Source: Aminobacterium mobile DSM 12262 (GTDB taxonomy: Bacteria; Synergistota; Synergistia; Synergistales; Aminobacteriaceae). From it: 64,000 nucleotides of DNA. The stretch lies in contig NZ_JAFZ01000002.1 in the NCBI RefSeq assembly GCF_000526395.1, positions 64,501 to 128,500 of the forward strand, given 5' to 3'. The first letter of the stretch is position 1, and the number at the start of each line of letters is the position of its first letter. The position numbers were made by a program, and so were the translations under genes. This document shows positions 1 to 64,000 of the stretch, piece after piece. The notes below the pieces were generated by a model. That model was not told the DNA's origin and made no database searches. It saw only the letters and a program-made list of their open reading frames with translations.

Positions 1-1174
1 AACTAAAGGTCGATAAGTTTTGTTCAATACTCTGTTCATCGCCAATATCAGCATATACGGCATTGAGGTTCCCCACAAAAGAACCTTCCTCGGCAGGTAT
101 GGGCAACCCGCACCATGCAAGAATAGTACCAACGCCTACAGCCTTTAAAGTCACTGTTTTCCCACCTGTATTAGGGCCAGTAACTACTAATATGCGAAAA
201 TCCCGACCGCATTCTATAGAAAGAGGAACGCCATGCTCGCCTAAAAGGGGGTGGAGCAATGAATGGAAAGCAAAAAGAGGTTTCTCGGCCAATAAGGGTA
301 ACTTCCATTTTTTTTTGTCCATAACAGTTGTTACAGCATAAAGTAAATCTATTTGGCCAAGAACCTTCTCTGCATCTAAAATAGCCCGCTCACGTGAAAG
401 AACCTGGGCTGTGATCTCGCTAAGAATTCTTCGCTTCTCTTCTTCTTCGTCTCGAAGAAGAAGAACGAGGCGGCTGTTCAGATCCGCCATACTTCGAGGT
501 TCCATGTACACTGAATTACCTGATCCTGAACGATCAACAATAGTTCCAGGGAATCGGGAAGCAAACTCCTGTCGAACAAGAACCGTAAAGCGGTTTTGAC
601 GATAGGATAAAATCTTTTCCTGCAACATAGAATTAAACCGAGGGTTTGAAAATATCGACTGAGCGCGGGCGCGGATAGTTTGCCGCACAGAATCTTCACT
701 CTTCCTAATTCTAGACAGATCCGGTGAGGCTGAATCAAAAAGGTTACCATCCTCATCTAAAACAGAAAGAGCCTTCATTTCCTGCGAAAAGTCACGAATT
801 TTACGCAAAAGCACCCCAAACGGTGGAACTTCTTCTTTAATAGAACTAAGAGCTGTCTTTATTTTTTCTGCAAGAAGCAAAAGAGTACGAACGGAAAGAA
901 GCTCTCTCCCCAAAAGAAGCCCCGTTTTTCGTGCCGATAAGAGAAGATCTTCAACGCTATCTACATTTTGTGTCCAAGGGAAATCCCCGTTACGGTCTAC
1001 ATAATCTCTATACGCTCGTAAGAGCTCTTGTCGTTGGTAAAGATTTTCAAGATTCTCGCTAGGAGCCAAATGAGCTAGAGTCTGGAGTCCTAAATTACTT
1101 CGTACATTTGAGGCAAAATTTGAAAGGACCTTATCCATTTCGAGAAGGCGCCATACGTCCTTATGAACTTTCAT
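1..1174 (-). CDS. mutS2: MutS2 family ATPase/endonuclease (3' part missing)
   Basis: MutS2 is a DNA- and ribosome-associated member of the MutS ATPase family. The visible part is the N-terminal half, about 391 codons of a protein usually near 780; the Smr nuclease tail would lie beyond base 1. The Walker A motif GPNTGGKT reads from about 180 down to 155. The Walker B region, ADIGDEQSIEQNLSTF, runs into the window edge. The start ATG at 1174 opens MKVHKDVWRLLEMDKV and overlaps the end of cvpA by 14 bases, so translation is probably coupled. No frameshift is seen in the visible part. The family call is firm. Whether it acts in recombination suppression or ribosome rescue cannot be told from sequence. 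Confidence 0.93.
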   Translation of the reverse strand, partial: MKVHKDVWRLLEMDKVLSNFASNVRSNLGLQTLAHLAPSENLENLYQRQELLRAYRDYVDRNGDFPWTQNVDSVEDLLLSARKTGLLLGRELLSVRTLLLLAEKIKTALSSIKEEVPPFGVLLRKIRDFSQEMKALSVLDEDGNLFDSASPDLSRIRKSEDSVRQTIRARAQSIFSNPRFNSMLQEKILSYRQNRFTVLVRQEFASRFPGTIVDRSGSGNSVYMEPRSMADLNSRLVLLLRDEEEEKRRILSEITAQVLSRERAILDAEKVLGQIDLLYAVTTVMDKKKWKLPLLAEKPLFAFHSLLHPLLGEHGVPLSIECGRDFRILVVTGPNTGGKTVTLKAVGVGTILAWCGLPIPAEEGSFVGNLNAVYADIGDEQSIEQNLSTFS

Positions 1175-1706
1175 GTGGGAGTTTTTCCCCTCCTGTAATA
1201 TATTGCATATGATATTCCATGTTGCTCCTTCCTTCAAAAAATGAATAGATATACGGCCAAGCAGAAGAAGCAACTCGCATAGAAATACTTTTTTCCATCC
1301 ATTGGAGAGAAAAGAACGGGGACAAAGCTAGAAGGATAGCATAGAGAAACATGACCAAAACTATGGCTTTTAAAGCTCCGGCAATAGAGCCTAATATACG
1401 ATCCACAAAAGAAAGGGCCGTCCAGCGGAGGAAAGCCTGAACAATACGGCAAAGGACAGTACTAGCCACTACTGCTACAAGAAAAAACAACACCATGGCA
1501 AGAATCATTACTATAGAATGATTTCCAGGCCATTTAGTCAGATACCATGTAGCTACGCTTGGGGCAAAACGCCAAGCCAAAACAACTCCGCCTACTGTCC
1601 CGAGAAGAGAAAAAAACTCTCCTGAAAGACCTCGAAACAACCCGCGAAGACAAAAGAACACTATTAATATGGCAACAGCGACGTCTACACCTAAAGCAAA
1701 GCTCAT
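1161..1706 (-). CDS. cvpA: CvpA family inner-membrane protein
   Basis: This 181-residue protein has four predicted membrane segments, beginning with a hydrophobic stretch at residues 8-25 (DVAVAILIVFFCLRGLFRG). The DxxVxxxxxxxxxxRGxxxG start is typical of CvpA, which is linked to colicin V export and envelope homeostasis in enterobacteria. The position between zapA-like genes and mutS2 matches the zapA-cvpA-mutS2 order common in Firmicutes. It overlaps zapA by 4 bases upstream and mutS2 by 14 bases downstream, so it lies inside one operon. Its molecular function is unknown beyond the family. Confidence 0.85.
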   Translation of the reverse strand: MSFALGVDVAVAILIVFFCLRGLFRGLSGEFFSLLGTVGGVVLAWRFAPSVATWYLTKWPGNHSIVMILAMVLFFLVAVVASTVLCRIVQAFLRWTALSFVDRILGSIAGALKAIVLVMFLYAILLALSPFFSLQWMEKSISMRVASSAWPYIYSFFEGRSNMEYHMQYITGGEKLPHESS

Positions 1707-1975
1707 GACGAAACCGAGTCTCCTTCAGCCTCTCGAAGAACTTCCTGCAAAGACACTCCCACGCGGTCGAGACAATAAGCAAGATGAAGGCTGACCAGAA
1801 GCAAAAGATGCTCCTGGGCAACCTCCGTTCCTATAGTATTGGCAGCTTCATTCAGCAAGGAGAGAACCCGACGATACGTTTCTTCATCAAGCGCTGTCTT
1901 TAGATTATATTGCCGTTTCCCTATTTTGAGAGTTACGTCCCGTAAAGGGATAGACAAAGGATCCAACTCCTCCAC
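1703..1975 (-). CDS. zapA: ZapA-like cell division protein
   Basis: This 90-residue protein fits the ZapA family, which bundles FtsZ protofilaments. The N-terminal strand pair is VTLKIGKRQYNLKT, where ZapA proteins have a short beta-hairpin around a G-x-x-Y motif. It is followed by a long helix with heptad-like leucines (residues 30-85) that would form the dimer coiled coil. The gene overlaps its upstream neighbour by one base and cvpA by four. The order coiled-coil protein, ZapA, CvpA, MutS2 downstream of pheST supports the call. The symbol rests on family and context and is not proven by a signature residue. Confidence 0.75.
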   Translation of the reverse strand: MEELDPLSIPLRDVTLKIGKRQYNLKTALDEETYRRVLSLLNEAANTIGTEVAQEHLLLLVSLHLAYCLDRVGVSLQEVLREAEGDSVSS

Positions 1976-2274
1976 TAAGAATTACGCCCTGATTCCAACT
2001 CTTCTGGAAGAAGAGCGTTGAGCTTATCGTAAACGCTCTTGACCTGACTGTCCAGTTGCGCTTTATCTTTTTGAAGAGCCATTTTTTCTCGTTCCAGCAA
2101 TTCTATGTTACGCTGAAATTCTTTCGTTTCCCTAATATGCTCTAATTCTTTTTCAGAAACCTTATTTCGAAGCAGAGATGCTTCTTTTTTCAGCTGCTCA
2201 TTCTCATCTTTAAGCTTAATAATAAACTCTGCTAACTTTCCAGCCAATTGTTCTATGGAATTAAGCGTTACCAT
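1975..2274 (-). CDS. short coiled-coil protein, ZapB-like
   Basis: This is a 99-residue, highly charged protein made almost entirely of a predicted coiled coil from residue 5 to 85, with repeated leucines at heptad spacing (IEQLAGKLAEFIIKLKDENEQL). Such proteins sit next to ZapA in many bacteria, and ZapB of E. coli has the same length and architecture. Start ATG at 2274 gives MVTLNSIEQLAGKL. The next gene begins at its stop codon. It is probably a divisome accessory, inferred from architecture and its ZapA neighbour. There is no catalytic motif. Confidence 0.6.
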   Translation of the reverse strand: MVTLNSIEQLAGKLAEFIIKLKDENEQLKKEASLLRNKVSEKELEHIRETKEFQRNIELLEREKMALQKDKAQLDSQVKSVYDKLNALLPEELESGRNS

Positions 2275-2304
2275 TCTATAACCCCCATTCCTCTCTCTGC
2301 AAAA

Positions 2305-4707
2305 TTATCGAAGGGTATAGCCTTGTACAACCATTTCTTCTCTAACTTTATTATGTACAGCATCCACTTCTTCATCACTGAGGGTACGAGCTGGATTACG
2401 GTAGGCTAAAGAAAAAGCCAAACTTCGTGTCCCTTCCGGGATACCCTTCCCTACATAAACATCAAAGAGTCGAAGGTTCCATAATAGTTCCCCTGCCGCC
2501 TTGCGTATCTCCATCTCCACATCACCCGCTAATTTCTCCTGAGAGACAATAAGAGAAATATCGCGATGTACCGCTGGATAAGGCGGGTTTTCAACAAAAA
2601 CAGGCTGGCGTTCCGTTAAAAGAGGCTCTAACGCCAACTCAAAAACATAGATGGGAGATCCCAAATCGAGCTCTCTTTCCAGAGAAGGCTTAAGACGTAG
2701 CAAATATCCCACTCTGTTTCCGTTAACGAGAACATGAGCCGTCTGACCACAATGGCCAAAAGGCTCTGTTCCAGGAATAAAACGGCATGCGTACCCCCGA
2801 CTAGATATAATGGCCTCCACATCTCCCTTAACTGAAAGGAAATCTTCCAAATCACTATCTTTGTGAATTTTTCTTATATCTCGACCAGGGTAAACGAGGC
2901 CGGCAATGTGTTCTTCTTCTTTTATGCCACTCTCAGCTTCAGCATCTTGCAAGAAGACCCGTCCTTGTTCAAAAATACGCACTGCCTCTCTCCAGCCGGT
3001 ACGTAACGATGAAGCAAGCGCATTTAAGAGCCCAGGTATCATAAAAGTTCTCATAACAGATAATTCTGTGCTCAAAGGATTAGAGAGCGCAGAAAGATGA
3101 GCCCTTCTATCGTCTTCTGAAAGACAGAAAAACTTGGTATAGGACGGAGGAAGGAAACTATATGTTATGACTTCCACATACCCACGAGCTAAAGCTATCT
3201 GTCGTAGATGAGACCGAAGTTCCATTAAAGCGCCACGATCACCCCGGCTACTCATATTGCGAGGGAGACGACTTGGCATATCATTGTAGCCCCGAATTCG
3301 AGCTACTTCCTCCACAAGATCTTCCTCTATGGAGACATCAGGCCGATACGAAGGGACCTGAAACTTTCTTATATTATCCTTCTTCTCTTTCTCTATAAAA
3401 CCCAAACGATTAAGAATGCGAGAAGATTCTTCCAAATCATCCCAGAGCAAAATTCTTTGCAGTTTCTCTCTCGTTAAAGCGACATCCCTGCTTGCTGGAA
3501 TATCGTTGGTTGCCGCCAGCACATTCCATTCTGTATGAGCAGCCCCCCACTTCTTTAGAAGAGACAAAACACAAGCCATAGCTGGGTAGACAAGCTCTGG
3601 ATCTACTCCTCTAGCATACCGGAACGACGCTTCGCTATTCAACCCTAAGCGGCGAGACGTTCGACTGACTCGAACAGGATCAAAACTGGCACTTTCTATA
3701 ACCACGTTTTTGGTAGTATCACAAATTTCAGCGCTCTCCCCTCCCATGACTCCAGCAAGAGCGATAGGAGCACCGTTACTCGTAATGAGGAGATCTAACG
3801 AGTCAAGCATACGCTTTTTCCCATCAAGAGTTGTCATATACTCTCCGTCCTTCGCTGATCGCACCGTTATTTCCCGTTCAGGCAAACGGTCTAAATCAAA
3901 AGCATGGAGAGGTTGCCCCATAAGAAGCATTACTAAATTAGTCGCATCCACAACATTCGAAATCGGACGCATCCCCATGAGAGAGAGAAGGATCCGTATA
4001 GGCAGTGGAGACGGCCCTATTTTCACATCTGTAGCGAGCCCCAGAAGATAGCGGCGACACCCTCCGTCTTTAAGAGTAGGTGTACGAAAATCCATCGGCC
4101 AAAGTTGTCCTTCATCGGGACGATTTTTCATATTTTTCCTTCCTACGGCATCGGGGAAAAGAGCATAAATTTCTCTAGCTATACCAAGTGCACTGAGTAA
4201 ATCTCCTCGATTAGGCGTTACAGAAACATCTAAGACCGCATCGTCTAATCGAAGATATTTTTTCAGGTCTGCGCCTACAGGAGCATCGTCTGGCAAACGT
4301 AAAATGCCAAATTCATCAGCAATATCAGGTAATCCAATTTCTTCGGCAGAAAGCATCATTCCCTGGCTCACTACCCCATCAAAATCTCGCTCAGACAACA
4401 CTGTCCCGTCGGCAAGTACTGCCTGCGGAGGAGCATAAGGAATCAAATCTCCCTCCTTAAGATTGGTAGCAGCCGTTACACAATAGGCTCCACCTTTTCC
4501 ATAATCCAACTGAACTACAAAAAGAGAGCTTTTATTAGGATGAGGTTTAAGGGATATAATTTTCGCAACCCATACTCCAGATAATTCTTCACAGGGATAG
4601 GTAATACCTTCTATCTCACAGCCAGTTACCGTAAGTTTTTCTGCTACATCTTTTAATGAAGCAGGAATAGAAACAAGACTATTTAACCAATTCCAGGACA
4701 TTAACAT
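2305..4707 (-). CDS. pheT: phenylalanine-tRNA ligase beta subunit
   Basis: The beta subunit of the (alpha-beta)2 phenylalanyl-tRNA synthetase charges tRNA-Phe and carries the editing site. At 800 residues it has the full bacterial length. In order it has an N-terminal tRNA-binding OB fold (about 40-150), the B3/B4 editing region (about 210-400, with SNVVDATNLVMLLMGQPLHAFD), the B5 domain (about 405-480), a catalytic-like core and a C-terminal ferredoxin-fold anticodon-binding domain (about 705-800). The ATG at 4707 has GGGAGG eight bases upstream and overlaps pheS by seven bases. A second ATG two codons on is less well spaced. pheS precedes it, giving the usual pair. Confidence 0.97.
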   Translation of the reverse strand: MLMSWNWLNSLVSIPASLKDVAEKLTVTGCEIEGITYPCEELSGVWVAKIISLKPHPNKSSLFVVQLDYGKGGAYCVTAATNLKEGDLIPYAPPQAVLADGTVLSERDFDGVVSQGMMLSAEEIGLPDIADEFGILRLPDDAPVGADLKKYLRLDDAVLDVSVTPNRGDLLSALGIAREIYALFPDAVGRKNMKNRPDEGQLWPMDFRTPTLKDGGCRRYLLGLATDVKIGPSPLPIRILLSLMGMRPISNVVDATNLVMLLMGQPLHAFDLDRLPEREITVRSAKDGEYMTTLDGKKRMLDSLDLLITSNGAPIALAGVMGGESAEICDTTKNVVIESASFDPVRVSRTSRRLGLNSEASFRYARGVDPELVYPAMACVLSLLKKWGAAHTEWNVLAATNDIPASRDVALTREKLQRILLWDDLEESSRILNRLGFIEKEKKDNIRKFQVPSYRPDVSIEEDLVEEVARIRGYNDMPSRLPRNMSSRGDRGALMELRSHLRQIALARGYVEVITYSFLPPSYTKFFCLSEDDRRAHLSALSNPLSTELSVMRTFMIPGLLNALASSLRTGWREAVRIFEQGRVFLQDAEAESGIKEEEHIAGLVYPGRDIRKIHKDSDLEDFLSVKGDVEAIISSRGYACRFIPGTEPFGHCGQTAHVLVNGNRVGYLLRLKPSLERELDLGSPIYVFELALEPLLTERQPVFVENPPYPAVHRDISLIVSQEKLAGDVEMEIRKAAGELLWNLRLFDVYVGKGIPEGTRSLAFSLAYRNPARTLSDEEVDAVHNKVREEMVVQGYTLR

Positions 4708-5747
4708 GATTTATTCCTCCCGGAAAGAAGATAGGGAACATTCCCTTCAAAAAGTACGCGGAGGTCCGTTAATTTGTACTTCAATAAAGCTATACGATCA
4801 AGCCCCATTCCCCAAGCAAATCCACTATAAACTGATGGATCTATTCCGCCAGCTTTCAATACGTTAGGATGAATCATTCCAAGTCCGCCAATTTCCAACC
4901 ACCCAGTTCCCTTACAAATTCGACAATGAGGATTTTTCCCAGAACACTCTATACATTCTATGTCTAGTTCAAGAGAAGGCTCGGTAAAGGGAAAATAACT
5001 TGCCCGGTAACGAGCAGCCAACGGTCTGCCGAAAATACTACGTATGAGAACTTCTAGACATCCTTTCAAGTCTGCAATAGAGACATCGCGGTCTACTAAA
5101 AGTCCTTCTACTTGATGGAACATAGGAGAATGGGTCGGGTCACTATCGCGACGATATACTTTCCCCGGGCAAATAATCCGCAGTGGAGCTCCATATTTCA
5201 GCATGGAACGAACCTGCACAGGAGACGTATGGGTACGAAGCAAGTGTTTGTCATCAAAATAAAACGTATCCTGCATATCTCGAGCGGGGTGATAAGAAGG
5301 AATGTTCAGAGCCTCGAAATTATGAAAATCATCTTCTATCTCTGGACCAAGAGCCACTGAAAACCCTAAACCAGAAAGAATGTTAATTACATCCATAGTA
5401 ACCTGAACTACTGGATGGAAGCTTCCCCATAAACGTCCTCGAGAAGGAAGTGTTACATCTATCTGATCTTGCATTTCAGCAATCTCTGCTTCTCGTTTTT
5501 CCAGAGAGACCTTACTCGATTCCAGATTTTCTTCCAACTCATCTCTAAGTTTATTAACGAGCTGTCCTACTTCTGGCCTTTTCTCGGGAGGCAACGAACC
5601 AAGAGTCTTCAACAGAGCAGTGACTTTCCCTTTTTTACCGAGGAAGTGAACCTTTATCTGCTGTATCTCATCTGCCGTTCGAGCCTGTCTAAGCTGGTCG
5701 AGGAAATCTTTTCTACACTTTTGAATGTCATCGTATATTTCACTCAC
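4701..5747 (-). CDS. pheS: phenylalanine-tRNA ligase alpha subunit
   Basis: This is the catalytic alpha subunit of phenylalanyl-tRNA synthetase, 348 residues and full length. The N-terminal coiled coil that grips tRNA spans about 5-100. The class II catalytic core follows, with motif 2 around RRDSDPTHSPMFHQVEG and the motif 3 sequence GLDRIALL near residue 316. A four-cysteine insert (CIECSGKNPHCRIC) sits at about 264-277, as in many bacterial PheS. It overlaps the K+ transport gene upstream by four bases and pheT downstream by seven. No T-box or other leader is visible in front of it. Confidence 0.97.
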   Translation of the reverse strand: MSEIYDDIQKCRKDFLDQLRQARTADEIQQIKVHFLGKKGKVTALLKTLGSLPPEKRPEVGQLVNKLRDELEENLESSKVSLEKREAEIAEMQDQIDVTLPSRGRLWGSFHPVVQVTMDVINILSGLGFSVALGPEIEDDFHNFEALNIPSYHPARDMQDTFYFDDKHLLRTHTSPVQVRSMLKYGAPLRIICPGKVYRRDSDPTHSPMFHQVEGLLVDRDVSIADLKGCLEVLIRSIFGRPLAARYRASYFPFTEPSLELDIECIECSGKNPHCRICKGTGWLEIGGLGMIHPNVLKAGGIDPSVYSGFAWGMGLDRIALLKYKLTDLRVLFEGNVPYLLSGRNKSC

Positions 5748-6439
5748 GCCCCATTACCCTCCCTTTTTCGTTCTTCCTGAATAATTTCAAGCAGTATATC
5801 CAGGTCTTTCTTTTTACCGGCTATCAAAAGTCGGTCATCCTTTTCAACAACTGTATCGGCAGAAGGAAGGAATCTTGACCCCTTCCTATCAAAAAGCAAC
5901 ACCATTGCATTATATTTTTTTCTAAATTCTTGTTCTGCCAAGGTCTTACCTATCATCTCAGCAAGCGGAGTAATTTCACCCACAAGATAGTCCCCACCGG
6001 GAAGTTGAGAAAAACTCGTCAACCAAGGATGAACAAACTGTTCCGCTACCCGTTGCCCCATATCTCTCTCGGGGAATATGACTCTATGGGCTCCAACACG
6101 GGAAAGCACCCTTGCATGGAGAGCCGTCTGGGCTCGTGCTACAACGAGAGGGATATTAAAACCTTTAATAATTGTAGTAGCCAAAATACTAGCCTCCACA
6201 TTCTCTCCAATAGTAATCACTGCTATATCCGCCTCTTTAGCACCTACTTTTATGAGAGCGTCTTCATCGGTAGCATCCAACTGAGCTGCTAAATCTATAA
6301 TATCCGCCACTTCTTCTACCTTTAGAGGGTTTGCATCAACACCTACAACATATTGATTCAATGCTGCCAGTTTCTCGCAGAGAGAAAATCCAAAACGCCC
6401 CAAACCAACTACTAATATCATTTTTCGCTCTTCGGCCAT
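5744..6439 (-). CDS. K+ uptake regulatory subunit, TrkA/KtrA type
   Basis: This is the cytosolic gating subunit of a Trk/Ktr potassium uptake system. Residues 8-13 show the Rossmann motif GLGRFG with an acidic residue at the second strand end (VGVDA), as expected for NAD(H) or ATP/ADP binding. The RCK_N domain covers about 1-130 and a TrkA_C domain about 140-225. At 231 residues it has one RCK unit, like KtrA, rather than the two of E. coli TrkA. It lies 10 bases downstream of its membrane partner and overlaps pheS by four. KtrA and TrkA naming cannot be separated by sequence alone. Confidence 0.9.
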   Translation of the reverse strand: MAEERKMILVVGLGRFGFSLCEKLAALNQYVVGVDANPLKVEEVADIIDLAAQLDATDEDALIKVGAKEADIAVITIGENVEASILATTIIKGFNIPLVVARAQTALHARVLSRVGAHRVIFPERDMGQRVAEQFVHPWLTSFSQLPGGDYLVGEITPLAEMIGKTLAEQEFRKKYNAMVLLFDRKGSRFLPSADTVVEKDDRLLIAGKKKDLDILLEIIQEERKREGNGA

Positions 6440-6449
6440 AACAAGCCTC

Positions 6450-7769
6450 CTAGCCTATCGGTATATTCGTTGTAGCATAGTTTACATTATCTCTTGTCTC
6501 ATGACTCACTATGCCATACATGAATGTAAGGATACCAACCCGTCCCCAGAACATCAACAAGACAAGGATCATTTTACCTATAGAAGAAAGGGAAGAAGTG
6601 ATACCCAACGAAAGGCCCACTGTCCCCATAGCGGAAAAAGCTTCAAAAATAAGGGTATGGAAAGAAACTGATTCTGTTATAGATAGAGCAATTAAACTCA
6701 TCAAAACTGTACCGAAATAAAGGACCGTAAGCGTTAGTGCCCGCCGTATATTGTCCATAGGAACAGCCCTATTCCACAGAACAACATGTTTTTTTCCTCG
6801 CAACTCTGTAAAGGTGGATACCACAAGCAAGCCAAACGTTGTCGTTTTTATGCCACCACCAGTAGATCCAGGAGATGCTCCTATAATCATCAGCAAACAC
6901 GTTATAAATAACCCCAAAGAAGAAAATTGCGCTTGATTAATTGTATCAAATCCCGCTGTACGAGGAGTAATACTTTGGAAAAGAGCGTTCCAAATTTTCA
7001 AAATAGGAGACAGCCCTTGAAACGCACCATCCCAGTCTGAAATAAGGAAAAGAGTCGTGCCAACAGTTATCAATCCTGCCGTAACAACCAAAACAAAACG
7101 GCAATGAGGAGCTAAACTTTCACCCCGAGTGGTGTATCGCCAAACTCCAGATAACACAAGGAAACCTGCACCACCAGAAACAATAAGAAACATAATAGTC
7201 GCCGGAACCCAAAACGTATTGGCATACCCCTCCAAACTGTTGGAGAAAAGAGAAAAGCCTGCGTTACAGAAAGCACTTATACTGTGAAAAATAGCGAGGT
7301 ACAGTGCTCGGACTGGAGAATAGTCTTTAACAAAAGCAATAAAGAGAGGGATGCAGCACAGCCCCTCTATGAGAATTGTCATTTTAAGTATTTTCATCAA
7401 AAGGCGAACTGCTCCGGCGGGAGTATCCAAACCTAATCCTCCAGCAAAAAGGAGCCGTTGACGGATCCCTATCTTTTGCCGCAGCAGCAAAAGAAGAGCT
7501 GTAGCGGCAGTCATAACCCCTAACCCCCCAAGTTGTATCAGAGCCAAAACAACCCACTGAGAGGCTAAACAAAGGTCCTGCCCAGTATTCACAACAGAAA
7601 GCCCAGTAACACACAAAGCAGATGTCGCCGTAAAAAGAGCATCAACAAAAGCTATAGGCTTCCCCCACGCCATATTGAGGGTCCATATAAGGAAGGTTCC
7701 TACCACGACTAGCGATAGGAACCCTCCAACAATGGTCCTCTCTACTCTGAGAGAACTATAGGTTTTCAA
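6450..7769 (-). CDS. K+ transporter membrane subunit, TrkH/KtrB type
   Basis: This 439-residue integral membrane protein moves potassium through four M1-P-M2 repeats. The four filter glycines are visible in VTGLS (about residue 57), NAGFS (about 170), RTAGFD (about 275) and TVGLS (about 390). The length is closer to KtrB than to TrkH. The start is a TTG at 7769, only two bases after the rplT stop codon, so it is probably read from the infC-rplT transcript. The TrkA-type subunit follows. A potassium porter between ribosomal protein genes and pheST is an unusual arrangement. Confidence 0.92.
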   Translation of the reverse strand: MKTYSSLRVERTIVGGFLSLVVVGTFLIWTLNMAWGKPIAFVDALFTATSALCVTGLSVVNTGQDLCLASQWVVLALIQLGGLGVMTAATALLLLLRQKIGIRQRLLFAGGLGLDTPAGAVRLLMKILKMTILIEGLCCIPLFIAFVKDYSPVRALYLAIFHSISAFCNAGFSLFSNSLEGYANTFWVPATIMFLIVSGGAGFLVLSGVWRYTTRGESLAPHCRFVLVVTAGLITVGTTLFLISDWDGAFQGLSPILKIWNALFQSITPRTAGFDTINQAQFSSLGLFITCLLMIIGASPGSTGGGIKTTTFGLLVVSTFTELRGKKHVVLWNRAVPMDNIRRALTLTVLYFGTVLMSLIALSITESVSFHTLIFEAFSAMGTVGLSLGITSSLSSIGKMILVLLMFWGRVGILTFMYGIVSHETRDNVNYATTNIPIG

Positions 7770-7771
7770 AA

Positions 7772-8131
7772 TTACAGCCCCAAAGCGTCTCTAGCCTGCT
7801 CCACCAATCTTACAAAGGCTGGCATGTCGTTAATAGCCAACTCAGAAAGCATCTTCCTATTGATAGAGATGCCGGCTTTCTTAAGCCCATTCATCAGGGT
7901 GCTATATGACATCCCCTGAGCACGTGCCGCAGCATTAATACGAGTAATCCACAAACGACGAAACTCTCTTTTCTTAATCTTACGATCATCATAAGCCCTT
8001 GAAAGGGAATGAAGGAAAGCTTCTCGTGCTCTTCTGTAAACATTTTTCTTTCTGCCCCAATATCCTTTTGTAATGGCAAAAAGTTTCTTTCTTTTCTTAT
8101 TGCTTGTGCTACCACCCTTAACACGAGGCAT
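7772..8131 (-). CDS. rplT: 50S ribosomal protein L20
   Basis: This is the 23S rRNA-binding assembly protein L20, 119 residues. The N-terminal basic extension (MPRVKGGSTSNKKRKK) and the globular part with YRRAREAFLHSLSRAYDDRK are canonical. The start ATG at 8131 follows an AGAGGTGA ribosome binding site. It is third in infC-rpmI-rplT. In B. subtilis L20 represses this operon by binding the infC leader. Here the leader also contains an intrinsic terminator (see the infC leader entry), so L20 is the first candidate for autoregulation. Confidence 0.98.
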   Translation of the reverse strand: MPRVKGGSTSNKKRKKLFAITKGYWGRKKNVYRRAREAFLHSLSRAYDDRKIKKREFRRLWITRINAAARAQGMSYSTLMNGLKKAGISINRKMLSELAINDMPAFVRLVEQARDALGL

Positions 8132-8193
8132 AGCATGTCACCTCTTTCAATCTATCTATTAAAAGTTTTAAAATCTATGAATGCATCTTGCCC

Positions 8194-8391
8194 CTAGCTA
8201 TAAGGAAGCAGCCGTTTCATATCTGTAGCCAACGCATCAGAAACATATCCAGCCTTACGAAGACGACGAATTCTGCTTCTGCTCTTCCCTGTCAAAAGGT
8301 GCCCTCTTCCATTTTTCCTATAAGCAAACTTTCCAGTACCTGTAGCTGTAAATCTTTTTTTCGCACCAGAATGGGATTTCAATTTAGGCAT
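8194..8391 (-). CDS. rpmI: 50S ribosomal protein L35
   Basis: This is ribosomal protein L35, 65 residues, with the conserved start [14 protein letters not shown] and the basic C-terminal half ([20 protein letters not shown]). It sits between infC and rplT as in nearly all bacteria, with 43 bases to infC and 62 to rplT. The GGAAGGGGGT just upstream acts as the ribosome binding site. Confidence 0.97.
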
Positions 8392-8434
8392 AATAAATAC
8401 CCCCTTCCAATAAAGAAATATAATCCTCCAACGT

Positions 8435-9058
8435 TTATTCAGTTTTTCCAGAGGAAGAACCCTGGTTCGGATTGTCGGTGTTTTGATTGTTCTGGTCTTT
8501 TTTCGGCTGTTTATTACTCCCTTCCTTGGGCTTTACCGGCCCTGCAGGAGTAATCATTATCCTCATATAACGGCCTTCCATTCGAGGTTCACCTTCATGT
8601 TTCCCCAAGCCTTCGCAATCGCGAATCACTCTCTCCAAAACCTCCCGCCCCTTGTCAAGGAAAGCCATCTCACGACCACGGAAGAAGACAGAGACCTTTA
8701 CTCGATGCCCATTCTTCAAGAAATTCTGCACAGCCCGAACCTTAAAATCATAATCGTGCTCATCAATTTTCGGGCGCATCTTCATCTCTTTCAAGGTCTG
8801 GCCCTTTTGTTTTTTTCTTGCATCCTTTTCTTTTTTCTGCTGCTGATAACGATATTTACCGTAGTCAAGAATGCGACATACAGGCACTTTAGCCTGAGGA
8901 GCAACCTCTACAAGGTCCAGCCCTCTTTCTTCAGCCATTCGTAAAGCTTCTTCTACAGCAGTTACACCTATTTTTACTCCGTTTTCATCGATCAGCAGAA
9001 CTTCCCTCGCGGTAATTTCCTCATTGACGCGGGGTTCCCCTTCTTCTCTCTTGGCTAT
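8435..9058 (-). CDS. infC: translation initiation factor IF-3 (probable AUA start)
   Basis: IF-3 binds the 30S subunit and rejects non-canonical start codons. The first ATG (8938) would remove about 40 conserved N-terminal residues. Reading upstream in frame gives [18 protein letters not shown], the universal IF-3 N-domain, back to an in-frame TGA that lies inside the ribosome binding site. Between that stop and the conserved block the only plausible initiator is ATA at 9058, nine bases after GGAGG, giving 207 residues ([15 protein letters not shown]). No ATG, GTG or TTG is available. Rare infC starts (AUU in E. coli) are known to allow IF-3 autoregulation. The C-terminus has a Gln/Asn-rich tail of about 25 residues. 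Confidence 0.93.
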
Positions 9059-9201
9059 AACCTTTCACCTCCGTGATAAATATAAAAAAGGGCCGATGGA
9101 AAACCACCGGCCCTCATACTGTACGCACACAAATCTTTTACAGTCTAACCAGGCAACAGCTATTCGCGTCACCAGGTGAGAGGGTGGCCTCTACTTTGAT
9201 A
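9059..9201 (-). promoter_or_regulatory. infC-rpmI-rplT leader RNA with attenuator
   Basis: This leader, about 140 bases, runs from the predicted start near 9201 to the infC ribosome binding site GGAGGTGA. It holds a small hairpin (TCACC-T-GGTGA near 9168-9178), a longer one closed by ACTGTA/TACAGT, and an intrinsic terminator ending about 13 bases before the ribosome binding site. Its position matches the L20-controlled leader of B. subtilis infC, although I cannot show sequence homology to that RNA family. It may instead be a leader specific to this lineage. Confidence 0.6.
9083..9114 (-). terminator. intrinsic terminator/attenuator just upstream of infC
   Basis: An 11 bp stem (AGGGCCGGTGG with CCATCGGCCCT, one G-T pair) closes a four-base loop and is followed by TTTTTTA on the minus strand. 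Because a promoter lies about 100 bases upstream and infC starts about 25 bases downstream, the site works as an attenuator for infC as well as an end for thrS read-through. Confidence 0.8.
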
Positions 9202-9207
9202 GAGAGA

Positions 9208-9236
9208 ACTATATCACAGTCTTCTAAATATAGCAA
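9208..9236 (-). promoter_or_regulatory. infC promoter (-35 TTGCTA, -10 TATAGT)
   Basis: TTGCTA (9231-9236) begins directly after the thrS stop codon. A 17-base spacer follows and then TATAGT (9208-9213), preceded by an extended -10 TG (TGTGATATAGT). Nearly the same -10 block precedes rpmH elsewhere in the window. Confidence 0.7.
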
Positions 9237-11141
9237 TTACCTACAAACAAGAGGGTTAAACTCCTCTTTAAGTAATATATTTAAGAACTTTTCTATAGAC
9301 ATGGCACCGAGATCTCCTTTACTCCTCTCTCGAGGAGCCACTTCTCTATTTGACATCTCCTTTTCCCCAAGGACTACCATATAGGGAATCTTCTGCATTT
9401 GAGCGTCACGAATTTTCTTTCCTAACTTCTCATCTCGGCTATCTACTTCCACTCGAATACCTTTATTTGCTAATTGCTCCTGCACTTCCTTGGCATATCC
9501 CAAGAAATCTTCAGAAATAGAAAGTAATTTCACCTGCACTGGGGCCAACCAATAGGGGAAAGCGCCGGCATATTGTTCTATAAGTATGCCAAAGAATCTC
9601 TCCAAACTTCCTAAAATAGTCCGATGAAGCATTACCGGACGGTGCTCTTTTCCATCAGCGCCTACGTAAGATAGGTCGAATTTCTCAGGCATCTGGAAGT
9701 CAAGCTGAATCGTTCCACATTGCCAGGTCCGACCAATACAATCCTCAAGATGAAAATCTATCTTCGGCCCATAAAAAGCCCCATCTCCAGGGTTTATATG
9801 ATAGTCCATATTAGTTTCCTCTAGCGCCTCTTGCAACGCCCCTTCTGCTACACGCCACTGTTCCTCTGATCCCATGGAATTCTCCGGCCGGGTGGAAAGT
9901 TCCATTGTATACTTAAAACCAAAAACGTCTCTGTAAATATACTGACATAATCTCATAATGCCCTTTATTTCATCTTTAACTTGATCTGGCGTACAGTAAA
10001 GATGAGCATCATCTTGGGTAAAGCATCGAACCCTCATTAACCCATGCAACACTCCTGATCGCTCATGTCTATGTACTGTGCCAAGCTCCGCCATACGCAA
10101 CGGGAGATCCCTATAGCTTCGGATCTGGTTTTTATAAATAAGAATTCCACCAGGACAATTCATAGGTTTAATAGCAAAAGGCATCTCATCAATCTCTGTG
10201 AAATACATATTATCTCGATAGTGATCCCAGTGCCCAGAGCGGATCCAAAGGCTGCGGTCAAGTATAAGGGGCGTTCTGATCTCGCAATATCCGTTTCTTT
10301 CGTGCACCTGCCGCCAGAATTCCGTCAATTTATTGAGAATCACCATACCCTTGGGGTGGAAAAAGGGAAAGCCAGGCCCTTCAGGCTGAATACTAAACAG
10401 ATCAAGTTCCTTCCCTATTTTCCGATGATCCCTGTTTTTAGCTTCTTCAATTTTTGTAATATACGCTTCCAACGACTCTTCATCAGCAAACGCAGTTCCG
10501 TAGACACGAGTTAACATTATGTTTTTCTCGTCGCCCCTCCAATATGCCCCTGCCACTGAAAGAAGTTTAAAGTGTTTTATCCAGGATGTATTGGGGATAT
10601 GAGGGCCACGACATAAGTCTACATAATCTCCCTGCTTATAGAGACTTACTGTAGGAGCATCTATCTCTTCTATAAGCTCTACCTTATAGATCTCATTGCG
10701 CTTCTTAAAAAACTCTATAGCCTCTTCTTTAGAAAGCTCAACCCTTTCAAGAGGAAAAGCTCGCTTCGCTAAGCGATGCATCTCCTTTTCTACTTTTGGA
10801 AGATCTTCTTCCGATATAGTTTCCGGCAGTTCCATATCGTAATAAAAGCCATCTTTAATAGAAGGCCCTATCCCAAAACGACTCTCAGGATAAAGAGTCT
10901 GGAAGGCCTGTGCCATTAAGTGCGCTGTTGAGTGGCGAAGAATTTCTAACCCTTCCTCGCTCTTTTCATCAACAACTTCAAGCGTTCCGCTCTCATGAAT
11001 ATCTGCCGATAGATCTAGAAGCTGACCATTCAGCTTGGCCGCCACTGCCCCTTTATGGGCACCCCACTTCTTTAAAACGTCTAGAACCTTTCCTTCTTCC
11101 AGAGACAATTCCTTGGCATCTGGCCCTTTCAATTCAAACAT
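9237..11141 (-). CDS. thrS: threonine-tRNA ligase
   Basis: Threonyl-tRNA synthetase, 634 residues. In order there is an N-terminal TGS domain (about 1-62), the editing domain with HSTAHLMAQA (about 70-80), CRGPHI (about 180), the class II catalytic core with zinc-ligand cysteine in NCPGGILIY, and the C-terminal anticodon-binding domain from about 535. The start ATG at 11141 follows GGAGGTATTCAG. A longer reading frame upstream would run into the T-box terminator and is not real. Expression is under the T-box leader immediately upstream. Confidence 0.97.
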   Translation of the reverse strand: MFELKGPDAKELSLEEGKVLDVLKKWGAHKGAVAAKLNGQLLDLSADIHESGTLEVVDEKSEEGLEILRHSTAHLMAQAFQTLYPESRFGIGPSIKDGFYYDMELPETISEEDLPKVEKEMHRLAKRAFPLERVELSKEEAIEFFKKRNEIYKVELIEEIDAPTVSLYKQGDYVDLCRGPHIPNTSWIKHFKLLSVAGAYWRGDEKNIMLTRVYGTAFADEESLEAYITKIEEAKNRDHRKIGKELDLFSIQPEGPGFPFFHPKGMVILNKLTEFWRQVHERNGYCEIRTPLILDRSLWIRSGHWDHYRDNMYFTEIDEMPFAIKPMNCPGGILIYKNQIRSYRDLPLRMAELGTVHRHERSGVLHGLMRVRCFTQDDAHLYCTPDQVKDEIKGIMRLCQYIYRDVFGFKYTMELSTRPENSMGSEEQWRVAEGALQEALEETNMDYHINPGDGAFYGPKIDFHLEDCIGRTWQCGTIQLDFQMPEKFDLSYVGADGKEHRPVMLHRTILGSLERFFGILIEQYAGAFPYWLAPVQVKLLSISEDFLGYAKEVQEQLANKGIRVEVDSRDEKLGKKIRDAQMQKIPYMVVLGEKEMSNREVAPRERSKGDLGAMSIEKFLNILLKEEFNPLVCR

Positions 11142-11159
11142 CTGAATACCTCCCTGCTG

Positions 11160-11436
11160 AAAATAATTAAGCCCACATCGCTCTTTCTGGAGACGATGTG
11201 GGCTTGATCGCGGTTCCACTCCAGTTCCAACTTTTTATTAAAAGTTGGCCCTCTTTGCGCTATAAGGGGCACTCCCCTGCACCTTATCCTTTAAAGGCTT
11301 CGATGCCGACTCCAGGATGGTTTTCGTAAAAGTCCGCTGGAAGAGGCTTTCAGCCTATAACCTCTCCTCTCTGTTCAGCTTGAACTTAAACTACTCTTCC
11401 CTTCATTGCCGTAGATATTCAGATATGCCTATTTGG
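11160..11436 (-). ncRNA. T-box riboswitch (tRNA-Thr sensing) upstream of thrS
   Basis: The leader carries the T-box core TGGAACCGCG (11209-11218) in GGAGTGGAACCGCGATCAAGCCC, followed by a 12 bp terminator stem (AAGCCCACATCG 11194-11205 with CGATGTGGGCTT 11169-11180) and TTAATTATTTT. A helical stem I region lies upstream, toward 11430. T-boxes bind uncharged tRNA and switch the terminator off. The amino acid is assigned from the downstream gene. A possible ACC specifier triplet lies in the stem I part, but I cannot fold it reliably. The leader fills most of the 335-base gap between thrS and dut. Confidence 0.9.
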
Positions 11437-11441
11437 CGAGA

Positions 11442-11470
11442 TTTATACTACCTCTGCGCCAGAATGTCAA
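11442..11470 (-). promoter_or_regulatory. thrS promoter (-35 TTGACA, -10 TATAAA)
   Basis: A perfect -35 hexamer TTGACA (11465-11470) is followed by a 17-base spacer and TATAAA (11442-11447). It lies just downstream of the dut stop codon and about 300 bases upstream of the thrS start, which is the usual distance for a T-box transcript. Confidence 0.85.
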
Positions 11471-11476
11471 CCAGCA

Positions 11477-11917
11477 TCAATTCATTCCAGTACTTCCAAA
11501 ACCGCCCTCTCCCCGCTGTGAAAGAGAGAGATTGGAAACTTCTTCCCATTCTAGCTGCACTACGGAAGCTAGAACCATCTGAGCTATTCTATCTCCTGGT
11601 TTTACGTGGTAAGGAGACTCACCGTGGTTAATCAAAATAACCCGTATCTCTCCACGATAATCGCTATCAATAGTGCCTGGAGCATTAAGCACAGTGACGC
11701 CCGAGCGTAAAGCTAAACCACTACGAGGTCTCACCTGAGCCTCATAGCCTTCAGGTAACTCTATGTACAGTCCAGTCCCTACGCTTCCCCATCCTCCTGG
11801 CTGTAGCACCAACTCTTCTGAAGCCCTAAGATCCACTCCTGATGAATAAGGGGTCCCGTATTCCGGTAAAGGGATGTCCTTACTTTGCCGGACAATTTTT
11901 ACCGAAACTCGTCTCAT
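11477..11917 (-). CDS. dut: dUTP diphosphatase
   Basis: This trimeric dUTPase, 146 residues, hydrolyses dUTP to dUMP and pyrophosphate. All five motifs can be read: SGVDLRA (about 26-32), RPRSGLALRSGV (about 63-74), NAPGTIDSDYRGE (about 78-90), GDRIAQM (about 107-113) and the C-terminal lid RGEGGFGSTG (about 134-143). The ATG overlaps the pnp stop codon (ATGA), so it is translationally coupled to pnp. Confidence 0.97.
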   Translation of the reverse strand: MRRVSVKIVRQSKDIPLPEYGTPYSSGVDLRASEELVLQPGGWGSVGTGLYIELPEGYEAQVRPRSGLALRSGVTVLNAPGTIDSDYRGEIRVILINHGESPYHVKPGDRIAQMVLASVVQLEWEEVSNLSLSQRGEGGFGSTGMN

Positions 11918-14190
11918 CGGCGAGGGCCTCCCTGAGAGCGGCGATCCTGCCCCCCTCTTTCTTTTCCACTGCGATCATACCCACCGGTACGGCGCCCAGT
12001 GCTTGTGGGACGAGTGGCAGCGGCAGCCGCCACCTGAGAAGCAATAAGAGTTTCTCGTGTTTTTTCTTCGTTTAAAGAGGAGGCGAATCCTTCTTTTACC
12101 ACCCGATCTTCTTGGTCAAAAAGTTTTTTACGAGTCAAATTCGTCCGTCCCATATCATCTATTTCCTTTACCATGACAAGAACAGCATCCCCCACAGAGA
12201 AGACATCCTCTACTTTCCCTACACGATGAGGGCTTATCTCGCTTATATGCAAAAGCCCCTCTTTTCCAGGGAGGCACTCTACGAAAGCACCAAAATTCAT
12301 TATTCTGGTTACCTTCCCGAGATATATCTCTCCTGGCTCTAACTCCTTCGTTAGCCCCCTGATCATAGCAAGAGCTTTTTCTACCCCTTCGCTGGTCGTA
12401 CTCGCTATATAAACTTCCCCTGAATCTTCTATATTAATTTTCGCACCAGATTCTTGCGTAATGCTGCGAATCATCTTACCACCTGGCCCAATAACATCTC
12501 GTATCTTTTCAGGATCAATATGAGTAACGTAAATTCGAGGAGCATACGGAGAAAGTTCCGTAGGCTGGGAAATGGCCGATCCCATAATATTGAGGATAGT
12601 CATTCGACCTTCTTGGGCCTGATTCAAAGCTTTCTTAAGGATATCTCGCGTAATACCTCCAGCCTTATTATCCATTTGCAGGGCAGTAACACCGTCTCGA
12701 GTTCCAGCAACTTTAAAATCCATATCTCCATAATGATCTTCCAGACCTTGAATATCCGTAAGGATTTCTACTTTTTCTCCCTCTTTGATAAGCCCCATAG
12801 CTATTCCAGCCACGTGCTTTTTTATTGGAACTCCGGCTGCCATAAGGGCCAGACTTCCACCACAAATCGAGGCCTGAGAGCTGGAACCATTGGATTCGAG
12901 AATATCAGATACTATTCTAACGACATAAGGGAAATCTACTTCATCTGGAATCATGGGGCGCAACGCTCGTTCTGCCAACGCTCCATGACCAATCTCTCTT
13001 CGTCCCGGCCCCCTCATGGGGCGAACTTCACCAACAGAGTAAGGAGGGAAATTATAGTGAAGAATGAAGCGTTTATTTGGCTCATCCTGTTTAAGGCCGT
13101 CCAAAATCTGATCATCAACACCCATCATACCAAGAGTGGCAACAACAAGCGCTTGAGTCTCACCTCGAGTAAATAAAGCTGAGCCGTGTACCCGTGGCAA
13201 TACGTCCACTTCACATGTGATGGGACGAATTTGGTTCATTGCTCGACCATCGACTCGTACATGTTCGTCTAGAATACGGGCTCGCATAGTCTTTTTAACC
13301 ATCTCATCAACCGCAGCGCTAATGTACCCTTCAGATTCAGGATAGGCTTCTGCAAAACGGTCTATTGCTGTATCTTTAATAGACTGAATCCTATCTGCCC
13401 GGGGTTTCTTCTTATGAATACACACCGCTTCATAGACACTTTGCTGCATTGATTCATGGAGCCATTGATCTATCTCTGGCAATACCTCTGGGGCTGGTAT
13501 TTCTACCTTTTCTTTCCCCATCTCTTTCCACATCTCTTCCTGCAGCGCCACTATCTTTTTTATCTCCGCATGGGCCAGATCCAAAGCATCTACAAGAAGT
13601 TCTTCCGATACTTCATTAGCTCCAGCCTCCACCATTGTAATACCATCTTTATGACCAGAAACAAGCAAATCCAGTTTAGAATTTGCCATCATTTCTTCTG
13701 TCGGATTCACTACAAGCTGATCATCTATATACCCGATTCGCACCGCGCCAATAGGGCCTCCCCAAGGGATCTCAGAAATCATAAGGGCTGCAGAAGCTGC
13801 GTTAATGGCCAACACACTCGGCGGGTTCAACTGATCTACAGATAGAACCGTAGCCACAACCTGAACTTCGTATCTCAGATTTTCATCAAAGAGGGATCGG
13901 ATGGACCTATCCACAACTCTAGCACTCAATATAGCCGTTTCAGTAGGACGTCCTTCTCTTTTAATAAACCCACCTGGAATTTTCCCGGCCGAATAATAAC
14001 GTTCCTCAAAATCCACCACTAATGGGAAAAAATCTATTCCCGTTCTCGGGGTATCGTTGATACAGGCAGTTGTTAAAACTACCGTATCTCCAACTTGGGC
14101 TACAACAGCTCCATTCGCTTGTTTAGCCACTTTCCCCATCTCAAAGGTCATAAGCTGACCTCCGATCTCGATTGAAAATTTCTTTTCCAT
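11914..14190 (-). CDS. pnp: polyribonucleotide nucleotidyltransferase
   Basis: PNPase degrades RNA 3' to 5' by phosphorolysis, 758 residues. It has two RNase PH domains (about 12-145 and 320-540) joined by an all-alpha linker. The second includes GDMDFKVAGTRDGVTALQMD with the catalytic acidic residues. A KH domain (IGPGGKMIRSI, about 560-570) and an S1 domain (GEIYLGKVTRIMNFGAFVE, about 620-695) follow. The last 40 residues form a Gly/Arg/Gln-rich low-complexity tail. It lies downstream of rpsO, past an intrinsic terminator, as in E. coli. The start ATG follows GGAGGAACAACGT. Confidence 0.97.
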   Translation of the reverse strand: MEKKFSIEIGGQLMTFEMGKVAKQANGAVVAQVGDTVVLTTACINDTPRTGIDFFPLVVDFEERYYSAGKIPGGFIKREGRPTETAILSARVVDRSIRSLFDENLRYEVQVVATVLSVDQLNPPSVLAINAASAALMISEIPWGGPIGAVRIGYIDDQLVVNPTEEMMANSKLDLLVSGHKDGITMVEAGANEVSEELLVDALDLAHAEIKKIVALQEEMWKEMGKEKVEIPAPEVLPEIDQWLHESMQQSVYEAVCIHKKKPRADRIQSIKDTAIDRFAEAYPESEGYISAAVDEMVKKTMRARILDEHVRVDGRAMNQIRPITCEVDVLPRVHGSALFTRGETQALVVATLGMMGVDDQILDGLKQDEPNKRFILHYNFPPYSVGEVRPMRGPGRREIGHGALAERALRPMIPDEVDFPYVVRIVSDILESNGSSSQASICGGSLALMAAGVPIKKHVAGIAMGLIKEGEKVEILTDIQGLEDHYGDMDFKVAGTRDGVTALQMDNKAGGITRDILKKALNQAQEGRMTILNIMGSAISQPTELSPYAPRIYVTHIDPEKIRDVIGPGGKMIRSITQESGAKINIEDSGEVYIASTTSEGVEKALAMIRGLTKELEPGEIYLGKVTRIMNFGAFVECLPGKEGLLHISEISPHRVGKVEDVFSVGDAVLVMVKEIDDMGRTNLTRKKLFDQEDRVVKEGFASSLNEEKTRETLIASQVAAAAATRPTSTGRRTGGYDRSGKERGGQDRRSQGGPRR

Positions 14191-14253
14191 ACGTTGTTCC
14201 TCCTCTATTTTCTACCTCTTCGAAATTCACTGGATAAGAATAACACATTGAGC

Positions 14254-14288
14254 AAAAAAAGTGCGAGAGCCAACAGCCGCTCTCGCAC
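14254..14288 (-). terminator. intrinsic terminator between rpsO and pnp
   Basis: A 10 bp perfect stem GTGCGAGAGC/GCTCTCGCAC with an eight-base loop is followed by TTTTTTT on the minus strand. It sits 46 bases after the rpsO stop and about 65 before the pnp start. pnp may be read by partial read-through or from its own promoter. Confidence 0.9.
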
Positions 14289-14334
14289 AAAACTCTCATT
14301 CTTTTTTAAGAAAAAAGATCTAACCTTCACTCGA

Positions 14335-14601
14335 TTAGTGACGAAGCCCAAGTCGCTCAATCAGCTCTTTGTATCTGTTAAAATCTTTGTCTCTCAGATA
14401 GCGAAGAAGCTTGCGCCGCTTACCAACCATCTTAAGAAGCCCCCGTCTTGAATGGAAGTCATTCGTATGCTTTTTCATGTGTTCCGTCAGTTCTCTAATG
14501 CGAGTGGTTAACATTGCAACCTGAACCTCAGGAGACCCAGTATCAGCACTGTGTGTACGAAATTCCTCAATGATCTGCTGTTTCTGCTCTTTCTCTAACA
14601 T
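14335..14601 (-). CDS. rpsO: 30S ribosomal protein S15
   Basis: S15, 88 residues, has the canonical core [36 protein letters not shown] choose ATG at 14601 (MLEKEQKQQ) because GAGGTG lies six bases upstream. A GTG three codons earlier overlaps that site. S15 often represses its own mRNA. A strong promoter and the rpsO-pnp terminator frame it as a short transcription unit. Confidence 0.97.
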
Positions 14602-14677
14602 ATAACTCACCTCATAGACTAAAATCCCGAAACCAAGAAATACATCTACCTGTATATCCTAGTAAAGGGTCTTAGCA

Positions 14678-14706
14678 ATATTATCACGATGATAAGATTC
14701 TGACAA
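14678..14706 (-). promoter_or_regulatory. rpsO promoter with palindrome in the spacer
   Basis: TTGTCA (14701-14706), 17 bases, then TAATAT (14678-14683) with an upstream TGA. The spacer and -10 hold the inverted repeat TTATCA-TCG-TGATAA (14681-14695), placed where a repressor or activator could bind. The right half also serves as extended -10, so the palindrome may be chance. Confidence 0.65.
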
Positions 14707-14773
14707 TTGCCCATTCCGTAGAAAAATACCCTCGGCAAAAATACAGAATTTTATAGAATATCTAATTCTGCAC

Positions 14774-14802
14774 TCGACATGGTTTTAAAGATATGGTTAA
14801 AT
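14774..14802 (+). promoter_or_regulatory. possible promoter of the two-component operon
   Basis: TCGACA (14774-14779), a 17-base spacer, and TTAAAT (14797-14802) lie about 50 bases before the response regulator start, divergent from the rpsO promoter. Both hexamers are imperfect. The 14607-14854 gap holds only these two divergent promoters. Confidence 0.4.
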
Positions 14803-14854
14803 AATAAAGAGTTAACGTAAATTGCAAAAATCTAGGAGCGGGGGGGGGATAGAC

Positions 14855-15535
14855 ATGTCGTTGCTTATTATCGAAGATAATAAGGATCTTGTCCAGGTTC
14901 TCGCCGAAGGCTTTGCAGAGAGTGGGTACTCTGTGGAGCGAGCTTATACAGGAGAAGAGGGCCTGGAGAAGGCAAAGAATCCAGAATGTGAATGTATTAT
15001 TCTGGATCTTATGTTGCCAGGAATTAGCGGTCTAGAAGTGCTTGACAGACTTCGGGCCGACGGAGCAGTTACACCTATCATTATTTTGACAGCCAAAGAC
15101 AGCGTAGACGATAAAGTGGAAGGCCTCAATAAAGGTGCAGATGATTTTCTTGTGAAACCTTTTGATTTCCGCGAGCTACTTGCACGTGTTAGAACGTTGT
15201 TAAGACGGAATGTAGACCTACAACATCATTTACTTCACTGTGGACCTCTCACAATGGATCCTGTTGCTCGGGAATGCCGAGTAGAAAATGATGTTTTACC
15301 ACTGAGAAGAAGAGAGTTCGATATCTTGGATCTTCTTTTGCGTCATGAAAATCAGGTTTTTACCAGGGAAAAGATTATTTCTCAAGTTTGGCAAAAAGAA
15401 TATGATGGAACGAGCAACGTAGTGGATGTCCATATTAAATATTTGCGAGACAAGCTTCGCGAATACGGTTTGGACACAATTGTAGTAACCGTACGAGGAG
15501 TAGGGTATAAAGTTAGTTGCCCCGAGTGCAGTTAA
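14855..15535 (+). CDS. OmpR/PhoB-type response regulator
   Basis: This 226-residue DNA-binding response regulator has an N-terminal receiver domain with acidic pocket E7/D8, phospho-acceptor D51 (IILDLMLPG), T79 and K101 (LVKP). A C-terminal winged-helix domain (about 128-224) ends in VVTVRGVGYK, the hallmark of the OmpR family. The start ATG at 14855 fits the receiver start MSLLIIEDN. A TTG in frame at 14822 would add 11 residues with no family support. A run of nine G residues lies between an AGGAG and the ATG. The partner kinase follows 31 bases later. Its target genes are unknown. Confidence 0.92.
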   Translation: MSLLIIEDNKDLVQVLAEGFAESGYSVERAYTGEEGLEKAKNPECECIILDLMLPGISGLEVLDRLRADGAVTPIIILTAKDSVDDKVEGLNKGADDFLVKPFDFRELLARVRTLLRRNVDLQHHLLHCGPLTMDPVARECRVENDVLPLRRREFDILDLLLRHENQVFTREKIISQVWQKEYDGTSNVVDVHIKYLRDKLREYGLDTIVVTVRGVGYKVSCPECS

Positions 15536-15566
15536 ACGGGCGCCAACAATGCGCCAGTGATAAGCT

Positions 15567-16664
15567 TTGCGACCTCGCAAACTACTCAAACTACTGAAGA
15601 GATTCTCTTATAATGTTATAACAAGACGAGGGGGCAATCTGAAGTTAGTCAGGTTGTCCCTTTTTGCCATGCTTGTTATTTTTGTCTCTATTGTAGCTGG
15701 CATCTGGTCCTATAAGGCCGGAAAAATTGTCATTGCGCACTTGTTCTGGGCCGTAACAATTGTAATTCTTACTTTTCTTTTTTGTTATTGGCATATGGAG
15801 CTTCGTTTTATGATCCCCCTCCGAAAGGTAGCTATCAGTTTACATAAACAGCGAAAAAAAGAAGACCATGTTCGAATCCCTTTTCTCGGGAAGCAACCAG
15901 TGCTAGTGGAACTGCGCAATAATGTAAACGACCTTCTGAACCAGTATGATGAATCCATGGCTCAGCTTAAGCAGCTTTCTGCCGATACAAGTCACGAACT
16001 GAGAACGCCTCTTTCCGTTATAAAAGGGAAAATAGAGATAGCCCTTATGACCCCAAGAGAGCCTCTCTATTACCAACAAAAGTTTGAAGAAATTCGAATG
16101 CATGTAGATAATATGCAGCAAATAGTCGAGGCCATTTTGGAGCTATCCCGTTTCTCAAAATTTGCAGGTCCCGAATGGATGGAGCCAATAGACCTTCTTA
16201 TGGCCGCCGATGAAGCCTGTGAAAACATGGCTCCTCTCATAAAGAAATCAAGACACCAAATCCTGAAGCAGAAGCTTTCTTTTGCTCCAGTTTTTGGGAG
16301 CCTGGATTTGCTTACTCGGGTCGTCTCAAACCTTTTAGATAACGCTAGCAAATACACTCCCGAAGGAGGAACCATCGGAGTGGAAACATGGAGCGATATA
16401 AAAAAGCAAAAAGCTTATCTGAGGGTATGGGATACAGGACAAGGTATGGATGAATATGCCATTCAAAAGTGCCGAGATCTCTTTTGGCGTGCCGATACTG
16501 CTCGAACTGGCGGCGGCTATGGACTTGGCCTCTCTTTGGTACAACGTATAGCAGAACTCCATCGAGCTCAAATGGATATACAATCAACAATTGGGAAGGG
16601 GTCTTCGTTCACCCTTGCTTTTAAGTTAGACAGTAACGCACTTTCCGATTATGACACCTACTAA
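15567..16664 (+). CDS. sensor histidine kinase
   Basis: This 365-residue membrane kinase is the partner of the upstream regulator. There are two membrane segments (about 28-48 and 53-74) separated by only a few residues, so it has almost no extracytoplasmic sensor. It probably senses within the membrane or via another protein. The HisKA site is SHELRTPLS with H143. N-box NLLDNASKYTPEGG, D-box DTGQGM and G-box GGGYGLGLSLV complete the ATPase. The start is uncertain: the given TTG has no clear ribosome binding site, and there is no ATG before the first membrane segment. Translational coupling to the regulator gene is likely. Confidence 0.88.
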   Translation: MRPRKLLKLLKRFSYNVITRRGGNLKLVRLSLFAMLVIFVSIVAGIWSYKAGKIVIAHLFWAVTIVILTFLFCYWHMELRFMIPLRKVAISLHKQRKKEDHVRIPFLGKQPVLVELRNNVNDLLNQYDESMAQLKQLSADTSHELRTPLSVIKGKIEIALMTPREPLYYQQKFEEIRMHVDNMQQIVEAILELSRFSKFAGPEWMEPIDLLMAADEACENMAPLIKKSRHQILKQKLSFAPVFGSLDLLTRVVSNLLDNASKYTPEGGTIGVETWSDIKKQKAYLRVWDTGQGMDEYAIQKCRDLFWRADTARTGGGYGLGLSLVQRIAELHRAQMDIQSTIGKGSSFTLAFKLDSNALSDYDTY

Positions 16665-16668
16665 ACAA

Positions 16669-16722
16669 CCCGAGAGCTTCTGGGATGTAACTCCCCCAGA
16701 AGCTCTCGGGTATTATTTTATT
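16669..16722 (+). terminator. intrinsic terminator after the two-component operon
   Basis: A perfect 16 bp stem (16669-16684 with 16695-16710, CCCGAGAGCTTCTGGG and its complement) is followed by TATTATTTTATTT. It stands between convergent genes (kinase on plus, HtrA on minus) and may stop both, although the T-run is on the plus strand. Confidence 0.88.
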
Positions 16723-16746
16723 TGATTATGAGTTAAAACAAACTCA

Positions 16747-18150
16747 CTAAAAACTCATAGACACAAAGAACGTTCGTCCATCACGCGCAAGAAGAAGCAC
16801 TACAGAACGGTCTTTCTCACCAACAGCCCTATCCAAGTCGCTTACTTTGACTATTTTTCGCCCGTTAGCTTCTAAAATCATATCTCCCTCTCGAATGCCC
16901 GACCTCATAGCAAAAGAGCCAGCTTCAACCCCAACTATAACAATACCATCTTCTCTCTTAAGTCCATACTTCGAACGCAGCTGACTTGTAACATCACTCA
17001 CCCGCAAACCGATGGTACTTAAAAGCTCTGAAGTCTTAGGAGCCTGAGTTGTATCCTCTGCCCCATCTGGAGAAGAAGATACTTCTGTCAACTTCACCGT
17101 TACTTTTTGCACATCTCTTTTCCTGACGATGTCAATCTCTACTTTGTCTCCAGCCATAGACTGCCGAATTTTATAGACAAAATCTTGATGGTTTTTAATT
17201 TTATTCCCATTTACAGCTGTTACTACATCTCCACGCTGAAGCCCAGCCTTTGCCGCAGGAGAGCCCGGAACCACATCGCTAATAACAGCTCCTTCCTCTT
17301 CTTTTACGCCGTAAGCTGAGGCAAATTCCTTAGTAAGAGGCTGGACATACACTCCTAACCATCCTCGTTTAACTTTGCCATATTTTACCAAGTCATTCAT
17401 AACCTGCTTCGCCATGTTTATAGGAATAGCAAAACCTATCCCTTGAGCATACGGGACAATAGCGCTATTAATGCCCACTACTTCCCCAGAAAGATTGATG
17501 AGGGGGCCACCACTATTCCCAGGGTTAATGGCCGCATCAGTTTGTAAAAAGCCTTCAAAATTAACATCCCCTGCGTGGATACTTCTGTTTTTAGCAGAAA
17601 CAACTCCCACCGTTACAGTGTGTTCAAGTCCAAAGGGGTTCCCTATGGCTACGACCCACTCCCCTACTTCCAAACGATCAGAATCACCCAAGTTTAATAC
17701 AGGAAGTTTCTTTGCTTCGATCTTAATGACAGCCAAATCAAAAGTGGGATCTGTACCAAGAACCTTCGCCGGAAACGTCCGGCCATCCGAAAGAGTCACT
17801 GTAATTTTATCAGCACCCTCTACTACGTGGTTATTTGTCAAAATCTGTCCCTCTTCTGTTACAACAAAACCAGAGCCACGACCCTTCATTGGAATAGTGC
17901 GAGAAAATCGTTGAAACTCATCGCCAAAGAACTGCCTGAAGATAGGGTCATCAGGGAAAGGCATTACTGACCGAGTAACCATGGTTTCCACGTCAATATT
18001 CACTACTGCTGGAGACGTTTCTTTTGCTATCTTAGCCACCGGATTCCCCGTAAAAACATCCTGCGCCAATATAGGAGTCGTGCTCATGACCCCGAAAAGA
18101 ACCGCCAAAACGGCGATAAAAGCAATCACATTACACGTTCTTTTCACCAT
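16747..18150 (-). CDS. degP: DegP/HtrA family periplasmic serine protease
   Basis: This 467-residue envelope quality-control protease has a signal peptide (residues 1-29, ending TTPILAQ). The trypsin-like domain has catalytic H108 (NNHVV), D138 (TFDLAVI) and S213 (NPGNSGGPL). Two PDZ domains follow at about 275-365 (GWLGVYVQPL...) and 375-465. The length and two PDZ domains match DegP/DegQ rather than the one-PDZ DegS. It lies 128 bases downstream of the Lgt-family gene. The gap shows TATACAAT but no good -35. The start ATG follows GCGGAGGTG. Confidence 0.93.
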   Translation of the reverse strand: MVKRTCNVIAFIAVLAVLFGVMSTTPILAQDVFTGNPVAKIAKETSPAVVNIDVETMVTRSVMPFPDDPIFRQFFGDEFQRFSRTIPMKGRGSGFVVTEEGQILTNNHVVEGADKITVTLSDGRTFPAKVLGTDPTFDLAVIKIEAKKLPVLNLGDSDRLEVGEWVVAIGNPFGLEHTVTVGVVSAKNRSIHAGDVNFEGFLQTDAAINPGNSGGPLINLSGEVVGINSAIVPYAQGIGFAIPINMAKQVMNDLVKYGKVKRGWLGVYVQPLTKEFASAYGVKEEEGAVISDVVPGSPAAKAGLQRGDVVTAVNGNKIKNHQDFVYKIRQSMAGDKVEIDIVRKRDVQKVTVKLTEVSSSPDGAEDTTQAPKTSELLSTIGLRVSDVTSQLRSKYGLKREDGIVIVGVEAGSFAMRSGIREGDMILEANGRKIVKVSDLDRAVGEKDRSVVLLLARDGRTFFVSMSF

Positions 18151-18278
18151 ACTTCACCTCCGCTAAAATATCTCTTGTTCATTACACTCTTATTGTATAA
18201 GGATTAAAGGAAAAGGCATCGTAGGTTTTACCTATCTCATAATAATGAACTTTCCTGGTCTCGGTGCTGCTACTAAAA

Positions 18279-19040
18279 CTATGGTCGACGCATTTGAACA
18301 ATGGAAAAGACACCCCATACTGCACCTGTGATTACAAGAAAGGAACTGCTCATAAAAAATGAACGCCTTTGGGCAAACCAATCGATACGCAAAGGATCGA
18401 TAAGGAAGCGGGAACAACCATATAAAAAGCAAAAAAGAGGCCAAAGAATCGCTTGGTGATGTTTTCTTTCTAATGCACCTATTCGTCCCTCTACTTCTTG
18501 AAGAATCCAGAGTATTGCAAGGGCACTAAAAGCATAATAAAGCTCTGTAGGATGACGAAGAAGCCGATTTGGGTCAATGGGAAAACGTATCCCCCAAGGA
18601 AAAGAAGTCTCCACTCCGGCGCAACATCCGTTCAAAAAGCACCCCCATCTTCCTATAGCAAAAACTACGGAAGCAGGCAAAGCAGAAGCCTCTGTAACTC
18701 GCCATAATGGGATCTTCCGTACCCATAAAATGATAAGGGTGCCCAAAACTCCTCCTATAAAAGCATGGAAGGAAGAAAGACCTCCCTCTCCAAAATAAAA
18801 TAAGCGCAGGGGATTTTCCCAAATAATGCCAGGATGCTTAAGATATATGCTGACACTCATTCCCGCTATAATACCTAAACCTGCTCCTGACAATAAAAAT
18901 ATTACATCATGTGGAAGCAACCCATAGCGAATCACTGAACGAGAGTATGTCCATAAAAAGCCTACAAATAAAGCAACGGTCCACAGCATATAATAGCTGT
19001 AGACCGTAAAAGGACCAAGATGGAACAAGACCTGATGCAT
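18279..19040 (-). CDS. Lgt-family membrane protein (divergent)
   Basis: This 253-residue polytopic membrane protein belongs to the prolipoprotein diacylglyceryl transferase family, which attaches diacylglycerol to lipobox cysteines. The family arginine loop is present as GRWGCFLNGCCAG (about 129-141), and RHPTELYYA and RIDW later also fit. Canonical Lgt has GR-x-GNFxNGE; here the Asn and Glu are both Cys. That variant occurs in Lgt-like paralogues, so it may be the working Lgt of this lineage or a paralogue with another substrate. It begins four bases after jag in the yidC cluster. Confidence 0.8.
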   Translation of the reverse strand: MHQVLFHLGPFTVYSYYMLWTVALFVGFLWTYSRSVIRYGLLPHDVIFLLSGAGLGIIAGMSVSIYLKHPGIIWENPLRLFYFGEGGLSSFHAFIGGVLGTLIILWVRKIPLWRVTEASALPASVVFAIGRWGCFLNGCCAGVETSFPWGIRFPIDPNRLLRHPTELYYAFSALAILWILQEVEGRIGALERKHHQAILWPLFCFLYGCSRFLIDPLRIDWFAQRRSFFMSSSFLVITGAVWGVFSIVQMRRP

Positions 19041-19043
19041 CTT

Positions 19044-19682
19044 TTAATAGCGCCGCTTTCCTCGCTGGGATAGCGTAGGGCAAATTATAACTTTTCGAGA
19101 CGGCTCTTCCCCCACAGATCGAGTGGTTACATCTTCTCTATCCTTCAGTGCCAAATGGATAATCCGTCGCTCCCAACTCGTCATGGGCTCAAGATAGGCA
19201 GGTTTCCCTCTTCGCACAGCCTTTCTGGCAGCAGCAAGAGCTAAACGTTGAAGACTTGCCTCTCTTCTATCACGGTACCCATCGCTATCTAGATGGAGAC
19301 GCCCCTCTCTATTTTCATCACGAAGCATTAGGTTCAGCAGATATTCCATGGCTTTCAATGTCTCCCCGTATTTGCCAATAACAATACCTGCATCTTCTCC
19401 AGAAAGATTCAAAACTCCTTCTTCGGAACCTTCTACTGTAACAGACAAATTCATGAAAGATAAAAGATCCGCGGCCACCTCTTCCCCTTTCAACACACAA
19501 AGAGGAGCTACTGGCCATACTTCTACTCGAAGTTTTCTTCCCAGCAAACCAAAAAAGCTTTTTTCCTCTTCTATAATTTTGACAAAGAAATCGTCAGGGT
19601 TCAAACCAAACCGAGCCGCAGCCTGTTTTTTAGCTTCTTCAACAGAACTTACTTCGAACACCATTTTGTCCTGCTCTGTCAT
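19044..19682 (-). CDS. jag: Jag/KhpB (EloR) RNA-binding protein
   Basis: This 212-residue protein has three domains: Jag-N (about 6-56, with EEAKKQAAARFGLNPDDF and KSFFGLLGRK), a KH domain (about 70-140, with the GxxG-like loop VIGKYGETLKAM) and R3H (about 145-207, RREASLQRLALAAARKA...). KhpB/EloR binds RNA with KhpA and influences cell elongation in Firmicutes. It follows yidC by 40 bases in the conserved rpmH-rnpA-yidD-yidC-jag order. The start ATG follows GGAGGACTATAA. Confidence 0.93.
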   Translation of the reverse strand: MTEQDKMVFEVSSVEEAKKQAAARFGLNPDDFFVKIIEEEKSFFGLLGRKLRVEVWPVAPLCVLKGEEVAADLLSFMNLSVTVEGSEEGVLNLSGEDAGIVIGKYGETLKAMEYLLNLMLRDENREGRLHLDSDGYRDRREASLQRLALAAARKAVRRGKPAYLEPMTSWERRIIHLALKDREDVTTRSVGEEPSRKVIICPTLSQRGKRRY

Positions 19683-19722
19683 TTATAGTCCTCCTTCAAC
19701 ACAAAACCCTGCGCAGGATATG

Positions 19723-20532
19723 CTACTCTTCTCCTTTTCCAGAGGGCCTATTTTTATGAAGTACGGGCTTATTCTGTAACTCCACAGCAGTTTTTTTGGT
19801 AATCCACCACTGTTGAGCAACTCCCAGAAAAGAAGAAACCCCCCAATAAAGCAAAACGCCTCCCGGCAAACTAAGACAGATGAAGGTCAGGAAAAGAGGC
19901 ATAAACCAGCTCATCATTGCCGCTTGCGGATTCCCAGAAGAACTCAGTTGTTGCTGAGCCCACGTAAGAAATCCCACCACCACAAGGAGAAGAAGGTTGC
20001 CGCCATATACAGAAACATGTACCAATCCAGCAGGATTTGAAAGGATTCCAGAGAGGACAGTCATGGCTCCAATTTTCGTTTCAGCAGGAAGAGATACCGC
20101 CTTTGCCAAGGTCGTTAAAACCGACCCTTCAAGGCTGATAAATCCTAAAAAGGGTTCACTGCCAAAATTGTAATTCATAAGCAACCGGAAAAGAAGGATC
20201 AAGATCGGAAGTTGTACGAGAAGAGGTAAACATCCAGCAGCAGGATTCACCTTATTTTCCTTGTACAAATTCATAATCTCTCTGTTAAGAGTCTCCTTGT
20301 CATCCTTATATTTCTCTTGCAGCATTTTCATACGGGGTTGCAGCACCTGCATTTTCTGCATGCTTACCATCTGTTTATGCGTTAGAGGGTGAAGCAAAAC
20401 CCTCACCGCTAGAGTCAGCAAAATAATGGCCAGACCCCACGATCCTGTCAAATTATGAAGTGTTTCCAAGATAAGAAGCATAAAATCCCCTGCTGCTTTC
20501 CAGAGAGCACCCACTCTATTCACCATCCTCAA
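19723..20532 (-). CDS. yidC: membrane protein insertase YidC/Oxa1
   Basis: This 269-residue insertase helps membrane proteins enter the bilayer alone or with SecYEG. It has five hydrophobic segments; the conserved groove arginine is in [14 protein letters not shown] (about 43-57), and the C-terminal segments include [21 protein letters not shown]. It lacks the large periplasmic domain of proteobacterial YidC and lacks a lipobox, so it resembles the short Oxa1 form. The TTG start at 20532 overlaps the yidD stop. An ATG two codons later is equally possible. Confidence 0.94.
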
Positions 20533-20774
20533 TCAGAATTATGCAATTTAGGGTTATTAGGCACAGGATCATATCCTCCAGGGTGCCAAGGACCGCATTT
20601 TAAAATACGCATCACCCCGAGACGTATACCTGTCAATACCCCATATTTCTCTATGGCCTCAAGAGTATATTGAGAACAAGTAGGATAAAATCGGCAATTT
20701 TTGCCCAACATAGGAGAGATACATTTTTGATAGAAACGAATCGCCGCTACAGCACATTGCGTTCCTATTTTCAT
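20529..20774 (-). CDS. yidD: YidD membrane protein insertion efficiency factor
   Basis: This 81-residue protein has the diagnostic [30 protein letters not shown] sequence (about 11-40) with three cysteines and HPGGYDPVP near the C-terminus. YidD is an amphipathic peripheral inner-membrane protein that assists YidC. It begins right after the rnpA stop codon and overlaps yidC by four bases. Confidence 0.96.
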
Positions 20775-21173
20775 TCAATTATCACTTCGATCCTTCTCGA
20801 GGTCCCACTTTTCTCCTGGCCACACATCGTTAAGAAGCCCTAACCCTTTCAACAACTTGGCCATATCATAATATACTTCTCGGCTTCCTGCAGAAAGCCC
20901 TGCTGTACGAAGAGAGAAAACATACCAATATGGCCCCTTCATCCAAGGGAGAAGCCGACGGACCCCTTCCCTTAAAATACGTCTTCCCCTGTTGCGAACA
21001 TATGCTTTCCCTTGGCGCTTCCCCACTGCAAAACCGACTCTGGTACAGCTATCTGGCGCCTGAACAAACAGCAACCGCACCAGCTCGCCTTTGGAGCGAC
21101 TGCCGGTGCGGAAAACATGATCATATTCCCAACCTTTTTTGAGTCGCACAGAGCGTGAATACCCGAGTTTCAA
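20775..21173 (-). CDS. rnpA: ribonuclease P protein component
   Basis: This basic subunit of RNase P binds the RNA ribozyme and tRNA precursor leader. At 132 residues it has GFAVGKRQGKAYVRNRGRRILREGVRRL (about 47-74), the family RNR motif. The TTG at 21173 begins two bases after the rpmH stop codon. A GTG eight codons later (VRLKKGWEYDHVF) is an alternative start. Position after rpmH is universal. Confidence 0.93.
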   Translation of the reverse strand: MKLGYSRSVRLKKGWEYDHVFRTGSRSKGELVRLLFVQAPDSCTRVGFAVGKRQGKAYVRNRGRRILREGVRRLLPWMKGPYWYVFSLRTAGLSAGSREVYYDMAKLLKGLGLLNDVWPGEKWDLEKDRSDN

Positions 21174-21175
21174 AG

Positions 21176-21313
21176 CTACACAGTCAGGCGTTTACGCCCC
21201 TTGCGTCTCCGGTTGCGAAGAATTCTCAATCCGCTGGGAGAGCTGGAACGGGCAAGAAAACCCATTTTTCTCTTTCGCGGTCTATTATGGGGCTGAAAAG
21301 TACCTTTATTCAC
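21176..21313 (-). CDS. rpmH: 50S ribosomal protein L34 (GTG start)
   Basis: A 45-residue gene reads MNKGTFQPHNRPRKRKMGF at its start and ends in RNRRRKGRKRLTV, the L34 signature. The start is GTG at 21313, eight bases after GGAGGTG. The stop TAG at 21176 lies two bases before rnpA. It is the first gene of rpmH-rnpA-yidD-yidC-jag. dnaA, often adjacent, is absent; a dinG-like helicase gene lies upstream instead. Confidence 0.95.
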   Translation of the reverse strand: MNKGTFQPHNRPRKRKMGFLARSSSPSGLRILRNRRRKGRKRLTV

Positions 21314-21379
21314 GACTACACCTCCCAGAAACAAAGTCACACACAGACGCAAAAAGACTGAAAATCAATCAGCTTTGAT

Positions 21380-21408
21380 ACTATATCACACCGTTTTCCC
21401 ATGAGCAA
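21380..21408 (-). promoter_or_regulatory. rpmH promoter (-35 TTGCTC, -10 TATAGT)
   Basis: TTGCTC (21403-21408), a 17-base spacer and TATAGT (21380-21385) with extended TGTGA lie across the end of the helicase gene, about 65 bases before rpmH. The -10 block TGTGATATAGT is the same as at infC. Confidence 0.65.
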
Positions 21409-23350
21409 CAGAATTGGTTTTAACAGATAATCGTCTTATAGGTACTGGTGGCAAATCTCTACGTATATGCCAGCTCTGCCTATCTATTACACGACCATCG
21501 AGAATAACGGCTCTACCACGATCATGACTGGAACGAATGAGACGACCTATAGCTTGGCGAAGGAGCATACGAGCTTGAGGAAGAGTTACAGAAAGAAATG
21601 CTTTTTTCCCCTCTAATTCGTTCCTGGCCTGCACTATGGGATCTTTGGGATGGGGGAACGGGATGCGATCGATAATGACTTGCGTTAACCCTTCTCCCGG
21701 AACATCAACACCTTCTCTAAAAGAAACGCTGCCGACAAGAACACTGGAGACATCTTCCCTAAAACGTTCCAATAGTTCTGTACGAGGCAAATCGTTCTGG
21801 ACAAAAACATCGTAGTCTCTTTTAACTCGCTTCATCCACTCCCCTACTTTTTTGACGAGACGCATAGAGCTTAAAAGAACAAGAGAGCTCCCTCTGTTCT
21901 CGTCACAAAGATGCCCCACCACACGACACACACGTTCATCATATCCTTCATCAATCACTCGAAGCCCTAAATCTACAATTAAAACTTCCATTTGATGGGG
22001 CAAATCGAAAGGAGAATCCAAAACACACGTTTCAGTTGGTTTTATGCCTGTTTCTCTCTGCCAGAATTCAAAAGAACCGCCCACTGTCATCGTTGCAGAC
22101 ACAGCAAATATTTTTTTCGGGTTTTGAGAATGAAGGCCTTCAGAAACACTAGCAGAACAAACCGTCGGCTCACTTACGAGTGTCCGTTTTTCACGCCAGT
22201 ATGCCCACTCAGGGAAGTGCTCAACAGCCAAGCACCAAAGAAGAGAAGCAGAAAAAAGCCTCAACTCTTCTACCCAAGCTAAAGCTATAGCCAACTGATC
22301 TTCATCTCTGTTAAACCCCTCATCGGCTCTAAATTCGTCCACCTGATCTAAGATTTTCAAAGCCTCTTCTATATGGGAAACCACAAGTTGCCCACTACGA
22401 AAAAGCTCGTCATTTTTAGAGGGGATTAACACGCCATCTGGAGTTGATACTTCCAATAGTTCAAAAAGACGATTCCCCTCCTCTCTGGCTAATGAGAGTT
22501 GATCTCGTAAAGTTATTACATTCTCTTCTCTCGTTTGTAAATAAGATTCCGCTATCGATGCTCCCTTGCTCCGCAATAAACGAACCAGATCTTCCCAAGC
22601 AACGCTTACAGAAGTTACAGATCGGGCAGCATCTACCATACGATGAGCTTCATCACAGATTAAAATGTGGAAATCTACGGGGAAAGCCTTTCCCACTCCA
22701 AGAACATACGCAAAGTACATATGATAATTAGAAACAACAACATTCCAGTCTTGGGCCTTTTTAAGAGCCTTTTGGACAAAACACTGTTCCCTATAAGGAC
22801 ATCGATGGCCTAGGCACCCTCTCATCTGGGCTGATACCCTGGGGAAAATGGGAGAGTCTGAGGGGAGCTTGAGCTCTGAAAGATCGCCAGTCTCCGTTCT
22901 CTGTAACCACTCGGAAAGGTACATAGAAGCCGCGCCACTATCTCCGAAAGAAAGGAACCCTTCATGCTCCATCTCTAACGCCCGGCGAAGACACACATAA
23001 TTGTTTCTCCCTTTGAGAAGCCCATAAGAAAAATGAAGACCTAACACTTCCCCTAAACGAGGTAGGTCTTTTCGAATCAGCTGTTCTTGCAAGGTAATTC
23101 CAGCAGTGAGAACCAAAATCTTCTCCTCAGCAGGGATAGCCGCTAAAAGAGCTGGGATAAGAAGTGCAAATGTTTTTCCTACCCCAGTAGGAGCCTCTGC
23201 CGCTACAATGCTTTCTTCTCTTGATTCCAATACTTCCCAGACTTTTTGGGCTAATAATAATTGCGGTTCCCTATATTCATAATTATTAAAATGCTTCTCC
23301 AAGACCCCCCCTGGAGCAAATATCTGATTCATAGGGCTCTCTATAATCAT
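21386..23350 (-). CDS. dinG: DinG/Rad3-type Fe-S DNA helicase
   Basis: This 654-residue superfamily 2 helicase has Walker A EAPTGVGKTFALL (about 55-67), four cysteines of an XPD-like Fe-S domain (NNYVCLRRAL then CLGHRCPYREQC), the DEAH box ICDEAHRM, and C-terminal motifs VLVGSVSFREGVDVPGEG and RQAIGRLIRS. DinG unwinds 5'-overhang duplexes and R-loops and is usually linked to DNA damage. No exonuclease domain is fused, unlike Firmicute DinG. The start ATG follows GAGAGG. The assignment within the DinG/YoaA group is not certain. Confidence 0.88.
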   Translation of the reverse strand: MIIESPMNQIFAPGGVLEKHFNNYEYREPQLLLAQKVWEVLESREESIVAAEAPTGVGKTFALLIPALLAAIPAEEKILVLTAGITLQEQLIRKDLPRLGEVLGLHFSYGLLKGRNNYVCLRRALEMEHEGFLSFGDSGAASMYLSEWLQRTETGDLSELKLPSDSPIFPRVSAQMRGCLGHRCPYREQCFVQKALKKAQDWNVVVSNYHMYFAYVLGVGKAFPVDFHILICDEAHRMVDAARSVTSVSVAWEDLVRLLRSKGASIAESYLQTREENVITLRDQLSLAREEGNRLFELLEVSTPDGVLIPSKNDELFRSGQLVVSHIEEALKILDQVDEFRADEGFNRDEDQLAIALAWVEELRLFSASLLWCLAVEHFPEWAYWREKRTLVSEPTVCSASVSEGLHSQNPKKIFAVSATMTVGGSFEFWQRETGIKPTETCVLDSPFDLPHQMEVLIVDLGLRVIDEGYDERVCRVVGHLCDENRGSSLVLLSSMRLVKKVGEWMKRVKRDYDVFVQNDLPRTELLERFREDVSSVLVGSVSFREGVDVPGEGLTQVIIDRIPFPHPKDPIVQARNELEGKKAFLSVTLPQARMLLRQAIGRLIRSSHDRGRAVILDGRVIDRQSWHIRRDLPPVPIRRLSVKTNSVAHGKTV

Positions 23351-23390
23351 CGGAATAACCTCTCTTCTCTATGGCGAAACCACAAGTCTA

Positions 23391-23420
23391 TTGCTAATAT
23401 ATCAAAGAGCGTGTTAAAAT
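23391..23420 (+). promoter_or_regulatory. rpsT promoter (-35 TTGCTA, -10 TTAAAA)
   Basis: TTGCTA (23391-23396) with a 17-base spacer and TTAAAA (23414-23419) lies 33 bases before rpsT. It is divergent from the helicase gene. Confidence 0.55.
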
Positions 23421-23452
23421 GTGGTGCGTTTTATGGGGAGGAGGTGAAGGAA

Positions 23453-23743
23453 ATGCCCAACAAGAAGTCCGCAGAAAAAAGGATGAGAACCAGCGAAAAG
23501 AACCGGCTTTACAATCGCTATTGGTCAAGCCGCTGCAAAACCGCAGTCAAAAAGGTTCTTGAAGCTGTTGATGACCAGGACACTGAGCTGGCCGAAAAAC
23601 GACTTCAGGAAGCCCAGAGTGTTATTGATAAGGCTATAGTGAAGGGCGTTATGCATCGAAATACAGGCGCCCGCCGGAAATCGCTTTTAACCAACAAGGT
23701 TAAAACTCTCGCCGGAGAAGTTGTTGAAGTCAGCCAGGAATAA
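23453..23743 (+). CDS. rpsT: 30S ribosomal protein S20
   Basis: S20, 96 residues, begins MPNKKSAEKRMRTSEKNR and binds 16S rRNA during assembly. The ATG at 23453 is seven bases after GAGGTGAA in a GGGGAGGAGGTGAAGG site. A longer frame upstream has no support. It is a single-gene unit with its own promoter and terminator, next to holA as in many genomes. Confidence 0.96.
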   Translation: MPNKKSAEKRMRTSEKNRLYNRYWSSRCKTAVKKVLEAVDDQDTELAEKRLQEAQSVIDKAIVKGVMHRNTGARRKSLLTNKVKTLAGEVVEVSQE

Positions 23744-23775
23744 GAGGCTTCCACCCATAAAAATTTTGTTTTTTA

Positions 23776-23815
23776 GCTGAGTAAGGGATCAACGTCCTAG
23801 ACTCAGCTTTTTTTA
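23776..23815 (+). terminator. intrinsic terminator after rpsT
   Basis: The stem AGCTGAGT/ACTCAGCT (23776-23783 and 23802-23809) has an inner AGGGAT/GTCCT extension and is followed by TTTTTTT. Its right arm overlaps the last bases of the convergent holA gene. Confidence 0.82.
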
Positions 23816-24744
23816 TGAGAGGTCCTCTTTTGAGACAAAAGCCTTAATATGGACGTCTCCAAGCCCAACCATCCTTTACCTAACCCTGTTTTTTCCCCGT
23901 AAGAAAAAGCTATTAGTTCCACCAAAAATCTGGAAAGATCTTCTTTAGAATAATTTTTTTTCGCCTCGGCTGCCATTTTCCACGCGTAATTTCGAATGTT
24001 CAAAAAGCTCGTAAGCTGCTTCTCTGGTAAAGATGGGAAAAAGGCTTGATAAAGTACAGGCCGAAATCGGTTGTAAATGGCTGCCACTAGAGGTAAAAAA
24101 GGCATACTATCTCTCAGGTGGGGAAAGGCTTTTAGTATCTCTTCTCTATCCCCCTGACATAATCCATCAAGGAGACGAAGAAGGCTATTACGCCCCTCAT
24201 CGAAAGAAAGAGCTTTGACAATCTCTGACGATATAACCTGTCCCTTCGCAAAAAAGCCAAGTTTCATTATTTCGCTGCGAAGCTCTTCTCCGTCTTCGAT
24301 CCATTCCACCAATAAAGAAGCAGCTTCACGATCTATTTTTATTCCCTCATTCTTACAAAGCCCCAAAAGCCAGTTCAACCGAGCTGACGGCCAGAATGGA
24401 ATTTCATCTGCTTTCAAAACAGCGGCATATCGAAGAGCCTCTCGAGGAATATATTTAGAAGGGCTCCCTTCGTAAACAAGAAGAACTGTCGATGACTCAT
24501 CTCCTTGAAAGAAAGGGATCATTTCTTTAGGGAGGGGACCCAGATCCTCAGCAGACTCTACGACCAGCAGTTGTCGATCAACAAAAAGGCTTTGATTTTG
24601 TCCTACGGCTAGGACATCTTGCCAAAAGCCTCCTTCTTTTCTGCCAGAAAGCATGAATCCTTTTTTTTGATACCTTTCTATTGTTTCGGAAAGAAGGCGC
24701 CTCTGAGAAGCCTCAGAGGCGCTAATTATCACCATATGGGGCAC
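23803..24744 (-). CDS. holA: DNA polymerase III subunit delta
   Basis: This 313-residue clamp-loader delta subunit opens the beta clamp. It lacks a working P-loop. It reads FWQDVLAVGQNQSLFVDRQLLVVES in the first domain and has the C-terminal collar helices (ILRLLSQKR at the end). The fold-level match and the position next to rpsT and leuS support HolA. The sequence is divergent, as is usual for this subunit. The start overlaps the leuS stop by one base. Confidence 0.85.
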   Translation of the reverse strand: MPHMVIISASEASQRRLLSETIERYQKKGFMLSGRKEGGFWQDVLAVGQNQSLFVDRQLLVVESAEDLGPLPKEMIPFFQGDESSTVLLVYEGSPSKYIPREALRYAAVLKADEIPFWPSARLNWLLGLCKNEGIKIDREAASLLVEWIEDGEELRSEIMKLGFFAKGQVISSEIVKALSFDEGRNSLLRLLDGLCQGDREEILKAFPHLRDSMPFLPLVAAIYNRFRPVLYQAFFPSLPEKQLTSFLNIRNYAWKMAAEAKKNYSKEDLSRFLVELIAFSYGEKTGLGKGWLGLETSILRLLSQKRTSHKKS

Positions 24745-27230
24745 TAGCCCTTCACCACCACATTAACAAGCTTATCTGGAACAACAATAATCTTCACTAC
24801 GCCCTTTCCCTCTATTCGACTTCGTACCGCCTCTTCGCCCATAACCTTGTTTTGCAATTCTTCTTTTGAAAGGCCAGCAGGCAAATCTAATCTATGGCGA
24901 ACTTTGCCATTTATCTGGACTACTATGGTGACTGAATCCAGAACAAGGGCAGAAGGATCAGCTTGGGGCCAGGGGAGCATGGACAGCTGTACATCATTGC
25001 CGACAAGCTGCCAGAGTTCTTCACTAATATGAGGGCAGAAAGGGTTAAGGCAAACCAGCAATGCCTCTACTCCTTCTCTGATAAGAGCCCAATCTTTAGC
25101 GTCTTCTGGTTTACATGACGAAGTAGTATTTAAAAGTTCCATGAGCCGAGCAACAGCTGTATTAAACTGTCGTTCCTCTTCTATGTCTCGCGTTACACCA
25201 GCAATAGTCGTATGAATTTTCCTTTTGAAATCGCGACGATCCTGCTGGGTTAAACTCTCCATAGCCACTGGCTCTTTAGAAGCATTTTTTAACCCTTCGA
25301 GGTTTTCTTCTACATAACGCCAAACTCTGTTGAGGAATCGGTGGTTTCCTTCTACGCCTTGCTCAGACCACTCCAGATCATTTCCAGGAGGAGCCGCAAA
25401 GAGAATAAAGAGCCGAGCCGTATCAGAACCGTATTTTTTAATAATTTCATCAGGATCTACAACATTCCCTATGGATTTCGACATTTTTGCCCCATCTTTA
25501 ATGACCATCCCTTGAGTAAGAAGGTTGGTAAAAGGTTCCCGTGCCGTGCACAAACCAAGATCGGCAAAAACCTTCATAAAGAATCGAGAATAGATGAGGT
25601 GCATACAGGCATGCTCTATACCACCAATATATTGATCCACTGGCAACCAATAATCAGCGGCTTCCCGAGAAAAGGGTTTCTTATCATTCCATGGGTCAGT
25701 ATAACGAAGCTGATACCATGAAGAACATATAAAAGTATCCATGGTATCTACCTCACGACGAGCAGGGCCTCCGCATATAGGGCAAACCGTATTACGCCAC
25801 TCGTCGGCTTCTACCAAAGGAGACTGACCGCCTTCTTTAACCGTCAGATCTGTAGGCAGCAAGACTGGAAGGTCTTTTTCCGGCACAGGAACAACTCCAC
25901 AATGATCGCAATACACCACAGGAATAGGAGCACCCCAATAACGTTGACGGGAGATAAGCCAATCTCGAATACGGAAGTTCACCTCGCGTTTGCAGAACTT
26001 CTTCTCCTCGCCCCAGTCGAGCATACGAACAATAGCTTCTTGAGTAGGCAAGCCACTAAACTCGCCAGAGTTAAAAGATAATCCGTCCTCTTCGAAAGCC
26101 TCTTTCATTGTTTCCCCGTCTAGCTTCTCTCCATCAGAGGGCTGAATAACGACTGTCACTGGAATATTATACTTTCTGGCGAACTCGAAGTCTCGCTGAT
26201 CATGGGCCGGAACTCCCATAATTGCTCCCGTACCGTAATCCATCAAAATATAGTTCGCAATCCACAAGGGAGCTTCTTTGCCAGTTACCGGATTAGTGGC
26301 ATAGAAACCTGTAAAAATTCCCTTCTTCTCTCCACCTACAGCCGTTCGGTCTATTTCGCTCTGGCTAATACACTCGTCTACAAAAGCCCTAATCTCAGAT
26401 CCATTAGACGCTTTCTCTATAATAGTTTCTACAAGAGGATGTTCAGGAGCCAACGCCAGGAACGTAACGCCAAAAATCGTGTCAAATCGAGTAGTAAAGG
26501 TCTCGATTTGCTGGTCAAGTTCTTTCGCATGGAAAGTAAGACGAGCTCCCTCTGAACGCCCAATCCAATTTTTCTGCATTAGACGCACTCGTTCCGGCCA
26601 GCCAGGAAGATGGTCCAGATCGTCAAGAAGTTCCTGCGCATAATCTGTAATGCGGAAAAACCACTGCTCAAGATTTTTCTTCACGACTTTCGTATTACAA
26701 CGCCAACAGTGTCCTTCGCTATCTACCTGCTCATTCGCCAATACTGTATTACATTTGTTACACCAATTTACCGGTGCCTTCTTCCGGTACGCCAACCCCT
26801 TCTTAAAAAACTGAAGGAAAATCCATTGCGTCCAGCGATAATAATCAGGTTCGCATGTCTCTACACATCGTCGCCAGTCATAGCTGCAGCCCATCCGTTT
26901 CAACTGATCGATCATGTGTTCAATATTGTTCTTCGTCCACGTATACGGTGGAAGGCCATATTTTAGGGCTGCGTTTTCTGCAGGGAGGCCGAAGGCATCA
27001 AACCCCATAGGATGTAAAACATTGTACCCTTTCTTCCATAGGAATCGAGCCATCATATCACCAATGGAATAATTGCGGAGGTGCCCCATATGAAGAGCAC
27101 CGCTAGGGTAAGGGAACATCTCAAGACAATAAAACTTCTTTTTGGAAGGATCGTTTTCTACGTTAAACGTTCCTTCTTCCTCCCATATTTTTTGCCATTT
27201 TTGCTCAATAGAATGGAAATCATAAGCCAT
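24744..27230 (-). CDS. leuS: leucine-tRNA ligase
   Basis: Leucyl-tRNA synthetase, 828 residues, class I. The HIGH motif is [11 protein letters not shown] (about 42-52). The CP1 editing domain is at about 220-410 with [13 protein letters not shown] zinc-type insert reads [10 protein letters not shown], and the KMSKS loop is [11 protein letters not shown]. The C-terminal anticodon-binding and LeuS-specific domains end in [14 protein letters not shown] choose ATG at 27230 ([12 protein letters not shown]) because AGGAGG lies seven bases upstream. A GTG at 27248 overlaps that site. No T-box is visible. Confidence 0.97.
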
Positions 27231-27308
27231 GCATCTGCCTCCTTGCACTCAATACATGAAATCGTATTTAGGGATTATATCCCTCAGACTTAAAATGTGC
27301 AAAAATTC

Positions 27309-28100
27309 TTACGAAGGATCTTCCTCTTTTGCACGTCTAAGGAACGGTTTTATCAAATCCATAGGGAGCGGGAAAAACGTCGTAGAATTCCTCTCGCTGG
27401 CAATTTCTTTCAATGTTTGCAAATAACGGAGTTGTAATGTTATGGGAGAGACCTCCATCTGGCGAGCAGCTTCGCTCAAAGTTGTAGCTGCCTGCAATTC
27501 TCCCTCTGCATTAATAATCTTTGACCGCCGCTCTCGCTCTGCTTCTGCTTGTTTCGCCATCGCTCGTTTCATGGCCTCAGGCAATTCAAGTTCTTTCACT
27601 TCCACAGCGCTTACTTTGATTCCCCACGGATCTGTCCTCTCATCAATAATTTTCTGGAGAGCGCTATTGATCTTCTCTCTGGACGAAAGAACCTCATCTA
27701 GTTCCGCAGCACCAATTACCGAGCGAAGAGTGGTCTGAGACAAAAGACTCGTAGCCAGCATGTAATTTTCCACTTCAATAACAGAGTTAGTTGGATCCAT
27801 AACCCTGAAGTAGACAACTGCATTCACCTTGATAGGAACATTATCTCGAGTAATAACTTCCTGTACTGGAACATCAAGAGTGACCACTCGAAGGTCTACT
27901 CTTATAATCTTATCGACAAATGGTATCACTATAACCAAACCTGGCCCTTTTGCCCCCGCTAGTCTACCAAGACGAAAGACGACAACTCGCTGAAATTCTG
28001 GGACTATCTTAATTGCCGATGCCAAGAAAAAAAGAAGAATAATGATAAACCCAAAAGAGCTGCCTAGATTAAAAAGGAAATATAAAAGACCATCCATCAT
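27309..28100 (-). CDS. slipin (stomatin-like SPFH protein)
   Basis: This 263-residue protein has one N-terminal membrane segment (about 8-29) and an SPFH/band 7 domain (about 30-210, with [30 protein letters not shown]). A coiled-coil part with [22 protein letters not shown] follows. Slipins associate with NfeD proteases, and here the NfeD gene ends two bases upstream. They form membrane microdomain complexes of unclear purpose, possibly membrane stress or protein turnover. Confidence 0.92.
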
Positions 28101-28102
28101 AT

Positions 28103-29470
28103 TTAACTCCCCTCTCTTTCGTTCAGAACAGATTCTTCCCGTTCTACAGCCACGACAAGAACCAAGCCCTCTACTTCAACAACCCGAACTGGCGTACCTG
28201 GCAAAAGTCTTTCCCCAGATTCGCTTCGCGCCTTCCAAAGCTCCCCATGGCACTTAACCAATCCATCCGGTTCCAATGCTTCAAGAACTTCCGCCCTATA
28301 CCCAACAAGTCCTTCCTGGCCAGAATAGGGCTGTCTCCTCATAGATTTCCAAATATATACTACGGCAACACAGAATAAAAAAGAGATGGCTACTGTCATT
28401 CCCACAATAACGCTTCGCGATACATTCAATAGCTCACCCCCTGGAGCACGGAAAAGAATTAGCCCTCCCGTCACGAGAGCTGCCATTCCGAACAAACTCA
28501 AAATACCGATCCCACCTACGAGAAGGTCAAGAATAATCACTATAACTCCCGCTAGTAGCAGAATAAGCCCTGCCCAATTAAAGGGAAGCATTCGAAGGCC
28601 ATAAGCCCCCATAAGAGCCATTACAGCTCCAGATGTTCCCAACACAAATCCTCCCGGAGTCAAAACTTCCATAACAATAGCAAAAATACCTGCCGTTAAA
28701 AGGATATACGCCACATTAGGGTCAGAAAGGAACTGAAGCATTTTTTCCCGAGGAGTCATGTCTATTTTTACTATAGTAGCTCCTGAGACCGATAGCAAAC
28801 GCTCTCTCCCCTGAACAACCACAGGACGTCCATCAATAAAGCGTAATAACTCTTCCTCGTCACTCGCAATGACATCTATTATATTGCTCTTCAAAGCCTC
28901 TTGAGCCGTAAAGGAGAGACTTTCCGTCACCATTTTCTCAGCAATAGAGGAATTTCGCTTCCGCATTTGAGCTAAAGATCTCATATGAGCGGCTAAATCA
29001 TTTGTCACTTTTCGCTTCATCTCTTCATCGGGAACATCCTTGCCAGAAGCCACTACTGGATGAGCCGCCCCCACATTAGTCCCTGGCGCCATAGCTGCTA
29101 TATGGGCAGCTTCTAAAAGGAACGCCCCTGCCGAAGCAGCTCGTGCCCCTTTAGGAGAAACCCATATCACTACAGGAAGAGGAGCATCAAGAAGAGAAGC
29201 TGTCATAGCTCTCATTGATGAGACAAGTCCACCTGGCGTATCAAGAGTAAAAACAACCGCTTCGGCCTGACTTTGCAGTGATTCTTCCATAATACGACCC
29301 ATATATGATTCCATGGAAATTCCTACTGTTCCTTCCAGTGGAGCTATAACAACAATACTGCCAGAGACAGTTGAAGCATTTAAAACAGTGGTCATAAAAA
29401 CGAACAAAAACAAGGCCCGCAGCCACGTTCCAACTCCCTTTGCCAACTGCCACTGCTTCCAGAGTCTCAC
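28103..29470 (-). CDS. NfeD family membrane serine protease
   Basis: This 455-residue protein of the long NfeD class (NfeD1b) is the partner of the adjacent slipin. It has a signal peptide, then a ClpP/SppA-like domain with the catalytic Ser near [16 protein letters not shown] and Lys further on, then four membrane segments (about 265-385) and a C-terminal OB-fold NfeD domain (about 400-455). I choose GTG at 29470, seven bases after GAAGGAGG; it overlaps the radA stop as GTGA. An upstream ATG would lie within radA. Confidence 0.9.
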
Positions 29471-30810
29471 GGCATAACCTCCTTCAGAACATCTCGCAAA
29501 GTTCTCACCGCACAAATATCCATTTCGTGAGGATATTCTCCCTTCTGCTGTGCGCTTACTATCGCTCTTTTAAATCCAAGTCGCGCAGCCTCTCGCAACC
29601 TTGTTCCAATGCGACCTACGGGACGAATTTCACCTGCCAATCCAACCTCACCCAGAAAACAACAATCCGCTGGCAATGATCTGTCACAAACAGAGGATGC
29701 CAATGCTACTGCTACTGCTAGATCAGCTCCGGGATCCTTTATAACCAAACCACCAGTTACATTCATATATATATCAAAAGAACTGCTGGGAATACCACCT
29801 CGTCTTTCGAGCACAGCTACAAGAAGATGAACCTTATTAATATCTATGCCCCTCGCCGTTCGTCTTGGGTATGGGAAACTCGTAGCGTTCGCCAATCCCT
29901 GAATTTCCGCCACAAAAGGAACTGATCCTTCCATAACCACCGTCATCGCTACTCCAGGCACAGAAACATCTGCCTTATTCCAATACAACCCGCTGGGGTC
30001 ATCTACAGCCACGAGGCCTTGCTCCGTCATTTCAAAAATTCCAAGCTCATCGGTATTCCCGTATCTATTCTTTGTTCCTCGAAGCATACGATACGCCGAC
30101 ACATCATCACCAGAAAAAAGGAGAACTACATCTACCATATGCTCCAATAACATAGGACCGGCAATACGCCCTTCTTTCGTAATATGCCCTACCATCACAA
30201 AAGGAACATGTACTCCTTTAGCGCAATCTATGCACCGTTGCGCCACAGTTCGGACCTGAGAGGGTGTGCCCGGCCAGCCAGACTCTTCTGGATCTTTCAT
30301 GGCCTGTACACTATCAAGTACTATTAATTGATGGTCTTCTATGTGGGAAAGAGCCGTTTCCACATCACTATCACAAAAAAGATCCACATTTTTATTCACA
30401 GCATGAAGACGTTTGGCTCTAAGAGCCACTTGAGAAGCAGATTCCTCCCCTGAGATATAAAGCACGCGTTTCCCCTGGTCAGCCATAGCTCCGCACACCT
30501 GCAAAAGCAAAGTAGATTTACCTATTCCCGGCTGTCCGCCAAGAAGCGCCACCCCTCCTGGCACCCATCCTCCTCCTAGAACACGATCAAGCTCTAAAAT
30601 TCCTGAAGGAATACGGGCTGGCGGTTGCACGTCAATAATATTCATTGCCGCTGCAGGTGACGTACGAGAACTCCCCTTCCCTAGCCCCTCCATCTCCTCT
30701 TTAACGTACGTTCCCCACATGCCACAAGCAGAACACCGTCCTACCCATGTAAGACTTACATTCCCGCAATTGGAACATACATATCGTGCTCCACCATCTT
30801 TTTTCGCCAT
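29467..30810 (-). CDS. radA: DNA repair protein RadA (Sms)
   Basis: This 447-residue RecA-like helicase acts in branch migration during recombination. It has a zinc finger (CSNCGNVSLTWVGRCSACG, about 12-30), Walker A GGQPGIGKSTLL (about 90-101), the family KNRYG motif in RGTKNRYGNTDELG, and a C-terminal Lon-like domain (about 290-447). It overlaps nfeD by four bases. A 144-base divergent gap separates it from hisD. Confidence 0.96.
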   Translation of the reverse strand: MAKKDGGARYVCSNCGNVSLTWVGRCSACGMWGTYVKEEMEGLGKGSSRTSPAAAMNIIDVQPPARIPSGILELDRVLGGGWVPGGVALLGGQPGIGKSTLLLQVCGAMADQGKRVLYISGEESASQVALRAKRLHAVNKNVDLFCDSDVETALSHIEDHQLIVLDSVQAMKDPEESGWPGTPSQVRTVAQRCIDCAKGVHVPFVMVGHITKEGRIAGPMLLEHMVDVVLLFSGDDVSAYRMLRGTKNRYGNTDELGIFEMTEQGLVAVDDPSGLYWNKADVSVPGVAMTVVMEGSVPFVAEIQGLANATSFPYPRRTARGIDINKVHLLVAVLERRGGIPSSSFDIYMNVTGGLVIKDPGADLAVAVALASSVCDRSLPADCCFLGEVGLAGEIRPVGRIGTRLREAARLGFKRAIVSAQQKGEYPHEMDICAVRTLRDVLKEVMP

Positions 30811-30871
30811 TTCATCGTCCCTCTCATAGAAGTGACTAAATTGTATCCTTATTTTTTTTACATGTCGATAC

Positions 30872-30900
30872 TTTACAGATATAGAAGATCATGATAACAT
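30872..30900 (+). promoter_or_regulatory. hisD operon promoter (-35 TTTACA, -10 TAACAT)
   Basis: TTTACA (30872-30877), a 17-base spacer, then TAACAT (30895-30900) with an upstream TGA. Transcription would start near 30907. The radA promoter on the other strand is not clear. Confidence 0.55.
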
Positions 30901-30914
30901 GCCATTCAAATTAA

Positions 30915-30938
30915 TTATCACATTATCATTTTATCACG
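30915..30938 (+). repeat. three tandem TTATCANN repeats in the hisD leader
   Basis: TTATCACA, TTATCATT and TTATCACG lie end to end at an exact 8-base period (30915, 30923, 30931), just after the predicted transcription start and just before the hisD ribosome binding site. A TGATAA in the opposite orientation lies at 30892-30897. An operator is possible, but short AT-rich repeats can arise by chance. Confidence 0.5.
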
Positions 30939-30954
30939 ATAAAGGATGGCATAC

Positions 30955-32211
30955 ATGCGCTATATAAAACAACCTCAAGTAGTTTCTTGCGATGGGAACA
31001 ACACCTTTCAGCACGTTACACAAAATATTGTTATGCGGGTGCAAGAGGAAGGTTGGCCTGCTGTGAAAGAATATGCCCGCGATTTCGATAATTATAAAGG
31101 GTCTTTTTACGTCTCCCAAGAAGAAACGAACCAGGCCCTATCCTCTCTTCCCTCCTCTATTCGCAGCGCCCTGGAACGAGCTATCACAAATGTGAGGATT
31201 TTTCATAAACGACAAAAAGAAATGTTCCAACCCATATTGTGCCCAATCGAAAAAGGGGTCACGGCAAGCTTACGTTTTTTGCCAGTCCGACGGGCCGCCA
31301 TATATACCCCAGCTGGACGATACCCTCTCCCGAGCACTGCTATTATGGGTATTGTTCCCGCTCAGGAAGCAGGGGTCCAGGAAGTGGTCTTGTTTTCCCC
31401 ACCTACAAAAGAGGGAAAACTGGCTCCAGTAATTGCGGCTACTGCCGCCTTGCTGGGCATAAAAGAAGTATGGGCTCTTGGTGGAGCTCATGGTGTTGCT
31501 GCTATGGCTACAGGAGCAGGCCCTATCAAAAAAGTCGACATGATCGTTGGCCCTGGAAATGCCTATGTTACTGAAGCTAAGCGAATTCTATCTGGCATTG
31601 TAGGAATAGATGGACTGGCTGGCCCAAGTGAGGTTCTTATTATTGCTGATAATACAGCGCACCCTCTCTGGCTAGCTGCCGATATTGCCGCTCAGTCTGA
31701 ACACGATCCTATGGCCACTAGCACTCTTCTCTGTACCGATGAAGATATCGCAATACAAACACTTAAAAAATTGAATAAATTATTAGAAACCCTTCCTACG
31801 GCAAATATTGCAAAACAGGCTTGGGAAACAAATGGAACCATCGCTGTATGCTCTTTAAAAGAAGCTATTATCGAATGTAATAAACTCGCCCCCGAACATC
31901 TTCAGCTTTGTGTAGATACTCCAGAGAATGTTTTAGGGGCATGCACATCCTATGGTGCTGCTTTTCTAGGAAACTGGACACCTGTTCCCTTTGGAGACTA
32001 TATTGCCGGGACAAATCATACTCTCCCAACCAGCAACAGGGCCCGTTATGCAGGAGGGCTCTGGACCGGTACCTTCTTACGCCCCATGACCTCACTACAT
32101 ATTGATAGGAACGGGGCAGAACTTTTAGCGGAAGACGGCATGAACCTGGCCCATATTGAGGGACTCGCCGCCCATAGTCTGTCTATGGCTTTACGGAGGA
32201 ACCGTCCATGA
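30955..32211 (+). CDS. hisD: histidinol dehydrogenase
   Basis: HisD oxidises histidinol to histidine in two NAD+-dependent steps. The 418-residue sequence has the conserved GPGNAYVTEAKR and GPSEVLI(I)AD, and zinc site residues in QSEHDP and PEHLQ. The C-terminal half has THTLPT-like NHTLPTSNRARYAGGL. ATG at 30955 has AAAGG nine bases upstream. An earlier ATG at 30946 directly abuts that site. It is the first gene of the his operon. Confidence 0.96.
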   Translation: MRYIKQPQVVSCDGNNTFQHVTQNIVMRVQEEGWPAVKEYARDFDNYKGSFYVSQEETNQALSSLPSSIRSALERAITNVRIFHKRQKEMFQPILCPIEKGVTASLRFLPVRRAAIYTPAGRYPLPSTAIMGIVPAQEAGVQEVVLFSPPTKEGKLAPVIAATAALLGIKEVWALGGAHGVAAMATGAGPIKKVDMIVGPGNAYVTEAKRILSGIVGIDGLAGPSEVLIIADNTAHPLWLAADIAAQSEHDPMATSTLLCTDEDIAIQTLKKLNKLLETLPTANIAKQAWETNGTIAVCSLKEAIIECNKLAPEHLQLCVDTPENVLGACTSYGAAFLGNWTPVPFGDYIAGTNHTLPTSNRARYAGGLWTGTFLRPMTSLHIDRNGAELLAEDGMNLAHIEGLAAHSLSMALRRNRP

Positions 32212-33419
32212 ATCGTCTACCACGAGGCTGTATCAATGTAGGGGGCTCTGTAGCTATTTCTATGGATCGCTGCAGAAAAGTTTTTATGGACCTCTTTGCT
32301 CCTTTTGGGTATGAACCTTTCTGGCCATCAGTTCTACAACTTCTGGAATCGGCTTGGCCACATCTTCCGCTCCCTTTTCGTCGTCGACTTATTGCTCTCA
32401 ACACACCCTACGGGGAACCATGCTGCCTAAAAGCCGATTTAACTTTAGCGGCAGTCGCTTATTTCGCTTCTCACTATGCCCCCGGACAGCAACCTTTACG
32501 CCTTTGTTATGCTGATCGTATTTTTAAGAGACCCGAAAGGCATGAGAACCGTATAGAAAGCTTCCAGATAGGCGCCGAGCTTTTGGGGTGGGAGGGAGAG
32601 GGCGCCGACATAGAGATACTCTGGCTCTTATTGCAATGGCTCGACGGGATAGGACTTGATCAGAGTGTTCTTGTTATTGGCGATGTAACCTTTCTTCAGT
32701 ACGCTCTGACCAACGTAAAGGCTACGGTGGCAGAGCGCCTTTCAACATACCTTCAGGAGGGGAATCTCGTAGCGTATGAAAAGGCTCTCTCTACATATGA
32801 CATTCCAGAATATAGCTATAACATTCTGAAACATCTTCCCCATCTGAAAGGGGGGGAAGGCATTCTAAATAGAGGAGACAGTCTCATCGGTTCGTCGCAA
32901 CATTTGGCTCCTCTACGGAAAATATTTCACACTCTTGATGATCTTGGATATGCCGAGAGAATTACATTAGATCTGAGTCTAATTCGAGAGCTTCATTATT
33001 ATAGCGGTCCAGTCTTTCATATCTATGCCTGCCCATCTGGTCCTCTGATAGGTGGAGGCGGTCGCTATGATGGGCTCCTTGCAGAATATGGGCTAGGGGG
33101 CCAAGCAATTGGCTTCGCCGTTGACCTGGAAGAAATAGCCACTCTATCTCATCATTTCTCAACGCCCCGTTCCGCCATGATATGGAGCGCACTTCTTCCG
33201 CCAGAGTCTGCATTAAAGCGTGCTTCAGCCATATTCAAACGTGGCATAAGAGGAGAAATAAGCTGGAATAATAATGAGAAGCAATCTTATGATTCAGCTA
33301 AAGAAAGAGGCTATGAATGGTGGATCAATCTGGCAACAGAAGAGGTAACGAACCTGAAAACACACAAAAAAACGCCCCTTACACTATGGAAGAGGGGGGA
33401 GATACCATGCTCACAATAG
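32208..33419 (+). CDS. hisZ: ATP phosphoribosyltransferase regulatory subunit
   Basis: HisZ is a catalytically dead class II histidyl-tRNA synthetase paralogue that activates the short HisG enzyme and carries its histidine feedback control. The 403-residue protein keeps the synthetase fold, with the LCYADRIFK-like motif 2 region and GGGGRYDGLL (about 282-291), but lacks an anticodon-binding domain. It overlaps hisD by four bases and hisG by 13. With the short HisG downstream the hetero-octamer assignment is firm. Confidence 0.9.
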   Translation: MNRLPRGCINVGGSVAISMDRCRKVFMDLFAPFGYEPFWPSVLQLLESAWPHLPLPFRRRLIALNTPYGEPCCLKADLTLAAVAYFASHYAPGQQPLRLCYADRIFKRPERHENRIESFQIGAELLGWEGEGADIEILWLLLQWLDGIGLDQSVLVIGDVTFLQYALTNVKATVAERLSTYLQEGNLVAYEKALSTYDIPEYSYNILKHLPHLKGGEGILNRGDSLIGSSQHLAPLRKIFHTLDDLGYAERITLDLSLIRELHYYSGPVFHIYACPSGPLIGGGGRYDGLLAEYGLGGQAIGFAVDLEEIATLSHHFSTPRSAMIWSALLPPESALKRASAIFKRGIRGEISWNNNEKQSYDSAKERGYEWWINLATEEVTNLKTHKKTPLTLWKRGEIPCSQ

Positions 33420-34057
33420 CTTTACCAACAGGCCGCGTCATGAGAAATGCTATAGATTTTTGTGAAGAGATGGGGCTCCCAGTAGCAAAATTGAGAGAAA
33501 CTGGACGTCAATTAGTTGTTCAAGAAGGGGATTTCCGTTACATACTGTCTAAACCTTCAGATGTTCCTCTTTATGTAAGCCACGGGGTTGCTGATATTGC
33601 TCTTGCGGGAAGCGATGTACTCAGAGAATGTACTGTGGATTACGTAGAACTAGCAGACACAGGGCGTGGACAGTGTCGGATCGTTATAGCCGGACCTCAA
33701 AAATTAAGAGTTCTCTTTTCTGGACACCCATCAGAGCTAATGTGGCTCAAAGTTGCTACAAAATATCCCCATATAGCTGACTCTTACTTTTCAGAAATGG
33801 GCGTCCAGGTAGAAATAATTCACCTTCACGGATCCATAGAACTTGCGCCAACTCTCGGCATGAGCGACTGTATTCTCGACATTGTTCAGACAGGAGACAC
33901 GCTTATAGCCAATAAACTAGTAGTACTTAAGGAAATAGCGCCCGTCTCTCTTCGGCTTATAGCAAGCCGGCAAAGTGTCTCTTTAAAGTGGCAACAAACA
34001 ATGGCTCTTCTTAAGACCATAACAACACCGAAAGGAGAAACGTCATATGAGCACTGA
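33407..34057 (+). CDS. hisG: ATP phosphoribosyltransferase, short form
   Basis: HisG makes the first committed step, joining ATP and PRPP. At 216 residues it is the short form without the C-terminal regulatory domain, so it needs HisZ. Landmarks are LTIALPTGR at the start, DVPLYVSHGVADIALAGSDV and the PRPP loop DCILDIVQTGDTL (about 157-169). I choose ATG at 33407 with GGGGGAGA upstream. A long upstream frame lies inside hisZ. It overlaps hisB by 11 bases. Confidence 0.95.
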   Translation: MLTIALPTGRVMRNAIDFCEEMGLPVAKLRETGRQLVVQEGDFRYILSKPSDVPLYVSHGVADIALAGSDVLRECTVDYVELADTGRGQCRIVIAGPQKLRVLFSGHPSELMWLKVATKYPHIADSYFSEMGVQVEIIHLHGSIELAPTLGMSDCILDIVQTGDTLIANKLVVLKEIAPVSLRLIASRQSVSLKWQQTMALLKTITTPKGETSYEH

Positions 34058-34616
34058 ACTAGAGCGGCAAAGCAGAGAAACATCCGTTTCTCTATGTATA
34101 TCTATCCCAGGAGATACGTGGACTCTAGATATACCCTGCGGCTTCCTTCGTCATATGATCCATCTTTTTCTCTTTCATAGCAACATTGGGGCTATTATCA
34201 AAGCCACTGGAGACCTCAAAGTAGATGCCCACCATCTTACGGAGGATATAGGAATTCTTCTCGGCAGGGCTTTTCTGAAAGAGCTGGAAGGACAAACTAT
34301 ACATCGTTACGGCTGGTGCGCTATGCCTATGGATGGCTCCCTTGCTCTTGTAGCAGTAGACATTAGTGGGCGGGGACAATTCTTTTGGGATGGAACTTTC
34401 CCTACAGCCACATGTGGAGATTTTGATCTTGAGTTAGTTCCTGAATTTTGGAAGGCATTTTGCAGGGAAAGCCGCATGACAATCCATGGACGTTTGTTGG
34501 CTGTAGATAATAGTCATCATGGCACGGAGGCTCTTTTTAAAGGTATAGGGCGGGCAATGAAAGACGCCGTAACATCTACAGACAGTCTTCAATCCACAAA
34601 AGGAATACTATTATGA
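34047..34616 (+). CDS. hisB: imidazoleglycerol-phosphate dehydratase
   Basis: IGPD, 189 residues, removes water from imidazoleglycerol phosphate. The metal-binding motifs DAHHLTED (about 60-67) and DNSHHGTEALFK (about 152-163) are intact. The usual FLDHM is FLRHM here, with the histidine kept but Asp replaced by Arg, and the N-terminal strands are divergent. There is no fused phosphatase domain, so histidinol-phosphate phosphatase must be encoded elsewhere. Confidence 0.92.
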   Translation: MSTELERQSRETSVSLCISIPGDTWTLDIPCGFLRHMIHLFLFHSNIGAIIKATGDLKVDAHHLTEDIGILLGRAFLKELEGQTIHRYGWCAMPMDGSLALVAVDISGRGQFFWDGTFPTATCGDFDLELVPEFWKAFCRESRMTIHGRLLAVDNSHHGTEALFKGIGRAMKDAVTSTDSLQSTKGILL

Positions 34617-34658
34617 TCGACACTCAAATATATTTTATAGAAATTGGAGAGGTTTTTC

Positions 34659-35381
34659 ATGATTATTTATCCCGCTATTGATCTTTACAAAAACAAGGTT
34701 GTTCGACTTCGACAGGGAGATTTTAGCCAACCGGTGTATTATCCTCTCTCACCTCTGACTGCTGCCAAATCTTTTGTAGAAGCTGGAGCATCGTGGGTTC
34801 ATATTATAGATCTAGAAGGAGCCCAAGAGGGGCATCCTGCCCATTTACACATAATAAAGCCTATGCGGGAACTAGGACTTTCTGTTCAATACGGAGGCGG
34901 GCTTCGAACTATCAAAGACGTAAAAGAAGCTTTTCAGGCCGGTGCTAGTCGCCTCTATGTCGGAAGCCTCATTTGTCAATACAAAGACATAGCAGAGCAG
35001 CTCTACAAAAGTTGGGGAGACCTCATTATTCCAGCTATAGACATTAAAAGAGGGAAAGTGACAGTCAAAGGATGGACAACAACTCTTCAGTATTCTCCCG
35101 CCCATCTCCTGGACTATATGTATTACATTGGCTACACCACCATGCTCGTAACAGCTGTTCAAAAAGACGGTACGGCAGAGGGTCCAGACAAAAATCTCTA
35201 CATCAAGCTTAAGCAAAAATTTCCAGGCCTCTATTTTATTGCTGCAGGGGGTATCGCTTCTCTAGTAGATATAGCAGAACTCAAAGCCATGGGATTAGAA
35301 GGAGCTGTAGTAGGACGAGCTCTTTATGATGGAATCATACATCTAAAGGATATTTTAAATGAGGTGGCTCTATGTCAATAA
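34659..35381 (+). CDS. hisA: HisA isomerase (ProFAR to PRFAR)
   Basis: HisA is a (beta-alpha)8 barrel of 240 residues that converts ProFAR to PRFAR. The catalytic Asp is in YPAIDLYKN (residue 8), with a second acidic residue in VTAVQKDGTAEGP and the phosphate sites in QYGGGLRT and AAGGI. ATG at 34659 has GGAGAGG upstream; a start five codons earlier is unsupported. Only 42 bases separate it from hisB, where hisH is normally found. Confidence 0.95.
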   Translation: MIIYPAIDLYKNKVVRLRQGDFSQPVYYPLSPLTAAKSFVEAGASWVHIIDLEGAQEGHPAHLHIIKPMRELGLSVQYGGGLRTIKDVKEAFQAGASRLYVGSLICQYKDIAEQLYKSWGDLIIPAIDIKRGKVTVKGWTTTLQYSPAHLLDYMYYIGYTTMLVTAVQKDGTAEGPDKNLYIKLKQKFPGLYFIAAGGIASLVDIAELKAMGLEGAVVGRALYDGIIHLKDILNEVALCQ

Positions 35382-36136
35382 AACGCATTATTCCGTGTCT
35401 CGATGTAAAAAACGGACACGTCGTAAAAGGAATCAACTTTGTAAACCTAAGAGATGCTGGAAATCCTGCTGAAATGGCCCAACACTATGAGAAAGAACAA
35501 GCTGATGAATTGGTTTTCCTCGATATATCCGCCACACAGGAGGGTCGCAGTACTCAAAAAGAATGGGTGAAAGATGTGTCCAACAACCTATCCATTCCTT
35601 TCACAGTAGGAGGTGGGATAGGCTCTCCTCTTATTGCCCAAGAACTCATATCTCTTGGAGCCACTAAAATTTCTCTCAATACTGCTGCCGTACAAAATCC
35701 AGAGCTTATTTGTCTTTGCGTTGATCTTCTAGGAGAGGACAAGGTCGTACTTGCGGTAGATGTTAAAGAGACCCAAAAAGGATTTTGGGAGGTCTTCATA
35801 AATGGAGGGCAAACCCCTACGGGACTTAATGCTTTTCAGTGGATGAAACAGGGAGTAGAAATGGGGTGTTGCGAAATACTACTTACGTCTATGGATCGTG
35901 ACGGAACCATGAAAGGATACGATATTCCTCTCCTCTCTTCAGCAGCACAAAATCTTCCTGTCCCCATCATAGCTTCAGGTGGAGCCGGAACAAAAGAACA
36001 CATACTCGAAGGACTCCAGATCGGATGTGATGGTGCTCTTGCAGCCTCCATCTTTCACTTTGGGGCTGTGCGTATTCCGGAATTAAAAAAATGGCTACAG
36101 GCTCATGATGCCTCAGTTCGCCTGAAAGAGGATTAA
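35372..36136 (+). CDS. hisF: imidazole glycerol phosphate synthase subunit HisF
   Basis: HisF is the cyclase subunit, 254 residues, with catalytic Asp in IPCLDVKNG (residue 11) and in LAVDVKE (about 130). It normally receives ammonia from the glutaminase HisH. No hisH is present in this operon, so HisF either uses free ammonia or works with a HisH encoded elsewhere. It overlaps hisA by 10 bases. Confidence 0.96.
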   Translation: MSIKRIIPCLDVKNGHVVKGINFVNLRDAGNPAEMAQHYEKEQADELVFLDISATQEGRSTQKEWVKDVSNNLSIPFTVGGGIGSPLIAQELISLGATKISLNTAAVQNPELICLCVDLLGEDKVVLAVDVKETQKGFWEVFINGGQTPTGLNAFQWMKQGVEMGCCEILLTSMDRDGTMKGYDIPLLSSAAQNLPVPIIASGGAGTKEHILEGLQIGCDGALAASIFHFGAVRIPELKKWLQAHDASVRLKED

Positions 36137-36138
36137 AA

Positions 36139-36774
36139 ATGGATTTTTCAAAAGTATGTTTTGACGATCAAGGGCTTATACCCGTAATAGTGCAAAATAG
36201 TTCCAGCAAAGAAGTTCTTATGCTGGCTTATGCCAATCGCCAGGCATTGGAAGAAACGGAAAAGACTGGAGAAATGTATTTCTGGAGCCGCTCCAGACAA
36301 AAACTATGGCATAAAGGAGAAACAAGCGGCAATACGATGAGAGTGGCAGGTCTTAGTCTCGATTGCGATGGCGATACGATTCTAGCGGAAGTGGAACCAG
36401 CCGGTCCTGCATGTCATACAGGGGCACGAACTTGTTTTTTCCGATCCTTACTTGAAAATACAATATGCTCTGCTCCTCATAAATACACAGCCCATTTTTT
36501 GGAGAAGCTTTGGTTTTATTTAACTGAACGCCAACATCACGACCCTTCCAAAAGCTATACAGCTCAACTCATTCAATCTGGGAAGAAAAGAACCGCCCAA
36601 AAAGTAGGAGAAGAAGGGGTGGAAACAGCGTTGGCTATTGCCGCTGGAGATACGGAAGAGGTCATCTATGAAGCTGCAGATTTAATCTACCACCTCATGG
36701 TAGGATTGCTTTCTGCCCATGTTTCTTTTTGGGACGTAATAGAGGAACTAAAAAGACGCCATAAAACTGCTTAA
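36139..36774 (+). CDS. hisIE: HisIE bifunctional PRA-CH/PRA-PH
   Basis: This 211-residue fusion hydrolyses PR-ATP and opens PR-AMP. The N-terminal cyclohydrolase (about 1-105) has MLAYANRQALEET, metal residues in SLDCDGDT and CHTGARTCF. The C-terminal pyrophosphatase (about 115-205) has KVGEEGVETALA. It is the last gene of the operon and its stop codon overlaps the stop of a convergent PHP gene (TTAATTA at 36771-36777). No terminator is visible between them. Confidence 0.96.
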   Translation: MDFSKVCFDDQGLIPVIVQNSSSKEVLMLAYANRQALEETEKTGEMYFWSRSRQKLWHKGETSGNTMRVAGLSLDCDGDTILAEVEPAGPACHTGARTCFFRSLLENTICSAPHKYTAHFLEKLWFYLTERQHHDPSKSYTAQLIQSGKKRTAQKVGEEGVETALAIAAGDTEEVIYEAADLIYHLMVGLLSAHVSFWDVIEELKRRHKTA

Positions 36775-37526
36775 TTAGGCCATGGGGAAAGAACACATCG
36801 CCCTTTTTTTTTGCCGAGGGCCAACACAATTTCATCAAAAGACGCCTCTGCTAAAAGGAGTACGGAACCATTCTCTGCTATGAGGCTCTTCAGCCAGTGA
36901 GAATCGGAGGATCGTAAAAAAGTCCTTCCCGGATACTGAGCCTGAAGTGCCTCTACTTCATTAGGGAAACATCGCCAGGAGATTTCAAGAGCATCGACAG
37001 GAAAGGATGATGGGATTGGTCCCAAAACAGCAGGATAGGAAAAAGAAGGCCGATCAATATGAGCCAAAATAACAAGGCCACCCTGTCTTTTCGCTTCAAG
37101 AGCTACCTCATCTACAGAATATCCAACCCCTTGGACTAAGAGTATCTCCTCTTCGTAAAGAATATCGTTCTTCTCAGAAATAACCAATTGATCTCCAAAT
37201 ATCTCGGGGCGATTGTGGATAAAAGGCATACGCTTCCAAAGCCAATTCTGAAAGATTTCCGCCGTTTTATAATCTCTAAAGAGGGTAACGATATGAATAT
37301 CTTCTATTGTCTGGACCTCTATACCTGGAATAACCACAGGATTACTTTGTGCTGCCCTAAGCACAGCAGGCACATTCAAAGCAGAATTATGATCTGTTAC
37401 AGCTATAATCTCTATCCCCTCTCTCCTGGCCTTCAGCACGATGTCTGGAGCACCCATTTCCAGCTCGCCACATGGAGAGAGAACTGTGTGGATATGGAGA
37501 TCCACATGGAAAGGTTTAAGTGGCAT
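36771..37526 (-). CDS. PHP domain phosphoesterase
   Basis: This 251-residue PHP protein has the metal ligands of the first motif in VDLHIHTVLSP (about 8-18), HNSALN in TDHNSA, H in ILAHIDRPS and SSDSHW later. PHP proteins of this length include RNase AM/YciV and histidinol phosphatases. This one ends an operon with an [FeFe]-hydrogenase-like protein and DRTGG proteins, a neighbour set also seen around hydrogenase genes in other anaerobes. The start ATG at 37526 lies seven bases after the upstream stop codon. Starts further upstream would overlap that gene. It could act on a nucleotide signal, which is inference. Confidence 0.82.
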   Translation of the reverse strand: MPLKPFHVDLHIHTVLSPCGELEMGAPDIVLKARREGIEIIAVTDHNSALNVPAVLRAAQSNPVVIPGIEVQTIEDIHIVTLFRDYKTAEIFQNWLWKRMPFIHNRPEIFGDQLVISEKNDILYEEEILLVQGVGYSVDEVALEAKRQGGLVILAHIDRPSFSYPAVLGPIPSSFPVDALEISWRCFPNEVEALQAQYPGRTFLRSSDSHWLKSLIAENGSVLLLAEASFDEIVLALGKKKGRCVLSPWPN

Positions 37527-37533
37527 GGAGATC

Positions 37534-37905
37534 TTATACAGATGCCCGCAATCCCATTTCATATAAATGCCCGCATATTTCAAAAACAGGCAAGGGAGAA
37601 CATGCCAGAGTCAATTGTTCCTCGCGGCACCTCTCTATTAAATCTTCTGCTGGGCGACGTCCTGCGCCTACGATAATTAAGGGGATATCTTTTAAAACAG
37701 CAACTGCCGCTATATTCAAATGAGTCTGGACAGTGATCCATACCCATCTTTCTTTTGCTGTGGCCATGACAAAACTCAATAAATCGCCAGCAATAGCCCC
37801 CTCTACATTTATATCCTCTCTACCTTTTGCTACAACTTCAAGACTAAGTTTCTCTACTACAGTCTGAGTATTCAAAATCACCCCTCCTTTACGAGCCAAA
37901 AGCAT
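37534..37905 (-). CDS. DRTGG domain protein (second copy)
   Basis: This 123-residue protein has a DRTGG-like domain: EGAIAGDLLSFVM (about 35-47), VWITVQTHLNIAAVAVL (about 55-71) and IIVGAGRRPAEDLIERCREEQL (about 77-98). The domain resembles the N-terminal half of HPr kinase/phosphorylase and the CBS-linked pyrophosphatases. No catalytic residues are known. It overlaps the hydrogenase-like gene by 17 bases. It is a distant paralogue of the 39644-40009 product in the same operon. Confidence 0.75.
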   Translation of the reverse strand: MLLARKGGVILNTQTVVEKLSLEVVAKGREDINVEGAIAGDLLSFVMATAKERWVWITVQTHLNIAAVAVLKDIPLIIVGAGRRPAEDLIERCREEQLTLACSPLPVFEICGHLYEMGLRASV

Positions 37906-39187
37906 GAGGCACTCTCCCTGACAAATTAGAAATCTCTTTACTCAAGTCAAGAATTCGTTCACGAAGCTTAAAAATGCAATCCGTCATTTCACCCTTCCCT
38001 CGCACTATATCTTCAGCCATGGCTCGACAGGATGGACGACCACATGAGCCACAATCAATATGGGGCAATTCTGCATAAATAGCATTCATATCTTTGAGCT
38101 TTGCCATCGCCTCACTTAAGTCGCTAGAAAGAGGAAGCCTCTGTTTAGGTTCAATTGTCTGTTCCAACTGCCAAATCCCTTTTTCATACCAACTGATGAT
38201 CCGAGCCATTTCTTCCTCAGAAATGCTCCAATCCATCTTCATGTCGTCTATACGCAATCGTGAAAGGAACCGGGACTCATGAGTACCTACCCCTCCAATA
38301 CACCCTAAATCACATGCCCGACACTCCACGTAATCCACCCCTCCCAGGCGCCCTAGCTCAAGCTCAGTTAAAAGATCCATGGTGTTTCGTAACCCCGATA
38401 CTGCCACAGTGCGTAAGGGGCGATGGGAAAAAGATGCCACGTGGTAAGACTCTCCACCGGTTATAGACCACTTCAACCACCGATCATTTGTTTTATGAAG
38501 AACCTCTCCAGAAACTTTGGGGCTTCCAGCAAGAATGTCGTGGACAACCCGTCGAACCGACACAGTATAAGCGATAGTACTCAACTCTCGTCCTACAGGG
38601 TTTCGAACAAGAGTCATTTTCGCAGGGCAAGGCGCAATGAGGGTAATATCATCTTTTCGTTCCGTAGCATCTCGCCATAAAGCAACACTTGACTCCAAAG
38701 GGGATTCTACAGGCACCAAACGACCGGTAAGTTCGGGGAAATTGATCTGGATCAACCGTATAACTGCAGGACAGTAGGTAGAAATCAAAGGGAGACGCTC
38801 TACTTTTTCAGATTCTATAGAGCGGGCAATGGCATATGCCGCTACATCAAATGCCAAAGCTTCATACTCTAAAATATCCTCCATTCCATCAGATTCCAAA
38901 GCCTCTTTAACAAGGGAAGGAGACTCATATGAACCAATTTGCACATAGAAGCAAGGATCTGCAATAAGAACAAGCTTTTTCTGGGATCTGAGAAGTTCCC
39001 ACTCGTCTTCATTGAGAATTATGGCTTTTTCTCGACACTTACGAATACACTCACCACAATCGATACAGAGATCTGAAATTATATGGACACAGCCGGTAAA
39101 TACCCGCATCGCTTCAGTGGGACACGTTTTAATGCAATTCGCACAACCTCGGCACCGTACCTCCTGAACCCTGACTCCGCCAGCCAT
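37889..39187 (-). CDS. [FeFe]-hydrogenase-like iron-sulfur protein
   Basis: This 432-residue protein has a two-cluster ferredoxin domain (C12, C15, C18, C22 and C41, C44, C47, C51). A region like the large subunit of [FeFe]-hydrogenase follows, with L1-like STYCPA (C139), L2-like APCPAK (C187) and L3-like ECRACDLGCIGG (C289, C292, C296). A C-terminal 4Fe-4S domain has C379, C382, C387 and C404. The four cysteines that hold the H-cluster cubane in true hydrogenases appear conserved, but the proton-relay cysteine before the L1 ligand is Tyr. I infer a redox or H2-responsive sensor or regulatory partner, not a catalytic hydrogenase. Confidence 0.85.
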   Translation of the reverse strand: MAGGVRVQEVRCRGCANCIKTCPTEAMRVFTGCVHIISDLCIDCGECIRKCREKAIILNEDEWELLRSQKKLVLIADPCFYVQIGSYESPSLVKEALESDGMEDILEYEALAFDVAAYAIARSIESEKVERLPLISTYCPAVIRLIQINFPELTGRLVPVESPLESSVALWRDATERKDDITLIAPCPAKMTLVRNPVGRELSTIAYTVSVRRVVHDILAGSPKVSGEVLHKTNDRWLKWSITGGESYHVASFSHRPLRTVAVSGLRNTMDLLTELELGRLGGVDYVECRACDLGCIGGVGTHESRFLSRLRIDDMKMDWSISEEEMARIISWYEKGIWQLEQTIEPKQRLPLSSDLSEAMAKLKDMNAIYAELPHIDCGSCGRPSCRAMAEDIVRGKGEMTDCIFKLRERILDLSKEISNLSGRVPHAFGS

Positions 39188-39205
39188 GAGAATACCCCCT
39201 TCTCT

Positions 39206-39640
39206 CTAGCCCTTGTGAAAAAAAATAGTGGCGCTTAAAACAGTTCCCTTCCCTATCACAGAGTCAATCTTCATCTTATCTGAATGCCGTTTAATGTTAG
39301 GAAGCCCCATCCCCGCGCCAAAGCCCAACTCTCGCACCTCATCTGAAGCAGTGGAATATCCTTCCTGCATAGCCAGATCTATGTCGATAATGCCTGGCCC
39401 CGTATCGATCGCCCATATTTCAAGACGATCTGTATACACAGCTAATCGAATAGTCCCCCCACCTGCATGAAGGACAAGGTTCATTTCTGCTTCATAAGCA
39501 ACAACAGAGGCGCGGCGGATAATATCTGAGGCAATACCCAACATTTTCATCGTAGCTTTGAACTGGGTAGAAGCTTCGCCTATAGCCATAAAATCCCGTC
39601 CTGCCACAGTATATTCTTCTATGTACGGCTCCTGTATCAA
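39206..39640 (-). CDS. RsbW/SpoIIAB-like ATP-binding regulatory protein
   Basis: This 144-residue GHKL ATPase has N-box EAEMNLVLHA (about 49-58), DTGPGI (about 79-84) and G-box GFGAGMGLPNIKRHSD (about 106-121). It resembles anti-sigma factor serine kinases but has no partner anti-anti-sigma gene in the window. The TTG start at 39640 follows GAGAGGTG. It lies between a DRTGG gene and the hydrogenase-like gene, so it probably phosphorylates or binds one of those proteins. Confidence 0.8.
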   Translation of the reverse strand: MIQEPYIEEYTVAGRDFMAIGEASTQFKATMKMLGIASDIIRRASVVAYEAEMNLVLHAGGGTIRLAVYTDRLEIWAIDTGPGIIDIDLAMQEGYSTASDEVRELGFGAGMGLPNIKRHSDKMKIDSVIGKGTVLSATIFFHKG

Positions 39641-39643
39641 AAC

Positions 39644-40009
39644 CTACACCTCTCTGGCAGGAATATCGCAGGGCAGGACTCCCTCTCTATAGAGAATTCC
39701 ACACGTCTCGAACATACTGTTATGGCATAAAATTACAGGCATTTCCAGCTGAGCAGCTAATTTCACCGCCCCTTCCTGCGGTCGTTTCCCACGTACAAAT
39801 ACTACCGCTGGAATATCAAGCATTTGTGCCGTACGAATAATCTGTACATTTGTGAGCCCTGTAAGAAGCAAGGATCCAGGTCGTGCAAAAGCTAAAACAT
39901 CGCTCATAAGGTCAGCTCCATAAGCATATTCAATCTCTATTGTATCGAGCAAATTTTCACCATACAATATTTCGCCATGAATGTGCCTTACTACTTCACG
40001 AAGTTTCAT
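39644..40009 (-). CDS. DRTGG domain protein (first copy)
   Basis: This 121-residue DRTGG-like protein has YGADLMSDVLAFARPGSLLLTGLTNVQIIRTA (about 30-60) followed by VFVRGKRP and a final strand VILCHNSMFETCGILY. It shares the order of motifs with the downstream copy at 37534-37905, so the operon holds two forms. The start ATG follows GGGAGGTTGGGGGG. Confidence 0.75.
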   Translation of the reverse strand: MKLREVVRHIHGEILYGENLLDTIEIEYAYGADLMSDVLAFARPGSLLLTGLTNVQIIRTAQMLDIPAVVFVRGKRPQEGAVKLAAQLEMPVILCHNSMFETCGILYREGVLPCDIPAREV

Positions 40010-40033
40010 CCCCCCAACCTCCCACCTCTCTGT

Positions 40034-41233
40034 TTAGTCTGCGTTTGCACCTCGAACTTTCAACACAGCTACTGTCTGAAACCTATTGTTTTCTACTTTC
40101 ATAATCGCAACTTGCCGCTCTTCAGGACGGTGTGTTAAAGAGTTAAAACGCAAAGGTTCCTTCCCTAAAGTAATGCCTTCTACATCTGTCATCCCTTTAG
40201 CTATAACATCTGGAGAAGACATCCCAGCCCTCTGAAGGGCTGATAAAAGCCACATGCCACTTGTCCAGGCCCGCGCCGCTGCCACGCGATCTGGAATATG
40301 TTTTCTCGTAATCTGCCATATTTTCCTTTCGAGGACAGCCAAATATGGATCTTCCTCCAAGGGTCTTTTCTGGCTTACCGCTATCAAGCCAGTACACCTC
40401 AACAGCTCTCTATCAATAGGTTCTCCGCCATACCAGAGAGCAAAAGCCTCTCCTCTTTGATGACGCTGCCGATAGATATCTGTAACAGATAGAGTATCCA
40501 GCCAGAGGATAAAAGCTTTCGCCCCTCCCTGTGTAGCCTCCTGACATACCATCTGGTATCCATTATCGCCCGCCCCCCTCTTCCAAAAAGCCAAAGTTGA
40601 GCGCCCATGTTGGTCGGCAAGAGCTGCATACAAATCGGCACACAGAGATAAAACAGGGTCAAGGCCATCTACAAACTGTGCTACAGGCACCCCTTTGGGA
40701 AGAGTTTTCTCCCCATATTGAGCCAAAGCCCCTGCTCTGTGCGATAGAGGCAAATCGAGGGCAAAAGCGTAGGGGTACACTTTCCCCGTCGCATCACGTA
40801 GAGAAACCCCTTCTCCAAAAGCAGAAAGAAAAAGAGGCCCCATCACTCCCACTTGGGGGATAAGCTCTTTATCTACATGATCACCAGAAAAACTTAAAAG
40901 AGCCACACGATTGCTCCACTCGCCTAACCGTTCAGTTGTTTTCCCCACTTCCAGAGGAGACTCTTTCACAAACAAAACATCGTATCCGGCAAGACCCCGG
41001 GCACTTTCATTCGTCTCTTTTTCTAGTATGGAGAGGGCAAGAGAGATGGACTGTCCCTCATCGCTCTCCCATCCCCCTGCTGGAGGCAGAACAGAAACGA
41101 TCCAAATCCACCCTTCCTTTAAGCCTGTCTGCTGGTCTTGAGACAAGACTGCCCCGCAGCTCGGCCCAATTAATAAACAAACAATTACACCCGCAACAAA
41201 AGCAACAAATGAGATCTTTCGTAAAACCTTCAC
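40034..41233 (-). CDS. periplasmic binding protein, branched-chain amino acid type
   Basis: This 399-residue secreted protein has a signal peptide (residues 1-28) and a type I periplasmic-binding fold (LivJ-like), read from VSVLPPAGGWESDEGQSISLALSILEKE and ALWYGGEPIDRELLRCTGLIAVSQ. No transporter permease or ATPase genes are nearby. It may feed a sensor, or it may have lost its transporter. It begins nine bases after the adenosine-specific kinase gene and precedes the DRTGG/Fe-S module, so it is probably in the same transcript. The GTG start at 41233 has no strong ribosome binding site. Confidence 0.78.
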   Translation of the reverse strand: MKVLRKISFVAFVAGVIVCLLIGPSCGAVLSQDQQTGLKEGWIWIVSVLPPAGGWESDEGQSISLALSILEKETNESARGLAGYDVLFVKESPLEVGKTTERLGEWSNRVALLSFSGDHVDKELIPQVGVMGPLFLSAFGEGVSLRDATGKVYPYAFALDLPLSHRAGALAQYGEKTLPKGVPVAQFVDGLDPVLSLCADLYAALADQHGRSTLAFWKRGAGDNGYQMVCQEATQGGAKAFILWLDTLSVTDIYRQRHQRGEAFALWYGGEPIDRELLRCTGLIAVSQKRPLEEDPYLAVLERKIWQITRKHIPDRVAAARAWTSGMWLLSALQRAGMSSPDVIAKGMTDVEGITLGKEPLRFNSLTHRPEERQVAIMKVENNRFQTVAVLKVRGANAD

Positions 41234-41242
41234 GATTTCTAC

Positions 41243-41740
41243 TTACCGTTTATACCCAATAATATCCCGCAACAGCTTTTTTCGCGCCATTACGTCTTCT
41301 TCTTTTTCAACACCTTTAGGAATAAATCCGTCTATAACCCCCACAACACCTCGCCCTTGCTCGGACTCACAGATAACAGCCTGAATGGGGTTCGCTGTCG
41401 CTGCAAAAATGCGGCAGACTTCCTGGCAGTTTTTAATGCGGTCAAGAATATTAATGGGATATCCGTTGCGAAGCACTATGATAAAAGTATGCCCTGAACT
41501 CAGCTTTTTAGCGTTATTGACAGCTATTGTTATAAGATCTTCGGCATTACCATCGCAGCGAATAAGGCAATCACCTGATGCCTCACAAAAAGCAATTCCG
41601 AACTGAAGTGAAGGGGACGAAGTGATAAGGGCTTCATATAGATCCTCTACGGTTTTTATAAAATGGCTCTGCCCAAGAATAATATTACAATCTTCAGGAT
41701 ACTCCATCTGCTCAAGAACCCAACGACGAATCTCTGGCAT
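41243..41740 (-). CDS. adenosine-specific kinase family protein
   Basis: This 165-residue protein matches the PF04008 family by IILGQSHFIKTVEDLYEALITSSPSLQFGIAFCEASG (about 21-57) and GVVGVIDGFIPKGVE near the end. The family was named from a thermophilic archaeal protein proposed to bind adenosine. Its cellular role is poorly known. The ATG follows AGGAGGAGCTATAA. Confidence 0.82.
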   Translation of the reverse strand: MPEIRRWVLEQMEYPEDCNIILGQSHFIKTVEDLYEALITSSPSLQFGIAFCEASGDCLIRCDGNAEDLITIAVNNAKKLSSGHTFIIVLRNGYPINILDRIKNCQEVCRIFAATANPIQAVICESEQGRGVVGVIDGFIPKGVEKEEDVMARKKLLRDIIGYKR

Positions 41741-41793
41741 TTATAGCTCCTCCTTGCTTCTCATAGTAGTAAAAGTTAAATATCTATATATTT

Positions 41794-42624
41794 TTATAAT
41801 ACTACACGTTTGCTTCCTCTGCCATCGGACCAACGGCCTGAAAGGAGGTAATCGACCAGATGTACAAATCCCTGTTTTTTTACAGAAGGCATAATGATAT
41901 GGGCACGTTCAAGAATTTGAGGAACGGCATCCTCTGGCGCTACACGAATATGAGCCTCATCAAAAAGAGCAAGGTCATTACAATGATCTCCAGCCGCTAC
42001 AACAACTTCTGGAGCAATAGGCAATCGCTCTAGATACCAAGAAAGAGCTGCTCCTTTAGATACCCCTATAGGCACTACATCAAGGAAGTCGTCGCCTGAA
42101 CGCATTACATCGACAACGTCTCCAAGAACTGCCCCAATATGCTCTTCAAAACGCAATATTTCTCTGGGGTCTCCATAAAATATAATACGAAAAACTCGCT
42201 CTGTTACATGAGGTGTTTGCAGAGTATCGTCTACTAAAACATTGGCTCGAGTGAGGAATCTTCGAGTCTCTTCGTCTGTTTTACGGCATATTGCAGATTC
42301 ATCGGTAAATATTTGCATCTCAAGAGGGACCTGCCAACCGATGTGAAGAACTTCTTCCACAACGTCAGTGGGGAGGGTTGCCTCCCACAAAACTTTTCCC
42401 GAAAGGGGTTCCATAAGCCGGGCTCCATCATAAACTACTGCCGGGAGCCAAGCACCAATGGATTTAATATGGTCAATAGCTGTGGCTAAAATACGCCCTG
42501 TCGCCACCATGATCTCCCATCCGTGATTTCGCAAGCGATCACAGGCTGCAATAACATGAGGATGCACAATTTCTCCATGGGAAAGGGTTCCGTCAATATC
42601 GGTTACAAGAATCTTCCTCTTCAT
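41794..42624 (-). CDS. Cof-type HAD phosphatase
   Basis: This 276-residue HAD-superfamily hydrolase of the Cof type has the nucleophile motif VTDIDGTLS (about 6-14), motif II ATGR, and motif IV AAGDHCNDLALFD (about 211-223), with a cap domain between. Substrates are sugar phosphates or nucleotides in this group and cannot be predicted. I choose ATG at 42624 with CGGAGG upstream. An earlier start lies in the terminator of the ompH unit. Confidence 0.88.
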   Translation of the reverse strand: MKRKILVTDIDGTLSHGEIVHPHVIAACDRLRNHGWEIMVATGRILATAIDHIKSIGAWLPAVVYDGARLMEPLSGKVLWEATLPTDVVEEVLHIGWQVPLEMQIFTDESAICRKTDEETRRFLTRANVLVDDTLQTPHVTERVFRIIFYGDPREILRFEEHIGAVLGDVVDVMRSGDDFLDVVPIGVSKGAALSWYLERLPIAPEVVVAAGDHCNDLALFDEAHIRVAPEDAVPQILERAHIIMPSVKKQGFVHLVDYLLSGRWSDGRGSKRVVL

Positions 42625-42646
42625 ATATTTCCTCCGTTTCTCTATA

Positions 42647-42681
42647 CAAAAAGAGGGTTGCGCCAAAACGGGCACAACCCT
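42647..42681 (-). terminator. intrinsic terminator after ompH
   Basis: The stem AGGGTTGTGCC/GGCGCAACCCT (one G-T pair) is followed by CTTTTTG on the minus strand. It separates ompH from the HAD gene. Confidence 0.82.
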
Positions 42682-42714
42682 GAACGGTCTTCATCTGTTT
42701 CTCTAATCTATGCG

Positions 42715-43158
42715 TTACTTCGTAGCAGCACTCTTTTTCAGTTCTTGAACAACATCATCAGTGATGTCAATGCCACCGAAATATACGGCGCTTTTTTCGA
42801 TCACCACGGTGATGCCCTTCATTTTAGCTACAGTTCTTACAGCCATCTGTGCTTCCTTGAAAAGAGGCTCCATCAGGCGTTGCTCTTCCATAGCCAGTTC
42901 ATGCCGCTTCGTTTGATAGATTTCCATCTTTTTGTTCTGATCAGACTCTTTTTCAACAGCAGCTTTCATTTCGTTTTCTTTGGTCTGGCTAATGGTCTTC
43001 AACTGCTGGGTTACCCCTTCAAACTTAGGGTGCTGAAACACGATTTTCTGAGAATCAATAACCCCTATTTTTTCCTCAGCCATAGCTGCGCCAGCGAGCA
43101 GAAACATCGCTAAAAGAGCCAGAGAAACAATAAAAACCAACCTTCTTGACGCTATCAT
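42715..43158 (-). CDS. OmpH/Skp-type periplasmic chaperone
   Basis: This 147-residue Skp-like protein has a signal peptide (residues 1-27, ending AGAAMAEE) and GVIDSQKIVFQHPKFEGV, then a long coiled coil (about 55-105). Skp holds outer-membrane proteins in transit, which marks the organism as diderm. It stands alone here with no bamA neighbour. A short unit with a terminator follows. The promoter upstream is unclear; TATAAT occurs at about 43216 without a good -35. Confidence 0.88.
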   Translation of the reverse strand: MIASRRLVFIVSLALLAMFLLAGAAMAEEKIGVIDSQKIVFQHPKFEGVTQQLKTISQTKENEMKAAVEKESDQNKKMEIYQTKRHELAMEEQRLMEPLFKEAQMAVRTVAKMKGITVVIEKSAVYFGGIDITDDVVQELKKSAATK

Positions 43159-43280
43159 TCAAAGACCTCCCCCAAAACGGAAAAGTTACTCACTTTCAGG
43201 AATTGTAACGTTGAAACAATTATAAGTCTAGGTGGGAAATACTGATTCCATAAAAACATAACTATATCTCATGCCCAATT

Positions 43281-43964
43281 TTACAGTTTCTTTTTAAGAA
43301 GATACTCTGCATAAAGAAGATCCGATTCGCTATCTATATCCACACTCGATTCCTCGTCCATAAAATAGGGGTAAAAAGGGAAATTGATGAAACGCTGTTT
43401 TTTTAAAAAAACATCTGAATGGATATAATATATTGCTCCATTTATTCTCCATGTCTTAGGTAAATTTTGTCTTGGCATTTCAAAATACTCTTGCCCCATC
43501 AGCGGAGTTAGCTTTCCACCTTCCTCCACAAACATTTTATAAGGTGTATGATTAACCTCTGCAAGGCTCACAGCACAATTGAAATGTTCTTCTCTTGCAG
43601 ATCTGATACACTCATCTATTTGTAAAGAATTTCTTAAAGGAGATGTCGGTTGAAGCAACACTATCTCTTCCTTCCCACAACTATGTATCCCCATAGCGTC
43701 AAGGGCATGAAGAACTACTGGAGCTGTAGGCGTGTCATCTCTAGCAAGATCCACTGGTCTGGATATTACTTGTATACCTAAAGAACGTCCATATTCAGCA
43801 ATTTCTAGATCTTCTGTCGTTAACCAACAATAATCAATACATTTAGATTGCAATGCTGCCTGGATTGTCCATCCTAAAAGAGGTTGCCCGCCGAGAATAC
43901 GCATATTTTTTCTTCGTATTCCCTTGCTCCCTCCTCTGGCTGGAATAATAGCAATACATCTCAC
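43281..43964 (-). CDS. neuA: acylneuraminate cytidylyltransferase
   Basis: This 227-residue CMP-sugar synthetase activates a nonulosonic acid with CTP. The nucleotide motif is IAIIPARGGSKGIRRKN (about 4-20), and the rest contains LLQPTSPLRN and the acceptor region WRINGAIYY. I choose GTG at 43964, which overlaps the neuC stop as GTGA. The product depends on NeuB; with NeuC present it is probably CMP-N-acetylneuraminate. Base use is AT-rich like the rest of this block. Confidence 0.88.
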   Translation of the reverse strand: MRCIAIIPARGGSKGIRRKNMRILGGQPLLGWTIQAALQSKCIDYCWLTTEDLEIAEYGRSLGIQVISRPVDLARDDTPTAPVVLHALDAMGIHSCGKEEIVLLQPTSPLRNSLQIDECIRSAREEHFNCAVSLAEVNHTPYKMFVEEGGKLTPLMGQEYFEMPRQNLPKTWRINGAIYYIHSDVFLKKQRFINFPFYPYFMDEESSVDIDSESDLLYAEYLLKKKL

Positions 43965-45127
43965 AGATAACCATCCTCTTTTCTTAAAAATAAATCCTGA
44001 AACTGTTTTTGACGAGATCTCTCCCAAACATGTTTTCCAAGAAGGACAGACAAAAAACGCTCTGTGCTTTTTCCGTCGCCAAATTGGAAAGAGGATGCTA
44101 TTTCGCTCTCTTTCATGTTAATAGCCTTATGTATTGCATCAATAATGGCTGTTCTCTGGGGAGGAGTATTTAGGACTGAAGGGAGACTGGTTCTACCGTT
44201 CTGACGAGAACCTATATTTATAGTTGGAATTCCATAAACTGGAGCTTCATGAATACCCGAGCTGGAATTTCCTATTATGAAATCAGCATTTTTAAGAAAA
44301 GTAAGAAAAAATTCAAAACGAAGAGATGGAAAAAAACGAAATCGTGAAGATTTTTGTAATGTTTTATATGCTTCCAATATAATATCGCAGCCAGGATCAT
44401 TGTTAGGATATATAGCTATAAATTGCCTTCCACTTTCATCTATTCCCAAACAAATTTCTTCTATTTGTTCTCTCAAAGAAGAAAGCTCTGTTGTAACTGG
44501 GTGAAACATAAAAATCCCATATTTGTCAAAAGGAACGTCATAACGTTGTTTCGCCTCTTTTATAGAAGGCAAATTCTCAGAAAGCATTATATCGATATCA
44601 GGGGAACCTATAACATAAATAGAATTTTTAAGTTCCCCCATCTGCACTAACCTTTGCGCTGACTGATTATTAGCCACAAAGTGAAGATGGGCAAGTTTAG
44701 TTATGGAATGACGTATGGTTTCATCAATTGTTCCCGATATTTCTCCACCCTCTATATGAGCAACTAAAATATTATTCAATGAACCAACAATCGCCCCCGA
44801 CAAGGCTTCCACTCTATCCCCATGTACAACAATCATATCCGGCGTCACTTCGTGAACATACCTAGATAAGCCAGCAACTGTATTAGACAAAACCAGATCC
44901 ATAGGCTCTCCATATATCTGATTCATAAATACGTGAATATGTTCAGATAAGCCATCTTTTTCAAATTCGTTAACGGTATAGCCATATCTAGCCAACGTAT
45001 GCATCCCCGTAACAAAAACCTTGCATTCAAGGGAAGACGTTTGCTTAACGCCACGAATCAAAGGTTTTAACTTGCCATAATCTGCCCTTGTTCCCGAAAT
45101 AAAGAGAATCACTTTCTTTTGAACCAC
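43961..45127 (-). CDS. neuC: UDP-GlcNAc 2-epimerase (hydrolysing)
   Basis: This 388-residue enzyme makes N-acetylmannosamine and UDP from UDP-GlcNAc. It has SGTRADYGKLKPLI (about 11-24), VHGDRVEALSGAIV and GNSSSGIHEAPVYGIPTINIGSRQNGR, all signature parts of the NeuC/LegG group. I choose GTG at 45127, ten bases after GGGAGG and overlapping the neuB stop by one base (TAGTG). With neuB and neuA it forms a three-gene coupled set. Confidence 0.9.
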   Translation of the reverse strand: MVQKKVILFISGTRADYGKLKPLIRGVKQTSSLECKVFVTGMHTLARYGYTVNEFEKDGLSEHIHVFMNQIYGEPMDLVLSNTVAGLSRYVHEVTPDMIVVHGDRVEALSGAIVGSLNNILVAHIEGGEISGTIDETIRHSITKLAHLHFVANNQSAQRLVQMGELKNSIYVIGSPDIDIMLSENLPSIKEAKQRYDVPFDKYGIFMFHPVTTELSSLREQIEEICLGIDESGRQFIAIYPNNDPGCDIILEAYKTLQKSSRFRFFPSLRFEFFLTFLKNADFIIGNSSSGIHEAPVYGIPTINIGSRQNGRTSLPSVLNTPPQRTAIIDAIHKAINMKESEIASSFQFGDGKSTERFLSVLLGKHVWERSRQKQFQDLFLRKEDGYL

Positions 45128-46167
45128 TACAATAGATCCTCCCATCGTATCTGATTCCCTGCAAAAATATTACTTTTCGCCTTACGCCCTAAAATGGAAC
45201 AATATTCACTTGCCGGAATTTCTCCCGTCCCTGGTCGCTTAACCCATATATTCGTTTCTGTTAATATATCTCCCTGCTTTATATCTGTTTCTGCAACAAC
45301 ACAGGCATACGCAAAATCTATAGTTGGTTTTTCTTCCGGAAGAATATCCTTTGTCCCTCCTAGAGCCTTATAAATAGCTTTACTTCCGTATATAAGTTCC
45401 CCTAGCTCTTTAGGATCCATAGAGATAGGGATATCTGGCCCCGGCCATGCTTTATCAGAAGTAAAATGTCTCTCTAATATAGAAGCACCTAGAGCCACTG
45501 CTCCCAAACACGGATAAATTGTTTTGCAATGATCTGAAAGCCCTAGAACTGCATCAGGGAAAGCCGTTTTTAACTGGTGTAAAGCTCCTAGGCGAACCTT
45601 ATCATAGGGTGTAGGGTACATACTTGTACAGTGTAAAAGAGCGAAAGGAACTTGATATTTTCGTAAAATATTTACAGACACCATTATTGATGCAATATCA
45701 TTCATACCAGTACTTAATATAACAGGTTTTTTAAAGGAAGCGATGAGTTCTACCAAAGGATAATTGTTACATTCTCCCGACCCTATTTTATAAGCTTCAA
45801 CACCCAAACGCTCCAAACGAAGAGCTGCTGCACGAGAAAAAGGAGTACTTAAAAAAATAAGCCCCTTGCTCTCTACATACTTTTTTAATTCTCTCTCTTC
45901 TCCCTCTGAAAGAGAGCATCTTTTCATTATGTTCCATATAGACTCTTCTGCATTAGAAGGGATTATATTTTGAGCGCTAGGAACCATTTCATCTTCTATA
46001 ATATGAGACTGAAACTTTATACACTCACAACCGACAAGGGCCGCATCATCCACCATTTGGAAAGCTTTATTTAAACTCCCCTCATGGTTTATACCAACCT
46101 CAGCTATCACTAAAGGGCTATACCCCTCTCCAATGTAGCGTTTCCCTATTCTAAAGCAAGGCATCAT
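45127..46167 (-). CDS. neuB: N-acetylneuraminate synthase
   Basis: This 346-residue enzyme condenses N-acetylmannosamine with phosphoenolpyruvate. It has AEVGINHEGSLNKA (about 22-35), a metal and substrate core with KIGSGECNNYPLVE, LSDHCKT and LERHFTSDKAWPGPD, and a C-terminal SAF/antifreeze domain (about 285-346, VKRPGTGEIPASEY). The IGSGECNNYPL segment is of true NeuB type, which favours sialic acid over legionaminic or pseudaminic acid. That discrimination is by memory of family sequences, not by a search. Confidence 0.88.
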   Translation of the reverse strand: MMPCFRIGKRYIGEGYSPLVIAEVGINHEGSLNKAFQMVDDAALVGCECIKFQSHIIEDEMVPSAQNIIPSNAEESIWNIMKRCSLSEGEERELKKYVESKGLIFLSTPFSRAAALRLERLGVEAYKIGSGECNNYPLVELIASFKKPVILSTGMNDIASIMVSVNILRKYQVPFALLHCTSMYPTPYDKVRLGALHQLKTAFPDAVLGLSDHCKTIYPCLGAVALGASILERHFTSDKAWPGPDIPISMDPKELGELIYGSKAIYKALGGTKDILPEEKPTIDFAYACVVAETDIKQGDILTETNIWVKRPGTGEIPASEYCSILGRKAKSNIFAGNQIRWEDLL

Positions 46168-46194
46168 TTATCACCCCAAAACACATAAATAAGG

Positions 46195-47238
46195 TTATTT
46201 TTTACATATAATAATCATCGTATCAGAAAAGCCTAGCTCATCAACTCTTTTTTGCAAAACAGGAGCCACACTCATTAAATCGTCTATAAAACTACTTTTT
46301 GTTATATTTTTACTTGCCGAAGCAGTCATAATAAAATCGGATATGTCTTGTCCAAAAGTCCATACATTTATTGGTTTTAATTTCGCTTTTTTAAGCATAA
46401 TTTCCGCAGATTTTTCTGTAAATATATGGATATGATCAGGAGGGTATATATGCCTACATGCCATTTCATTAAAAATCAGGTTACTAAAGCTACTGATCGA
46501 CGGATGTCTTGGAATCTCCATAACTATATACGAACCTTCCATTATGTTAGCACTCACATTTTCTAACATAGAAACAGGATTCTCTAAATGTTCTAATATA
46601 TTGAAAAGAGAAATAATGTTGCCATTCACTAAATAATTATGAGCATTTAAATCACTCACATAATCACATATAATATTGATTCCCTTACACCTAGCAAATT
46701 CAATTTCTTCTGTATCCGCATCTATACCTAAAACTTTATATCCTAAACCTTGAGCTGCGAATAAAATTTCCCCTGTTCCACAACCTATATCGATCCAAAG
46801 TCCTTTCTTTTTTACTTCGCTAGAAACCCATTCGACTTTAGGAGAGGCTATTTGTTCTACTCTTTTTTCAAAAAGCTCTTCGCTTAAGTAGACCGTATGT
46901 TGCAGACTTTTGTTCTGACCTCCTTGATAAAGTTGTTTCATTTCTTTCTTACCTATTATATCCCTTAAATAAATATGACCACAATTTAGACATTGTTCGT
47001 AATCGAAACCATAAATTGTTACAAATTTCACGTGATTAGACCGGCCACATATAGGGCATTTTTCTATACATCCTTTATGCCCGTAGTTTAAGGCTAGTTC
47101 TCGATGTTTTTCTGCACTTTTAATCTTCCAAGTCAAATCTCTGTTAAGATTTTGCATATTTATATCTTTGCTATATTTCCTATTGATTTCCTTAAACGCC
47201 CCATAGTTCAATTTATTGTCTCTCCCTATTAATCTCAT
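46195..47238 (-). CDS. class I SAM-dependent methyltransferase with zinc ribbon
   Basis: This 347-residue protein has an N-terminal zinc ribbon with four cysteines (CPICGRSNHVKF then CLNCGHIYL, about 60-89). The class I methyltransferase core has the SAM motif WIDIGCGTGEILFAAQG (about 147-163), and the partly conserved IISLFNILEHLENP follows. Such C-methyltransferases often modify sugars. It is transcribed toward neuB with a 27-base gap, so the substrate may be a flagellin glycan. AT content is clearly higher than in the surrounding genes. Confidence 0.8.
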   Translation of the reverse strand: MRLIGRDNKLNYGAFKEINRKYSKDINMQNLNRDLTWKIKSAEKHRELALNYGHKGCIEKCPICGRSNHVKFVTIYGFDYEQCLNCGHIYLRDIIGKKEMKQLYQGGQNKSLQHTVYLSEELFEKRVEQIASPKVEWVSSEVKKKGLWIDIGCGTGEILFAAQGLGYKVLGIDADTEEIEFARCKGINIICDYVSDLNAHNYLVNGNIISLFNILEHLENPVSMLENVSANIMEGSYIVMEIPRHPSISSFSNLIFNEMACRHIYPPDHIHIFTEKSAEIMLKKAKLKPINVWTFGQDISDFIMTASASKNITKSSFIDDLMSVAPVLQKRVDELGFSDTMIIICKK

Positions 47239-47300
47239 TCAACCTAAACTAATTAAGGGATTTTGTTCCTGAGGTATAAGAACACCATTTACAGTAAATA

Positions 47301-47327
47301 ATAAAAAGCCGGCTTTGAAGCCGGCTT
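47301..47327 (-). terminator. intrinsic terminator after flaG
   Basis: The stem AAGCCGGC/GCCGGCTT with a six-base loop is followed by TTTAT on the minus strand. It marks the border between flaG and the AT-rich sugar block. Confidence 0.85.
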
Positions 47328-47333
47328 GAGCAT

Positions 47334-47690
47334 TTATGCTTTCACATCTAACATCATCCCAAGCAAATCTTGTACGTGTTTTACAAGATTCACGACTTCA
47401 TCGGGTGGAATTTTCCGTACTACCTGATCTTTCACAGTGTCAATTACCTCAACCTGAAAAAGATCGGCTTCTTCCACATATTTGAACTTCAAATTACGAT
47501 CAAAAATCCGAACTATTTCCTCCGCTTGGGAAAGCACATTCTTTAGTTCTTCCTTATTTTGCACAAGAGGAAGCTCTTTGCGAGATGAATTACTCGCACC
47601 CCGACTAACCCCAACCTGCTGAATAGGCAAAGGAGAGAGCGACATACCAACAGGACTGGAGGCGATCCCTTGTTTAAATGAAATATCCAC
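47334..47690 (-). CDS. flaG: FlaG family flagellar protein
   Basis: This 118-residue protein fits the FlaG family in its second half, with FDRNLKFKYVEEADLFQVEVIDTVKDQVVRKIPPDE (about 63-98), a typical strand pattern ending in the helix VVNLVKHVQDLLG. FlaG affects filament length in some bacteria. It lies directly downstream of flagellin but after a terminator. The GTG start at 47690 follows GGAGG. Confidence 0.85.
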   Translation of the reverse strand: MDISFKQGIASSPVGMSLSPLPIQQVGVSRGASNSSRKELPLVQNKEELKNVLSQAEEIVRIFDRNLKFKYVEEADLFQVEVIDTVKDQVVRKIPPDEVVNLVKHVQDLLGMMLDVKA

Positions 47691-47715
47691 TATAGTTCCT
47701 CCATTCCTCTTTTAT

Positions 47716-47741
47716 AAAAAGAGGGGCTTTAAGCCCCTCTT
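47716..47741 (-). terminator. intrinsic terminator after flagellin
   Basis: An almost perfect palindrome, AAGAGGGGCTTAAAGCCCCTCTT, is followed by TTTATA on the minus strand. It ends the highly expressed flagellin message, and flaG lies beyond it. Confidence 0.88.
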
Positions 47742-47769
47742 ACGACACGATATATCTCTCTTTTTTTAC

Positions 47770-50127
47770 CTACCGAAGCAGCTGCATAACAGCGTTCGGC
47801 AACTGGTTAGCCTGAGCAAGCATGGAGTTACCAGCCTGCATAAGGATGTTGAGCTTCGTAAAGGTCATCATCTCTTTGGCCATATCAAGGTCACGAATAC
47901 GGCTTTCAGCAGCGGTCAGGTTCGTACTGGCAGTAGTCAGGTTATTGATAGTATGCTCCAAACGATTCTGGTATGCACCAAGGTTCGCTCTCTGGCTGGA
48001 CACACGATCTATAGCGCTATCGATAACCGTGATAGACCGAGTCGCAGCCTCCCTATCGGTTACAAGAACCTTATTGAGTCCAAGAGAACGAGCACTCATA
48101 TCACCAATGTAGACTCCCATATCTTCCTTCTCGTTGGCACCGATCTGGAATACCGTTGTGTTATCCGCAAGGTGAACAGTAGTATCATAGGCCTGAGCAG
48201 TAGCAGAAACAGTCCATTTCTTAGCCGCATCATCCCACTTCGCTTCAAGACCAGCCATTGCATCAATTTCAACGTCTATATTGGAATGTACAACTCCTAC
48301 AAGCTGATTACCAGTTACCTCTACCTGATTCACGTTCGTACCAGTATGGGCATTAGTAACTCTTACATTGAATGTGTTTTCTGTAGCCTTCTGAACTTCA
48401 TTCAGGCTCAGAGCTTTTACTACATCCTCATCGCCAATGAAGTTCAAGTTTCCAGCCTTTCCTGTAATAGCGCTGGAAATAACCAAGGTTCCTCGCACAG
48501 AATAGGGAGTATTGTCCGTATCCTTCTCTACAAAGTTAGCGAAATTCGCTTTATTATCGTCACGATTTGCTGCATCCAATACTTTTATTTGGTCTAAGCC
48601 AGAAGAAATGGCGTTGTTAAGCTTTAAGGCCAGATCTCCAAGGGTATCCTGACTATAGAGAGTAATACTGGCATCTTTACCGTCTCCCTGAATGAGCTTA
48701 ATAGTTTGAGGATCGTCGATAAGGAAACGCCCAGAAGAAGCATCCCAGAACTTGTCGAGGTCTCGAAGGCTCACATCTGCGTAGGCTTCATCTCCAGCGT
48801 CAAGCTGTCGGAAAGTAGCTTCACCAGCTGCTAGTGTTCCCATGCCAAACTTGTAAGTAGAAAGTTGAGCCGTGCCATCCTCATCAAAAGCCCAGAACTT
48901 CAATTCTTTCTGCGTATCGTTTATTGCATCATCAGCAAAATAGAACTGCATGGTCTGTGCTTTACCATTATCCGGTGTCACTGTAAATTTAAGCCCATCC
49001 TCTGAAGCAGCAGCTGCCTGACGTCCCACATTAATTATAAACTGCTCTCCTACTTTGACATCAGTAATCATAGTGCTTGTGACATTCCCACCAGTCAAAG
49101 CTTTAAAGGCAAGCCCCGCAGCAGAAGTGGCAGCTAAAGCAGTTTCAGTATCTGCAGCAGCGAAATCAATAGTAATGTCTTTTTCCGCACTCTGCATTAC
49201 CTTACCAGCAGTAGAACCCATAGTCTGCACTTTAATGTTAAATGTTACCTTATCTCCATTAATGGCTTTTACTTCCCACAAAACCGAGCCATTCACTGTA
49301 TTTCCAGTGAACATTGTCTTTGCAGCAGTTGCAAGAAAGCTCGTAAAGCCAGAGGGGACATTATTTTGCGCACCAAAGCTATAGCTCAAGGTCACGTTAG
49401 TTGTGGTAGCCCCTGTTAAAGTTGCATTTATCTTCACAGAAGTAGCATTGGCGCTCGCATGGACAAGTCCTTCTCCAGAAAGAGTTTTAATACCAAGAGC
49501 TTCTTTGCCAGAAACATCAGCGATAACATCGTCATGCTTTACCTTGAAGATATCGCTCTTTTGCACTTGAGCCTGTCCTGCCTTGGCTTCAACAGAAAGC
49601 TTGTAGTTGCCTTCAGCTACGATCTTCTGACCATACTGGTCGATTGTGCGAAGTCCGCCACGTACAAAAACTTTGGTCTCAAGCTGATCTGTAGACCAGA
49701 GCACAGAAGCTGAACCATCAAGAAGCTTCTTTTTGTTGAACTGGGTTGTTCCGGAAATACGGTCAATTTCATCTCGAAGCTGATCCACTTCAAGCTGAAT
49801 GTACTGACGATCCTGAGAGGTCAGAGTATCGTTTGCACCTTGTACGCTCAGTTCACGCATTCTCTGAAGAATAGAATGAGTTTCGTTCAAAGCTCCTTCA
49901 GCAGTCTGGATCATGGAAATGCCGTCTTGTGCGTTGTTCACTGCCTGATCCAATCCCTTATACTGAGCGCGCATTTTTTCACTGATGGCAAGTCCAGCCG
50001 CATCATCAGCAGCACTGTTAATACGAAGACCTGTGGAAAGTTTGTTAATGGATTTCTGAAGGGAACCATTTGTCTGGCTTACAGAATTGTAAGCGAAAAG
50101 TGCAGGAATATTATGATACACTCGCAT
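47770..50127 (-). CDS. flagellin, large form
   Basis: This 785-residue filament subunit has conserved N-terminal D0/D1 (about 1-170, with [37 protein letters not shown]) and C-terminal D1/D0 (about 690-785, ending in [29 protein letters not shown]). Between them is an unusually long, Ala/Thr/Asp-rich variable region of about 500 residues that would be surface-exposed on the filament and available for glycosylation. Lys and Asp are common in it. Start ATG at 50127 follows AAGGAGGAGG. It is flanked by the MAF glycosyltransferase and the sugar cluster. Confidence 0.95.
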
Positions 50128-50250
50128 TATTATTTCCTCCTCCTTGAGGGTTATTAAAATTCTTCCTTGAAAATTCCATTATTCCATTTGTAAAGCCATA
50201 TTCTTCTTTAGATGTCGTTTCCACCTCCTCACGTTTTCTTTACCACACAT
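50128..50250 (-). promoter_or_regulatory. flagellin 5' leader, probable CsrA target
   Basis: The leader of about 120 bases holds at least seven GGA triplets (GAGGAGG, GTGGAA, ATGGAA twice, AAGGAA, and the AAGGAGGAGG of the ribosome binding site). CsrA binds GGA in loops, and csrA and fliW lie 2.6-3.4 kb upstream. At its 5' end a perfect AGGAGGTG (50222-50229) has no normal start codon behind it. Confidence 0.6.
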
Positions 50251-52782
50251 TTATATATCGACAGCTTCTTCTGCCTTCTTAAGGGAGACACCCCAAAAAA
50301 ATGATATTTTTTGCGCATATTTTTCCTGTCTCTCTTTTGATAGCCCCGATAAGAAGCGTTCTGCAGTCCAGGCTGCCCAATTTCCTCCAGCTGATTTCTT
50401 AAAAAACTGGTGGAATGGTTCATTTTCTGGCGCGTCTAAAATACAACAACAAGCCCTATTAAAGGTTTCTTGATCCCCTTCCCAGAAAGAGGCTTCGCCA
50501 TCAAGAAGTGTGGCAAGAAGAGAGTTAAAAGCACTCTCCCCTCCCTTTTTCTGCTCTATATACACTGCAAAACTTCGCAAAAGGGCAGGAAGAAGAGCCA
50601 TTAAAGACATAGCTCCGTCAATCTCTGCCTCTGTTACCTGATATGCGTTATGGCGCACCGCAAAAATAAGCCGGGCTATTTCAATATATCCATTAAGCTC
50701 TCCCTCTATAAGTTTCTTCCATGCCATACACCATTCACCTAAAAAACCGGGGAAGTGTGCCGAAACCCATTCGATGAATATATTGAGATCCTTATCTAGG
50801 CCAGCGAGATAGCTCGTTAAAAGAAGTCGCCCCACAATAAGAGGCTTATTACCGTCAAGACAAGATTCAATCCACGGTTCCCACCACTCGTCTTCGCCTT
50901 TTTTTATTTCACGCCATAAAGCGCGAGAAGAAAGGGCATCCCCTTCTTCTTCGCTGAGAGCTAACTCAACCCATAAGTAATGTGTTCTTTCAAGATACGC
51001 AGCCACTGCCGCTACGTCTTCGTAGACATGGGCCCAGAAAGAGGTAAAATCCTTATGTTTCCACGTATCTGGGAACGGCCTATTCCAAAATTCACCAGAT
51101 TTGGAAAATACCATAATAGACTGCAAGCCGACAGACACCTTTTGTGCGTCATACCATAAAAGTTGCCACCGATGGAAAAGAGTTACAGATGTAGGGTGTA
51201 GATTTTTTAAAGACAAATTCAACCCTTGACGGTACATGCTCTGAATTTCTTCTAAAAGATCAGCGCACCGGTGCTGTAACATTTCAATTTCTTCAGCCAC
51301 ACATACGGCCCGGTCCCTATCTACACCACTTTCAAGAGTCTCTTCTTCACTTTTTTCATAAGATACGGCAAGATGCTTTTCTTTCCAATTCTCTATACGT
51401 TGTGCAAAAGAAAGGTGTATTGCCCCTTCAATCCAGGCTCCCCCTTCTGTACAGTTATAAACAGGAGTTTGCGTAGAAGCTATACAACGCTCAAAATAGA
51501 CGAGAAACGAATACCAATGGTCATTGGTTTCTACTGTAGTACTTTTATCCCAGCTTTGAATAGCAGCGAACCCTTTCTGGCCATACTCATGATGCCCAAA
51601 TGACGAAGCATGAGTCTGCCCATCTGGTCCATAAGCCAAATCTTGTCCTATAAAAACAATTTCACTGGGCTGTAAGGCTTCAGCAAGGTGAAAACACAAA
51701 TGGCTGACACATAAACCGCTTCGTATATCTGGCATTTTCATGACCCCAGCCAGGTACGACCCCAACGCATCACAATTTGTAAGGGATACTGACCCTGGCC
51801 AAGTGGCCACAAGAGCTGGGTGAACTTTGGTTCCAGCTACAAATACGGCGTGAGAAGCCTCTTCCCTAAAGTCACGTATAATAGGCTTCATGCGTTCGTA
51901 GATAATTCGAGATGAATCGAGAGCCACAATAGCGTGGGGGATAACACCCGCCTCAAAAAGTCCTTGCGCTATAACGTCATTGGCTATAATCACCGCAAAA
52001 TGTTGGGCTTCTTTAAGAAGGGGAATCTGTTTGTCCAAGGAGGGTCCTGCCGACACGATAATAGCCGGTTTGCTATGCCAGAGTTCCTTCAAACGCGTCA
52101 GGGGAACCATGCCTCGATGCCGTACAGTGCAGCCATTAACAATATTATGGGCCATCTCACGATAGGCCCGTTCAGCATCAATAAACTGTGATTGTATTTC
52201 TCCCCCTAAAGCTGTTTTAAACTCTCTGATAATTTCCCGAACCTCATCAATACGGTTGTTACTATTTTTCGTATTATGAACAAAAACACAAGGGGCCTGA
52301 TTCAACAGACCACCATGCCTCTGGAATACCTGCCGCCACTGGTTCTCTCGGTCTATAGATGTTTTCCCAACCACCCATGAAATACCGGGGCTCGCCAAAA
52401 GTCCTTCCATTTCATGAATATGCATACACCAGTAAAGAAGGGCCGGGTCGGTTTCCACTATTACAGCCCGATTCATGCGCTCCTGAGTTATTGTATGGGC
52501 AAAACTGTACCCCAGGCCAAAACCTACATACAGGTTAATGTCTTCTTTTCGGCCTCCATCTATCTCAAGAAAAGATTTGCCTCGAAGTTCCAGGAAACGC
52601 GTTATGCCTTCAGTATCGCGGAGCTCTGCATATTGCTCATTTATGTTCAGAGAAAAAGTACTGTATTTTTCATCTTCTGAGTAGCCCAACAACAATTCCG
52701 CAGCCTGAGGATTGCTTTTTTCCAAGGCCCTTAGGTTTCGCTGCCAAAGTTCGAAATTAGGCGTAAGGGATCTCATTAGCAT
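50251..52782 (-). CDS. maf: MAF flagellin glycosyltransferase
   Basis: This 843-residue protein of the motility-associated factor family has the MptE-like DUF115 domain at about 235-415, with [18 protein letters not shown] (about 238-255) and [13 protein letters not shown]. Maf proteins of Campylobacter, Aeromonas and Clostridium attach nonulosonic acids to Ser/Thr of flagellin. The gene ends next to flagellin and overlaps csrA by seven bases (AAATGCTAATG). ATG at 52782 has AAGGA nine bases upstream; ATG at 52776 overlaps the csrA stop. Confidence 0.9.
50255..50281 (-). promoter_or_regulatory. sigma-28-like flagellin promoter
   Basis: TAAG (50278-50281), a 15-base spacer, and GTCGATAT (50255-50262) lie over the last codons of the MAF gene. 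The consensus is TAAA-N15-GCCGATAA; this matches six of eight in the -10 part. It lies about 135 bases before the flagellin start. Confidence 0.55.
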
Positions 52783-53036
52783 TTTTTGTTATCCTTGTTG
52801 CTCTCTCGCAATGTTTTACGAAGGAGCTCTTCTGTTTCTTTTCCTATACTCATGGGCGCTGCCGCCTTTATATTTTCCCGAGCCGTCTCAATCCAGATCT
52901 CTTTTCTCCAGACTCTCACGTTCCGAGGCGCTTCTATTCCAATACGCACAGTGTCGCCACGTACTTCGAGAATAGATATTTCTATGGCATCGCCAATCAC
53001 AAGAGCTTCGCCAACTTTTCGGCTGAGAACGAGCAT
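52776..53036 (-). CDS. csrA: carbon storage regulator CsrA
   Basis: This RNA-binding repressor, 86 residues, begins [20 protein letters not shown] and has [18 protein letters not shown], both conserved. It blocks flagellin translation and is sequestered by FliW when flagellin is scarce. It overlaps fliW by one base and the MAF gene by seven, so it is coupled to both. The C-terminal 20 residues form a basic tail. Confidence 0.96.
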
Positions 53037-53509
53037 CAGGACTCGCCCCCTACAGCCTGTTTCCTCATTAAATCCCGAACGCTCTGAGGCAACACTGGCG
53101 TTCTCACCTCGTAGGCTTCATTACCCGAAATTACCTGTTTTGCCATGCGCTCTTCGTGGTTAACAACAATAGGTGCACGCAGGTTCGCAGTCATATCCCA
53201 CGGAGCTGCTGGAGGGACAGTAACGACAACCATAACAGTCAATTTATGTGCATCTCCGCCAAGAGCCTCTAAATCCTCGCTGCTCAGGGCCGGATCATAA
53301 TTTTTCTCTATAAGAAGGGGGGAAACAACAGGCAACGCTACATCTTCGTCTTTAACGCTCTGCAGCCATTTTATAGGATTCTCGTCCTCTCCTGCCACCA
53401 CCCATTCGTAATGGTCTTCAAATCCCGGAAGGCCTTTGGGGAAATAAACCACCGCTTCCGATGTCACTTCTAAACGGCCGAAACGGGTCGTTTCAAGTAC
53501 GCGGGTCAT
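53036..53509 (-). CDS. fliW: flagellar assembly factor FliW
   Basis: This 157-residue FliW has [27 protein letters not shown] at residues 10-36, the diagnostic start, and [19 protein letters not shown] later. It binds flagellin and, when free, CsrA, forming the FliW-CsrA-flagellin switch. The start ATG follows GGAGGTG. It is the gene between flgL and csrA. Confidence 0.93.
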
Positions 53510-53539
53510 AATCTATACACCTCCGCACAAATCGTTTAT

Positions 53540-56233
53540 CTATCGCAAAAAGTCCACAAGGGTGGGCTGCACTATGCGAGCGATAATCGCCAAACTCGCC
53601 TGATATACGGCTTCGTTCATCTTATATTGGGTATAAGCTTCAGCCAGATCAACATCAGACACTTTGCTATAAAGATCTGTCAAGTTCAGGTTATTCTGCT
53701 TCAAACGAGCATTATTGGATGTATATCGTTTTTGAACGGCTCCTTCTCGCGTCCGAATACGAAGCAGGTTATCTTGAAAACTATCTATCTTTCCCATCAA
53801 CGCACTACTAATGCCCTCTTGATCCCCTTGGCGGACAGCCCTGGCTAAATTATCTAAAACCCCAAAAAAATCACTGGCCTCTCGATCAGCTCCTGTTCGC
53901 ACAGCTACCCTTTGAGAATAGGGGCCAGATCCGCCTCTGCTTGACGTTTCCATGGCCGGAGTTCCTAATAGGGCGCTAGAATCGTCTCCATTCTGCTCTA
54001 CCTTAAAGGAATATCCTTTTGGAGACCAGAAAACAAGCCGTTCCTCTCCGCCATCTTTAACAATTCCCGCCCGTATATCTTGCCCCTGAAAACGGCTGTT
54101 GATTGTATTGACGAGGTCTTGTATTCCTACAGGGTGACCTGCCTCTGCTGGAGCAAGAGTAGAGAGATCAATAGAGTGTTTCATTCCCTTTATCGATACC
54201 GTGAGGGTTCCGTTCGCAGGAGGAGTCCATCCCGATATGTCAACTGTTCCCTTTACCGCATTGTCGATGTTCATCATATCACTGGCAACAGATCCCTTTA
54301 CGTCATATACAGTTAACCGCGAGCCGTCTTTAGCCACAAGACCGAACTGTATTTGGGAACCATTTACGCCAGGCTGAGGGTCAAAATAGGAAACATCTAT
54401 CCAATCCCCTGCTGCTTCCCGAATTCGCCGAGTTACGTCCTCTGGAGAACTGCCCGGATCAATGGTAATATCCACACTTTTGCCGAGAGTAGCAATACGA
54501 AGGGTTCCACCACTTGTCGTCGCTGTGTCAGAAGTACCGGTTCCGCCTACAAGGCCAGTCTGAAGCCCCATCTGAAGGGCCAGTCCGCCCGAGTACTGGG
54601 CAAAGGAAGGATCAGAGAAATTCATATCTCTGATGACTACCGGCTCACCTGTTTTTGCATAAAGAGCCGCATACCCCGAATCTTTATCTAAAACATCCAG
54701 GCCCAGGATATCCTCACCAACCTGAGCCACTATCTGCTCCATTACTTTAACAGAATCTACGTTGTTCCCGCCTGTACTGCTCCGTACATCATCGAGATAG
54801 ATTTTTACTATATGATCCTCTCCGCCTACCGACACCTTCATGAGGGCAGGAAGGCTTGGGTCGAGGCCATCGGCATTCGGGAAGGTTACAGAAACACCTG
54901 AAGCGGTTTCCTGAGCCGTAGAGAGGCCCCATTGTGCAGCGTAATGGGCACTTGGCACTGTAGAACGATCATATACTGTAAGGGGGGCATTCTCCTTAGG
55001 CCGCAAGAGGAGTTTTTTCGTAGCTCCCTCAAGATTCCCATCTTGTACCTCCTCGTTATCAGACTGAACAACAACTTCTAACCAATCTCCTGCCACTTGA
55101 CGAATCCGCTCTGCCAACTCTTCCACAGTTAACGAAGCGTTGGCGTCAATTTGTAAATCAGCTTTATGGTCACCACTTTGGAGCCGCCAATGAAGCCCCC
55201 CCCCATCAAGAGAAAGAGCATCTGAAGAAAATTCTATGCTCTGAAGAGTGGTCTCCATGCCCAGCAGATCTATAAGGCCTATATGGCTGTGATCGACCTG
55301 GTCTTTATCGGTCTCAGGCCAGCTGGTCACCTGAATAGGTTCCCCTGTATGCCCCACAAATTCGAGATATTGAACTTGCTTTTGAGGGTCTGTCATCACT
55401 CGTACTGTTGCAAGTTTGCTGACGCTTCCCATTTCCGTACTGTTGTTAATAATATCTGCTATTTGTGAGAGGGTATACCCCTTCATCTCTCCCTGATCTC
55501 GGAATCCGTTTTCATCTGAAGGTTGGTCGATACCGGGAAGCTGATCATCGCTCCACTGCTCTGGAATGCGCACTTTTGCGACTCTATCTCCTACTTTAAA
55601 CTGGAGGATCTCAGAGCGGCCTTCCCACCTAAAATTCATGGGGAGAGCCCGACTCCGAATAGCATAATTTGTCTCATTCTGGGGGAAAAGTTCCCGGCCA
55701 TGAAAAGACACCTGGCCAACTACGCCCTGTTCCACCTCAAAATTTACATGCTCTCTATTTCCTGTGTACAGGACCCGACCAGATACATCTCGCTGAAAAG
55801 GAGGAACAGACGTATTGAGACCGGCAAGAAGGAACCTTCCTTCTACAGAATAATTAGCAATATTAACAAGTTCTTCCTGAAGCTGAAGAATTTCCTCGGC
55901 AATAGCGTTCAGCTCTGTCTCGCCTAAACCTCCGTCACCTGCATAAACAGACAACTCTTGAATACGTTGAACCACATCTGTAATCTGGTTCATGGCTGTA
56001 TCTGTATTAGAAAGCCACGTTACAGCATCATCAAGGTTTCTCTGATACTGAGAGTTTTCAAAAATAGAAGTATGAAGCCCTAACTCTCGAGTCACATCGA
56101 TGGGATTATCCGATGGACGCGCGTGCTTTTTTCCCGTATTCAGCTGACGCTGCTCTTCAAGCAAACGAGCTAAGTTTTTATGCATATCTGAAAGCATGGT
56201 TCTCTGAAGCATAGGGTTCGTCACTCGAAGCAT
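53540..56233 (-). CDS. flgL: flagellar hook-associated protein FlgL, very large
   Basis: This hook-filament junction protein has flagellin-like ends: MLRVTNPMLQRTMLSDMHKNLARL at the N-terminus and VDLAEAYTQYKMNEAVYQASLAI at the C-terminus. At 897 residues it is far longer than the usual 300 to 500. The excess lies between about residues 180 and 770 and seems to consist of repeated modules; segments 346-423 and 576-644 share RIRxxAGDWxxV and LTVYD. It follows flgK by 11 bases, and the start has AGGAGG seven bases upstream. Confidence 0.92.
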   Translation of the reverse strand: MLRVTNPMLQRTMLSDMHKNLARLLEEQRQLNTGKKHARPSDNPIDVTRELGLHTSIFENSQYQRNLDDAVTWLSNTDTAMNQITDVVQRIQELSVYAGDGGLGETELNAIAEEILQLQEELVNIANYSVEGRFLLAGLNTSVPPFQRDVSGRVLYTGNREHVNFEVEQGVVGQVSFHGRELFPQNETNYAIRSRALPMNFRWEGRSEILQFKVGDRVAKVRIPEQWSDDQLPGIDQPSDENGFRDQGEMKGYTLSQIADIINNSTEMGSVSKLATVRVMTDPQKQVQYLEFVGHTGEPIQVTSWPETDKDQVDHSHIGLIDLLGMETTLQSIEFSSDALSLDGGGLHWRLQSGDHKADLQIDANASLTVEELAERIRQVAGDWLEVVVQSDNEEVQDGNLEGATKKLLLRPKENAPLTVYDRSTVPSAHYAAQWGLSTAQETASGVSVTFPNADGLDPSLPALMKVSVGGEDHIVKIYLDDVRSSTGGNNVDSVKVMEQIVAQVGEDILGLDVLDKDSGYAALYAKTGEPVVIRDMNFSDPSFAQYSGGLALQMGLQTGLVGGTGTSDTATTSGGTLRIATLGKSVDITIDPGSSPEDVTRRIREAAGDWIDVSYFDPQPGVNGSQIQFGLVAKDGSRLTVYDVKGSVASDMMNIDNAVKGTVDISGWTPPANGTLTVSIKGMKHSIDLSTLAPAEAGHPVGIQDLVNTINSRFQGQDIRAGIVKDGGEERLVFWSPKGYSFKVEQNGDDSSALLGTPAMETSSRGGSGPYSQRVAVRTGADREASDFFGVLDNLARAVRQGDQEGISSALMGKIDSFQDNLLRIRTREGAVQKRYTSNNARLKQNNLNLTDLYSKVSDVDLAEAYTQYKMNEAVYQASLAIIARIVQPTLVDFLR

Positions 56234-56244
56234 GAGGATCCCTC

Positions 56245-58731
56245 CTATCGTCCAACAATGCCCATACCATTAATAAGCCGGTCGAGCATTTCGTCTATAG
56301 TCGTAATATATCGGGCCATGGCGTTAAATGCCTGCTGAAACTTAATAATATCCAACATCTCTTCGTCCATATTCACTCCCATAGTAGACTGGCGCTGGGC
56401 GTCAATCTGCAACGTCAAATGCCGTTGGTTCGTAGCCATGGTTTTCGACTGCAACCCTCGAGAGCCAAGCTCTGCCAGAAAAGAAAGATAGTACTCATTG
56501 AAGCTTGCGCTGCGGTTTTGGATAACCTTTCCCTGCTTAAGCTGTGCCAGAGCCAGAGCGTTGCTTCCATCGCCAGATCCCTTTGAATGCCCCGTTCCGT
56601 CTCCTCTCGCTGCAGCTATAAGGCTTGAGTCTTTATCAATAGCACTATTGAAAGCAAAACGTCTGGAGGCTCCGTATCTCGCCCCCACTTGCTCAAAAAA
56701 GGCAACACCTGTGGTCATTGCCGAATCCCCTGTTCCATGACCTGCATAGTGCCTTGCGTTTATTTCCGTAACCAGACCGTAGGTTATTTCATCAAACTGG
56801 TCTATAAAGCCAAGGATCATGTCATCTCGGGCTTCCATAAGACCTCTCATAGCGCCACCCTTTACGTGATGTTTTATTGTTACACCCGCTTGCCCCACGC
56901 CTCGAAGTTCAAAACGCAAGCCTGGGGAAACCTCTTCAAGCACCGACGCAGAATAATCAGATTGACGCGGAACCCGCCGGGCCTCTTTTAGGGCATTGCT
57001 GCTGGAGAGGTAGGTTTTGCCGTCCACAGAAAAAACTGCATCTTGTGAAGCTTTTATACAGCTCGTGGCATCCTGATCTCCCAAAAGGCCGAGGCGACGA
57101 GCAATGTTGAGGGAACCATTTTCATCCCCCATCACATTAATTCGCGTTCCTTCACCTACAACATTACTTTCAAGGGTCAAGAAGTAGGTTCCTGTAGCTT
57201 CATCTTTTTCTATTGCGGCATGGAGCCACTCTTCAGGCCTATTAGGTCCTCCTTCTTCCCCATAAGCCGCATTAATTTTATTCCGAATTGTCTCTAAGGA
57301 ATCCTCCTCAGTAACATCAATAGAGACCTTCTTTCCCGACATGTTCAACCCTAAATCCGACATCAAATGTCCCTTCATGTCAGTAATGGAAAGAAGATGG
57401 TTGTTTCCCGAACGAAGGGTCAGCTGATTCCCATCAAGGGAAGCTGTGATCTGAGCTGAAGCAAGGCTCGTGTTGAGAAACCCGTTCAGGTCAGTTAAAG
57501 ACAGAGTCCCATCTGCTGATTGAGAGGTATTTGTGCCATCAGAGAGATCCCACTTTCCGTCAGCATCGTTCCAGACAATTGAAATGATCCTCTCTTCACT
57601 CCCTGCTGCCACGCGAAAAGAGTATGCATCACCATCTTTACCAGAGGCAAGAATTGTGTCTGAAGGGAGAATCTTTGAACGGGACAACACACCTTGGCTA
57701 CCTACACTCAAACTAAAACTTCCACGAATATTAAGGGCTTCTGTCTCTGATTGGGGACGAAGACGAGGCGTCTGGGAAGAGCTTCCTCCGCCAATTTTCC
57801 ATGCCGTTTCAGAAGCGAGTCGGTCAACGTATACAGAATGAACACCTTCAGGAGAATTTTGCCCTGGTGTAACAAAGAGGACGTCAGTATTATCCACAAT
57901 GTCGAACAGGTTATCTTCTACTTGAACATCATGAAAACCTTCGTTCCCTGGCACTGAAACCGCTACTAAATGCCGAGTTTTATCTCCCTGTACCAAAAGT
58001 TTGCCATGAAGATATACTTTAAAATCTCCATCATCCATGTCAGAGGGAAGAGAAACTTCCACATCTACTAACTCGCTTAATTTCTCTACCAGCAAATCTC
58101 GTCGATCGAGAAGGTCGTTAGGGTTTCCACCAACCCCCTGCACTTCCGCAATGGTACGATTTAAGGCTGCAATCTGATCTATATAGTCGTTTGCTTCCTG
58201 AACCTTTAACACAACTTCTTGATCTAGAGATTGTCTGTATTGATCGTAATTACGAACAAGCTGGTCCATAAAAACAGTCAGGTTTTGGGCACTCTGTACT
58301 ACTGTTTCTCTCACCGACGGTACATCTGGCCTTTTATGGAGTTCTTCCAGACTTTTCCAATACTCGTCAAGAGCAACTTTAAATCCTTCCCCTGCAGGCT
58401 CGTTCACGTACAGTTCTATGGTGTTTAAGGATTTTTCCAAAACCTCCCAATAGCCTTGTACAGAAGTTTCTTCCCGAAATTGGAGGTCGAGGAAATCGTC
58501 TCGTAACCTTCGAATTGCGTCTATTTTGACCCCCGTTCCAATCTGCCCGGGGAGACCTGGTCGAGAAAGTCCAGGAACCGTATAAGGGTCTGTCGAGGAG
58601 GCTTCCACTCTTTGGCGCGAATATCCTTCTACGTTGGCATTCGATATGTTATGACCGGCAGTTTCTATAGCACGCCGAAAGTAATCCATGGCGCGCCGGC
58701 CCATTTCCAGGCCAAAAAAACTGTTAAACAT
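56245..58731 (-). CDS. flgK: flagellar hook-associated protein FlgK, large
   Basis: This 828-residue hook-filament junction protein begins FFGLEMGRRAMDYFRRAIETAGHNISNANVEGYSRQRVE, the FlgK N-terminal signature, and ends with FQQAFNAMARYITTIDEMLDRLINGMG. The central region (about 310-640) is larger than in E. coli (547 residues) and includes flagellin hook IN-like stretches (SLETIRNKINAAYG). Start ATG at 58731 follows AAGGAGG. It lies between flgN and flgL. Confidence 0.95.
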   Translation of the reverse strand: MFNSFFGLEMGRRAMDYFRRAIETAGHNISNANVEGYSRQRVEASSTDPYTVPGLSRPGLPGQIGTGVKIDAIRRLRDDFLDLQFREETSVQGYWEVLEKSLNTIELYVNEPAGEGFKVALDEYWKSLEELHKRPDVPSVRETVVQSAQNLTVFMDQLVRNYDQYRQSLDQEVVLKVQEANDYIDQIAALNRTIAEVQGVGGNPNDLLDRRDLLVEKLSELVDVEVSLPSDMDDGDFKVYLHGKLLVQGDKTRHLVAVSVPGNEGFHDVQVEDNLFDIVDNTDVLFVTPGQNSPEGVHSVYVDRLASETAWKIGGGSSSQTPRLRPQSETEALNIRGSFSLSVGSQGVLSRSKILPSDTILASGKDGDAYSFRVAAGSEERIISIVWNDADGKWDLSDGTNTSQSADGTLSLTDLNGFLNTSLASAQITASLDGNQLTLRSGNNHLLSITDMKGHLMSDLGLNMSGKKVSIDVTEEDSLETIRNKINAAYGEEGGPNRPEEWLHAAIEKDEATGTYFLTLESNVVGEGTRINVMGDENGSLNIARRLGLLGDQDATSCIKASQDAVFSVDGKTYLSSSNALKEARRVPRQSDYSASVLEEVSPGLRFELRGVGQAGVTIKHHVKGGAMRGLMEARDDMILGFIDQFDEITYGLVTEINARHYAGHGTGDSAMTTGVAFFEQVGARYGASRRFAFNSAIDKDSSLIAAARGDGTGHSKGSGDGSNALALAQLKQGKVIQNRSASFNEYYLSFLAELGSRGLQSKTMATNQRHLTLQIDAQRQSTMGVNMDEEMLDIIKFQQAFNAMARYITTIDEMLDRLINGMGIVGR

Positions 58732-58743
58732 GGATATTCCTCC

Positions 58744-59193
58744 TTATACAGACATATCCAGCCCCCCGCAACCGGGAGCTGCCATTCCTTCTAAACGACG
58801 CCACTCAGCAAGCAAGATGTCGCTAAGGGCCCTATTTTCGTCAACGAGACGAGATAAAATACCTATTTCAGCCTGTAGGTTCCGCACTACGGGGATAAGA
58901 GCTTCGGCGGCCTCCCGTAGCTCAACTCCTTCTTGTTCTGGTAAAAAAGAACAAAACTCCATAATTGTAGGGGCACAATGATACGCAGAAGAAAGGCGAC
59001 CAGCCAAACGTCGGCGTTCCTGTTCCAATGCCTCCCCTTCAAAGGCTAGAGATTGCTGTTCTTTCATAAGTTGCTGTAATAATTCGAGGCGCCCTTCCTT
59101 GAGCGCCTCACGCTGTTTAACCACAACACTATGCATTTTCTGCAACACATCAGTCTGCTGCAGAAGGACTTCTACCAGCGATTGTCCGTCCAT
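58744..59193 (-). CDS. flgN: flagellar export chaperone FlgN
   Basis: This 149-residue, mostly helical protein (residues 5-140) fits FlgN in size and position: it keeps FlgK and FlgL export-ready. Coiled-coil heptads are visible in VVKQREALKEGRLELLQQLMKEQ. I choose ATG at 59193 (MDGQSLVEVLLQQ), since a TTG at 59214 lies inside flgM. It is assigned by context and size; FlgN sequences are poorly conserved. Confidence 0.78.
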   Translation of the reverse strand: MDGQSLVEVLLQQTDVLQKMHSVVVKQREALKEGRLELLQQLMKEQQSLAFEGEALEQERRRLAGRLSSAYHCAPTIMEFCSFLPEQEGVELREAAEALIPVVRNLQAEIGILSRLVDENRALSDILLAEWRRLEGMAAPGCGGLDMSV

Positions 59194-59197
59194 GGAA

Positions 59198-59482
59198 TCA
59201 TTCGTCCTTGTCAAGCAACCCTGCCCGGATCAAGCCCTCTGCTACCTTATGGAGATCCGGACGATATTGCCCGCTCTGAATCTGTTTTTTTAGTTCTTCT
59301 ACCTTCTCAAAACGGACATCTGGCACTTTTTTAAGCTCTGTACGGGCTTTCGCAAGCTCTTTGGCAAAAGCACTAAATTCAACACCGTCAGTCTCCTCTG
59401 CTGAAGACTGACCTAGGTACTTTTTACCATTGACTTTGCCCACAGGGCTAGGGCCATAGATACCACGAATTTTATCGATCAT
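59198..59482 (-). CDS. flgM: anti-sigma-28 factor FlgM
   Basis: This 94-residue protein ends in VEELKKQIQSGQYRPDLHKVAEGLI, the FlgM signature that binds sigma-28 (FliA). The N-terminal half is disordered. It is released by export through the finished hook. It is the first gene of flgM-flgN-flgK-flgL-fliW-csrA-maf and has a sigma-28-like promoter directly upstream. Confidence 0.9.
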   Translation of the reverse strand: MIDKIRGIYGPSPVGKVNGKKYLGQSSAEETDGVEFSAFAKELAKARTELKKVPDVRFEKVEELKKQIQSGQYRPDLHKVAEGLIRAGLLDKDE

Positions 59483-59517
59483 TAATGATCACCCCGCTCT
59501 AACCTTTCTCATATCTA

Positions 59518-59545
59518 TTATCGGAATACATCTTCAACAGCTTTA
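59518..59545 (-). promoter_or_regulatory. sigma-28 promoter of the flgM operon
   Basis: TAAA (59542-59545), a 16-base spacer and TCCGATAA (59518-59525) match TAAA-N15-GCCGATAA at eleven of twelve positions, with a spacer one base longer than the consensus. It overlaps the end of comF. It would couple flgM to its own target sigma factor. Confidence 0.75.
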
Positions 59546-60187
59546 ACGGGAAAAACGAAGAGATGTAGACCATGTTATGGCATAAGGGACTTTCACCCCT
59601 TTTCTCTTTAATGCAGATGCTCCACGACGTAATGTCGTTCCCGTAGTACATACATCATCTACGAGAATAACAGGCATTGCTTCAGGGAAAGGACACGTCA
59701 CTACGAAGGCGTCAGAAGCCATAGACCGCCGAGCTTCTGATCCGCCAGACGTTTGGGCCGAAACATGTCGCCTCCATTCCAGCCCATAAAGAACCGGCAC
59801 ATTCCATTCTTGAGCAATGCCCCTGGCCAAAAGAGCTGCCTGATTCCATGGCCGTGTACTTTTCTTATGGAGAGGGATCGGGACAAGACAACAGGGTATT
59901 CGAGAAAAAGTTTTTCCCAAAGCTCTCCCCATGGATATTCCAAGTTGCCCCCATCCAGCGTATTTCAATTTTAGAACCATATCTCGGCAAATATCTTTAT
60001 GAAGGGCACCTGAAAAAAGCTGTAAATCTTTTCCTATGGCGAGTTGAAGCGGATGACATAACAACGATTGGAGGCACGATACACACCCTACAGAGCCAAT
60101 TCGGCCACACATCGGACACTCTGTCGGCCAGAAACAATGCTCTATAAACTGGGCTATTCTACGAAACATAAAAGTAAAGTAGCTCAA
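59543..60187 (-). CDS. ComF family protein
   Basis: This 214-residue phosphoribosyltransferase-fold protein has an N-terminal zinc finger (CPMCGRIGSVGCVSC, about 24-38) and the PRPP-binding loop VILVDDVCTTGTTL (about 171-184). ComF links to DNA uptake and primosome function in some bacteria. It overlaps the GNAT gene by four bases. The start is a TTG, with an ATG six codons on as an alternative. Confidence 0.87.
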   Translation of the reverse strand: MSYFTFMFRRIAQFIEHCFWPTECPMCGRIGSVGCVSCLQSLLCHPLQLAIGKDLQLFSGALHKDICRDMVLKLKYAGWGQLGISMGRALGKTFSRIPCCLVPIPLHKKSTRPWNQAALLARGIAQEWNVPVLYGLEWRRHVSAQTSGGSEARRSMASDAFVVTCPFPEAMPVILVDDVCTTGTTLRRGASALKRKGVKVPYAITWSTSLRFSR

Positions 60188-60609
60188 GAATATTCAATGG
60201 GGCAACGCAACAACATTAAAGCCCCTTCCTTCTCCTCAAAACCATATTGAGCCAGAAAAGGCCCCAACTCGCTGGTGTATGTAAGTATCATGGGAATAGA
60301 GTGTATAGCCGGGTGATTGAGGGCATAATCAATAAGAGCAGAGCCAATACCCTTCCCTTGATGGTCTGGATGAACCATAATATCCCAAAGAGTTCCCCGA
60401 AAAACAAAGTCTGTAAGGATACGACAAAAAGCAACTAACTTCATATCATGCCGGACAGAAAAACACATGGTTGTTCCGTCTAGCATGCGCTGTATATCTT
60501 CTAAAGAGCGGCTTCGCCCCCATTGGGTAAAACGGTAAAGATCGCGGAGCTCAGCAGGAGTTACCGCTTGCTTACTGTCGTAGAAAGCATACTCAAGCTT
60601 GGTTTTCAT
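60184..60609 (-). CDS. GNAT family N-acetyltransferase
   Basis: This 141-residue acetyltransferase has the acetyl-CoA loop VHPDHQGKGIGSALIDYA (about 87-104) and the usual beta-bulge GTLWDIMV. Substrate unknown. I choose ATG at 60609 (MKTKLEYAFYD), with AAGGTGG nine bases upstream. An ATG at 60642 overlaps the zinc ribbon gene by 50 bases and is also possible. Confidence 0.85.
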   Translation of the reverse strand: MKTKLEYAFYDSKQAVTPAELRDLYRFTQWGRSRSLEDIQRMLDGTTMCFSVRHDMKLVAFCRILTDFVFRGTLWDIMVHPDHQGKGIGSALIDYALNHPAIHSIPMILTYTSELGPFLAQYGFEEKEGALMLLRCPIEYS

Positions 60610-60814
60610 GTATTGCTGCCACCTTAGAGAAAGATAATCCATGAATGATTTTCCTTAAATCACTTTTTCTCGCGTCGGCAGAAACCTGTAATTGAAGGAT
60701 CTGACCTGTACCGCAGCGGGGACAGATCCACATGGCTCGAGCGATTCCATCGCTATCGGGAGTTCCTGCCAACACTTTAGTCTCTCCGCATATTTGACAT
60801 GCTACTATGAGCAT
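60593..60814 (-). CDS. small zinc-ribbon protein
   Basis: This 73-residue protein has two CxxC pairs (CQICGETK at 7-14 and CPRCGTGQ at 31-38) and a basic C-terminal half. It could be a nucleic-acid- or protein-binding adapter. I do not recognise a named family. The start is supported by GGAGGAATAGAA. It lies between the DUF3084 gene and the GNAT gene and overlaps the GNAT gene by 17 bases. Confidence 0.72.
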   Translation of the reverse strand: MLIVACQICGETKVLAGTPDSDGIARAMWICPRCGTGQILQLQVSADARKSDLRKIIHGLSFSKVAAIHENQA

Positions 60815-60828
60815 TTCTATTCCTCCTA

Positions 60829-61995
60829 CTAGGAAGAGGCCCCAAAGGGTGTAATATGAAAAACGATTTGGACGGGGCCTTCGGTATAGATATTTTCCGC
60901 AGCCAAAACCTTTACACTCATCACTTTTGTAGCCTTTTGCAGTTCCTCTACAGCATCAAAAAAAGCTGTCGCATCCATAGCTCCTACCTTGCCACTTACA
61001 GGATCTGGCATAATTCCCTCGTCCACTGCTTGATGATTAACCTCTGCCAAAAGATCATGGAGAAAGGATTCTGCATCTGCACCTTTAGGAACCCAAGATC
61101 GGGAAGCAATATTCTCCCCTTTAGAATAAACCAGCCGGCTATCATATACCTCATAACGCACTCTCACATCTTCACCTTGTAAAACGTTAGCGTTCGCTAT
61201 AATGCGTATAAATTTCCTATTTTCCGAATTCGTACACTCCTGAATTTTAGCTTTTTCTTCCTCTAGGTCAACTGCCAATGTAATTTCGTCAGGAGAAACT
61301 CCCGATCGAAGCCCCACCACAAACTCGGCTCGACGGCGAAGTTCTTGAAAAAGGGCATCTACTTTACTTGGAGAACTTTTAGGTTGAATAACGTGCTGCC
61401 CAAGAAGCTCTCCTGCAAAAACAGCGATACGGCCACTGCGAACCTGAATTAACCCCTCTCGCAAACGGCTCGCTTCTTGGCGAAGACTTCCTACTTCCTC
61501 ATCAAGTTTATATTTTTCTCTCTCAAGGGCATTCTTCTCATTTTTTATCTGAGACAAATCACCCCTGGCCTTTTCCAGCTCTGGACGGACAGAAGCCAGT
61601 TGGTTCTGAACTTCCTGCAACTTCTTCTCTTGGGCTTCAAGTTTACTCTGGCTCTCCACAAGGCGTATAGACATGAGCTGTACTTCATCCCGACTATCTT
61701 GAAGCTCTGCTGTGAGATTTGTAAGTTGGCTCTGTAAAAATTTCATGGAAAAAAGGGCCGTACGAACGTTCTCTGAAACTACAGACATGGTTCCAAGAAT
61801 AGCGATAGATATAAGCACTCCTGTAAATGCGGTAATGATTTGGCTCGTATGGCGAGGACGTAAACCGAAAAGAGAGATTCGTTTCTTCCCTATACGCATC
61901 CCAACCCTGTCACCTAAATACGCCAGGATAGCACTGACAACAAGGAGCGTTATAATGAGTCTCCAGTTCATATCAGACCATATCTGGGCTTGCAC
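60829..61995 (-). CDS. DUF3084 membrane protein with coiled coil
   Basis: This 388-residue protein has two membrane segments (about 11-28 and 52-72) with the DUF3084 loop YLGDRVGMRIGKKRISLFGLRPRHTSQ between, a long coiled coil (about 85-190) and a C-terminal globular region. The family is uncharacterised and found mainly in Synergistota, Firmicutes and cyanobacteria. I choose GTG at 61995 with GGAGG seven bases upstream; the ATG eight codons later would start in the first membrane segment. Confidence 0.82.
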   Translation of the reverse strand: MQAQIWSDMNWRLIITLLVVSAILAYLGDRVGMRIGKKRISLFGLRPRHTSQIITAFTGVLISIAILGTMSVVSENVRTALFSMKFLQSQLTNLTAELQDSRDEVQLMSIRLVESQSKLEAQEKKLQEVQNQLASVRPELEKARGDLSQIKNEKNALEREKYKLDEEVGSLRQEASRLREGLIQVRSGRIAVFAGELLGQHVIQPKSSPSKVDALFQELRRRAEFVVGLRSGVSPDEITLAVDLEEEKAKIQECTNSENRKFIRIIANANVLQGEDVRVRYEVYDSRLVYSKGENIASRSWVPKGADAESFLHDLLAEVNHQAVDEGIMPDPVSGKVGAMDATAFFDAVEELQKATKVMSVKVLAAENIYTEGPVQIVFHITPFGASS

Positions 61996-62043
61996 AGCAC
62001 TGCCTCCATTTCATAGAGCATATCTATCTATGTATCTCAGAAT

Positions 62044-62081
62044 AACACGAAATGGGGGTAGCCACAAAGGACTACCCCCAT
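62044..62081 (-). terminator. stem-loop between ykgJ and the DUF3084 gene
   Basis: A 10 bp stem ATGGGGGTAG/CTACCCCCAT with a ten-base loop is followed only by TTTCGTGTTATT, so it is a weak intrinsic terminator on the minus strand. Confidence 0.55.
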
Positions 62082-62092
62082 TTTCAGCAAAA

Positions 62093-62530
62093 TTACATAC
62101 GATTTACTCTAGGGAACAGCATGGTCATAAACTTTATTTCCTGGGCTGGATATAGTCGTCCTTGATTCATCCCAGGGCACATTTGAGCTGTCTGTTCCCA
62201 CGATTGAGGGGTACGCACTACATGAGGCCAAAAGGGGAAAAGGGAGCACTGTATCGGCCTCACAGGATAAATAGCACAACGCCCCGTTTCTAGAGTATAA
62301 AACACACATGCCCCTCCTTCTTTTTCGCGAAGGCTGGGGGCTCCCCATCTTTGAGTTTCATTTTTTATTCGGAATGTAGGAATATCTATGTTCAACCAAC
62401 AGGCGATCCGTTCCTCATCTATAGGAGAGACCCAAATGGCGCCAGGTTCTCCTCTGCAACATCGTCCGCACCCTATACAGGAAAAACGCAATCCCTCTCT
62501 CCACCACGGAAGGGGCTCTTCATTCTTCAT
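62093..62530 (-). CDS. YkgJ family cysteine cluster protein
   Basis: This 145-residue protein of the CxxxCxxC zinc/iron-chelating family has FSCIGCGRCCRGEPG (about 17-31) and CAIYPVRPIQCSLFPF. The family includes the flagellin lysine methylase FliB of Salmonella, though most members have no known role. It overlaps flgJ by 11 bases, which places it in the flagellar operon. I choose ATG at 62530; starts up to 15 bases earlier are possible. Confidence 0.78.
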   Translation of the reverse strand: MKNEEPLPWWREGLRFSCIGCGRCCRGEPGAIWVSPIDEERIACWLNIDIPTFRIKNETQRWGAPSLREKEGGACVFYTLETGRCAIYPVRPIQCSLFPFWPHVVRTPQSWEQTAQMCPGMNQGRLYPAQEIKFMTMLFPRVNRM

Positions 62531-62846
62531 GCGGGGAAGCATCACTTTCCAAGGATGAAGCTAACTGGTTGTAGAGAACCTTCCAAAGTCCCACACCATT
62601 TTGCTTCGACAAAGCCTCGGCAGACATTTCTACAGAAAGATCTTCCATCGCTCCAAACGGCCGTTTTTCGTCACGCCCCGATATCCTTTTAGCGTCACGA
62701 AGCATATTTTTCCATATCTGAGATAACAAGACCCCTTCAAACTGACGACATGCTTCTTCCAATTGTTCCCGCTGCTTCTTGTGATCTTCCGAAACAAAAT
62801 TTTTCTGCACAACATGATTTTGAGAAGCATCAACTTTATTCAACAT
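62520..62846 (-). CDS. flgJ: FlgJ-type rod-binding protein
   Basis: This 108-residue protein has the rod-binding part of FlgJ: LEEACRQFEGVLLSQIWKNML (about 29-49) and VEMSAEALSKQNGVGLWKVLYNQL (about 71-94). The peptidoglycan-hydrolase half of enterobacterial FlgJ is missing, as in many bacteria. It follows flgI by 13 bases. Confidence 0.88.
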   Translation of the reverse strand: MLNKVDASQNHVVQKNFVSEDHKKQREQLEEACRQFEGVLLSQIWKNMLRDAKRISGRDEKRPFGAMEDLSVEMSAEALSKQNGVGLWKVLYNQLASSLESDASPHEE

Positions 62847-62859
62847 TATTATGCCTCCA

Positions 62860-63978
62860 CTACATAACTACAAGGTCTCCATGGAGAGCCCCAGCCTCTT
62901 TCACTGCCTGAAGGATAGAGATAATATCTCTGGGCGTTGCTCCTACAGCATTAAGAGAATCCACAAGCTGATTGACCGTCGACGAGGCTCCAAGAGAGAT
63001 AAGGCTTCCGCCCTGCTCTTCCGCTTCAATTTCCGTTCTTGGCTGTACTGCCGTTCGTCCTTCTCCGAAAGGCTGAGGCTGGACGACTTCGGGTTTCTCC
63101 GTAACGCGCACCGTCAGATTTCCATGAGCGACTGCTACAGCGCTTATCTTTACATCACCACCCATAACAACCGTACCGGTTCTTTCGTTCACCACTACGC
63201 GAGCTATGGCATCTGGTTGCACGGTGAGACCTTCTATTTGGGATATAAAAGAAGAAGGCGAGGAAGTGAACTGCCCAGGAAGGGCAATGGTTACCATTCC
63301 CGCATCAACAGGTGTCGCCACTGCACCAAAACGAGAATTAATAGACTTGGCAATTCGTTCTGATGTAGTAAAATCAGGCTCCCTGAGAAGCAGGGAAACA
63401 GTTCCATCGGCAGTAAAAGTCATAGGTACGTCCCGTTCCACTATAGCTCCCCCGGGAATTCTGCCAACCGTAACTACATTTTTAGTCATAGAAGCTGCTT
63501 GTCCACCTGTTGCGAAACCTCCTACAAGTACCGGCCCTTGGGCTACCGCATAAACAAGCCCATCCGCCCCCTTTAGGGGAACTTGAAGCAACGTACCGCC
63601 TTGAAGACTCTTGGCGTCTCCCATAGTGCTTATCGTTACGTCTATTTGCTGCCCTGGGCGGGCAAAGGGAGGAAGTTCGCACGTTACTGTTACAGTAGCG
63701 ACATTCTTACTTTTTATAGCTCCATCGTCAAGAGTTAGGCCAAACTGGCTCATTACGTTACGTATCATCTGAAGCGCCATCTTCGACTTATCGCCAGTAC
63801 CCTGCAACCCCATAACCAGCCCCACACCAACAAGCTGATTTGATCGAACTCCTTGAATATCTACCAGATCCTTTATTCGAACTCCAGGATGAATCGCTGC
63901 CCACAAATTCGTCACCTGAGAGCTCCATAAGAAAAAGAGGGTGAGAAAGCATATGGATATTTTTGCACTTCTTTTCAT
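62860..63978 (-). CDS. flgI: flagellar P-ring protein FlgI
   Basis: This 372-residue P-ring protein has a signal peptide (residues 1-28) and VRIKDLVDIQGVRSNQLVGVGLVMGLQGTGDKS (about 34-66), a FlgI signature. RVVVNERTGTVVMGGDVKISAVAVAHGNLTVRV lies further on. It marks a diderm flagellum with a P ring. The start ATG at 63978 has TAGGAGG upstream, and flgH would lie just beyond the window. The 22 bases after 63978 hold only this ribosome binding site. Confidence 0.97.
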   Translation of the reverse strand: MKRSAKISICFLTLFFLWSSQVTNLWAAIHPGVRIKDLVDIQGVRSNQLVGVGLVMGLQGTGDKSKMALQMIRNVMSQFGLTLDDGAIKSKNVATVTVTCELPPFARPGQQIDVTISTMGDAKSLQGGTLLQVPLKGADGLVYAVAQGPVLVGGFATGGQAASMTKNVVTVGRIPGGAIVERDVPMTFTADGTVSLLLREPDFTTSERIAKSINSRFGAVATPVDAGMVTIALPGQFTSSPSSFISQIEGLTVQPDAIARVVVNERTGTVVMGGDVKISAVAVAHGNLTVRVTEKPEVVQPQPFGEGRTAVQPRTEIEAEEQGGSLISLGASSTVNQLVDSLNAVGATPRDIISILQAVKEAGALHGDLVVM

Positions 63979-64000
63979 GTATTACTAGCCTCCTAGAAAA

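Follow-up and report, generated by a model that had tools for sequence, protein, structure and literature searches.

A group-D-type [FeFe]-hydrogenase-like protein of Aminobacterium mobile, a possible iron-sulfur regulator without the [2Fe] subsite

The hydrogenase-like gene and its cassette

The window considered here, a stretch of 64,000 nucleotides from Aminobacterium mobile DSM 12262, carries on its minus strand (37889-39187) an ORF of 432 amino acids that translation, Pfam, alignment and tree identify as a group-D-type [FeFe]-hydrogenase-like protein (HydS-like). Pfam recognizes Fe_hyd_lg_C (E 6.6e-18) and a C-terminal FeS domain (E 1.4e-12). The N-terminal ferredoxin domain (39014-39175, minus strand; Fer4-type Pfam matches) holds two [4Fe-4S] sites, with cysteines C12, C15, C18, C22 and C41, C44, C47, C51. 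The alignment locates three H-domain motifs on the same strand: L1, ISTYCPA (residues 135-141; 38765-38785); L2, APCPAK (residues 185-190; 38618-38635), with ligand Cys187 and Lys190, the latter aligning with the CpI Lys358 position; and L3, ECRACDLGC (residues 288-296; 38300-38326), with ligands Cys292 and Cys296. Within LISTYCPA (residues 134-141), Tyr138 (codon 38774-38776) stands just before ligand Cys139, and Arg290 (codon 38318-38320), next to ACDLGC (residues 291-296), occupies the position of CpI Met497. The C-terminal FeS domain (PF04060, residues 374-406; 37970-38068, minus strand) has the form Cx2Cx4Cx16C, here C379-x2-C382-x4-C387-x16-C404.

We aligned the protein with group A, C and D proteins, the group A and group C rows coming from the same phylum and CpI itself being absent. 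Tyr138 aligns with the first cysteine of the group A motif TSCCP (CpI Cys299), and Cys139, Cys187, Cys292 and Cys296 align with the four ligand positions of the [4Fe-4S]H cubane. The preliminary description had read L1 as STYCPA with Tyr beside a cubane ligand, had found the cysteines of APCPAK and ACDLGC intact and had noted a C-terminal four-cysteine domain; translation and alignment agree with it on each point, and the cysteines do fall on H-cluster positions. In five of the seven group A rows the motif is TSCSP, which puts Ser in the Cys139 column (CpI Cys300 position). In the phylum at large, L1 is TSCSPGW, again with Ser at the Cys300 position, in 29 of the 30 FeFe-hydrogenase loci that score highest (L018-L047, nearly all of family f8). 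An AlphaFold model of the 432-residue protein (pLDDT 94.4) has FeFe-hydrogenases as its best structural matches, with CpI (4xdc) at Z 33.7 and rmsd 3.1 over 340 aligned residues. The CpI residue numbers used here are the customary ones, in part as given in PMC8163306 and PMC11803613.

The gene belongs to a tight run of seven genes on the minus strand, with gaps of 9, 24, 3 and 18 bases and then overlaps. Directly upstream is a stand-alone HATPase_c protein, SpoIIAB/RsbW-like (39206-39640; Pfam), preceded by a DRTGG-domain protein (39644-40009; PF07085, E 5.8e-8). Downstream lies a second DRTGG-like protein (37534-37881), which has no Pfam match of its own and was recognized by tblastn cross-match to the DRTGG proteins at about +830; its ORF is listed to 37905, and the GTG at 37881, after AAAGGAGGG, is the likelier start. 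A PHP-domain phosphoesterase (36771-37583; PF02811, E 1e-6) overlaps this gene. Further upstream is a Peripla_BP_6-like protein (40034-41233; a weak Pfam match below the cut-off), probably exported, as judged by eye, and probably on the cassette transcript. An adenosine-specific kinase family protein (41243-41740; PF04008), separated from the next gene by 9 bases, shows a looser association. Scanning the region for promoters and terminators gave signals at or near the shuffled background. On the plus strand of the window (30946-36774) we recognize by eye a histidine biosynthesis operon of HisD, HisZ, HisG, HisB, HisA, HisF and HisIE, in which the space from HisB to HisA is too small for a HisH gene.

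Matches to the protein at E<=1e-20 occur in 94 of the 185 Synergistota genomes searched, some being only fragments or group C-like. Once fragments, additional copies and matches of group C type had been set aside, 84 near-full-length phylum homologues were counted. A search for relatives with the single protein as query confirmed none; an alignment-based search found 572, the best 80 of which supplied an outside sample of 68 group D proteins from other phyla. The same order on one strand recurs across phyla: DRTGG (about -1300), HATPase (-880), HydS, DRTGG (+830) and PHP (+1380). The cassette count took 54 of the 84 phylum loci, the other 30 being left out because of short flanks. HATPase stands beside HydS in 54/54 of these and in 65/68 outside loci (from the best 80 of 572 relatives), and PHP is found in 47/54 and 51/68, respectively; the Peripla_BP_6-like gene is confined to part of the phylum (20/54, and 0/68 of the same outside loci). 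The tallies for DRTGG are inflated because the two DRTGG queries cross-match, with matches at both positions in most loci. The HATPase neighbour in T. mathranii was noted earlier by Land et al. (PMC8163306). On DRTGG linked with hydrogenase, the open-access literature yielded one paper, unrelated going by its listing.

Group D membership and the Tyr138/Arg290 pair

The ORF had been described as a sensor-type hydrogenase core, and sequence, architecture and tree place it in group D (M2e). It has the group D combination of two N-terminal [4Fe-4S] motifs, an H-domain and a C-terminal Cx2Cx4Cx16C without a PAS domain. A tree of 50 rows, whose bootstrap had not fully settled, unites the Synergistota clade (support 100/100, on a long stem) with other group D proteins (95/93), apart from groups A and C. 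Matching architecture and tree thus assign the ORF to the group D clade on sequence grounds, an assignment distinct from the question of hydrogenase function. We rejected the earlier proposal that the four-cysteine domain replaces a PAS domain, which has the direction wrong: as described in PMC13104023, the domain is common to groups C and D, and group D architecture lacks PAS. Pfam finds no PAS domain after the C-terminal FeS domain, the mark of group C (M2f), and the group C proteins of Synergistota form a clade separate from the HydS-like one.

Conservation within the phylum is high. The N-terminal, H-domain and C-terminal cluster cysteines, including all eight of the first and all four of the last, are identical in 84/84 phylum homologues, and the C-terminal four recur in 68/68 group D proteins of other phyla, drawn from the best 80 of 572 relatives. 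Asp378, Glu392, Asp393 and Asp403, conserved at the C-terminal cluster of group D according to PMC13104023, which numbers them in TamHydS, bear the same numbers here and vary little or not at all among 30 phylum proteins. The group D proton-pathway glutamates are also present: Glu246 and Glu288 correspond to TamHydS E252 and E289, whose roles are given in PMC10407848, and are invariant in 84/84. At the CpI Met353 position, where Ser/Thr is described as well conserved in M2e (PMC8163306), though it does not define the group, this protein has Ala185. The 84 phylum proteins have Ala (46), Ser (27), Thr (6) or Val (5) there; outside the phylum, Ser/Thr occurs in 68/68 (best 80 of 572 relatives).

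The preliminary description was right that the proton-transfer cysteine is lost, but this is a trait of groups C and D generally, in which Cys299 is replaced, mostly by Ala (PMC10407848). Tyr138, like Arg290, is present in 84/84 phylum homologues, and because it is so fixed we rejected the idea of a single-gene oddity. In the 68 outside proteins (best 80 of 572 relatives), position 138 is Ala in 55, Ser in 10, Tyr in 2 and a gap in 1, and position 290 is Leu in 25, Gln in 15, Asn in 12, Met in 5, Ala in 4, Ser in 3, Arg in 3 and Trp in 1. In CpI, Cys299 is reported to lie within hydrogen-bonding distance of the ADT amine (PMC10407848), and Met497 to frame the di-iron site (PMC8163306).

Both outside Tyr proteins, L152 and L161 from Firmicutes MAGs, likewise carry Arg at 290, which lies 152 positions from residue 138. 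In a tree from which columns 138, 190 and 290 had been removed (43/84 phylum rows and 67/68 outside rows), they nest beside Ala/Gln sequences of Syntrophorhabdales and Deltaproteobacteria MAGs. On this tree, the pair appears to have arisen together a second time, from a separate origin. We then scanned all 432 columns for a change common to L152/L161 and the phylum clade and absent from three sisters: only columns 5 (Val to Ile), 138, 155 and 290 pass. Further bulky changes in the phylum clade, Asp77, Phe113 and His249, were considered as additional pocket filling and rejected, since L152 and L161 have Gly, Glu and Ala there; the parallel signal is thus confined to 138 and 290. With two events behind it, the coupling of Tyr138 and Arg290 is suggestive, not conclusive. 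A2 and A3 have 72 and 69 rows; the fragments L146 and L148 were left out of both, and also of the Lys190 count given below.

Maturases, Lys190 and alternative explanations

The Aminobacterium mobile genome (2.1 Mb, 99.7% complete) contains one FeFe-type match, the HydS-like protein itself. The HydE, HydF and HydG set for building [2Fe] was not found in it: HydG has no match at E<=1e-3, and HydF has none at E<=1e-40, nor has HydE, for which 1e-40 was the only threshold. Twelve matches to HydF, all below the cut-off, are confined to the GTPase domain, at about positions 3-176. The genus has two other genomes, one contig each, which gave the same result for maturases and FeFe-type proteins at the thresholds of the phylum search. 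The window's genome also has a NiFe operon (G000:C1 591000-596900, L134) with NuoF-like, NuoG-like and NiFe small and large subunit genes; apart from it, a complex I-like gene cluster lies near C1 923000 (L135). The NiFe operon resembles NiFe-HydABCSL and can cover H2 production.

For the 84 carriers, thresholds were E 1e-40 for HydF and HydE, the curated cut-off for HydG, and E below 1e-30 for another FeFe-type match. All three maturases were found in 31 carriers, a partial set in 15 and none in 38. Neither a maturase nor another FeFe-type match was present in 33 and both were present in 43; five had another FeFe-type protein without a maturase and three a maturase without another hydrogenase (G020, G151 and G154, two of them only 80-81% complete). 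The association has a Fisher p of 1.6e-14 with relatedness ignored, and 33 of the 36 carriers without another FeFe-type match below E 1e-30 have none of the three maturases. These counts indicate that maturases in the phylum track catalytic FeFe-hydrogenases, not the HydS-like protein. The Tyr/Arg pair is present alongside maturases too: 31 phylum genomes combine it with the full set, and HydF accompanies it in the genomes of L152 and L161.

Absence of HydE, HydF and HydG is not proof, because genome G112 (one contig, 99% complete) encodes a canonical HydA (motifs TSCCPAW, MPCLAKK and EVMAC) without detectable maturases. When HydF, HydG and part of HydE were compared by tblastn with all stretches of G112, GTPase-domain matches appeared and otherwise none better than E 0.08, HydG giving no match at E<=1. 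None of the three maturases was found in 6 of the 113 phylum genomes with a strong FeFe-hydrogenase. Outside the phylum, where HydF and PF02906 checks covered 50 of the 68 loci, no HydF was found at 1e-40 in 12/50 group D genomes, the isolate Papillibacter cinnamivorans among them, and 10 of these 12 have a strong FeFe-hydrogenase. A missing match may therefore mean a draft gap, divergence or an unrecognised route, and missing maturases make a complete H-cluster less likely without excluding it.

Two observations on other hydrogenases of the phylum deserve mention. In G112 (C1:936000-948000, L227) and G033 (L228), a canonical group A HydA with the motifs TSCCPxW, MPC..K and E.MAC lies beside a large HydB-looking ORF, with HydE, HydF and HydG not found in either; a maturase-independent hydrogenase or a recent loss is possible. 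In addition, HydE and HydF occur without HydG over the cut-off in 20 of the 113 strong-FeFe genomes (G105, G108, G113-G116, G121 and others). Some HydG-less genomes are contig-edge fragments (G089), and G121 is a single contig.

In CpI, Lys358 has a role in holding a cyanide ligand. The equivalent position, 190, is Lys in 31/31 phylum proteins from genomes with all three maturases. In the 15 partial-set genomes it is Lys (13), Arg (1) or Met (1), and in the 38 maturase-less genomes Lys (20), Arg (14), Met (2) or Val (2), a pattern we read as a sign that [2Fe] binding has been lost. The Aminobacterium mobile protein itself retains Lys. A comparable substitution is seen in the group C paralogue, whose L2 reads GPCIARK, with Lys replaced by Arg, in 5/5 genomes where no maturase was found (G027, G028, G030, G037 and G041); these five cases span two related genera and perhaps reflect a single event. 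The lysine is kept in 6/6 genomes with HydE and HydF (G105, G026, G035, G121, G134 and G163), HydG being over the cut-off in G026, G134 and G163 and in none of the other three. Loci L222 and L225, which had no match in the group C pattern scan and were added afterwards, both keep Lys. The group C PAS sensors L216-L220, with no maturases detected, read TTCPS, GPCIARK and ECFAC instead of TACPS, GPC.AKK and ECLAC.

We may hypothesize that the protein is a working group D H2 sensor with a complete H-cluster, its [2Fe] delivered by an unrecognised maturation route, Tyr138 standing in for Ala without blocking the site and Glu246/Glu288 serving as proton path as they do in TamHydS. The two invariant glutamates and the lysine kept here would fit such a sensor, as would the HydA of G112 and the fact that, of the 84 proteins, 46 come from genomes with one maturase or more. 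We nevertheless consider it rather unlikely, since searches of three genomes of the genus, including two single-contig ones, found no HydE, HydF or HydG, the lysine on the CN side is lost in 18/38 maturase-less genomes versus 0/31 with full sets, and TamHydS has the smaller residues Ala and Leu where Tyr and Arg stand here. A [2Fe]-less protein devoted to electron transfer or Fe-S delivery, in the manner of Nar1/IOP1, instead of sensing, would explain why every Fe-S cysteine is kept while no maturases are found; this seems to us improbable, as the fixed HATPase, DRTGG and PHP neighbours across phyla point to signalling.

Sequence identity within the genus is 84-85%, with dN/dS about 0.02-0.03 in the 2/3 pairs that were computable, and dN/dS is 0.021-0.084 in the 5/8 maturase-less pairs that were computable, dS being saturated in both comparisons. 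Such low values show that selection still acts on the gene. Although neither maturases nor a catalytic FeFe-hydrogenase were found, a degenerating remnant of a hydrogenase system that the lineage has lost is therefore very hard to reconcile with the low dN/dS, the intra-genus identity, the intact frame, the invariant cysteines and the intact cassette.

The proposed regulator and known systems

We judge it reasonably likely that the protein is a group-D-type regulator in a fixed cassette, which has kept four [4Fe-4S] sites but neither the [2Fe] subsite nor direct chemistry with H2; the ORF product would then probably be an iron-sulfur sensor and not a hydrogenase. In the following scheme, what we infer is the cluster content, the filling of the pocket, the signal, the contacts with partners and the output. 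Two N-terminal clusters, the H-domain cubane and one C-terminal cluster would be retained, with the [2Fe] half of the H-cluster gone and Tyr138 and Arg290 probably occupying or closing the vacated pocket. Electrons at ferredoxin level would pass through the N-terminal clusters to the H-domain cubane, whose redox or structural state the C-terminal cluster domain may pass on to the partner HATPase, which resembles an anti-sigma kinase. Phosphorylation or partner switching by the HATPase would in turn tune gene expression to the reductant pressure of the cell. The putative regulatory unit consists of HydS, the small HATPase, the two DRTGG proteins and the PHP phosphoesterase.

Published work on related sensors bears on this scheme. 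For TmHydS, PMC10055695 describes the Met497-position residue as sitting between the subclusters, and reports a [2Fe] signal about 2-fold lower when the Met353 position was occupied by a bulky residue; both points favour the [2Fe]-less reading. The C-terminal cluster of TamHydS is reported to undergo no redox-state change with H2 (PMC13104023), which weakens the signalling step of the proposed mechanism; at the same time, it argues against an H2-driven redox change at this cluster and leaves room for another signal. Several findings run against the [2Fe]-less reading: Lys190, Glu246, Glu288 and all cubane cysteines are kept in this protein, the Tyr/Arg pair is seen as well where the genome has a full maturase set, and maturases go undetected beside the HydA of G112 and in the phylum and outside cases counted above (6/113 and 12/50).

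More broadly, and tentatively, a clade of hydrogenase-derived regulators may have dropped [2Fe], the coupled Tyr/Arg filling the H2 site to yield an H2-independent [4Fe-4S] redox switch. The cassette would have outlived the FeFe-hydrogenases and maturases that it formerly served, and group C paralogues may be decaying likewise (Lys358 to Arg). The group D family itself is already known. Open-access titles and the opening lines of abstracts contained no report of the Tyr/Arg pair or of maturase-less group D proteins, which may be in print elsewhere. The larger point, an apparent inability of the organism to build the di-iron subsite, is invisible from the window sequence alone. A natural sensor clade without the cofactor-making genes bears on how group C/D sensory hydrogenases signal: a maturase-less clade with sensor and cassette would separate sensing through the Fe-S chain from sensing of H2 itself, and Tyr138 and Arg290 offer a two-residue test. 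Annotation of hydrogenases by PF02906 only may overstate H2 metabolism, with 33/84 carriers having no other FeFe-type match or maturase.

Among known systems, Nar1, IOP1 and NARF are hydrogenase-like Fe-S proteins that keep cubane clusters without [2Fe]; their architecture and role differ from those of the HydS-like protein. TamHydS of Thermoanaerobacter mathranii (group D, M2e) shares the two N-terminal [4Fe-4S] sites, the H-domain, the C-terminal Cx2Cx4Cx16C and the lack of PAS, as well as a replaced Cys299, the Glu252/Glu289 equivalents and an adjoining HATPase gene, as far as described in PMC8163306 and PMC13104023. L171 (T. wiegelii), a relative of TamHydS, has the same cassette. TamHydS differs in having Ala at 299 and Leu at 497 (PMC10407848, PMC11803613), where the present protein has Tyr and Arg. 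This protein further departs from TamHydS and group D at the Met353 position, where it has Ala and they have Ser/Thr, and from TamHydS in that HydE, HydF and HydG were not found and the genome has no other FeFe-hydrogenase match. TmHydS (group C, M2f), likened here by its description, is a putative sensor with H-domain and C-terminal FeS domain (PMC13104023, PMC10055695); in contrast, group C carries PAS, and the group C proteins of the phylum are a separate clade. Finally, the HydA subunit of NiFe-HydABCSL, a bifurcating NiFe enzyme of Acetomicrobium mobile, is another derivative of FeFe-hydrogenase, one without an H-cluster; according to PMC8880783 it is without the H-cluster ligand residues, whereas the cubane ligands of the HydS-like protein are intact.
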